From: Candidatus Neomarinimicrobiota bacterium | Lineage (GTDB): Bacteria > Fidelibacterota > Marinisomatia > Marinisomatales > S15-B10 | DNA: 34,880 nt | NCBI GenBank assembly: GCA_036476315.1 | Contig: JAZGBI010000096.1 | Location: forward strand, 1-34,880 | Reading direction: 5' to 3' | Part shown: positions 1 to 34,880 of the stretch, piece by piece | Numbering within the stretch: the first letter of the stretch is position 1 | Layout: each line of letters begins with the position of its first letter | The notes under the pieces: model-generated | The model's database searches: none | What the model was told of the DNA's origin: nothing | The model's input: only the letters and a program-made list of their open reading frames with translations | Program-made: the position numbers and the translations under genes

Positions 1-603
1 AGGCCGATTGTCGTCAGACCTGAGGATGTCCCTCATGGAAGTTTTGTGCTCACCGTCCAGAGGCTGATCCACTGAAATGCTGCGGGCACTCAACTGCAAA
101 AGTTGTCGGGCTTCAGTTTCGGTAATCTTCATCACTTCCGCCAGTTCATCCAGAGTGGGTTCCCTCTCAAACGTCTGCTCAAGTTCTTCTGAACGCTTCT
201 TCAGCCTGGAGACAGTTCCAGCCACATTTGCAGGAAGCCGAACGATACGGGCCTGGTCGGCAATGAACTGAAGGATCGATTGTTTGATCCACCAGACGGC
301 GTATGAAATGAACTTGAATCCTCTCGTCTCATCGAAACGGTGGGCGGCCTTGATCAATCCAATATTTCCCTCATTGATGAGATCCTCGAGCGACAGGCCC
401 GGGAATCGATACTTGTTCGCCACTGACACCACAAACTTAAGATTCGCATTTATAAGACGGTTCAATGCCTCAGTGTCTCCCTGTTTGACCAGACGGGCGA
501 GTTCGATCTCCTCTTCGGGAGTCAGGGGTTCAGTCTTGTCAATCTCGCTGAAATAGATCGCAAGTGAGTGGCTCAGGGGTCCTCCTGACCTGGATTCCGC
601 CAA
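1..603 (-). CDS. rpoD: Primary RNA polymerase sigma factor (RpoD/SigA-like), 3' part missing
   Basis: The minus-strand frame translates to a sigma-70 protein of about 200 residues before it runs off the left edge. Region 1.2 is seen around SLAIYFSEIDKTEPLTPEEE, region 2 with LKFVVSVANKYR, LSLEDLINEGNIGLIKAA, RFDETRGFKFISYAVWWI and QSILQFIADQARIVRLP, and then early region 3. The helices that melt and read the -10 element are intact, so this is a housekeeping-type factor. It lacks the long acidic region 1.1 of E. coli RpoD, as in the Bacteroidetes/Chlorobi type. An in-frame TGA lies just upstream and there is no ATG or GTG before region 1.2. The only conventional start is TTG at 603, but an AGGAGG sits 4 nt before a CTG at 576, which could be the true start. 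It lies 21 bp downstream of the coiled-coil gene and probably shares its transcript. Confidence 0.9.
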   Translation of the reverse strand, partial: MAESRSGGPLSHSLAIYFSEIDKTEPLTPEEEIELARLVKQGDTEALNRLINANLKFVVSVANKYRFPGLSLEDLINEGNIGLIKAAHRFDETRGFKFISYAVWWIKQSILQFIADQARIVRLPANVAGTVSRLKKRSEELEQTFEREPTLDELAEVMKITETEARQLLQLSARSISVDQPLDGEHKTSMRDILRSDDNRP

Positions 604-624
604 GTGTCGATGACCGCCCTTGGC

Positions 625-1032
625 TCAGGCTTCAGTATCCGATTTTGATTTCTCAGCAGATTCTGACGGGGTCGCCTCTTCTGTATCGGGAGCATTCTCG
701 TACTCTTTCTTTATCTCAGCAATCCTTTTCAGTTTCTCGTCGATCTGAGAAATGAGCTCGTGAGCCCGCTCTGTGTGCGTGATGAACTGCTTATTGCCCG
801 CGAAATTCGTGACATTCTCCTTATCAGCGGCTTCAAAGACGAACTCTCCAAACTTGGCAAAGTGTTTATCAAGATCCCTCTGAAGTTGGTGAAGTTCCAG
901 CCTCACCTTGCTTACTTTGGTCAATTCCTCTGTTTTCGTGGCCGCAACCTTGCCCAGTTCTTCCGCCTTTTCCGCGGCAGCACTTCCCCAAACTCTTAAG
1001 TTTTTCTTCACATCATCCCATAACGCAGCCAT
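625..1032 (-). CDS. Small coiled-coil protein of unknown function
   Basis: 135 residues, charged and helical, with no signal peptide or membrane segment. The N-terminal third, rich in Ala, Glu and Lys (SAAAEKAEELGKVAATKTEE), and the central part up to about residue 110 look like amphipathic coiled coil. The tail is acidic and low in complexity, rich in Ser, Glu and Ala. The ATG is preceded by AAAGGAGA at good spacing, which fixes the start. The gene sits directly upstream of the primary sigma factor. Similar small helical proteins occur in many FCB-type genomes, but I recognise no named family and assign no function. Its reality is supported by the ribosome binding site, a continuous helical pattern and the tight spacing. 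Confidence 0.75.
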   Translation of the reverse strand: MAALWDDVKKNLRVWGSAAAEKAEELGKVAATKTEELTKVSKVRLELHQLQRDLDKHFAKFGEFVFEAADKENVTNFAGNKQFITHTERAHELISQIDEKLKRIAEIKKEYENAPDTEEATPSESAEKSKSDTEA

Positions 1033-1087
1033 GGTGTCTCCTTTCTTGATATGGCAATTTGGTATCTATGAACTGAATTGTCAACCT

Positions 1088-1258
1088 TCACTTCACCCAT
1101 TTTTTCAACATCCATTGAGCCATATAGAAAAGCGCGACTCCCGAGGCGACTGCCTCAATCTCGAGCACAAGATTCTGATCTCGGATTCCATAATATAACC
1201 CAGACAGAACCGCGAGCAAGGCCATGAGCTGTAGCGATCTCAAAACTACGTACCCCAT
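1088..1258 (-). CDS. Small membrane protein of unknown function
   Basis: About 56 residues from ATG at 1258. An upstream ATG at 1300 would add 14 residues (70 in all), but the 1258 start is preceded by GAGGTGAG at normal spacing. There are two likely transmembrane helices. The first is around LRSLQLMALLAVLSGLYYGI. The second is around AVASGVALFYMAQWML, followed by a positively charged KKWVK end. A short acidic linker (LVLEIE) joins them. It lies 55 bp upstream of the coiled-coil gene in the same orientation. No family recognised. A two-helix protein of this size could be a membrane-complex accessory subunit, but nothing in the sequence says which. Confidence 0.6.
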   Translation of the reverse strand: MGYVVLRSLQLMALLAVLSGLYYGIRDQNLVLEIEAVASGVALFYMAQWMLKKWVK

Positions 1259-1414
1259 GAGCATCTCACCTCTAGACACCAAGTTCATCCGCCCTGTCAA
1301 TAGTTCTCCGGCCCAAGCGACTCCTCAGACAGAGGTTGAACGATGTAAGCGCTCCACATTTCCCCGGTTTTTCACGTCATATGACCCACGAAATGGCTCA
1401 AGGGCGGCTTCTTT

Positions 1415-1435
1415 CCTTTCCCGTAGGGGGAAAGG
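1415..1435. other. Perfect 8-bp inverted repeat in the 1259-1606 intergenic region
   Basis: CCTTTCCC (1415-1422) and GGGAAAGG (1428-1435) are separated by 5 bases. Neither side has a strong T-run, so this is not a textbook terminator. On the plus strand it is followed by the T-poor TCTTGTATT. It lies in the roughly 350 bp between the doubtful ORF ending at 1607 and the small membrane protein gene. The rest of that gap holds only the possible small ORF at 1500-1592. Confidence 0.45.
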
Positions 1436-1499
1436 TCTTGTATTCCAATTTAATGCCCGAACCAGAGGGATAAAATAGATTTAACCTGGAGTGGATATC

Positions 1500-1592
1500 A
1501 TGCCCGGAGAGTTTCGTGATTCAAGAAATGAAAGGGAAGACGGCAGACAGGGATTCGCGGGTATTCAGGAAGTTGTGAATCGCATCTTATGA
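1500..1592 (+). CDS. Possible 30-residue small ORF
   Basis: ATG at 1500 is preceded by CTGGAG at about 9 nt spacing and the frame runs to TGA at 1590-1592. The peptide begins MPGEFRDSRNEREDGRQG and is very hydrophilic, with no membrane segment. It would be the only plus-strand gene in the first 3.5 kb, and an AT-rich GATAAAATAG stretch lies about 30 bp upstream. There is no family match that I recognise and the length is near random expectation, so this is only a candidate. Confidence 0.2.
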   Translation: MPGEFRDSRNEREDGRQGFAGIQEVVNRIL

Positions 1593-1606
1593 GATCAGCA
1601 ACACAA

Positions 1607-1903
1607 TCATCCGGTTAGGGGATTCATCCTCCAAAAGAGCCCGCAGCAGCTGGAGGTCAGAAAGAGTTGGCCTGGATTTCTCACCATGAGTCGCACTCCT
1701 CCCCGGGTGAATTCTCCTACTTTACCAATGGCGCGCACATCAAGATGCTTGCAGTAAACCAGGATAGTTCCTCCACCGCGAGGACGGAGGCTTCCGTGTG
1801 GCGTGCATAGGGAGAGGGACTCGGTCGTGAGATCTCCCTCACCCACTCTTAAATCATAAAAGCGTATGGCCTGCTCAACCGCTTGACTCAAGAGATCGCG
1901 CAC
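1607..1903 (-). CDS. Doubtful ORF, possibly a frameshifted remnant
   Basis: 98 residues from GTG at 1903 (no ATG in frame), 16 bp after the Spy-like gene. A weak GAAGAG lies close to the start. Residues 1-30 (LLSQAVEQAIRFYDLRVGEG) look protein-like, but the C-terminal third is odd (LFLTSSCCGLFWRMNPLTG). From about 1715 down to a TAA at 1587-1589 the neighbouring frame reads as a much more natural helix (RPTLSDLQLLRALLEDESPN). That suggests either a frameshift near 1700-1715 or two unrelated open frames. No family recognised. It may be a degraded fourth gene of the ECF operon, or spurious. Confidence 0.3.
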   Translation of the reverse strand: MRDLLSQAVEQAIRFYDLRVGEGDLTTESLSLCTPHGSLRPRGGGTILVYCKHLDVRAIGKVGEFTRGGVRLMVRNPGQLFLTSSCCGLFWRMNPLTG

Positions 1904-1919
1904 AACTCTTCATTTCCCG

Positions 1920-2444
1920 CTATTTTCCCTGACCGCGCTTCCTCCCCTTCCGGGGAGAATAATGCCCTTCTCTCTTCATCCCCCTCTGCTCCCTGATCTG
2001 CCTGAGAAGGTGTTCTCTGAAACGGACTTCAAAAACAACGTATTTGGCCTTTTGCTCAGGCGTGAGGATATCACCCAGATTTTCGACAAAATCCTGCTTC
2101 TGATTGAGTTTCATTCTTTCCATGTCCAGGACCTTTTTCATGACACCATTCACATCCTTGTCTGTAACTGTTTTTCCCTCATCCACAGCTTCATGTAAGC
2201 CGCTCATGAGCTCCTTCTGCTGCTCACTCAGTTCTTCGAGCCCGTCTACCAGCGAATTGTGGCGTGGGAAAAACTTTTGTGCCTGCTCTTCGGAAAGCCC
2301 GAGAACATCTGTCAGCTTCCACATTTTCATGAGTTCGAACCTCTCACTCTGCCTGGACATGAGTGATTGATCAGGTCCCGGTGGTGCAGGGGGTTGACCC
2401 GATGTCACTGCGAGAATGAATAAGACTGCCACTATCGATTTCAT
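1920..2444 (-). CDS. Spy/CpxP-like periplasmic protein
   Basis: About 174 residues from ATG at 2444, which overlaps the anti-sigma stop codon (ATGA) and is preceded by GGGAGGAA. The N-terminus MKSIVAVLFILAVTSG is a Sec signal peptide, followed by a Pro-rich linker. The mature part is all helical and carries two LTxxQ-type motifs, LSEEQ (about residues 50-54) and LTPEQ (about 127-131). This is the hallmark of the Spy/CpxP/ZraP/CnrX fold of periplasmic chaperones and metal or stress sensors. The C-terminus is strongly basic (RKGRKRGQGK). It is the third gene of an ECF sigma/anti-sigma operon, the place CnrX occupies in the Cnr system, so a role in sensing periplasmic stress and controlling the anti-sigma factor is inferred. 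No Cys/His cluster for metal binding is obvious. Confidence 0.8.
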   Translation of the reverse strand: MKSIVAVLFILAVTSGQPPAPPGPDQSLMSRQSERFELMKMWKLTDVLGLSEEQAQKFFPRHNSLVDGLEELSEQQKELMSGLHEAVDEGKTVTDKDVNGVMKKVLDMERMKLNQKQDFVENLGDILTPEQKAKYVVFEVRFREHLLRQIREQRGMKREGHYSPRKGRKRGQGK

Positions 2445-2869
2445 GACGATTCCTCCCATTCATAAAGTTCGGATGGATCGATTATTCCCAGAGCTTCCAG
2501 ATCCTCGAAAATTCCCCAGTCCTCGGTGACGAAATCCATCCGTTGAACAAGGTAGTCCACCGCCTCCACGACGAATTCTTCATCAACCTGTACTGAGTCA
2601 GTGTAGACAAATTCTTCTTCGAAACCGGTAAGAAAATGAAGCTCCGTACCGGTTCCCCACTCCACGTTTGCCCCACCATCAAGATTCGGGAATAGTCCAA
2701 AGGAGAGGATTCCCATGAGGGCAAGGCCCGAAGTTGTCATGAGAAGTCTCCTCTTTATTTCAGCGCGACGCCGGATTTCGCGATGCAGACGCATGAGAAA
2801 TTCATCACCGTCCGGTAGGCTGACAGGATCGTTTGCCACGGAGGATAGTCTTTTTTCAATATCTGCCAT
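2441..2869 (-). CDS. Putative single-pass anti-sigma factor
   Basis: 142 residues. The start ATG overlaps the sigma stop by one base (TGATG) and its own stop overlaps the next start, giving strict three-gene coupling. Residues 1-40 are a cytoplasmic helical segment rich in Arg and Glu (FLMRLHREIRRRAEIKRRLL). A single transmembrane helix follows (about residues 43-60, LLMTTSGLALMGILSFGLFP), then about 80 residues of very acidic periplasmic domain. This is the architecture of ECF anti-sigma factors, but there is no zinc-binding HxxxCxxC motif and the cytoplasmic part is short. I recognise no named family, so the function rests on topology and on operon position next to the sigma factor. Confidence 0.65.
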   Translation of the reverse strand: MADIEKRLSSVANDPVSLPDGDEFLMRLHREIRRRAEIKRRLLMTTSGLALMGILSFGLFPNLDGGANVEWGTGTELHFLTGFEEEFVYTDSVQVDEEFVVEAVDYLVQRMDFVTEDWGIFEDLEALGIIDPSELYEWEESS

Positions 2870-3390
2870 CAGTCTTCCCCGGCAAGACTCTTCAGCCTGT
2901 TGATAGCGTGATGATAGTTTACTTTCGCACTGTTTTCCGAAATAGCGAGAACACCGGCCACTTCCTTGAATGATAATTCCTGGAAAACACGGAGAAGCAA
3001 GACCGTTTTCTGCTTTCTTGGCAGTCTGCCGATTGCTCTCCAGAGGGTTCGATCCACGTGAGGCTGATTTTGTGGATCATCTGAGGACGCTTCTGTTACA
3101 TGCTCATCTGCAGAGAAAACTTCCATTATGCGCCTTTTCCTGAAATGGCTATTGGCCACATTGACAGATATACGATAGAGCCAGGTGGTAAATTCGCTCT
3201 CGCCTCGGAATTTCTTGAGACCTCTGTAAACGCGGATATATGTCTCCTGACAGAGATCGTCTGCTTCCATGAGGTCCGGCACTATATGGGAAAAAAACTC
3301 GTAAGTACGGGGATAGTGCCGCTTTGCCAGTTCATCGAAGCTCCTGACATCTCCCTCTTGAAACCGCTGAATCAGTTCTCTGTCCGTCAT
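2869..3390 (-). CDS. ECF-type RNA polymerase sigma factor
   Basis: 173 residues from ATG at 3390 (MTDRELIQRFQEGD). A longer frame from 3456 exists, but it extends past the usual N-terminus of the family. Region 2 covers about residues 10-85: FDELAKRHYPRTYEFF, then DLCQETYIRVYRGLKKF and TWLYRISVNVANSHFRKRR. Region 4 covers about 115-168: AIGRLPRKQKTVLLLR, then ELSFKEVAGVLAISENSAKV. Regions 1.1 and 3 are absent, as expected for an ECF factor. It leads a coupled operon with a membrane anti-sigma factor and a Spy-like periplasmic protein, so it probably drives an envelope-stress regulon and its own operon. Its promoter must lie in the roughly 147-bp divergent region shared with the helicase gene at 3538. 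Confidence 0.93.
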   Translation of the reverse strand: MTDRELIQRFQEGDVRSFDELAKRHYPRTYEFFSHIVPDLMEADDLCQETYIRVYRGLKKFRGESEFTTWLYRISVNVANSHFRKRRIMEVFSADEHVTEASSDDPQNQPHVDRTLWRAIGRLPRKQKTVLLLRVFQELSFKEVAGVLAISENSAKVNYHHAINRLKSLAGED

Positions 3391-3537
3391 GGACCATTTT
3401 CTACCTTTGGACGCCCCCAAATGAGAAAAGTTAAAAGCGGAACATTCGAGGACCACATCTTCATCTCACGAAAAGGGCGAGTAACATACCGATGGATAGA
3501 CAGTCCTTCGAGCGTGCATATTGAGTAATTTCCAACG

Positions 3538-6500
3538 ATGGAGATCGAGCCCGCCGCCAGCCAGTATCAGGCCATCACGTATCCCCAAGGTCCTCTTCTG
3601 ATCCTTGCGGGTACAGGAACCGGCAAAACGTCCACGCTCATTCTACGAATTGAACATATGATCCACAAGGGCCTGTGGGAACCTCGTCATGTTGTACTGC
3701 TCACCTTTACCGACCGTGCCAGAGATGATCTTGTCCATCGGGTCCGTGAGGAATTGGGGAACATAGCAGAAGAGATTGCCATCTCGACTTTTCATAGATT
3801 CTGCAACCGGCTCGTTCGGGAATACGGGTCATCTCCAGACGCAGAGAAACTTCTTCTGCAGGAGGACGATATCACTTTTCTTCTTCTGAATCGCTTCGAC
3901 GAGCTGACATTTCTTCAGTCACACAGTTTTAAGACCGATCCCGTGAGCGCAGTAACGAAAAGCTTTGTTCCTTTTTTCAACCGGATCCGTGATGAATTAA
4001 TTTCGCCAACCGAGCTTGAGCTGAAACTTTCCAGAACGGAATTAACGGCGGACTTCTTGACCACCCAGTTTCCCGGGATAAGTGACAGGGTGGAAACCGA
4101 CGAATACCTCCGTCAGTTCAGGGACCTCGTACGAGTGTACCGTTCGTATCAGGCCTGGAAGCAGGAACTTGGCGTAGTCGATTATGGCGACATGATTCTC
4201 GACTGCTGGGAAATGCTTAACGGTGACCTGGACACTATCAATCTTGTCCGTCACCAATTCCGTCACATCGTAATCGATGAATATCAAGACAACAACTATG
4301 CCCTCAATCGAATTGCCGCGGTCATTATGGGGGACAGACCGGACATTACAGTCGTGGGTGACGAAGATCAGTGTATTTACAGCTTTCGCGGAGCCAACTA
4401 CTACAATATCCGCGACTTTAGAAACAAATACGGCACGGAAGAAAACCATGGAGAGATCGCCCTGGAAGACAATCACCGGTCCACACAGGAAATACTTGAC
4501 GTTGCCAATCTAAGCATCGCTCATGACAAAAACCGGACCCCCAAAATGCTGAGATCTTCGACCAAGCGTCGCGGACCGAAGACCGCATGGCATGTTGGAG
4601 AGAGACGGGAAATGTTGACCGGGATCCCATCCCTCGTGAACGGACTGATTCGTTGGGGAAAACACTTCGGGGACATTGCCGTTCTCTGCCGGACCTGGAA
4701 CCATGTGGATGAGGTGGCCCAGGCTCTCCAGCGGGCATCTATTCCCACCGATGTCTTCGTGGAACGGTTTTTCAGCGTCCGGGAGATTAGGGACGTCCTG
4801 GCATGGGCCCACCTGATTTGTGGCGACTCGAAGGCGGAAATGTCACTGTTTCGATTGTTGACGGATTACCTGGGCCGCCAGTTTGCTGAATCATTCTTTC
4901 GCGCTTACGATGCCAGAATCCATGAGGATCTGGTGGAAAGCCTGAATGCATTTGTTTCGAAAACAGACCTGCTTCCGACGGAGAATGAAAGGTTGACGGA
5001 GTTCTTGGAGAAGATCGAGGTGCTGAGGCGGGAATTGAAGCAGAATCGGCCTGCTGACGAAATGGTCTGGGAGATCTTGAGCGTCACCGACCTTCTGAAG
5101 CACGTGAGGAGGAATTACCGGTACGCCCACCGTCTGGCCCTGGCAAACGTGGGTCACCTGTTGTCTCTCGCGGAGTCCTTCTCCCTGCGTGAGGACCCGA
5201 AAACGGTTGATAGATGGCTCAGATATATGAGTGTTCTGGCCCTGCAGGGCAATCGACATGCGATTCAACCTGAATTCCATGATACCTCCATTGCCACCCA
5301 GGTTATGACCGTCCACGGGAGCAAAGGACTTCAATTCCCCGTAGTTATCATCCCTTTCCTGCGCTCCGGCAGTTTTCCCATAAACTATTCACCCTCCGGT
5401 TCAATCGACCGTCTTCCTGATGAGTGGTATAACTGGCCCAGGCCTGAGGGTCTCACACCTAGAGAGGAGCACCTGAACGAAGAACGCCGGATATTCTATG
5501 TCGCTGCGACCCGGGCGATGGAAGAACTTCATCTTTTCGGGCCAGAAAAAGCTCAGTCCGTTTTTCTGAAGGAGATTCTTAATGAGACTTACGAATACGT
5601 GGAGAGACAAGATATGAAAGAACAGCAAACTTTGAGGAGTCGAAACAGCAAGTCGGTGCTGAAACAGCGGCTCCTTGTGGAACTTAACCGGGAATTGTCA
5701 GCCCACCAATATGCCAACGCTCATACGATAATCGATGCCATCGGCATTGTGGAGGAAACGGGCGGTCTACCGGAAGGTCACGCCTATTCCAGGATGATAT
5801 CCGACACTTCGTCCATCGCAGATAGGGAAACTGCCGAGACAGGCGAAACGGTCAGTCTCTCCGCCAGCCGCGTGGAACAATATGATACGTGTCCTTACAA
5901 ATACAGGCTCAGCAAAGTGGATGGCGTCCCGGAACGAAAAAGCAGAGTCCAGATGGAATTTGGTATCATCATCCACAATGTGCTTGAGGAGTTTCACGAA
6001 TCTCAGGACCAGAGTCTCGAACTCCTGTCATCCCTTCTGGAAAAGCACTGGAGGCAAGAGTCGTTTGAGTACTCAATAAGAGAAGAGGAATTTAAAAGCC
6101 AGGGAATTCAGTTATTGACGGACTATTTCAAGTTCTTTCAACCCACCAGACCGGATATCCTGGCCACGGAGGCGAATTTCGACTTCACCCTTCCTGATAT
6201 GAGTGTACGAATCGTGGGAAAAATTGACCGAATTGACAGGGAGGGCGACAGCCTCACCGTGATCGACTACAAGACCAGCAAGAACAAAGAGAAGGCGAAA
6301 ACAAGTCTGCAGCTCGCTCTCTACACGGAAGCCATTCGGAGAAACGCCGTGGAAGGAGTGACAGGAGAGGCAGGTTCTGCCTACTTTCATTTTCTCCGGC
6401 ATCCAGAGGATCCCATCGAAAGTCACATTTTTGAGGAGAGGGATCTCAAAATACAGATGCGAAAGGTAGGAAAAGTCGCGTCAGGGATTCGCAAACGGGA

Positions 6501-6579
6501 ATTTGAGCCAAAAACGGGGTGGCATTGTAACACCTGTGACTACAGGGATTTCCTCTGTCCGGCGTGGGAGGAAAAATAG
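3538..6579 (+). CDS. UvrD/PcrA-family helicase fused to Fe-S PD-(D/E)XK (RecB/Cas4-type) nuclease
   Basis: 1013 residues. SF1A helicase motifs are complete: Walker A AGTGTGKT (24-31), DEYQD (247-251), GDEDQCIYSFRGA (274-286), TVHGSKGLQF (591-600) and FYVAATRA (653-660). The C-terminal nuclease has SASRVEQYDTCPYKY (775-789), His813 in FGIIIHN, Asp897 in GKIDRID, Asp910-Tyr-Lys912 in VIDYKTSK, and the QLALYTEA motif. Cys785 together with C997, C1000 and C1007 (WHCNTCDYRDFLCP) forms the usual 4Fe-4S staple of AddB/AdnB/Cas4 nucleases. It therefore looks able to unwind and cut DNA ends in double-strand break processing. No AddB, RecC or second subunit is nearby, so it may act alone like AdnA/AdnB-type chains. 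The start has no clear Shine-Dalgarno. It is convergent with rmuC. Confidence 0.93.
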   Translation: MEIEPAASQYQAITYPQGPLLILAGTGTGKTSTLILRIEHMIHKGLWEPRHVVLLTFTDRARDDLVHRVREELGNIAEEIAISTFHRFCNRLVREYGSSPDAEKLLLQEDDITFLLLNRFDELTFLQSHSFKTDPVSAVTKSFVPFFNRIRDELISPTELELKLSRTELTADFLTTQFPGISDRVETDEYLRQFRDLVRVYRSYQAWKQELGVVDYGDMILDCWEMLNGDLDTINLVRHQFRHIVIDEYQDNNYALNRIAAVIMGDRPDITVVGDEDQCIYSFRGANYYNIRDFRNKYGTEENHGEIALEDNHRSTQEILDVANLSIAHDKNRTPKMLRSSTKRRGPKTAWHVGERREMLTGIPSLVNGLIRWGKHFGDIAVLCRTWNHVDEVAQALQRASIPTDVFVERFFSVREIRDVLAWAHLICGDSKAEMSLFRLLTDYLGRQFAESFFRAYDARIHEDLVESLNAFVSKTDLLPTENERLTEFLEKIEVLRRELKQNRPADEMVWEILSVTDLLKHVRRNYRYAHRLALANVGHLLSLAESFSLREDPKTVDRWLRYMSVLALQGNRHAIQPEFHDTSIATQVMTVHGSKGLQFPVVIIPFLRSGSFPINYSPSGSIDRLPDEWYNWPRPEGLTPREEHLNEERRIFYVAATRAMEELHLFGPEKAQSVFLKEILNETYEYVERQDMKEQQTLRSRNSKSVLKQRLLVELNRELSAHQYANAHTIIDAIGIVEETGGLPEGHAYSRMISDTSSIADRETAETGETVSLSASRVEQYDTCPYKYRLSKVDGVPERKSRVQMEFGIIIHNVLEEFHESQDQSLELLSSLLEKHWRQESFEYSIREEEFKSQGIQLLTDYFKFFQPTRPDILATEANFDFTLPDMSVRIVGKIDRIDREGDSLTVIDYKTSKNKEKAKTSLQLALYTEAIRRNAVEGVTGEAGSAYFHFLRHPEDPIESHIFEERDLKIQMRKVGKVASGIRKREFEPKTGWHCNTCDYRDFLCPAWEEK

Positions 6580-6582
6580 AAC

Positions 6583-6600
6583 CCTGTAGCAGAAGACAGG
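6583..6600 (-). terminator. Weak hairpin plus T-tract downstream of rmuC
   Basis: Read on the minus strand, CCTGT and ACAGG form a 5-bp stem with an 8-base loop, followed by GTTCTATTTTTCC. It lies between the convergent helicase and rmuC genes, and its T-tract runs into the helicase stop codon. The stem is short, so intrinsic termination of rmuC is only plausible. Confidence 0.3.
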
Positions 6601-6652
6601 AATCACCAAGGAGAAACTTTGCCCGGATATTCAGGCTTGAGCCATTCTATGA

Positions 6653-7792
6653 CTATTTGTCTGGCCCGGCTTCGTCTCCGGGGGTTGCCAGAAAGTCCGA
6701 TCCTTCTCCAATGGATCCTTCGGACTTCCCCAGCTCAATTTCCTTTATCTTCTGAAGAGGTTTTTCCAGCTGTCGAGTTCGTGTCGTGGTAAGTCTTTCA
6801 AATTCGTTCCGGGTAGCCTCGATGCCTTTTCCCATCTTTTGCATGGATTCCACGAATTTCTGCCACTGCTTTTCAAATTCCTTCAGCAGCGACATGATCT
6901 GCCCGGCTTTCTCTTCCAGAGTGAAACTTCCCACGGCCTGATGGATGAGAGAGAGAACGGCGTAGAGCGTAAGCGGGGAACAGAGTACGATGTGTTTTTC
7001 CAGAGCAAATTCTATCAGAAGGGGATCGTGTTGATGGAGAAATGCATAAATACTCTCATTGGGAATGAAGAGGAGCACATAGTCAACCGTTCCCTCATGA
7101 GGATTGATGTAGCCTCTGGAGGCGATTTGCTTGATGTGACCTTTTACGTCTTTGAGGAATAATTTCTGCTCCTGTTCTGTTTGCGAGTCAGAGTCTGATG
7201 AAACGAATTTCTCGTAATGGGCGAGGGGAAATTTCACGTCCATATTCAACCGCTTTTCCCTGGGCAGAAAAAATGTGTAGTCGGGTATCTCACCCGATTC
7301 AACTTTCTTCTGCTTTACGTAATTAACATTTTCCACGAACCCGATGAGCCGGAGAATATCTTCCACCATCCGTTCCCCCCATTGTCCCCTTGCCTGGGAG
7401 CTCGATAACAAATTTCTGAGATCCTCGGTGGTAGTTCGCAGCTTATCCGTTCCTTTTTGACTTTCCGATAACCGGGTGGAAAGTGATGTTGACTGTTTTC
7501 TCAAATCTTCCAACACAGAAGCCATTTTCTCCAGATTTGCGTCAATGAGCTTTTTCTTCTCTTCCAGATTAATTTCACCTTTTTCCACCTGGCCTTTCAA
7601 TGCCTCTTTGGCCACTTTGAGGAACTGGTCCGTGTTTCTAGAAAGGGCATCCAGAGAAAGCGAGGCAAACGCATCCTTCATCTCTCCCTTGGTCAACTCC
7701 AGTCTTTTGTCCCGCTGTACCATCACGACATAGATCATAAGGGCTCCCAGCAGGAAGCCCGCCAAAAAGATGATGATGAAAGATAATTCCAT
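6653..7792 (-). CDS. rmuC: RmuC family protein (DNA recombination / inverted-repeat stability)
   Basis: 379 residues. An N-terminal membrane helix (residues 4-25) is followed by a long coiled coil (about 30-130) and the conserved RmuC core: RGQWGE (135-140), PDYTFFLP (170-177), LNMDVKFPL (182-190), then YVLLFIPNESIYAFL and VLCSPLTLYAVL. A second coiled coil (EKQWQKFVESMQKMGKGIE) follows and the tail is low complexity. The length and order match the RmuC family, which in E. coli limits recombination at short inverted repeats and is predicted to have a restriction-endonuclease-like fold. It faces the helicase-nuclease gene, which fits a DNA-end-processing neighbourhood, and is divergent from the DUF92 fusion gene 115 bp away. 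The start ATG has no strong Shine-Dalgarno. Confidence 0.92.
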   Translation of the reverse strand: MELSFIIIFLAGFLLGALMIYVVMVQRDKRLELTKGEMKDAFASLSLDALSRNTDQFLKVAKEALKGQVEKGEINLEEKKKLIDANLEKMASVLEDLRKQSTSLSTRLSESQKGTDKLRTTTEDLRNLLSSSQARGQWGERMVEDILRLIGFVENVNYVKQKKVESGEIPDYTFFLPREKRLNMDVKFPLAHYEKFVSSDSDSQTEQEQKLFLKDVKGHIKQIASRGYINPHEGTVDYVLLFIPNESIYAFLHQHDPLLIEFALEKHIVLCSPLTLYAVLSLIHQAVGSFTLEEKAGQIMSLLKEFEKQWQKFVESMQKMGKGIEATRNEFERLTTTRTRQLEKPLQKIKEIELGKSEGSIGEGSDFLATPGDEAGPDK

Positions 7793-7907
7793 GGGGATAA
7801 GATAAGAATTCAGTGACGAAATTTCGATGACAATAATTGATTCCTGTCCCTGAAAAAGAGGTTCAGAATATTCTTTCGCCGGACCCGGGAGAAATTTATT
7901 TTAGAGC

Positions 7908-9416
7908 ATGAATCCACTTTCACACTTCTTGTCATTAATAAGCTCATTCAGCAATGACTGGGTAAGCTTCATCGCCTTCCTCGGATCTATTTCAATCTTG
8001 ATTGCCTTGAGTGAATTCGCGGTCAGCAAACTCAATTGGAAACCGGAAACCGCGCGGAAACTTGTTCATATGCTCGTTGGATTCATGACGCTTCTCACGC
8101 CTTTTATCTTCTCGTCAAACCTTCCACCCATCATGCTCGCCTCCATTTTCATTGCCTTCAACCTCGTGACTCTCAGGTCGGGAAAACTTCGAGGAATCCA
8201 CTTGAAGGACCACAAAACTTACGGTACCGTCTACTTTCCTGTCGCTTACCTCCTGTTGTGCCTCTTCTGGTGGGACAGACCCGTAGTTTTCGACATTTCC
8301 TTGTCCCTGCTGGCAGTAGGCGATACGCTGGCGGCCGCGGTGGGGAAACACCTTCGATCTCCGAGAACGTTTGTCCTCTGGGAAGAAAAGAAAACGTTCC
8401 AGGGGAGTCTTGTCATGTTTGCTTCTTCCGTTCTCCTTGTGGGCATGGGTACCCTGATTCTACATGATGTTTTGGATCTTCCATCCCCACAAATAAGATC
8501 CATTTTCCAAGTATCTTTACTGGTTGGGATGATGGCCACAATTGCCGAAGCAGTTTCAAAGAGGGGTTCTGACAATCTCAGCATACCCTTGATTTCCGCC
8601 GCCAGTTACGAAATGTTTATGGCGGCGAGCCAGAATGGAGAACTCTTGATTGTCTTCTTCTGGATTCTCATTTCCCTGGCACTGGGGCTGGTTGCTCTCG
8701 GTCTAAATACTCTCTCCACCAGTGGAATGGCGGGAGCATTCGTTATCGGCGTCATGGTATTTGGTATGGGACAATGGCTCTTCATGATTCCCATGGTGGG
8801 CTTTTTTCTCTCCTCTTCCCTTTTATCGAAAACCGGGAAACGACGAAAAGAGTTTCACAGGAGATCATTTGGAAAGGGATCCAAGAGGGATGTGGTTCAG
8901 GTGTTCGCCAACGGTGGGATTCCACTCATCCTCACCGTATGGTGGTTCTACGCGCCTTCGGACAGGCTGTTTGCCGCCTACCTGGCCAGCGTGGCAGCGG
9001 CTACGGCGGATACCTGGGCAACAGAAATCGGTCTTTTTTCAAGACGCCCTCCCCGACATATCATTTCCTTGAGACAAATGAAACCGGGTACATCTGGCGG
9101 CGTCACGCTACTCGGTATCCTCAGCGGACTCGCGGGCAGCACGGTTATTTCCCTTTTCGGTCTCATCTTTCTGCACGAAATCAGTGTTTTCATTGCTGTT
9201 GGCACTGCGGGCTTTGTGGCGAGCCTTATCGACTCCGTCCTGGGTGCAACCGCGCAGGCAACCTACCGGTGCAATGCTTGCCAGAGAGAAACAGAATTAT
9301 CCACGCACTGCGACATTCCTGCGTTACTGGTGAAAGGCTCCCGGTACATTAACAACGACGGAGTCAACCTTCTCTGTACGCTTTCAGGAGGAGGGCTAAT
9401 TCTTCTTCTGGGATAG
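7908..9416 (+). CDS. Fusion of CTP-dependent polyprenol/phytol kinase-like domain and DUF92 (phytyl-phosphate kinase-like) domain
   Basis: 502 residues of almost entirely membrane protein. Residues about 1-240 match the dolichol/phytol kinase (SEC59/VTE5) family: ARKLVHMLVG (49-58), GDTLAAAVGK (138-147), EEKKTFQGSLVMF (159-171), then EAVSKRGSDNLSIPL (214-228). Residues about 255-501 are DUF92 (TMEM19/VTE6): SGMAGAFVIG, ADTWATEIG (367-375), KPGTSGGVT, DSVLGATAQATY, a Cys-rich turn CNACQRE...HCD, and NNDGVN near the end. In plants VTE5 makes phytyl-phosphate and VTE6 makes phytyl-diphosphate. A fusion would carry out both phosphorylations of an isoprenol in one protein, for salvage into quinones or other prenyl lipids. 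The substrate is not shown by the sequence. Its 3' end overlaps the convergent DUF4340 gene by 21 bp. Confidence 0.88.
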   Translation: MNPLSHFLSLISSFSNDWVSFIAFLGSISILIALSEFAVSKLNWKPETARKLVHMLVGFMTLLTPFIFSSNLPPIMLASIFIAFNLVTLRSGKLRGIHLKDHKTYGTVYFPVAYLLLCLFWWDRPVVFDISLSLLAVGDTLAAAVGKHLRSPRTFVLWEEKKTFQGSLVMFASSVLLVGMGTLILHDVLDLPSPQIRSIFQVSLLVGMMATIAEAVSKRGSDNLSIPLISAASYEMFMAASQNGELLIVFFWILISLALGLVALGLNTLSTSGMAGAFVIGVMVFGMGQWLFMIPMVGFFLSSSLLSKTGKRRKEFHRRSFGKGSKRDVVQVFANGGIPLILTVWWFYAPSDRLFAAYLASVAAATADTWATEIGLFSRRPPRHIISLRQMKPGTSGGVTLLGILSGLAGSTVISLFGLIFLHEISVFIAVGTAGFVASLIDSVLGATAQATYRCNACQRETELSTHCDIPALLVKGSRYINNDGVNLLCTLSGGGLILLLG

Positions 9417-10808
9417 GGAAACGGTTGAGGTCTGTTCTTCCAGCCAATCCGTCAATCTCTCAACCTGGGAACCGGATATAAGATATATGAACGGATAGTC
9501 CCTGCTTTTGATATACCGATCATTCTCCACGGTGTCTCCCACGGCGAAGCCGGCAACATCACCCGCACTGTCGGCCAGGACAGCCTCCAGATGGGGCACC
9601 CCGGCATACGGTTTTTCAGACAATCCATATGTCGCGAGATCCCGGGGAGAGTAACTGACAATTTCTTTCGCGCCAAGACCGCGAAGTCGAGAAAAAAGTC
9701 CGTCGATTTGTGACTTCTCAACCTCAACAGTCGAGTCTCCATAGGCATACCAACCTAAGGTATCTTCCTTTGTGAGAGTGACCTGATGACTCCCGGAAAA
9801 CCGAATCCTGGAAATCTCCTCTTCACGAAACCGGATAATCTTTTTGTCCTGGAAATAAAACGGTGCTTTTGACAGCCCCTTCTTGGTGGGTTCCCGGATT
9901 AGAAATACGGGGGATCTCCCGGATTCATAACCGTAGAACTCTTTGTCGTTTTCACCTTCGTCTCCGATTACAATCTCCTTCGTGCTTCTCTCATCACCGA
10001 GACTGAGGATCAGCTCCACGGTGGGATGGTCGAATCCGTAAGTCTTTCGATCCTCCAATCTCTCACTCACGAACTCTTTCGCAGAATAATTCGTGGTGCT
10101 TGTGAGAAAACTCTTCACTCGAGAATCGTCAACCCGAGCTGCCACCGGTAACAACATTACCCATTTGTCTCCCGATTTCTCCAGCGTGACTCCACCCTCC
10201 GGGGACGTCAGCTCGACTTTTCTCACTTTGTCATTGTCGAAGTGGGCAATCTTCTTATCTCTCAGGTCGAACAGGGACTTCCGGGCCTGGCTGAGAACGT
10301 TTGTGCCAGTCACGAAGACTTCAACGGTGTCTGGTTGAGTCGCAGAAAGCGTTGCCTCCCCCACCGAAACAAACAGGCCACCGCGTGTGGGAGCTTCGTC
10401 ACCAACAATTAACTCGATTGATTTGTTTTCCTTTGTCTTAATTGTGACTCGGGCAGCCGGGGGATTCAATCCGAAATCCTGTAGCTTTTCCTTCCTTACT
10501 GCTAATCTTCTGCTGATCTTCGCATTCATGAAGGCGCTGATGTTTCCCTTCACGGCGGAGATCTCCGCCTCCGTCATGACGGGAGAAACGATCCGCCAAT
10601 TGTCAGGATCTTCCCTTAGGTAGGTAATTGTATCATTATCTTCCCCGCCGCTGAGTGTGACCGATTCAATATCATCCTCCACAAGCTTGAGGAGCGAGGC
10701 CCTGATCTCATCTGCTTTTTCCCGTTCCTGACCACCTTTGTATTCGTAGAAGTAGACAAAGACAGCCAGAGTGACAAAGATGAAGAGAAGACTTAGAGTT
10801 TTTTTCAT
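9396..10808 (-). CDS. DUF4340 domain protein, membrane-anchored partner of the GldFG-like transporter
   Basis: 470 residues. An N-terminal membrane anchor (about residues 4-22, TLSLLFIFVTLAVFVYFYEY) is followed by a large extracytoplasmic part made of repeated beta units. These units share patterns such as DNWRIVSPV, IELIVGDEAPTRGG, GDKWVMLLPVAARVDDS and KEIVIGDEGENDKEFYGYE, the DUF4340 repeat. Such proteins are regularly encoded next to ABC_transp_aux (GldG-like) proteins and are believed to be part of the same complex; the biochemical role is unknown. Here it is the last gene of the BatD-like/GldA/GldF/GldG operon, 36 bp after GldG. It ends convergently inside the DUF92 gene end. Confidence 0.85.
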   Translation of the reverse strand: MKKTLSLLFIFVTLAVFVYFYEYKGGQEREKADEIRASLLKLVEDDIESVTLSGGEDNDTITYLREDPDNWRIVSPVMTEAEISAVKGNISAFMNAKISRRLAVRKEKLQDFGLNPPAARVTIKTKENKSIELIVGDEAPTRGGLFVSVGEATLSATQPDTVEVFVTGTNVLSQARKSLFDLRDKKIAHFDNDKVRKVELTSPEGGVTLEKSGDKWVMLLPVAARVDDSRVKSFLTSTTNYSAKEFVSERLEDRKTYGFDHPTVELILSLGDERSTKEIVIGDEGENDKEFYGYESGRSPVFLIREPTKKGLSKAPFYFQDKKIIRFREEEISRIRFSGSHQVTLTKEDTLGWYAYGDSTVEVEKSQIDGLFSRLRGLGAKEIVSYSPRDLATYGLSEKPYAGVPHLEAVLADSAGDVAGFAVGDTVENDRYIKSRDYPFIYLISGSQVERLTDWLEEQTSTVSLSQKKN

Positions 10809-10844
10809 GCTTCACATACGATTTCGGACAGAATTCTCTTCCGC

Positions 10845-12401
10845 TTACGACCGTTTTGTGTAGACATGAATCCCCCACCGAACAGTCACAAGGGGAAGGA
10901 GAATAATGAGAAAAAAGAGTGTCAGTTTTTGTTGACGCATGGTCATGGTAAGAGGCCGGTTTTCGGGATCTTTCGGACGCACCGATATCAGATCTTCTTG
11001 TTCGGCCAGCCAGCTGACCATGTTCAGAAAGAAGTCCAGATTTCCCGGTGCCTGTTGAATGTAGACGTCCGAGGCAAAATCCGAATCACCCACCACAATG
11101 AGTCGTCCCTTTTTTCCTCTGGTTTTCTCCACCGCCACGGCGACGATTGTGGGCCCTTGAAAGTCCGTTTCGTCAAGAGATGCCTTTCCCTGGGAGGCGA
11201 GCGCATTCAGGTCGGTCTCTCCCCAACTGCTACGGCTTGTGTAGACAAGCGGGGTTGTCTCAAGGGAATCTTGCTCCTCATCCACAACATCGAGCGAGCG
11301 GGTCTTTATGAAGGATGTAGCGAACCGGAAATTCTTCGTCACTTTGTGCTCCCCATATTCTGCGCTGGTGGGGGCGGCACTCACGTTACTGCGGCGACTC
11401 AGACCTGTCGCAGATAGGACGAAACTGGAATGGGATTCGAGCACCATGTCATCATTCAGCTGAATATTCCAGTCCCTTACCAACGCTTCCAGTCCCGATT
11501 CGACCTCCGGATCGATGAGCGCCAGAAGATTTCCCCCCCCATCGAGGAATTTACCGATCGCTGAAACTTCATTTTCAGCGAATCTCTTCATGGGACCCGC
11601 CACCACGAGAATAGTGCCGTCGGAAGGGACCTCGTCCTTCTCATATAAGTTCAATTCTTCCACGTCAAAGTACTGCTTCTCAAGACTTTCCCTCGCAAAC
11701 TGATACCCCTCCATTCCAGGCTGGTCCGGATAGAGTGTCTTTTCGCCGTGACCTTGCGTGAGATAGATCTTGTGCTTTTCCTCCCGGGTCACCTTGATGA
11801 GGGCGTTGGTGACATCTTCTTCCAGAACGCTGTTGATTTGCTCATCTTTGAGACTCGTTTTCAAAAGAAGAGTGGGTAAGTCCAGGTACTGCTTGTCCGG
11901 ACCAAAAAACTCCCGGATTCGCTCCGGTTCCGATATGGGATCAATGAGTTCGTATTCGAACTTCCCCGAATAGTATGCATATTCCCTGAGTCGGTCTCCC
12001 AGGGCGGAGAACTGACTTTCATCAACGAAGGCTATCAGTTTCACATCATCCTCGAGGTTTCTGAGAATACTCCTCGTTTGGCGAGAAAGACTGAACTCCT
12101 TTTGAGCCGTCGCATCCATTCTCCAAGAATGCCGGATTGACAGATAGTTCAGCATCGCGATAATGCCAATGACCAGAATAATCACGATAAAGGCGTTCAG
12201 ACTTAACAGTGCTCTTCGATCCTCGATTGATGAGACAAATCTCCTCCAATTACCGATCAATGAGAGGATAAAAACTACGGCCCCCGCAGCAATCAATATC
12301 CATGCGATGGCGTCGAACTTCACGATGGATACTCCGTACAGCCAACCGAGGAATAGAATTCCCAGCCCGTCGAATATGGAACCTCGCCACAGTTTCGTCA
12401 T
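10845..12401 (-). CDS. GldG-like ABC transporter auxiliary protein (ABC_transp_aux family)
   Basis: 518 residues from ATG at 12401, which overlaps the permease stop (TAATG) and is preceded by GTGGAGG. An ATG four codons earlier is less likely. It has three N-terminal membrane helices (around FLGWLYGVSIV, WILIAAGAVVFILSLIG and LNAFIVIILVIGIIAML). A long extracytoplasmic domain follows, with IYLTQGHGEKTL, DGTILVVAGP and FLDGGGNLLALIDPE, the core of the ABC_transp_aux (DUF4350-like) fold. A C-terminal helix (LTLFFLIILLPLVTVRWG) comes just before the end. This is the GldG architecture. In Bacteroidetes GldFG belongs to the gliding apparatus, but homologues are widespread in non-gliding bacteria, so cargo and role remain open. 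It follows the permease and precedes DUF4340. Confidence 0.88.
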   Translation of the reverse strand: MTKLWRGSIFDGLGILFLGWLYGVSIVKFDAIAWILIAAGAVVFILSLIGNWRRFVSSIEDRRALLSLNAFIVIILVIGIIAMLNYLSIRHSWRMDATAQKEFSLSRQTRSILRNLEDDVKLIAFVDESQFSALGDRLREYAYYSGKFEYELIDPISEPERIREFFGPDKQYLDLPTLLLKTSLKDEQINSVLEEDVTNALIKVTREEKHKIYLTQGHGEKTLYPDQPGMEGYQFARESLEKQYFDVEELNLYEKDEVPSDGTILVVAGPMKRFAENEVSAIGKFLDGGGNLLALIDPEVESGLEALVRDWNIQLNDDMVLESHSSFVLSATGLSRRSNVSAAPTSAEYGEHKVTKNFRFATSFIKTRSLDVVDEEQDSLETTPLVYTSRSSWGETDLNALASQGKASLDETDFQGPTIVAVAVEKTRGKKGRLIVVGDSDFASDVYIQQAPGNLDFFLNMVSWLAEQEDLISVRPKDPENRPLTMTMRQQKLTLFFLIILLPLVTVRWGIHVYTKRS

Positions 12402-13183
12402 TACGACCTCCACTTCAGGCTTTCAATAGACTGGTGGGCGAAAAAGAGCATAATGCCGCCAAGGGAGAGGTAATAGACCAGATGGCCAGTATCGAAGATC
12501 CCTTTGGCAAAATCGTCAAAATGCTCTATGATGGAAATATAGTTGAAAAATCCCCCCAGGAAACCAGTGCTGAAGTGGGAAAACCATCCAACGAGCCACA
12601 GGAAAAGAAGAGCGACAAAGGTCCCCATTGCAGAGATAATTTGATTCTCCGTCATGGAAGAGACCCAGATGCCCAGAGCGATGGATGCTGCGCCCATTGC
12701 CAGAATGCCAAGATAGGAAACGGCAATAGGCATCACATCGGGCTCCCCGAATAGGATGATGATAAGTGGGTAGACCCATGTTATCAAAACCATGATGGCA
12801 TACAGAGCGAAAGCAGCCAGGAATTTGCCCAGGACAATCTGAGCGGTGGTCACCGGAGAGGTAAGCAGCAGTTCCATGGTCCCTGTTCTTTTATCTTCAG
12901 AGAAGCTCCTCATGGTAATCATGGGGAGTACGAAGAGGGTAACCACACTGATATTTGAGAACAGGGGCCGCAGAATCATGTGATTCACATTCACCGGGGG
13001 AGCGGGCTGGCGCATCCTGGCCGCCTGCCATTGAAGATTGACGGCGTATTGAAGAAAGGAGGAAGTGAGAAGATAGAAAAAAACACCTGTTATCATGAGG
13101 AATAATCCGATCACAACATAGGCGACTGGCGATGAAAAATATGATTTGAAGTCTCGACCCAGTACCGTCATTATGTTTCTCAT
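12401..13183 (-). CDS. ABC-2 type permease (GldF-like)
   Basis: 260 residues with six membrane helices. The N-terminus (VLGRDFKSYFSSPVAYVVIG) and SEDKRTGTMELLLTSPVTTA (about 95-114) are typical of GldF/ABC-2 permeases that place a cytoplasmic coupling segment there. Further helices lie around FLAAFALYAIMVLITWVYPL, AVSYLGILAMGAASIALGIW and TFVALLFLWLVGWF. A PPVNVNHMILRPLF loop faces the outside. The start overlaps the ATPase stop codon (ATGA) and the stop overlaps the GldG start. It is the membrane channel partner of the ATPase encoded just upstream. Confidence 0.92.
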   Translation of the reverse strand: MRNIMTVLGRDFKSYFSSPVAYVVIGLFLMITGVFFYLLTSSFLQYAVNLQWQAARMRQPAPPVNVNHMILRPLFSNISVVTLFVLPMITMRSFSEDKRTGTMELLLTSPVTTAQIVLGKFLAAFALYAIMVLITWVYPLIIILFGEPDVMPIAVSYLGILAMGAASIALGIWVSSMTENQIISAMGTFVALLFLWLVGWFSHFSTGFLGGFFNYISIIEHFDDFAKGIFDTGHLVYYLSLGGIMLFFAHQSIESLKWRS

Positions 13184-14130
13184 AACTCTCCCCCCTCCTC
13201 CGCATCGGATGTGAGACGGAGGAAGACATCCTCAAGCGTTGATTCTTCCACCCTCATTTCCAGTAGATTCCACCCCTTTTCGGAGAACAGCTGAGACAGG
13301 GACCTGCGAACGGGGAATTGAAAATCACATTCGAGGGTAAACTTGCTCATACCATTCTCAGAGCTTGAATCAAGCACCTTCTTCACCCCTTTGGTGGACA
13401 GTAAGGCTTCGGAAACGTCAGAGAGCGTGCCTTCCACGCTCACCTTGAGTTTCTCCGCGCCTTTCAATGACTTTGCCAATCCCTCGGGGGTATCCTGAGC
13501 AACAATTTTCCCCCTGTCTATGATAAGCACCCGGCTGCAAATCATACTTGCTTCAGGAAGAATATGGGTGGAAAGAATGACGGTGTGCTCACCAGCGAGC
13601 GACCTGATGAGCTCCCGCACTTCCCTGATCTGAATGGGATCGAGTCCGATCGTGGGTTCGTCGAGAATGAGAACTTCGGGATCGTGGATTAGCGCCTGAG
13701 CCAAGCCAACTCTCTGCTTGTACCCTTTCGACAGTGTCTTGATCGTTTTCTCCTTCACGTCCACTATACCAACTTTGGCAGAGACATCCTCAATCTTCTG
13801 ACCTATCTCTCGAGAAGGAATCTGCTTCAATCTGGCTGCGAAGCCGAGGTATTCGTTCACCGTCATATCGACGTAAAGCGGGGGCACTTCAGGCATATAG
13901 CCGATACGGCGCTTCACCTCCAAAGGTTTTTTCACCACATCAAAACCGGCCACTTTCGCTGTCCCTCTTGTGGGCGGCATGAAGCCGGTGATAATTCTCA
14001 TGGTGGTAGTCTTTCCTGCCCCATTGGGACCCAGGAATCCGAGGATTTCACCTTTCCCCACACGAAACGAAATATCGTCAATCGCGGTGAAGTCCCCATA
14101 ACGTTTCGTCAGGCGTTCCACTTCAATCAT
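13180..14130 (-). CDS. ABC transporter ATPase (GldA-like)
   Basis: 316 residues. Walker A GPNGAGKT (34-41), Q-loop region RRIGYMPEVPPLY (74-86, with Pro-Glu in place of the usual Gln), signature LSKGYKQR (133-140), Walker B LILDEPT (154-160), and the switch His in ILSTHIL. A C-terminal extension of about 80 residues (LKVSVEGTLSDVSEALLSTK) follows, as in the DrrA/NatA/GldA class of exporter ATPases. It overlaps the BatD-like gene upstream (stop TGA and next ATG share bases) and the permease downstream. It powers the GldF-GldG-DUF4340 complex. Confidence 0.93.
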   Translation of the reverse strand: MIEVERLTKRYGDFTAIDDISFRVGKGEILGFLGPNGAGKTTTMRIITGFMPPTRGTAKVAGFDVVKKPLEVKRRIGYMPEVPPLYVDMTVNEYLGFAARLKQIPSREIGQKIEDVSAKVGIVDVKEKTIKTLSKGYKQRVGLAQALIHDPEVLILDEPTIGLDPIQIREVRELIRSLAGEHTVILSTHILPEASMICSRVLIIDRGKIVAQDTPEGLAKSLKGAEKLKVSVEGTLSDVSEALLSTKGVKKVLDSSSENGMSKFTLECDFQFPVRRSLSQLFSEKGWNLLEMRVEESTLEDVFLRLTSDAEEGGEL

Positions 14131-15116
14131 ACAGCCTCCAATTCATGATTCTTCCTCGGTGCTAACCAATCAATGCGACTTCGATCCAGGAGGGTCACAA
14201 CCGTCTCATGATCATCCAGGCACCGTTCCCTCATGGGCTCAAACCTTGCAAACTTGACGAGATCCGCCCTCTTCAGGACATCCAGGAGTTTATCCATGAG
14301 GTCGTCATCGAGGGTAATCAGCGCCCTCGATTTTTCAATTTCCTCCGTGGTCATTTCCATGATACGTACAAAGTACTGATTCTCGAGATACTCCCGAACA
14401 ATGGTCGAAAGTTCCGCGTAAAACTGCCTCAAATCATGGCCGTTCGACAAGCTGTGATTGCCCAGGGAAACCAGTCTCTCCCGTGCAATCTCATAGGGAG
14501 ACCTTAAGGGCTCGTGGCGATACTCAGGCGGTTTTCCGGAGGAGACCCGCTTTCTCCAGAGCCAAACGAGGGATCCCAGTAACAGCAAGATTAGGGCCAG
14601 CGACAGCACAAGACGCACGGGGAACACCATGGGAATGGGAACGGGAGGTTTAACATCCCTGAGAGTGGGCTGGGGATCGGAGATGACCGTCTCTACAGTC
14701 ACGGTGATGGGATCGGTGCTCACGGAACGCTTCACGCTGCCTTCCGTGGCAGAGATGACATCGACCGAATATGCAGGTAACACAAACGATCCCGTATCCC
14801 AGAATGCGATTTCAAATTCGACACCGACATCATCCTTGAATTCACCCCTGACTGTTTTCTTCCCCACGACCGAAATGTCCGGATCTTCTACGACGATGCG
14901 AGAAAAATCAATAATTCTTTCTCCTTTCCCCTTGGCCCACACCTGGAAACGTACGATTGCACCGACGGTGGTTGAGGATGTGTCGACGGTACTGTAGACA
15001 TGGAACGGTGACGGGGACATTTCCCTGGTTTCGCACCCGCTCCAGAGCGACACACACGCTACGATTCCCACCATCGAGAGTCCCGTCGCTCTTGAGTATC
15101 TGGACGCCGCCATCAT
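14127..15116 (-). CDS. BatD-like membrane lipoprotein (DUF58/MoxR cluster component)
   Basis: About 329 residues from tandem ATGs at 15116/15113. A frame open from 15275 runs through repeat copy A and is not credible as a start. The N-terminus is a lipoprotein signal (LSMVGIVACVSLWSGC), with Cys28 as the probable lipidation site although Trp at -3 is unusual. An Ig-like extracytoplasmic domain follows (IVRFQVWAKGKGERIIDFSR, FEIAFWDTGSFVLPAYSVDV), then a transmembrane helix (LVLSLALILLLLGSLVWLW) and a cytoplasmic helical domain. That last domain contains LRQFYAELSTIVREYLENQY, MEMTTEEI and LKRADLVKFARFEP. The C-terminal pattern is typical of proteins in MoxR/DUF58/BatD clusters of the aerotolerance type. 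It lies between DUF58 (separated by repeat A) and the GldA ATPase and is coupled to the latter by overlap. Confidence 0.75.
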   Translation of the reverse strand: MMAASRYSRATGLSMVGIVACVSLWSGCETREMSPSPFHVYSTVDTSSTTVGAIVRFQVWAKGKGERIIDFSRIVVEDPDISVVGKKTVRGEFKDDVGVEFEIAFWDTGSFVLPAYSVDVISATEGSVKRSVSTDPITVTVETVISDPQPTLRDVKPPVPIPMVFPVRLVLSLALILLLLGSLVWLWRKRVSSGKPPEYRHEPLRSPYEIARERLVSLGNHSLSNGHDLRQFYAELSTIVREYLENQYFVRIMEMTTEEIEKSRALITLDDDLMDKLLDVLKRADLVKFARFEPMRERCLDDHETVVTLLDRSRIDWLAPRKNHELEAV

Positions 15117-15123
15117 CCTAACC

Positions 15124-15419
15124 TGAATTATCCGCAGGATCTTGAGATGAGATCCGCCGCCTCCAAGGGAGTCCCTGTGACCCGTGGGGTCTCCTACGGA
15201 GGGAGAAGAACACCAAGGGTGAAAGAAGGTATAAGGAGATAAGGTATAGGTGGGAAAAGGTTGGCACGTCAACACGCGAACAGATGCTCTGGAGGAGTTC
15301 CTTTGGGAAACACTCCAACACTCAGCCTGAAGTCATTGCAGTATCTTCACGAACTTGCCCGCCTGCCACCCGACCTGTCGAGAGGGGCGGGCAGGGCAGC
15401 TGATGAATAGGTCAAGCTA
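15124..15419 (-). repeat. Dispersed intergenic element, copy A (about 295 bp)
   Basis: This fills the gap between the DUF58 stop codon and the BatD-like start. It aligns with 17968-18273 over its whole length, with about 90% identity in the central 120 bases by eye. Three hairpins stand out: CCGTGGG/CCTACGG with a GTCT loop (15182-15199); GGAG-TTCC-TTTG-GGAA-ACA-CTCC (15294-15316); and GCCCGCC/GGCGGGC (15357-15363 with 15386-15392). Read on the minus strand it begins exactly at the DUF58 stop (TTC TAG CTTGACC). A 67-residue frame runs through it, but differences from copy B are mostly amino-acid changing, so it is not a gene. Confidence 0.85.
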
Positions 15420-16292
15420 GAACCGTTTTTCCCGCTGGCGGAAAAAGTCCATCAGGGGTTCCACATAGTCGGTCCCCACCGCAACGGGAATGAGGTCCAA
15501 CTTAATCTTCTTACACATCCCCGCTAACGTTTCCATTCGTTCAATCATCCGATCTCTGTACTCTTTCCGCGCGACCCGGGACGTGGTATCCATCCAGAAG
15601 GTTTCCCCGGTTTCAGGATCGTGAATCTTCACAAGGCCAGTGTTGACAAGATCAATCTCACGCGGGTCGTAGATTTGAATCCCGATGAGATCATGCTTTT
15701 GATTGGCAATCCGGAGCGTCCGCTCAAAGCCGGAATCGAGGAAATCCGAGATGAGAAAAATCACACTCCTTCTATTCAAGATCCTCAGAAGGTAGCTCAT
15801 GGCTCCCTCGATATCGGTCCCCCGGCCCCGGGTTTCGTGATAGAGCAGCTCCCTCACCACTCTCAAAACGTGCGAGGAACCTTTCTTCGGAGGGACGAAC
15901 CGCTCAATATTGTCCGTAAAGATCAAGAGGCCTACTTTATCGTTGTTCTTGATTGCGGAAAAACCGAGAACGGCTCCCATTTCTGCGGCGAGCTCTGCCT
16001 TGAATTGTGATGCGGAACCAAAATGTCCGGATCGGCTGGCGTCGTATGCAATAAGAACGGTGAGCTCCCGTTCCTCCTCAAATACTTTTACGAATGGAGC
16101 ATTATACCTTGCCGTTACATTCCAGTCGATGAGTCGTATGTCATCCCCTGGTTGGTATTCACGAACTTCGGAGAAGGTCATGCCACGTCCCTTGAAGACG
16201 CTGTGGTACTCTCCTCCAAGAAAATCATTTACGAGATGACGGGTGCGTATTTCTATATGACGGACCTTTTTGTGGATTTCTTGAGAGATCAT
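15417..16292 (-). CDS. DUF58 (von Willebrand A-like) protein
   Basis: 291 residues. The N-terminal part holds the DUF58 signature GGEYHSVFKGRGMTFSEVRE and YQPGDDIRLIDWNVTARY (about 26-64). Then a vWA-like core follows with VLIAYDASRSG (a modified MIDAS DxSxS), DKVGLLIFTD and RRSVIFLISDFLDSGFE. There is no membrane helix. In many bacteria DUF58 proteins are encoded immediately after a MoxR AAA+ ATPase and are thought to be its substrate or adaptor, as here (gap of 9 bp). The stop codon TAG is also the first base-set of repeat copy A. Partner genes continue beyond the repeat (BatD-like, GldA). Confidence 0.92.
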   Translation of the reverse strand: MISQEIHKKVRHIEIRTRHLVNDFLGGEYHSVFKGRGMTFSEVREYQPGDDIRLIDWNVTARYNAPFVKVFEEERELTVLIAYDASRSGHFGSASQFKAELAAEMGAVLGFSAIKNNDKVGLLIFTDNIERFVPPKKGSSHVLRVVRELLYHETRGRGTDIEGAMSYLLRILNRRSVIFLISDFLDSGFERTLRIANQKHDLIGIQIYDPREIDLVNTGLVKIHDPETGETFWMDTTSRVARKEYRDRMIERMETLAGMCKKIKLDLIPVAVGTDYVEPLMDFFRQREKRF

Positions 16293-16301
16293 TCTCTCTA
16301 C

Positions 16302-17297
16302 TTACGGAACTTCGATGGTGTCAAACAGCCGATGGATCAGGTCTTCAGGAACAACCTCTTCCGCTTCAGCTTCGTAGGTAAGTATAATTCGGTGTCGAAG
16401 AATATCTTCCCCCACGTAGCGAATGTCCTCAGGCACAACGTAGCCCCTACGTTCGAGAAACGCTCGTGCCCGGGAAGACTGAATCAAGTAGATGGATGCG
16501 CGGGGAGAAGCGCCGTAGGCAATCAAATTGTCGATCTCTCCCAATTTGTAGTCAGCTGGATTTCGAGTCGCCAGAACCAGATTTACGACATACCGCTCCA
16601 GTTTCTCATCCACGTAGATTTCATTCACCACGGAGCGAGCATTCCGGATGACTTCAGAGGATACTTCGGACTTTAGATCGATGCTTCCGTCTGTCGCCGC
16701 CACTCTCCGGAGGATTTGGAGCTCCTCCTCTTGGGAGGGATAATCGATCTTCAACTTCATCATAAATCTATCCACCTGGGCTTCGGGCAGTGGATAAGTT
16801 CCCTCTTGTTCTATGGGATTCTGAGTTGCGAACACAAGAAACGGGTCATCGAGCAGAAACGTCTCTTCCCCCAAGGTAACCTGCCTTTCTTGCATCGCCT
16901 CCAGCAGCGCACTTTGAACTTTAGCAGGCGACCGGTTTATCTCATCTGCCAGTATTATGTTGGCAAATATCGGACCTTTCTTCGTCTCAAAACCACCCGT
17001 TTTCTGATTATAGATCAGGGTGCCGATTAAGTCGGCAGGCAACATATCGGGGGTAAACTGAATTCGCTGGAATTTCGTGTCGATCAGCTGCGACACCGTC
17101 TTGACGATGGTCGTCTTGGCTAGGCCGGGAACACCTTCCAGAAGAATATGGCCATTGGATAACAACCCGATGAGGATCTTTGTTATGATATCCTTCTGCC
17201 CCACGATTACCTTCTCCACAGCTTCCACAAGGGGATCTACGAAGATTGACTCCTTGGCAATCTTCTCGTTGATTTCAGTGAGACTGAAATTCACCAT
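16302..17297 (-). CDS. MoxR-family AAA+ ATPase
   Basis: 331 residues. Conserved MoxR order: VIVGQKDI (30-37), Walker A GVPGLAKT (55-62), FTPDMLPADLIGT (81-93), Walker B IILADEIN (114-121), SALLEAMQERQVTLG, sensor 1 FLVFATQNPIEQEGTYPLPE, and QVDRFMMKL. A lid domain contains SPRASIYLIQSSRARAFLE. MoxR ATPases act as chaperones for assembling or inserting cofactors and metals into vWA-containing or membrane complexes. It lies between a TPR lipoprotein gene (26 bp) and DUF58 (9 bp) in one transcriptional unit. Confidence 0.95.
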   Translation of the reverse strand: MVNFSLTEINEKIAKESIFVDPLVEAVEKVIVGQKDIITKILIGLLSNGHILLEGVPGLAKTTIVKTVSQLIDTKFQRIQFTPDMLPADLIGTLIYNQKTGGFETKKGPIFANIILADEINRSPAKVQSALLEAMQERQVTLGEETFLLDDPFLVFATQNPIEQEGTYPLPEAQVDRFMMKLKIDYPSQEEELQILRRVAATDGSIDLKSEVSSEVIRNARSVVNEIYVDEKLERYVVNLVLATRNPADYKLGEIDNLIAYGASPRASIYLIQSSRARAFLERRGYVVPEDIRYVGEDILRHRIILTYEAEAEEVVPEDLIHRLFDTIEVP

Positions 17298-17323
17298 TTC
17301 GCAGGACTTTGGTCCAAGTGGAA

Positions 17324-17845
17324 CTAGGAGGTGATATGGCGGAGTCTTGGAATCTCGTTCAGGTCCTTCCCGAGATTCTCCAACTCGAACTGAACAGACT
17401 GCACAAGCCCGCTATCGGCTCTGTCCGAATAAAGTTCGAGAAATCTTTCATACTCTTGTCTCGCCATTACGAGATCTTCAATGAAATTGGCATAGACATA
17501 GCCCAACATAAACTGGGCGTTCACCGAAAAATGAGACTCTGGATACGAGGAAACGACTGTCCGATATTCCTTGACCGCCTGCTCAAAATCCTTGGCATAT
17601 GCGATAAACGTGTCACCCAGCATGTATTGGGCTTCTGCCGCCGCCGGATGACCGGGATGGACTTTGACGAGCTTTCTCAGAGACTCGATCGCATCACCGT
17701 ATTTCGATTCACCGATATCTGCCTTTGCCGCTTCCAGCAAACCATCGGGGGAATCAGACCGCTTGCCGCAACTTACGGCGAGAGTACCGACAAAGATTAA
17801 CAAAAATGTGCCGAGAAACTTGCTGAACTTCAACTCTCTCTCCAT
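17324..17845 (-). CDS. TPR-containing outer-membrane lipoprotein (BamD/YbgF-like)
   Basis: 173 residues from ATG at 17845. A TTG four codons later (17833) is preceded by GGAGAG and gives a cleaner signal peptide that begins with Lys-Phe-Ser. Signal KFLGTFLLIFVGTLAVSC ends in a lipidated Cys26. The mature part holds about three TPR units: GLLEAAKADIGESKYGDAIE, then AEAQYMLGDTFIAYAKDFEQ and NAQFMLGYVYANFIEDLVMA, each followed by a YP/YS turn. This is the arrangement of BamD/YfiO and of YbgF/CpoB. At 173 residues it is shorter than BamD (about 245), so identity with BamD is not certain. Its neighbours are tamA (upstream, beyond repeat B) and moxR. Confidence 0.8.
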   Translation of the reverse strand: MERELKFSKFLGTFLLIFVGTLAVSCGKRSDSPDGLLEAAKADIGESKYGDAIESLRKLVKVHPGHPAAAEAQYMLGDTFIAYAKDFEQAVKEYRTVVSSYPESHFSVNAQFMLGYVYANFIEDLVMARQEYERFLELYSDRADSGLVQSVQFELENLGKDLNEIPRLRHITS

Positions 17846-17967
17846 TGAAAAAGTGGCAAGAATTTAATGGTAATGGTGTGAGTCCACAACCTTAATGTGC
17901 CCCGATATTTGCGCTGTAAAACGAGCCAACCTTCTGAAAGTTCCTTCGAGACAACCACACCTTTTTT

Positions 17968-18273
17968 AGATTGAATTATCCACAGGATCTTGAGATCCAC
18001 AGGATCTTGAGATGAGATCCGCCACCTCCAGGAGAGTCCCTGTGACCCGTGCGGTCTCCTACGGAGGGAGAAGAACACCAGGTGTGACAAAAGGGATAAG
18101 GAGATAAGGTATAGATGGCAAAAGATTGGCACGTCAACACACGAACAGATACTTCGACGGAGTTCCTTTGGGAAACACTCCAACACTCAGCCGGAAGTCA
18201 TTGCAGTATCTTCGCGAACTTACCAGCCTGCTCCCGGAGGGCTGGCAGGGCGGCTGATAAGTGGGTCAGGTTA
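17968..18273 (-). repeat. Dispersed intergenic element, copy B (about 300 bp)
   Basis: Same element as copy A, between the tamA stop and the TPR lipoprotein gene (the rest of that roughly 425-bp gap, 17846-17967, shows nothing I can name). Hairpins are kept: CCGT..CG/CG.ACGG (18047-18064, with one mismatch), GGAG-TTCC-TTTG-GGAA-ACA-CTCC (18159-18181), and CCAGCC/GGCTGG (18223-18228 with 18240-18245). The last has a compensatory change relative to copy A. It contains a 17-bp tandem duplication (CCACAGGATCTTGAGAT, 17980-18013) that is single in copy A. On the minus strand it begins at the tamA stop (TTC TAA CCTGACC). Confidence 0.85.
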
Positions 18274-20055
18274 GAAAGCATAGGGGACACCCAGATTGAT
18301 GATTCCCCTGCCTACTGGTTCTCCAAAAGGGATGGCATAGTAGAGTCTGATGGGACCCAGTGGAGTTGTCACCGTGAGCTCTGCTCCGTAATCCCACCCT
18401 ATCTTGTCATCAAGAGTTCCGGCATCGAGAAACAAATCCAGGCCGAGAATCCAGATGAGGGGAATCCTCAGTTCAGCATTTATCAATGCCTTGGTCAGTC
18501 CGCCCTTGGGATGATCTTCATCCGTGAGAAATCTCTGTGGTGCCCATCCCCGGAGACTCGTACTTCCGCCGAGATAAAGGAGAATCCGCGTGGGATCCTC
18601 ACCATACGACGGAATATTGGGATTCTTGCCCAGTCCCCCCATCAGACCAAGCTTGGTCCTAAGCGCCAGAACAGCGGACGATCCGAAAGGAAAATAGCGG
18701 CGATAATCAACCTCCACCCGGTAGTAATCCCGGGCACCCCCAAGAAGCCAACCTACTATAGAAGATTCCACGGTAAATCTGGTACCACGGGACGGGAAGA
18801 TGGGGCTATCAAGACGTCGATGGCGATAGGAGAACCGGAGGGCATGTTCCTGTTCTTGTTCACCTGTTTTCACATCGATAATGGACCACCGGAGCCCCCC
18901 TCTGATGCTCGACTCTTCCGAGAAAACGTGGAGGACATTCCATTCCCCTCCGATCCTCATGAAAAAATCATCCTGGAACCTTACTAGGAAAAGCCTCAAG
19001 GAGCTTGGAGCTCTCCATCGGTGAATCCAGAGACTGGACAGAGTTGCTTCTGAGCGGAGAATAGCTTTTCCAAAGGCGCTCTCAACCGGTTCGAGAGGAA
19101 ATTGGACCGACGCTTTTGCTCTCAGGCGCAGGCCGGTCCCAAAGGAGCTTCTGTCCAACCACTGCACGGTCACTTCCCCGCCTGACACTGATTCCTCGCC
19201 TTCACCCCTTGAGCCTATTAGTGCAAGGCCAGGTTCAAAAAACAATTCCCTCACGGTAAACTCCTTGAGCTCTACCCTGATGTTCACAAGATCTTCGGCA
19301 TCCGGACTCTTCTCCGGGATTATGTCTACAAACGAAAAGAGACCCGTTTCGAAGATTTGCCGCTGACTTAACTCAACGAGTTCATCGTTGTACACCGTCC
19401 CCTCGACGATTTCCAACTCCCTCGAGACGATGGAAGAATCCACCCTCGAAAGACCGCCGATAATGATCCGGCCAATCTTGACTGTCGGACCTTCCGTGAT
19501 GGTGAGAGTAAGATGGATTTCTTCACCCGGAGGATAACCTGACTCAACCACGACAAGAAGTTTGCCCAGATTCCCGTACTCCCGCTGCAACTCTGAAAAA
19601 CCCTGCCTCACGCCTACAGGATTGAACGGTTCCCCTATCTCTAGACCCAAGATTCTCACGATTCTCTCATCTGACAGCAACTCATTCCCTTGAACGGTTA
19701 CAGATTCGAGATACGAACGGTCACCCTCCGTTATTCGGAATAGAACGTCCACCCTCCCTTCTTCAGAGACGGTAAACGATTCCTCCACTGTCGCGTCCTG
19801 AAACCCCCTGGATAGATAGAAGTTTTTGAGCGTAATGGCGTCAAGCTTGAGAGAACGGCGATTGAATTCAGAGGACTTGACGAGGAAAGGCTCTTTGAGT
19901 TTGATAACTCCCTTGAGTTGCCTCGAGGAAAATGACTGATTTCCCTCAAACTGTATCTGATCGACAATGTACCCCTTCTCTTTGAGCTGGCCTTGCAGAG
20001 GGAGAACAAGACAGAGCGATGGGACAAGGAGAAATTGAAGTCTTGGGAAGGTCAA
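18271..20055 (-). CDS. tamA: Omp85-family outer-membrane protein, TamA-like
   Basis: 594 residues from TTG at 20055, one base after the tamB stop; no other start precedes the signal peptide (PRLQFLLVPSLCLVLPLQGQ). Three POTRA domains follow, at about residues 27-112, 113-190 (SVTVQGNELLSDERIVRIL) and 191-271 (IIIGGLSRVDSSIVSREL). A 16-strand barrel occupies about 275-594. The loop-6 signature is GGSTSLRGWAPQRFL (496-510, Arg502). The chain ends in Phe, the usual outer-membrane targeting end. Three POTRA domains and the neighbouring tamB support TamA rather than BamA (normally five POTRA). The repeat element starts at its stop codon. Confidence 0.88.
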   Translation of the reverse strand: MTFPRLQFLLVPSLCLVLPLQGQLKEKGYIVDQIQFEGNQSFSSRQLKGVIKLKEPFLVKSSEFNRRSLKLDAITLKNFYLSRGFQDATVEESFTVSEEGRVDVLFRITEGDRSYLESVTVQGNELLSDERIVRILGLEIGEPFNPVGVRQGFSELQREYGNLGKLLVVVESGYPPGEEIHLTLTITEGPTVKIGRIIIGGLSRVDSSIVSRELEIVEGTVYNDELVELSQRQIFETGLFSFVDIIPEKSPDAEDLVNIRVELKEFTVRELFFEPGLALIGSRGEGEESVSGGEVTVQWLDRSSFGTGLRLRAKASVQFPLEPVESAFGKAILRSEATLSSLWIHRWRAPSSLRLFLVRFQDDFFMRIGGEWNVLHVFSEESSIRGGLRWSIIDVKTGEQEQEHALRFSYRHRRLDSPIFPSRGTRFTVESSIVGWLLGGARDYYRVEVDYRRYFPFGSSAVLALRTKLGLMGGLGKNPNIPSYGEDPTRILLYLGGSTSLRGWAPQRFLTDEDHPKGGLTKALINAELRIPLIWILGLDLFLDAGTLDDKIGWDYGAELTVTTPLGPIRLYYAIPFGEPVGRGIINLGVPYAF

Positions 20056-20062
20056 ACTAGAA
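20050..20062 (-). other. tamB/tamA junction resembling the boundary of the dispersed repeat
   Basis: The minus strand reads TTCTAGTTTGACC, covering the tamB stop and the tamA TTG start. The DUF58 end next to repeat A reads TTCTAGCTTGACC and the tamA end next to repeat B reads TTCTAACCTGACC. There is no repeat body here. It may be chance, or an unoccupied site. Confidence 0.3.
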
Positions 20063-23000
20063 TTTGTATTTCCGGCGGTACTTCAGGTGCGCGTCACCAT
20101 TCTCATCGTACGTCACAACCAGAGACACGTTCCTGTTCAGACGGTATTCCACGCCCACCTGACGTTCAGACAGGGAGAAACTTTGCTTGTAGCTGAGATA
20201 GAGGCTTGATGAAAACCGGGTACCTAGTTTTACCGATCCGTCACCTCCCCCGGACCGATCAAGCAATGAAGAGGACCCCTCAATTTCGAATTCGTCCAGG
20301 AGGGGTGTTGCACCTACTACACTTCTTTCAACACCTCTTTCAAATTCACTTTCCAGATACCTTCCCAGGAGGTTAGCCGATTGAGCGCCAAGATCTTCTC
20401 GTGACAGGCCTTGTTCGTCAAAACGTTTTTGAATGGTGAGCAGCTGAAGAAGATCACTCTGGGAATAGAAGTTCTCGCTGTCTTCAATGGTGACAATCGG
20501 TTCCTCAAAATCGCCCGCTAGTGTCACTTCAATTTCGATCCCGGAGATTTCGGTGGTTGCCTGGATATCCATTTTGGGATTGAACTCAGTCGGATCAAAC
20601 ATGAGGTGCCCGGCTTGAATATCGAAAACGTCAGAATAGTAATAGAACTTACCTGACAGGACATTCAGTTCACCTGAATATCGATAGGGCCCGCTGCCCA
20701 ACTTGAAGATGGACATGTCGCCTTCCAGTTCAGCGTCGATCTGACTGTTTCGGATGTAGAGATTATCTGCAATAGGGAAATGAAGCTTGTATCGTGAAAC
20801 TGTTTTCCCCTCATACGTCATGTCTTCATACCTGCCCTGGCCACCAAACTCGATTCTCAACACCGATTCGTGAGGGACAATATCTCCAACGATATTAATC
20901 GTATCCTTGCCCGTGATGGACACATCAAGATCGGCAATTCCTTCAATTTCCCCCAGGAGAGTCCTTACGTAGACATCCTGGCCTGTAATGAGAAACGCAA
21001 GATTCGGACGGAAGAACTGTTTCATATCCATGCTTCCGGTCACGCGAATGTTGGATGGACGCTCTTCTTTCTCATTTCCAAAGAGCATTCCCCCCGAGGC
21101 CCGGGAAAGATTTGATTTTAGCAGTTCGGCCCAGCTTATTTCAGGTGGCATATGGCTGGCCGCGATAAGGTCCTCTATGATAAACTTGTTGTTTTCGATG
21201 ACGGCACTGCCTGTAACATGATCAATTGGAGAGTCAAGCGTCAGGAGATAGATCTTTCCATCATTTATCCTGATCGTCCCGTTCCGAATCGGTTTGCGAG
21301 GAGTTCCTTCAATACTCAACTCGATTTCCATATCTCCCGTGATTGAATCGACATTGGAGAGATAGGGAGTCAGTAAGTCCAGGCTCGAAGTGCGGGAGGC
21401 AAAACGCATGGATATTGGGTCAACCGTTATGAAACGCTCCTCCCCCTCCCTGACCAGGGCAAGGTCCAAGGGAAGATAGCCTTCACCGGAGTAGCGGCCG
21501 GTCTTTGTAAGCCCGACCAGGTCCTCGAAATAGAGCCGGCGGTCTGTGTATCGACCTGAGCCTGATATGGATTCAGCGCGAATTCTACTCAGCCGCGGTT
21601 TTCTTACGGAGAATTCGAATATCACCTCGGGAGAGCGTGCTACCCCCGACATGACAAAACTGCCAGTAGCCGCACCGCTCAGTCGCCACCTGTCCACCAG
21701 ACGCCCCGGAAGGATGCTCAGCTCGAAATTCCTGAAGTCGCTCGAGAATTCCACGTCGCTGTCCGGATCCACTGCATAGACACGACTCGCTTCATCAGCC
21801 CGGACCCCGCAGAATCCAGACAGTTCCAGACTGACATTATTCGAACCCGTCAATCGCAACTCTTTGACAGACAATATATCGTCCTCGAGACTACCAGTGA
21901 ACAGCAGATTGCTGAATTCCAGTTCCTGGAGCATTCCATCCTTAATTTCGAAGCTTCCTCCCAATCTGAGATGATCTCCCACCGTGGCAGCCGAGAATTC
22001 AGCAAACGCCGCGCCTGTCAGGGAAGCATCCCTGTTAAGAACCGACCAGAGAGACCCGAGATCCAGATTGACAATGCTGAGAGAGCCGGACTGGAGCTTA
22101 CCTCCGCGGTAGACATAGGAAATATTGGCGGAACCGTCACGCATGTGAAAGGTGGCGGGCTCGAGAATCGATCCGTCAGACAGACGATGGAATGCCACCT
22201 GCCCCAGGTTTGTGACATATTCGTCCCTGAAGGAGAGCTGCATCTGATCAATAACAAAAGATTCGGTGCCTACAATCTTCCCGGACAATTTCAGATAGTC
22301 GCCGTCGCCCTCCAGTATCGCGTTTGCCACTCTGACGGTATCGGCCTGGAAATGGACGTTGATTTCACCTTTGTCAAACATGTGGCCGAAAAGACTACCT
22401 TGCTCTACGACTGCGTTCAGGTAACCGTTCTTGTGTGGCACAGAGTTAATGCGAAAATAAACGTTTGCAGACGAAACGGTCGCATGACTATGCTCACCGT
22501 TTTCGACGATGAGCCGACCTTCGACCAAGGGGTCTCTGAAATAGCCCGAAACATCCACCTCTCCTCGCACACTTCCTTCCAGTTGATTTAGACCGAAAAC
22601 GGACCCCGCGGATCTCAGGTCAAGATTATCAGCCGTGAGAGATGCCGTCACCCTTTCCCTGTTCAAGTCAATTTGTCCTGAAGCCAAAACATGTCCGTAG
22701 CCGAAATCTACAAGAAGAGAATCGGGAAATTTCAGCTGCCTGTTTCCGTAGCTTACTTTCCCCGTGACTTTGACGAATCGATCGCTGCCCTCCTTCCCGT
22801 TCTGCAACGCCACACTCGCCATCGCCTCATCAACCTTTCCGGAACCAACAGAAGCCCAAAGCTGAACGGAACCGCGAATATTGGTGGTCCCTACAGCCAG
22901 GCCAAACTCTTCCAAATCAAGATGATCTACCTGAAAATCAGCCGTCACCGTGCTGTCACCACGGAGCACCCCACCGCCTGTGAGTTCGAAAGAGCCGGAT

Positions 23001-23935
23001 CTCACCACTATATCCTCAAGCCTGAAACCACCGTCCAGTTTCAAAAGGTCCAAGCTGACCTCCCCAAGAAGGTTCTGATCTTCTGATCCATAGAGGGTGG
23101 CATGGGCCCTGGCAGAAGTCATGTCCGCGGCAATTTGCAGCGTTATGTCAACCTGGTCCCATGGCAATAGTCTCGAAAGTCCTTCACCGAGATACTCATG
23201 CGGGGCAATGCCCAGGACTGTCAATTCCCCTTCAATCGCCTTCTCCGGCACAAGGGTGAACCGGGCATCCAGAAAGTAGCGGGTCCCCGCCACTGTTCCC
23301 CTGACCGCTCGAGCGGCGATTTGAGTGTCCGAAAGCCTGATCTGCCCCTCCGAGACAACTGTGATCGTCCTCGTCTGAAGATCAGTTATTTGAAGTGGGC
23401 TAGGGGAGACTACCAGGAATCCCTCCTGGGAGGCAATCTCGCCCTTTAGATCGACGGCATAAAGACGCTCGACAGTCTCCTCCTTGACAATAACCGACGT
23501 CTCTCTTATGTCCAATTCGCGGATTCCAAAGTGCTTATTCAACAGCTTTTCAACGAAGGCAAGCTCCTCGGATTCCTGGTTCTTGTCGCGTTCCACGGTG
23601 ATCAATGCGTTCTTCCAGGCGAGCTTACTGATGGCCCAATTCCCCGCCAACATCCGGGAAAAATCGAAGTTTATCACTGTGTTTTGACTGAAGACTGAAA
23701 CAGATCCATCCGTCCTCCTGAGATACAGATTCTCGAGAACAATGTCAGAGGCAAACTGGCCTTCCATGGATTCTACCGACAACACCCAACCGTTCTCCTC
23801 CAGGATGTTTTCGTTCAGATAATCGACAATCTCCCTTGACCACCGGCTGGGTCTCAGGAGGATAAAGAGGATACTCCCCACCGCCAGAGAGAGAATTAGG
23901 GCAAGAACGATCCCTGTTTTGAACTTCTTACTCAT
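20057..23935 (-). CDS. tamB: TamB (translocation and assembly module inner-membrane component, DUF490)
   Basis: 1292 residues. An N-terminal membrane anchor (IVLALILSLAVGSILFILL, about 9-27) is followed by more than 1100 residues of repeated beta strands typical of AsmA/TamB-type grooves. The conserved TamB C-terminal domain is present (LNVLSGKFYYYSDVFDIQAG, DFEEPIVTIEDSENFYSQSD, LLQLLTI, QSANLLGRYLE, then VEYRLNRNVSLVVTYDENGD). The C-terminus ends in a basic strand with terminal Phe. TamB proteins span the periplasm and with TamA help outer-membrane protein insertion or phospholipid transport. The length is close to the E. coli protein (1259). Here tamB is first and tamA second, the reverse of E. 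coli. It lies downstream of dnaK, with a terminator between them. Confidence 0.9.
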   Translation of the reverse strand: MSKKFKTGIVLALILSLAVGSILFILLRPSRWSREIVDYLNENILEENGWVLSVESMEGQFASDIVLENLYLRRTDGSVSVFSQNTVINFDFSRMLAGNWAISKLAWKNALITVERDKNQESEELAFVEKLLNKHFGIRELDIRETSVIVKEETVERLYAVDLKGEIASQEGFLVVSPSPLQITDLQTRTITVVSEGQIRLSDTQIAARAVRGTVAGTRYFLDARFTLVPEKAIEGELTVLGIAPHEYLGEGLSRLLPWDQVDITLQIAADMTSARAHATLYGSEDQNLLGEVSLDLLKLDGGFRLEDIVVRSGSFELTGGGVLRGDSTVTADFQVDHLDLEEFGLAVGTTNIRGSVQLWASVGSGKVDEAMASVALQNGKEGSDRFVKVTGKVSYGNRQLKFPDSLLVDFGYGHVLASGQIDLNRERVTASLTADNLDLRSAGSVFGLNQLEGSVRGEVDVSGYFRDPLVEGRLIVENGEHSHATVSSANVYFRINSVPHKNGYLNAVVEQGSLFGHMFDKGEINVHFQADTVRVANAILEGDGDYLKLSGKIVGTESFVIDQMQLSFRDEYVTNLGQVAFHRLSDGSILEPATFHMRDGSANISYVYRGGKLQSGSLSIVNLDLGSLWSVLNRDASLTGAAFAEFSAATVGDHLRLGGSFEIKDGMLQELEFSNLLFTGSLEDDILSVKELRLTGSNNVSLELSGFCGVRADEASRVYAVDPDSDVEFSSDFRNFELSILPGRLVDRWRLSGAATGSFVMSGVARSPEVIFEFSVRKPRLSRIRAESISGSGRYTDRRLYFEDLVGLTKTGRYSGEGYLPLDLALVREGEERFITVDPISMRFASRTSSLDLLTPYLSNVDSITGDMEIELSIEGTPRKPIRNGTIRINDGKIYLLTLDSPIDHVTGSAVIENNKFIIEDLIAASHMPPEISWAELLKSNLSRASGGMLFGNEKEERPSNIRVTGSMDMKQFFRPNLAFLITGQDVYVRTLLGEIEGIADLDVSITGKDTINIVGDIVPHESVLRIEFGGQGRYEDMTYEGKTVSRYKLHFPIADNLYIRNSQIDAELEGDMSIFKLGSGPYRYSGELNVLSGKFYYYSDVFDIQAGHLMFDPTEFNPKMDIQATTEISGIEIEVTLAGDFEEPIVTIEDSENFYSQSDLLQLLTIQKRFDEQGLSREDLGAQSANLLGRYLESEFERGVERSVVGATPLLDEFEIEGSSSLLDRSGGGDGSVKLGTRFSSSLYLSYKQSFSLSERQVGVEYRLNRNVSLVVTYDENGDAHLKYRRKYKF

Positions 23936-23970
23936 TGTGTCCTTAAAACAAATTTAAGGCATGCAAGTTC

Positions 23971-24005
23971 CAAATACAAAAAGACGGAGAACATAACTCC
24001 GCCTT
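23971..24005 (-). terminator. Intrinsic terminator of dnaK
   Basis: On the minus strand AAGGCGGAG and CTCCGTCTT form a 9-bp stem (one G-T pair) with a 7-base loop, directly followed by TTTTTGTATTTG. It starts 24 bp after the dnaK stop. The tamB gene starting at 23935 therefore needs its own promoter or read-through. Confidence 0.85.
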
Positions 24006-24028
24006 CTCCAGGTGCGAATCGCGACGTC

Positions 24029-25936
24029 TCAGTCGACTACCTCGAAATCGGCGTCCTCAACTTCTCCGTCGCCATCTCCTTTTGGACCTTCCGTTTTCGC
24101 CTTCTCTTTCTTAGGCTCCTCGGTTTTGGCGCTGGCGTACATCTTGTTTGCTATCTCATTCCAGACTTTGTTGAGTTCCTCACTGGAGGAACGGATATCC
24201 TCACTGTTCCCCCCGGCGTTCGCTTTCTTCAGTTTTTCCACGGACTCCTGGAGTTGTTTTTTGTCATCATCAGTCAGTTTTTCATCAAATTCTTTCAGAT
24301 TCTTTTCGGTTTGATAGACAAGTTGGTCCGCCTGGTTCTTCAGATCCACTTCTTCCCGCTTCTGCTTGTCCTCCTGTTCATGTTTTTTTGCATCGTCCAC
24401 CATCTTGTCAATCTCTTCAGAGGTAAGGCCACTTGAAGCCTCAATCCGGATAGTCTGTTCCTTTCCCGTCGCCTTATCTTTGGCGTTTACATCCAGGATA
24501 CCGTTGGCGTCAATGTCAAATGTCACCTCGATTTGAGGAACACCTCGTTGCGCCGGGGGAATGCCTTCGAGGTGGAACCGTCCAATCGTCTTGTTGTAAA
24601 CGGCCATCTCACGCTCACCTTGGAGAACATGAATCTCTACCGACGTCTGGCTATCCGCTGCTGTTGAGAAGATCTGGCTCTTTCTCGTGGGTATGGTGGT
24701 ATTTCTTTCTATCAACCTTGTCGAGACGCCTCCGAGCGTTTCGATTCCCAACGAGAGCGGCGTAACGTCGAGGAGGAGGATGTCCTCAACATCTCCCGCC
24801 AGAATGCCTCCCTGGATGCCCGCTCCCATGGCCACAACTTCATCGGGATTCACCCCCTTGCTGGGTTCCTTCCCAAAGATCTTTTTCACCGTTTCCTGCA
24901 CCTTGGGTATCCTGGTTGAACCACCCACAAGCAGTACCTCATTGATGTCATCAGCCGTCAGTCCGGCGTCCTTCAGCGCCTGGACGCAGGGTTCTTTTGT
25001 CCTTTCAATAAGGTGGTCCACAAGCTCCTCGAATTTCGCCCTTGTGAGCGCAATATTGAGATGCCTGGGGCCGGCGGAATCCGCCGTAATGAATGGAAGA
25101 TTGATATCTGTTTTTGTGGAACTGGATAGTTCCTTCTTGGCACTTTCGGCAGCTTCCCTCAACCGCTGAAGAGCCATGGCATCTTTGCGCAGGTCGATTC
25201 CATCTGACTTCTTGAATTCATCTGCGATCCAGTCCAGAACCTCCTGGTCCAGGTCATCTCCGCCCAAGTGTCCGTCTCCGTTACTGGCGTTTACTTCGAT
25301 CGATTTTTCACCATCGATTTCCATGAGATCGAGAATGGAAATATCGAATGTTCCGCCGCCTAAGTCGAAAACAGCCACTTTCTGATCTTTTTTCTTGTCC
25401 AATCCGTAGGCCAGTGCGGCGGCCGTAGGTTCGTTGATGATGCGACGAACCGTCATGCCCGCTATCTTGCCCGCATCCTTGGTCGCCTGTCGCTGAGAAT
25501 CGTTAAAATAGGCGGGGACCGTAATGATAGCCTCTTTTATGGATTCACCTAGGTAATCTTCAGCAGTTTGACGGAGTTTTTGAAGGATCATGGCACTGAC
25601 TTCCGGTGGACTGTGAACCTTACCGCCGGCGAAGATCTCCACGCCTCCTCTCTTCCCTTTTTTCACTTCAAAGGGAACTTCCGACATTTCAGTACCGACT
25701 TCATCGAATTCCCTTCCCATGAAACGCTTGATGGAATAGACCGTGTTCTTCGGATTTGTAACCGCCTGTCGTTTTGCAGGCTGACCGATCAAACGTTCTC
25801 CATCCTTCGTGAATGCCACAACGGATGGTGTGGTTCGACCCCCCTCTGGATTTGTGATCACCTTCGGTTCGCCCCCCTCCAGTATGGCCACGCAAGAATT
25901 CGTTGTTCCCAGATCAATGCCGATAATCTTCGCCAT
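24029..25936 (-). CDS. dnaK: Chaperone DnaK (Hsp70)
   Basis: 635 residues, the family's usual length. ATPase domain: [15 protein letters not shown] (4-18), [34 protein letters not shown], and [15 protein letters not shown]. The substrate-binding domain has [28 protein letters not shown] and [20 protein letters not shown] helical lid and a Gly/Asp/Glu-rich tail end in FEVVD. It has its own terminator and is preceded by a 174-bp gap with a terminator-like hairpin, so it is a monocistronic unit. The usual partners grpE, dnaJ and hrcA are not adjacent, and no CIRCE element (TTAGCACTC-N9-GAGTGCTAA) is present upstream. A Shine-Dalgarno AGAAAGGAA precedes the ATG. Confidence 0.98.
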
Positions 25937-26045
25937 ATCGCAAATTCCTTTCTATCTTGATCCATTCATCAGGCTAAGCATCTCCAGATAGTCTCCCGTA
26001 TGAAACCAAATGCATGAGTTGAACTTTCGCTCGACACGTTATGTT

Positions 26046-26089
26046 ACAAAATCTATGCCACGACAGGCGATCTGATGAAGTGGCATAGA
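26046..26089 (-). terminator. Perfect 10-bp inverted repeat after clpC, terminator or operator
   Basis: TCTATGCCAC and GTGGCATAGA (26052-26061 and 26080-26089) are separated by 18 bases. On the minus strand the second arm is followed by TTTTGT, which supports termination of the long prfB-to-clpC transcript. The long loop and the position upstream of dnaK also leave open a regulatory binding site. The remaining 100 bp up to dnaK must hold its promoter; I see no convincing -35/-10 pair. Confidence 0.55.
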
Positions 26090-26110
26090 AAGGATTATTC
26101 TGAGGAAATA

Positions 26111-28624
26111 CTAGGACTTGTTGTCAGACTTCGTCGTCTTCCGCGCGGGCGGCTTCTTCTCAGGTGAGGACGAGGTCCTCTTGGTGCTGCGGGAACTGGC
26201 TCTTCTGAACACGAAACTGTCTTCCTTCCCATCAACCCTGATCGTATCTCCCGAAGAAAACTGACCTCTTAGAATTTTTTCTGAAAGGGGTCCCTCTATG
26301 GCGGTCTGAATTTTCCTCCTCAAGGGTCTTGCCCCAAACTCATCGCTAAATCCCAGGCTTAGCAGGAGTTCTTTTGCCTTCCGGGTGACATTGAGCTTCA
26401 TATTCTGTGCCTTCAGGTTTTCCATCAGATCCTGCAGCTGCAAATCGACAATCTTGAGCACACTCTCTTTCGATAGATTGTTGAATACGATGATCTCATC
26501 GATTCGATTGAGAAACTCGGGATTAAAAAGCTCCTTCATTTCATCCAGGACCTTCGATTTCATGGAGTCATACGTCGCCTCGGATGAGACATCTCCGAAA
26601 CCGTAGGTCCCGATTTGTCCGAATCTTCTCGTCCCTATATTGGAGGTCATAATGATGATCGTATTCCTGAAATCGACCCTTCTTCCCATACTGTCTGTGA
26701 GGACTCCCTCGTCGAGCAATTGAAGGAGAATATTGAATACATCGCGGTGAGCTTTTTCAATCTCATCGAAGAGAACCACCGAATATGGAAATCGTCGTAC
26801 CCTTTCGGTCAGTTCTCCCCCCTCGTCATAGCCCACGTAGCCGGGAGGCGCACCGATGAGGCGTGAGACGGAAAACCTCTCCATATACTCTGACATGTCA
26901 ATCTTGATGAGCGATTCCTCATGCGAAAAAAGATGACTCGCCAGCACTTTGGCGGTTTCCGTCTTTCCAACGCCTGTGGGACCCAAAAAGAAGAATGCTC
27001 CGATAGGCCTGCGCGGGTCCTTCAATCCGGCCCGAGCCCGCTGGATCGATTTGGTCAGGCTGCCGATTGCCTCATCCTGCCCGATGATGAACTCGGTGAG
27101 ACTTTCATTCATTTTGAGCAGTTTCTCAGATTCCGTCGCCGCGACTTGCGAAATGGGAATGCTCGTCATCATGGAAACGACATCTGCGATATCGTCACTG
27201 GTAATGGTGGACGCGTTCTTCGATTCTTCCTTTTCCCACTTCTTCTTGGAAGCCTCCAACTTCATCAGGAGGTTTCGCTCCTTGTCGCGGAGATTTGCGG
27301 CTTTTTCAAATTGCTGATTTGAAATGACTTCCTCTTTTTGGGCTCGCACCTGTTCGATTTTCAATTCCAACTCAACGACCAGATCGGGAACTCTAAGATT
27401 CAGAAGATGCATTCTTGCACCAGCTTCATCCAACACATCGATGGCCTTATCAGGAAGGTACTTATCTGTGATATAACGATTGCTCAATTCGACACACGAC
27501 TTGATAGCCTCGTCCACATATTTCACATTGTGATGCCGCTCGTATCGTGTCCGCAGTCCTTCAAGGATCTTGACCGATTCCTCAACTGTGGGAGGAGGAA
27601 TCATCACCTTCTGGAACCTTCTTTCAAGAGCGCCATCCTTTTCAACGTACTTCCTGTACTCATCCAGAGTTGTGGCACCGATACAGCGAATTTCGCCACG
27701 CGAGAGTGCCGGCTTGAACATGTTGGAAGCATCCAGTGACCCTGACGCACTACCTGCGCCAACCAGCGTGTGGAGTTCATCAATAAACAACACGATATTA
27801 TCCGAGGCTTCCAGTTCCGCCATAATTGCCTTCATCCGCTCCTCAAACTGACCCCGGTATTTCGTCCCTGCTACGATGGCCGCCAGATCGAGAGCCACAA
27901 TACGCCTGTTGTGAAGAAGCCGCGGTACATTCCTGTCGGAGATCTTTTGAGCGAGTCCCTCGGCTATGGCGGTTTTTCCCACACCCGGCTCCCCTATGAG
28001 GACAGGATTATTCTTCTTTCTGCGGCAGAGAATCTGGGCAATGCGCTCTATCTCCTCCTCTCGACCGATGACGGGATCGAGGAGTCCCTGCTTGGCGAGC
28101 ACGGTGATGTCCCGGCTGAAATGATCCAGAGCAGGCGTTTTCGACTTCTTTGAGGAAGGAGAGACTTTAACGGCTGATTTCGGGTCGAACGCTTCCTCTT
28201 TCAGATGTTCCAGCACGGCTTTGTGCTCCACCGCAAAGGCACTCAACACTTCGTATGCGACTCCTTCACTCTCGTTGAGGATGGCCAGCAATAGATGATA
28301 ATCGTCTGCCACTGATGAGCCCATTTTCGATGCTTCAGTGAAAGTATTTCGCAGTATTCGCTCCGCACGCCGCGTCAGGGGAAGATGACCCAGCGTCATC
28401 GTTCCACCTGCAGGCTTCACCATGTCCTCGATCATGACCCTTATCTCCTCAAGGTCGCATCCTAAGGCCTGAAGAACCTGAATGGACTTCCCTGAGCCTT
28501 CCCGGATAATGCCGAGAAGCAAATGCTCAGACCCGACATAACTGTGTCCAAGCTGGATAGCCTCCTCCTTGGCAAATTTCATGATAATCTGAACTCTCTT
28601 GGAGAAATTTCCCTTCATAGCCAT
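26111..28624 (-). CDS. clpC: ClpC-type AAA+ unfoldase of the ClpCP protease
   Basis: 837 residues. The N-domain shows two Clp repeats (ALGHS-like [17 protein letters not shown], and [20 protein letters not shown]). The first AAA domain has Walker A GEPGVGKT, Walker B ILFIDE-like [15 protein letters not shown], and ARMH-containing lid. A UVR domain ([20 protein letters not shown]) marks ClpC rather than ClpB or ClpA. The second AAA domain has Walker [20 protein letters not shown] and [12 protein letters not shown], with the C-terminal GARPLRRKI sensor 2. The very basic, Ser/Lys-rich tail is low complexity. ClpC unfolds proteins for ClpP; no clpP is in the window. A GGGGGAG lies 6 nt before the ATG. 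It is 36 bp after lolD and is the last gene before the hairpin. Confidence 0.96.
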
Positions 28625-28660
28625 CCCTGACTCCCCCTCAATTTACCCACGACAGGCTGC

Positions 28661-29350
28661 TTATTCAACTCGGATTTCGTCCTGGACCCGTAATTCGCCA
28701 TCGGTCAGTATAAGATTATTCTCACACTCGGAAGCCACAACAGGGTTATGGGTAACAATCAGATATCCCTGCCTCTCCACATTGACAAGGTGTTTCATCA
28801 TGTCCATGACAGTTCTGCCTGAATCCTGGTCCAGATTCCCGGTAGGTTCGTCTGCCAGGACAAGCCTCGGATGATTCACAAGTGCTCGGAGAACGGCAAC
28901 CCTCTGCCGCTCTCCTCCTGAAATCGCCCTCGGTTTGTGATCCTTACGTTGCCCCAAATTCACTTCCGCCAACAACTCCACTCCTCTTTTTGAAGCATCC
29001 TCCCGGGACACACCTGCTACGAGCTGAGGAATCATCAAGTTTTCGAGAACAGTAAACTCAGGCAGTAAGTGATGGAATTGAAACACAAAGCCGATAGTTT
29101 TGTTTCGAAGTTTGGATAGATGAGTATCTTTGAGATCCGAAACTCGATGTTCAGTAATCCAGAGTTCACCTGAATCAGGTCTGTCCAGAGTACCCAGAAT
29201 ATTGAGCAGCGTCGATTTGCCACACCCGGAAGGACCCGCAACAGACACGAGCTCCCCCTCATCCACGGAAAGATTAACGTCCCGAAGGACAAGGAGTGGA
29301 CCGTCGCCGGTGGGATAACTCTTCGAGATGTGTTCAGCCCTGAGAATCAT
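28661..29350 (-). CDS. lolD: LolD-like ABC transporter ATPase (lipoprotein release)
   Basis: 229 residues. Walker A GPSGCGKS (39-46), Q-loop FVFQFHHLLPEFTVLENLMI (88-107), signature ISGGERQR (143-150), Walker B LVLADEPTGNLD (163-174), and the switch His in LIVTHNP. The FQFHHLLPEF motif is characteristic of LolD, which fuels extraction of lipoproteins from the inner membrane for LolA. The start overlaps the stop of the permease gene (ATGA). Its gene follows two LolC/E permease genes, completing LolCDE. Confidence 0.93.
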   Translation of the reverse strand: MILRAEHISKSYPTGDGPLLVLRDVNLSVDEGELVSVAGPSGCGKSTLLNILGTLDRPDSGELWITEHRVSDLKDTHLSKLRNKTIGFVFQFHHLLPEFTVLENLMIPQLVAGVSREDASKRGVELLAEVNLGQRKDHKPRAISGGERQRVAVLRALVNHPRLVLADEPTGNLDQDSGRTVMDMMKHLVNVERQGYLIVTHNPVVASECENNLILTDGELRVQDEIRVE

Positions 29351-30555
29351 TTCTCAAACTGTATCGCTTCCGTGGGCAACAGCCTGCCCGCGACCTTTGC
29401 CGGGTAGACGACACACAGACCAATCAAGATGGCGACCAACAAAATAATGATAATCAGATCTTGCCAGAATAGCAACACGGGAAGCGATTTGACAAAATAG
29501 ATGTCTTCTGGCAGCGATAGGATTCCCCAGCGTCGCTGTACAAAAACGAGGAACAGACCCAGAATCGAACCAGCGCTTAGCCCAAGGCCCCCGATGAGCA
29601 ACCCCTGAAAACTGAAAATCCTTCGTATTCGATGCCTAGATGCACCAAGAGTCCGAAGAATTCCAATCTCCCTCACCTTTTCCATGACAAGCATGAGGAG
29701 AGTGGAAGCTATGTTGAAGGAAGCTACGAGGATGATGAGACTCAACACAACGATACTCCCGAGCTTCTCCATTCGCATTGCTGCAAAAAGAGTTTCATGG
29801 AGCTCTTTCCATGACATCAGTCGTATATTCTTGGGAAGCCTTGGAACAAGACTTGCCATCACGTTCCCGGTGGCCGAATTGTTGATCAACCTCACGTCCA
29901 CGCCATCAAAAATGGCATGTTTTCCGAACAGTTGCCTGCCCGCCTCCAGCGGTATGAAGCAATATCTGTCATCAAAGTTCAACAGGTTCGTCTGGTAGAC
30001 AGAAGCTATCCTCACTTTGATCATGGGTGGAAAACCCAGGTAGACCTGGGTGTTGGTGGGGTTCACGAGGCGAAGGGTATCACCGGCCTCTACTCCCAGG
30101 CGATCGGCAATCCCTCTTCCCAGATGAGCCATGGGCAGGTTTCCAGTCCCCACGACGGTTTGCGAACCACCGATTCTGTAGACTTCCGTGAACAGGGAAT
30201 CCTCCACCGCCTTTATCCAGATCAGGGATCGGGCTTCTCCCGCCACGGCAATCCCCTTCCTCTCGAGAAAGAAGGAATAGGCGTCCACTTGCTCAATCTC
30301 CCTCAGCAGGTCGTTGAGCCTGACCCTGTCTGTCTCCCTGGGGGTGGAGACCAGCAGACGGATGTCGGTTTCAAACCCGACGATTTTGTCGCGGATTCCC
30401 TTTTCAAATCCGTTGAGGACGGCAATGGAGAGGATGAGGGCGAGGCAGCCGATGGCCACGCCAACAATGGAAACAAGTCCGCTCCAGGAGATAAATCCAA
30501 CCTCCTTCCTGGATACAAGAAGTTTTCGTGCAATCCAGAAATTCAGTCCTGTCAT
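29347..30555 (-). CDS. LolC/LolE-family lipoprotein-release permease (second copy)
   Basis: 402 residues from ATG at 30555, overlapping the stop of the first permease (ATGA); a longer frame from 30588 overlaps that gene more. The N-terminus FWIARKLLVSRKEVGFISWS and first helix (SIVGVAIGCLALILSIAVLN) lead to the GFEKGIRDKI motif typical of LolC/E. A periplasmic domain of about 200 residues (MacB-PCD fold) follows, then three C-terminal helices starting with MLVMEKVREIGILRTLGAS. Length matches LolC/E (about 400). I cannot tell LolC from LolE from sequence alone. It pairs with the preceding permease, and a heterodimer with lolD is expected. Confidence 0.9.
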   Translation of the reverse strand: MTGLNFWIARKLLVSRKEVGFISWSGLVSIVGVAIGCLALILSIAVLNGFEKGIRDKIVGFETDIRLLVSTPRETDRVRLNDLLREIEQVDAYSFFLERKGIAVAGEARSLIWIKAVEDSLFTEVYRIGGSQTVVGTGNLPMAHLGRGIADRLGVEAGDTLRLVNPTNTQVYLGFPPMIKVRIASVYQTNLLNFDDRYCFIPLEAGRQLFGKHAIFDGVDVRLINNSATGNVMASLVPRLPKNIRLMSWKELHETLFAAMRMEKLGSIVVLSLIILVASFNIASTLLMLVMEKVREIGILRTLGASRHRIRRIFSFQGLLIGGLGLSAGSILGLFLVFVQRRWGILSLPEDIYFVKSLPVLLFWQDLIIIILLVAILIGLCVVYPAKVAGRLLPTEAIQFEK

Positions 30556-31778
30556 TCGTACCTCACTGCCTCCCCAGGCAGAATGCAAGATGCTTTCCAG
30601 GAAGGGTACAAGGTCGCTCCCAGAGCGAGCAGAAAAGCTATCGCTCCCACTGTGACAAAATGAATGACTTCAAAAAGTATGGGTAGCTCTTTCATGAAGT
30701 AAACGTCTTCAGGAATCCGCAGAATTCCGTACTTCATCTGGAGGAGGCCCAGAACGAGAGCGAGAACCTCACCCAGCAATGCGCCAACTAAGCCCACAAC
30801 CCCTCCCTCCAGAACAAAGAGACCCGATATACCCCGCCTTGAGTAACCCATCGCCCGTAGCACACCAATATCCCGTACCTTTTCCATGACGATCATGGTG
30901 AGGGATGATGTAATATTGATGATTGCCACGAGGGCGGTGAGGGCAAAGATGATCGTGATGGGATATTTTTGAACCGATAGCCAGGCGAAAAGATCATGAT
31001 GACGGTCCTTCCACGTGGATGGGAAATAGGGGTATCCCGCCAGTTGATTCAGTTTATCAGCCACGGGGGCGGCACTCTGGGCGCTCTCCAACTTGAGTAT
31101 CTCCCCCGTTATCTTGTCGTCATAGCCGACAAGCTGTTGAGCGCTGGTAATGTCCATATACACAATGGTTTCGTCGTATTCCCTGAGCCCCGTTTTGTAG
31201 GTGCCTGCCACGTAAAACTGGCCCAATCTGGGAGGTTTCCCCAACGAACCGATGGTACTCAGGTCAAAGAGAACTACCCGGTTCCCCGTGGAAAGACCGA
31301 GTTTTTCCGCAAGAGCGGACCCCACCACTATCCCGGAATAACCGTCCTCATTCTCCTGGAAGTGGAACTCACCTGACAACAGAAGATCGGGTGTGCCGAA
31401 AACAGATTTTGCCTTTTTGGCAGAAATCCCCTCAAGAAACACTCCCTCCGTTTTCAAACCATAACGCAAGACAGCCGAGTGATGAACGTATGGAGCACGG
31501 TCCAGGATCTCCGGAATCCTCCTCATGACGGAATCCAGCAGGGAATTCGTTGCGGGCAAGGGGCCGCCAAGATAGCTCTTCAACCGAATGTGTCCGTCGA
31601 AACTGATGATCTTTTCTTGAATCTGGCGTTCGAATCCGTTGAGGATACTCAAAGTCAAGATGAGGACACACACGCCTATGGCGAGGCCGGCGATGGAAAG
31701 GTACCCGATAACCGTGATAAAGCTAAAATCGTGTCTCGACTTTAGGTGCCGGGCTGCGATGAACGGAAGGGAAGACAT
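30552..31778 (-). CDS. LolC/LolE-family lipoprotein-release permease (first copy)
   Basis: 408 residues from ATG at 31778; a GTG two codons earlier (31784) overlaps the lysS stop as GTGA and is an equally possible start. N-terminus FIAARHLKSRHDFSFITVIG, helix YLSIAGLAIGVCVLILTLSI and the motif LNGFERQIQEKI. A periplasmic domain follows (SAVLRYGLKTEGVFLEGISA, GIVVGSALAEKLGLSTG). Three final helices begin with MIVMEKVRDIGVLRAMGYS. It is clearly a paralogue of the next gene: the MEKVR(E/D)IG(I/V)LR block is shared. Encoded right after lysS in a coupled operon. Confidence 0.9.
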   Translation of the reverse strand: MSSLPFIAARHLKSRHDFSFITVIGYLSIAGLAIGVCVLILTLSILNGFERQIQEKIISFDGHIRLKSYLGGPLPATNSLLDSVMRRIPEILDRAPYVHHSAVLRYGLKTEGVFLEGISAKKAKSVFGTPDLLLSGEFHFQENEDGYSGIVVGSALAEKLGLSTGNRVVLFDLSTIGSLGKPPRLGQFYVAGTYKTGLREYDETIVYMDITSAQQLVGYDDKITGEILKLESAQSAAPVADKLNQLAGYPYFPSTWKDRHHDLFAWLSVQKYPITIIFALTALVAIINITSSLTMIVMEKVRDIGVLRAMGYSRRGISGLFVLEGGVVGLVGALLGEVLALVLGLLQMKYGILRIPEDVYFMKELPILFEVIHFVTVGAIAFLLALGATLYPSWKASCILPGEAVRYE

Positions 31779-31780
31779 GG

Positions 31781-33280
31781 TCACTCATGGGTCTGGGGAC
31801 GCATGGCGGGAAACAGGATTACATCCTTGATGGAACGCTGTCCCGTGAGGAGCATGACCAGCCGGTCGATTCCAATTCCCACACCACCCGTAGGGGGCAT
31901 TCCTGTTTCCAGGGCCTGTAAGAAATCTTCATCCATAGTTTGAGCCTCTCTGTACCCCCGCCTTTTCAATCTGGATTGATTCTCCAGCCGCTCGCGCTGA
32001 TCGATGGGGTCGTTGAGCTCGGAAAAGGCGTTGGCCAATTCATGACCATTGATGAAAAGCTCAAACCTCTCCACGAGGGCAGAATTCCCATCCCTCCGAA
32101 CCTTGGCCAGAGGTGAAATCACCTTCGGGTAGTCGATGACAAAAGTTGGTGAAATTAATTTGGGTTCTGTGAGTTCGCGCATCATGATTTCATAGATGCG
32201 ACCAAGATGCGAATTTTCCTCCAGCTCGATGCCGAGTCGGTCGCATGCCTTCCTGAGTTGTCTCTCGTTCATGTCAAACACGTCCTCACCCACAGCCCCA
32301 TTCAGCAGTTCCATGTAGGAAATCCGGCGGTAGGGTGGAGCCAGATCGATTTTTTCCTCCCCCCGCGAAAGGGATGACATGTCCACAGACTCTGCCGCCT
32401 TTTGGATCAGCTTTTCGGTGAAGTCCATCAAGAAATTATAGTCCACGTACGCCACGTAGAATTCAAGCATGGTGAACTCCGGATTGTGGTTCCGGTCCAT
32501 TCCCTCGTTCCGAAAGACTTTTGACAGCTCGTAAACCCGGTCAAATCCTCCGATTATGAGTCGCTTGAGATAAAGCTCATCCGCGATCCGGAGATAAAGC
32601 TCTTGATCGAGCGTCCTGTGTCGAGTCTTGAATGGCGAGGCGAAGGCCCCACCATACAGAGGCTGCAGCACCGGTGTTTCCACTTCAACAAATCCTTTGT
32701 CATCGAGAAAATCACGGACGGTACGTACAATCCTGGCCCTCTTTATGAAAGTATCTTTGACATGTGGGTTGACAATCAGATCAAGGTAGCGCCTGCGATA
32801 GCGCTGCTCCTTATCGGTGAAGGAGTGGAACACAGTACCGTCTTTTTCCTTCATTCCGGGAAGAGGCCGCAGACTTTTTGACAGCAGGATCAACTGGTTC
32901 GCGGAGATGCTGATCTCCCGCGTCTTGGTGGCAAATACAGCACCCTCAACACCCACGATATCCCCAATATCCAATTGCTTCAGAAGCTCATATGTCTTCT
33001 CGCTGAGATTGTCCCGTTTCGAATAGATCTGAATCTTTCCATCTTGATCCTGAATATGAAAAAATGATGCTTTTCCCATTCTTCGCATGGAGACGATTCT
33101 TCCTGCCACCGTGACTTTTTTCCCATCCATCCCGTCGAAATCCGCAAGAATCTGGTGCGACTTATGGGTAACTTCGAGAGAATAGGGGTATGGATTCACG
33201 CCCAGAGAACGGACGGCGTCCAGTTTTTCCTTACGGAATTCTATGATCTGATGAAGGCTTTTTTCTTTTTGACGGACCAC
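31781..33280 (-). CDS. lysS: Lysyl-tRNA synthetase, class II
   Basis: 499 residues from GTG at 33280, 19 bp after the prfB stop; longer frames would overlap prfB and exceed the family length (about 500). Anticodon-binding OB fold: VTVAGRIVSMRRMGKASFFH. Class II motifs: GFVEVETPVLQPLYGGA (motif 1 and start of core), ELSKVFRNEGMDRNHNPEFT (motif 2), and GVGIGIDRLVMLLTG (motif 3). It charges tRNA-Lys. It is directly downstream of prfB, the same order as in E. coli, and followed without a gap by the LolC/E genes. Confidence 0.96.
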   Translation of the reverse strand: MVRQKEKSLHQIIEFRKEKLDAVRSLGVNPYPYSLEVTHKSHQILADFDGMDGKKVTVAGRIVSMRRMGKASFFHIQDQDGKIQIYSKRDNLSEKTYELLKQLDIGDIVGVEGAVFATKTREISISANQLILLSKSLRPLPGMKEKDGTVFHSFTDKEQRYRRRYLDLIVNPHVKDTFIKRARIVRTVRDFLDDKGFVEVETPVLQPLYGGAFASPFKTRHRTLDQELYLRIADELYLKRLIIGGFDRVYELSKVFRNEGMDRNHNPEFTMLEFYVAYVDYNFLMDFTEKLIQKAAESVDMSSLSRGEEKIDLAPPYRRISYMELLNGAVGEDVFDMNERQLRKACDRLGIELEENSHLGRIYEIMMRELTEPKLISPTFVIDYPKVISPLAKVRRDGNSALVERFELFINGHELANAFSELNDPIDQRERLENQSRLKRRGYREAQTMDEDFLQALETGMPPTGGVGIGIDRLVMLLTGQRSIKDVILFPAMRPQTHE

Positions 33281-33299
33281 CGTTGACGGATATTTCTGG

Positions 33300-34443
33300 T
33301 CAGTTGGCCGGGTTAGTGACGAAATTCCTCCGTCGGGAGGCCTGCTGAAGGAGATAGGCCCGGATAAACGGATCCAGATACCCATCAAGGACCTTCTTTA
33401 TGTCGCCGACTTCCGTGTTCGTCCGATGATCCTTCACCATAGCGTAAGGGTGGAAAACATACGAACGAATTTGACTCCCCCAACCGATGTCCTTTTTTTG
33501 ACTTTCCAGCTCCTTGATGGATTCCTCCTGCTCCTGACGCCTCAGTTGATACAGTCTCGATTTCAATATTTTCATGGCGGTGGCTTTGTTCTTGTGCTGG
33601 GATCGTTCATTCTGACATTGGACAACGGTACCTGTCGGGATATGGGTGATTCGAACCGCTGAATCCGTCTTATTCACATGCTGGCCTCCGGCACCGCTCG
33701 CCCGGTATGTGTCAATCCGCAAATCGTCAGTTTTGATATCGATCTCAATTTTGTCATCCAGGAACGGGTAGATGAACACAGAAGCGAAGGAAGTATGGCG
33801 GCGGCTTGACGCATCGAAGGGCGAAATTCTTACCAACCGGTGAACACCCGCTTCGGCTTTCAACTGGCCATGGGCATAATCGCCCCTCACCTCAATCGTC
33901 ACATCTTTGATTCCCGCTTCGTCTCCTGGCTGAAAATCGATGACATCGTATTTGAATCCCTGATTGCCAATCCACCTCACATACATGCGGTATAACATAT
34001 CGGCCCAGTCCTGAGACTCGGTCCCCCCCGCACCCGGGTGGATGGTCAGGATGGCATCTCCGGCGTCCTCCTTGTCCCTCATTGTCACCCTGAGCTCGAT
34101 ACGGTTGACAGTTTCCTTGAAAAGAGACACTTCCTCAGCAACCTCGGAGAGAAGGGAGGACTCCTTCATCTCCTCCTCTTCATCAAGAAGATCCAACAGC
34201 ACCTCCACATCATCCCGTTTGCGCTCGGCTTCATCCCACAGCGAAAGTTCATTTTCGATGGCGGAAATCTTTTTCAGGATGGACTGGGCGGAGGAAGGAT
34301 CATTCCAAAAATCTTCCTCTACGGTCTTCGGCCTTAGATCGGATAGAATTGACTTGAGGGGGGCAGGGTCAAAGATACCCCCGCAGGTCTCGGTATCTTT
34401 TTTCTGTCGACTGAAACTGTTCTCTTAGTTCAGAAGAGTCCAT
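33300..34443 (-). CDS. prfB: Peptide chain release factor 2, with programmed +1 frameshift
   Basis: The gene starts at ATG 34443 and reads 24 codons to an in-frame TGA (34371-34369). Continuing in the +1 frame gives 356 more residues to the stop at 33300-33302, about 380 in all. The shift site is CGG GGG TAT CTT TGA C: a GGGGG Shine-Dalgarno-like block, the slippery CTT, then UGA C, the canonical RF2 autoregulation signal. The protein has the stop-codon-reading SPF (VRISPFDASSRRHTSF) and catalytic GGQ (RASGAGGQHVNKTDSAVRI) motifs. RF2 terminates at UGA and UAA. When RF2 is scarce ribosomes slip and make more. It leads the prfB-lysS-lol-clpC operon. Confidence 0.96.
34369..34383 (-). promoter_or_regulatory. 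Programmed +1 ribosomal frameshift site of prfB
   Basis: Minus strand reads GCGGGGGTATCTTTGAC around codons 21-25. The purine-rich GGGGG lies three bases from the slippery CTT, followed by TGA and C, the weak termination context used by almost all bacterial prfB genes with this control. Confidence 0.9.
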
Positions 34444-34539
34444 TTTTCCCATTAGAATTCAAGTACAAAGTTAACCATTCAAGGAACGAAACACAACTGA
34501 CGCCATATTAGTCATTCGTGACGCGTGAGATCAATTGAT

Positions 34540-34575
34540 TATTGACTATTGATAATTGAATAATGAAAAATGGAT
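34540..34575. repeat. AT-rich short imperfect repeats
   Basis: Units such as TTGATTATTGACTATTGATAA repeat ATTGA-type words several times. The stretch belongs to the roughly 405-bp non-coding region between prfB and the possible insertion sequence at the right end. Confidence 0.45.
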
Positions 34576-34589
34576 TAGTGGAGAGATGT

Positions 34590-34680
34590 TCCGAAGAAAC
34601 TCCTTTGACCCGTAGGGTCTCCTACGGAGGAGGATAAATGATACGTGCCTGCCCGCCGTAATGGAATGTAGGCGGGATGC
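34590..34680. repeat. Short derivative (copy C) of the dispersed element
   Basis: The block AACTCCTTTGACCCGTAGGG and onward matches the first hairpin region of copies A and B, with a perfect CCGTAGG/CCTACGG stem (34610-34616, 34621-34627) and the same GTCT loop. A second stem CCCGCC/GGCGGG (34652-34657, 34671-34676) matches the other end of the element. The central part of the full copies is missing. Confidence 0.6.
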
Positions 34681-34702
34681 GTAATTCGTGGTCATTGGTT
34701 AG

Positions 34703-34782
34703 TGGATCCTGGATGCTTGATACTGGATACTAGATACTGGATACTTGCTACTTGATCCTCGATACTTGATCCTTGCCACTTG
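34703..34782. repeat. Degenerate 7-8 bp tandem repeats (GATACTT-type)
   Basis: About ten units of the form GGATACT, GATACTT or GATCCTT follow each other with small variations (for example CTGGATACTAGATACTGG). Non-coding; it looks like slippage-generated sequence. Confidence 0.75.
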
Positions 34783-34792
34783 GGTGAAATCA

Positions 34793-34880
34793 GGACATGG
34801 TTTACACTTTAGTGTCAAGACATAGTTTACACTATTCATGAAGCACTCATGCCTTTTCCCATGTCTTCATTTATGGTGGA
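34793..34880 (+). mobile_element. Possible left end of an IS481-like insertion sequence (cut by window edge)
   Basis: Two direct copies of GACATRGTTTACACT (34794-34808 and 34819-34833) lie 25 bp apart, followed by a start of an open frame at 34849. Ends with TTTACAC/GTGTCAAGACAT words are familiar to me from IS481-family elements in uncultured bacteria. The element body lies outside the window, so this is a tentative call. Confidence 0.4.
34849..34880 (+). CDS. Possible start of a transposase gene (truncated by window end)
   Basis: ATG at 34849 opens a frame reading MPFPMSSFMVE up to the edge. IS481-type transposases often begin with a short MPxxxxSxMxE-like segment, and repeats resembling IS ends lie just upstream. 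Ten residues are too few for more than a hint. Confidence 0.22.
   Translation, partial: MPFPMSSFMV

Follow-up and report, generated by a model that had tools for sequence, protein, structure and literature searches.

Short gene-less repeats in a Neomarinimicrobiota genome as very probable MITEs with the ends of an IS1380-family insertion sequence

Two repeat copies between co-directional genes

The window, i.e. the whole stretch of 34,880 nucleotides analysed here (contig JAZGBI010000096.1 of a Candidatus Neomarinimicrobiota bacterium), contains one family of direct repeats of at least 40 nt (244 nt at 89%). Its two copies lie in the same orientation at a spacing of about 2.85 kb, as an earlier note on this DNA had described, and their extents could be refined to 15122-15416 and 17970-18270. 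Each copy is located between co-directional genes, and its right duplication or tetramer overlaps the stop codon of the neighbouring gene. The following features were annotated:

14127..15116, minus strand: flanking gene downstream of copy 1, its ATG 1 base beyond the left tetramer
15118..15121, plus strand: left target-site tetramer of copy 1, CTAA (YTAR)
15122..15416, plus strand: copy 1, a very probable non-autonomous transposon (MITE) of 295 bp excluding the target tetramers, delimited by paired ends and by alignment to copy 2
15122..15133, plus strand: left terminal inverted repeat of copy 1, CCTGAATTATCC
15137..15155, plus strand: module A of copy 1, palindrome GGATCT..AGATCC
15160..15202, plus strand: module B of copy 1, 43-nt palindrome CCTCC..GGAGG
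15294..15316, plus strand: hairpin GGAGTTCC..GGGAAACACTCC of copy 1
15357..15392, plus strand: G+C-rich hairpin GCCCGCC..GGCGGGC of copy 1; in other copies the stem is different or absent
15399..15416, plus strand: right terminal inverted repeat of copy 1, GCTGATGAATAGGTCAAG
15417..15420, plus strand: right target-site tetramer of copy 1, CTAG, which includes the stop codon of the DUF58 gene (minus-strand TAG)
15417..16292, minus strand: flanking gene, DUF58/vWA protein
16302-17297: gene for a MoxR-type ATPase, preceding the DUF58/vWA gene
17324..17845, minus strand: flanking gene, TPR protein (YfiO/YbgF-like)
17966..17969, plus strand: left target-site duplication of copy 2, TTAG
17970..18270, plus strand: copy 2, likewise a very probable MITE, 301 bp excluding the duplication; the outermost CCTG of its left end reads ATTG
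17985..18020, plus strand: module A of copy 2, in which the GGATCTTGAGATCC unit is repeated
18025..18067, plus strand: module B of copy 2
18159..18181, plus strand: hairpin GGAGTTCC..ACTCC of copy 2
18223..18245, plus strand: G+C-rich hairpin of copy 2, CCAGCC..GGCTGG
18271..18274, plus strand: right target-site duplication of copy 2, TTAG, which includes the stop codon of the Omp85 gene (minus-strand TAA)
18271..20055, minus strand: flanking gene, Omp85 (BamA/TamA-like) outer membrane protein

The two copies are identical at 252 of 284 aligned bases (88.7%); in the 100-base flanks identity drops to 46% and 42%, the level of unrelated sequence, and the alignment shows that the likeness ends at the element boundaries. 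The earlier note had proposed a search of the source genome for further copies, and many were found: with copy 1 as query, at least 27 sites were detected in its own genome, copy 1 counted, when 40 of 87 first-look candidates were scored, so that the repeat exceeds what chance would produce.

Terminal repeats, target duplications and the probable mover

The elements have inverted-repeat ends of the CCTGAATAATTCATCAG type, with CCTGRATTATYC as the terminal repeat and a left end that reads YTAR followed by CCTGRATTATCC. A scan of this genome for the terminal pattern, allowing at most 3 mismatches, returned 28 right and 25 left ends, and reversed-pattern controls in the same scan returned 0. Pairing of these ends yielded 30 elements, 29 of which measure 147-463 bp; the remaining one measures 677 bp and its pairing is doubtful. 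Identical 4-base tetramers flank 16 of the 30 paired elements (permutation mean 6.6) and 16 of the 19 with YTAR at both flanks (permutation mean 7.5), and neither count was reached in 20,000 permutations. A TA duplication of the IS630 type, which the raw ends had suggested, was dropped in view of the matching tetramers. Identical tetramers are absent in 14 of the 30 pairs, and those of copy 1 are unlike each other (CTAA left, CTAG right). Among relatives, exact YTAR duplications were present in all 11 copies fetched from genome G020, which represent a 182-bp version and are so uniform that they differ only at the duplicated bases and at one other base, making them a good test system. The same duplication was seen in 8 of 9 other stretches fetched from relatives, and of 245 genomes from the phylum, 27 carry the end pattern (at most 1 mismatch).

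Short length, terminal inverted repeats, target-site duplication, the absence of a transposase gene and many, mostly intergenic copies are the features of a MITE, and a transposase gene would not fit into the 295 and 301 bp of the window copies. In the relative G011, a full-length insertion sequence was identified that has the same ends (locus L128, 1004-2807). Its ends score 23.6 and 24.4 with a matrix built from the ends of this genome, TTAG flanks it on both sides, i.e. a YTAR target as in the MITEs, and its transposase reaches 391 bits for NCBIfam IS1380 (cut-off 180) and 521 bits for Pfam DDE_Tnp_1_4. The relative G074 carries a second insertion sequence (L136) with similar ends and a transposase that is 75% identical; an exact 4-base duplication was not found at this locus. 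Only the ends are common to MITE and insertion sequence.

Among the options that the earlier note had raised, the non-autonomous mobile element is strongly supported: the copies are numerous, they end in terminal inverted repeats next to a duplicated 4-base target, and an autonomous relative shares their ends. On this sequence evidence, the two window repeats are very probably MITE copies in a new family of a known kind, mobilised in trans by a transposase of the IS1380 family, and the mover is most likely the enzyme of a larger relative. The transposase of a full-length IS1380-family element would act in trans by recognising the terminal repeat, after which the element would have moved and inserted at a 4-base YTAR target that became duplicated. 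A search for the IS1380 transposase (PF13701) gave 0 matches in this genome (112 contigs, completeness 95.8%); the mover would accordingly have been lost, have diverged or be absent from the assembly. The same search was empty in G020, the host of the uniform copies. Since non-autonomous elements can persist after their mover has disappeared, a transposase in the same genome was not treated as defining. Given that no such transposase is detectable in this genome, we only infer that the IS1380 transposase family moved the copies.

An origin as an IS5- or IS701-type MITE was also considered because both families are tied to YTAR targets. IS701 is associated with such a target, and in the literature searched no paper combined IS701 and YTAR. 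For IS5, target duplications are given as YTAR in an extract of PMC10359306, and a short IS5-like transposase ORF is present in this genome. However, this ORF (L124), the only DDE_Tnp_1 gene of the genome, is not flanked by the ends described here. A search of the genome for DDE_5, which we take to be linked to IS701, was empty, and the full elements that do bear these ends encode IS1380-type transposases. This origin is therefore mostly refuted and is the least probable of the readings weighed here.

Palindromic interiors and the structured-RNA reading

Element interiors are mosaics of palindromic modules: module A occurs in 17 and module B in 8 of the 30 elements, and module B is reversed in one of them. 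These modules are interchangeable, and the interior that they make up is non-coding; we think that it is passenger DNA without a sequence-specific RNA function. The earlier note had counted three hairpins in the same order in each copy; the order was retained, and the number rose to four, namely GGATCT..AGATCC, the 43-nt CCTCC..GGAGG, GGAGTTCC..GGGAAACACTCC and a G+C-rich stem. For what it called the third stem, a change from GCCCGCC/GGCGGGC to ACCAGCC/GGCTGGC had been described with pairing kept: a C-G pair was indeed replaced by A-T, but at the outermost position G-C gave way to A-C. In addition, the loops of the two copies are unlike in length and sequence. Since the G+C stem varies or is missing among other copies, the change appears to be a module replacement and not base-by-base covariation.

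The constant order of several stems in each copy could also reflect a structured RNA or cis-regulatory unit, such as an attenuator or processing site, conserved in fold inside operons. Among 24 copies of hairpin B from four genomes, 90.9% of cells are paired, compared to 43-65% in slid versions, and both this percentage and the covariation score were equalled by 1 of 500 shuffles each. The score itself is 0.171 against 0.146 in shuffles; according to the warning of the tool, relatedness alone can produce such an excess in either measure. However, the clear covariation for which the earlier note had suggested a check was not seen: pairs with two-sided changes number 2 in the 24 copies, against a shuffle mean of 2.4, and none of 17 pairs showed such changes when the first 12 copies were compared. 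Whole-copy folding energies are ordinary, with 8, 36, 25 and 26 of 100 shuffles folding equally well or better, Rfam is empty both at the gathering score and at E values up to 5, and a search of 14900-18500 detected no terminator-like site, all of which speaks against the structured-RNA and processing or attenuation options of that note. Moreover, modules A and B come and go among elements, one B being inverted. Rfam, single-copy folding, consensus folding and pair counting having given no convincing support, this explanation was rejected as very improbable.

Palindromic, mosaic and largely intergenic elements are also expected of a REP/BIME-type system whose mover is a Y1 (RAYT) transposase. 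Y1 transposase domains occur in all 4 relatives searched, and module B is also found beyond the terminal repeats, in several families of the order. Against this, Y1_Tnp gave 0 matches in this genome, and the elements carry terminal inverted repeats and target duplications, neither of which, to our knowledge, Y1 transposition makes; we likewise know of no BIMEs with terminal inverted repeats and target duplications. As an account of the elements this is even less probable than the RNA reading; a Y1 (RAYT) system could explain module B alone. A two-level mobile DNA, in which the elements move by IS1380/piggyBac-like YTAR cut-and-paste and independently mobile palindromes (module B) jump in as cargo, is rather unlikely; if true, YTAR insertion can hit stop codons harmlessly and the elements may excise tracelessly.

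The MITE reading explains a puzzling structured repeat: the window copies would be gene-less jumping elements and hence belong to a new family of a well-known kind, not to a new structured RNA. With ends, target and probable mover given, annotators can mask or name the family across the lineage.

Known relatives and insertion at stop codons

The window elements share terminal repeats and YTAR with the G011 insertion sequence of the IS1380 family (Pfam DDE_Tnp_1_4, NCBIfam NF033539), from which they differ in lacking a transposase, the ends alone being common. The 4-base target is shared with piggyBac, whose TTAA is one YTAR sequence and which reportedly excises precisely; piggyBac differs in being eukaryotic and in using TTAA, not YTAR. 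IS1380 transposases are described as distantly related prokaryotic transposases and serve as an outgroup of piggyBac (PMC10140906), and a 5-bp duplication is listed for the IS1380 member IS1247 (PMC3281130). The literature searched, which excluded ISfinder and most subscription papers, yielded no report of an IS1380-derived MITE and no paper pairing "IS1380 family" with YTAR.

Correia elements and ERIC have ends that differ from those of the window elements, and ERIC duplicates TA. Both resemble the window MITEs in being short, mostly intergenic and present in many copies with terminal inverted repeats (PMC10969869, in part), whereas the TA duplication, the most frequent one for Correia elements in the accessible text of PMC9330008, is replaced by the tetramer YTAR in the window family. 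BrickBuilt of Porphyromonas gingivalis likewise comprises repeat units within small inverted-repeat ends (intergenic, 19 copies; excerpt of PMC4596501), but its interior is a 23-nt tandem repeat and not several unlike palindromic modules. A mosaic of palindromic units is known from BIMEs (PMC2817692, available portion). MITEPye1 and TIMEs are bacterial MITEs whose movers were assigned via common ends, and TIMEs also formed mosaic elements, both according to passages of PMC11578231 and PMC4133298; these movers belong to the IS1182 and Tn3 families, compared to IS1380 for the window family.

YTAR contains a stop codon on both strands, which would offer a transposon entry into tightly packed operons with the upstream gene unbroken. 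The target of each window copy would have been the stop codon of the upstream gene; as the YTAR duplication preserves this codon, the upstream protein would be unaffected. Through the insertion of copy 1, the distance from the stop codon to the next start codon would have grown from 1 to 300 bases, which probably ended translational coupling. Genome-wide, the target lies on a stop codon in 7 of 27 testable elements, the other 3 of the 30 having been left out for short flanks (two) or an uncertain partner (one). When the 7 elements inside predicted ORFs were set aside, the fraction was 7 of 20, compared to 10 of 59 other nearby YTAR sites that were likewise outside ORF interiors (one-sided Fisher p = 0.086), and thus no stop-codon preference is claimed. 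By a crude ORF caller, 7 of the 27 insertion points fall inside predicted ORFs and 20 outside their interiors.

Copies in the window and in the source genome

The elements analyzed here constitute an IS1380-derived MITE family, a known kind of element; no published match to its set of ends was found in a literature search that reached few subscription papers and stopped short of ISfinder. The source genome (2.6 Mb in 112 contigs, 95.8% complete) includes the window as contig C96. Two similar copies had been described there in an earlier note and were recovered with slightly shifted ends: a repeat search returned, as the window's single direct-repeat family of at least 40 nt, a pair of 244-nt copies with 89% identity, the full elements share 252 of 284 aligned bases in a global alignment, and their flanks (100 bases per side) reach 46% and 42%. 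The copies lie among genes of the minus strand:

Copies and neighboring genes in the window, in the direction of the minus strand
20057-23935, minus, TamB-like gene
18271-20055, minus, Omp85 gene
17970-18270, copy 2
17324-17845, minus, TPR protein
16302-17297, minus, MoxR-type ATPase
15417-16292, minus, DUF58 gene
15122-15416, copy 1
14127-15116, minus, predicted protein with a weak match only
following the 14127-15116 gene, minus, ABC transporter genes (GldA-, GldF- and GldG-like, below curated cut-offs)

Further copies in the source genome, which the same note had named as a check, are present: copy 1 as a DNA query matches at least 27 places, itself counted and most of them partial, among the best 40 of 87 candidates. 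R1, a covariance model covering the left module, yielded at least 68 matches with E values no higher than 1 (26 below 0.001) among the best 150 of 1590 candidates, including by construction the 12 sequences on which it was built. When copies were compared together with their flanks, both ends were constant and the middle was variable. End patterns with up to three mismatches detected 28 right and 25 left ends, and the reversed-pattern control at the same tolerance detected 0 of either. A weight matrix derived from these 53 ends was used to pair them into 30 elements of 147-463 bp, except for one with a doubtful partner (677 bp). A score of 4.8 served as the threshold for accepting a partner; some of the partners are weak, and copy 2 was paired manually.

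Target tetramers and gene ends

At the left end, the TA plus one base on either side of it makes up a tetramer, in most cases YTAR, that recurs at the right end. Left and right tetramers are identical in 16 of the 30 source-genome elements, and in 16 of the 19 that still read YTAR on both sides; permutation of partners gave means of 6.6 and 7.5, respectively, and 0 of 20,000 permutations reached the observed counts. Copy 2 has TTAG on the left and right, and copy 1 has CTAA and CTAG, an unequal pair of the kind that would be expected of old copies.

Because YTAR holds TAR on both strands, stop codons occur within the tetramers. On the right-hand side, the tetramer of copy 1 includes the DUF58 stop codon (TAG) and the tetramer of copy 2 the Omp85 stop codon (TAA), and the reading frames converging on the C67 element both end in its duplicated tetramer. 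If copy 1 and one tetramer are removed, a single base separates the DUF58 stop from the next start. Stop-codon targets were counted in 7 of 27 elements, an excess over nearby gene-sparing YTAR sites that is not significant (p = 0.086). On the minus strand at 15114-15125, the terminal CAGG of copy 1 precedes the downstream gene's ATG by 5 bases and could serve as a Shine-Dalgarno sequence.

IS1380 elements and MITEs in relatives

Bracketing ends were sought at 15 loci matching DDE_Tnp_1 in four genomes, and one of them, L128 in the relative G011, is bracketed by high-scoring ends (23.6 and 24.4). Measured TA to TA, this element is 1804 bp long; TTAG flanks it at either end, and its 480-aa product is a transposase of the IS1380 family (391 bits against a cut-off of 180; Pfam DDE_Tnp_1_4, 521 bits). 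A second IS, in G074, whose transposase is closely related (75% amino-acid identity), has the same kind of ends, at which an exact duplication was looked for and none was found. The ends are common to MITEs and IS, and an informal comparison of the interiors revealed no likeness. The end pairs, the YTAR duplications, the many copies and an IS1380 element with shared ends strongly support one of the readings offered in the earlier note, a non-autonomous mobile element. A search of 130 genomes for the IS1380 transposase domain matched seven (six above the cut-off), with no match in the source genome or in the 87%-complete G020; the lack of a transposase in the source genome points to a relic population or a gap in the assembly. 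The sole DDE_Tnp_1 match there is a short IS5-like transposase ORF of 215 aa (L124, 1393-2040). The 4-base YTAR need not be shared by the whole family, since a 5-bp duplication is listed for IS1247, another member of IS1380 (PMC3281130). Additionally, the transposases of piggyBac are regarded as distantly related to IS1380 (PMC10140906), and the piggyBac target TTAA resembles YTAR.

At up to two mismatches, the end pattern matched 32 of the order's 130 genomes and the reversed control gave 8 matches in 8 genomes, so that genomes with a single match are unsafe; at up to one mismatch, 27 of the phylum's 245 genomes matched, with one control match. In G020, 22 of 25 matches form 11 pairs, each delimiting a 182-bp element (L177-L187). 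Exact YTAR duplications (TTAG, CTAA, TTAA, CTAG) flank all 11, which vary at a single base besides the duplicated ones; this uniform MITE has apparently been active recently. Nine more stretches, taken from seven other genomes, were picked for two close-set listed ends or, in G032, for an adjoining transposase fragment; 8 of the 9 also have exact duplications. The degenerate, older ends in the source genome versus the uniform G020 copies fit different ages of activity.

Mosaic interiors and the question of RNA structure

The MITE interiors are mosaics. Module A (AGGATCTTGAGATGAGAT; at least 15 of 18 positions matching) is present in 17 of the 30 source-genome elements, module B (a CCTCC..GGAGG palindrome; at least 18 of 24) in 8, all of which also carry module A, and neither in 13; none of 300 shuffled elements reached the module B threshold. 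Among 20 stretches from relatives, module A occurs in none and module B in one. As the left arm of relatives is often an unbroken CCTGGATTATTCGCCAC, module A looks like an insertion into this arm and module B like one directly behind it, as far as comparison can indicate. Neither module has duplications of its own, and module B is reversed in the C28 element. Under a strict test (at least 7 perfect pairs), 6 of 29 right ends had a G+C stem close by; copy 2, with 6 perfect pairs, counts as a miss.

The earlier reading as a structured RNA was not supported. When both copies were folded on both strands, 8, 36, 25 and 26 of 100 shuffles folded equally well or better, and module B showed two-sided changes in 0 of 17 pairs over 12 copies. 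In a set of 24 copies drawn from four genomes, the paired share of cells is 90.9% (a level reached by 1 of 500 shuffles), vs 89.0% for shuffles and 43-65% for slid versions; the covariation score is 0.171 vs 0.146 (likewise reached by 1 of 500 shuffles), and two pairs have two-sided changes vs 2.4 in shuffles. The palindrome is kept, which might be for DNA-level reasons, and a strong case for RNA is absent. Between 14900 and 18500, the number of promoter-like sites (3) does not exceed the 3.4 expected by chance, and terminator-like sites were not found.

Module B also occurs beyond recognized end pairs, in the source genome (L046-L048, L050) and in G011, G024 and G012. At window 34540-34800, the palindrome (near 34599) stands without transposon ends, preceded by ATTGATTATTGACTATTG and followed by repeated TACTTGATCC; these words are low-complexity, and L046, L048 and L050 have similar layouts. 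Module B combined with low-complexity words looks like a second type of dispersed intergenic repeat. A module-B-like palindrome, CTCCAACGGAGTCC..TTGGAGGGAAACA, adjoins AACAC-type words outside recognized transposon ends at L055-L057 and L059, in genomes (G011, G024) from another family of the order. Finally, the C46, C22, C67 and C104 elements include a second interior type, common to several, with CTCTGTGTTCACCCTGTCCCGATCAAGTCGGGATGTGGC or a close variant, which is unlike the window copies and comes with the same ends.
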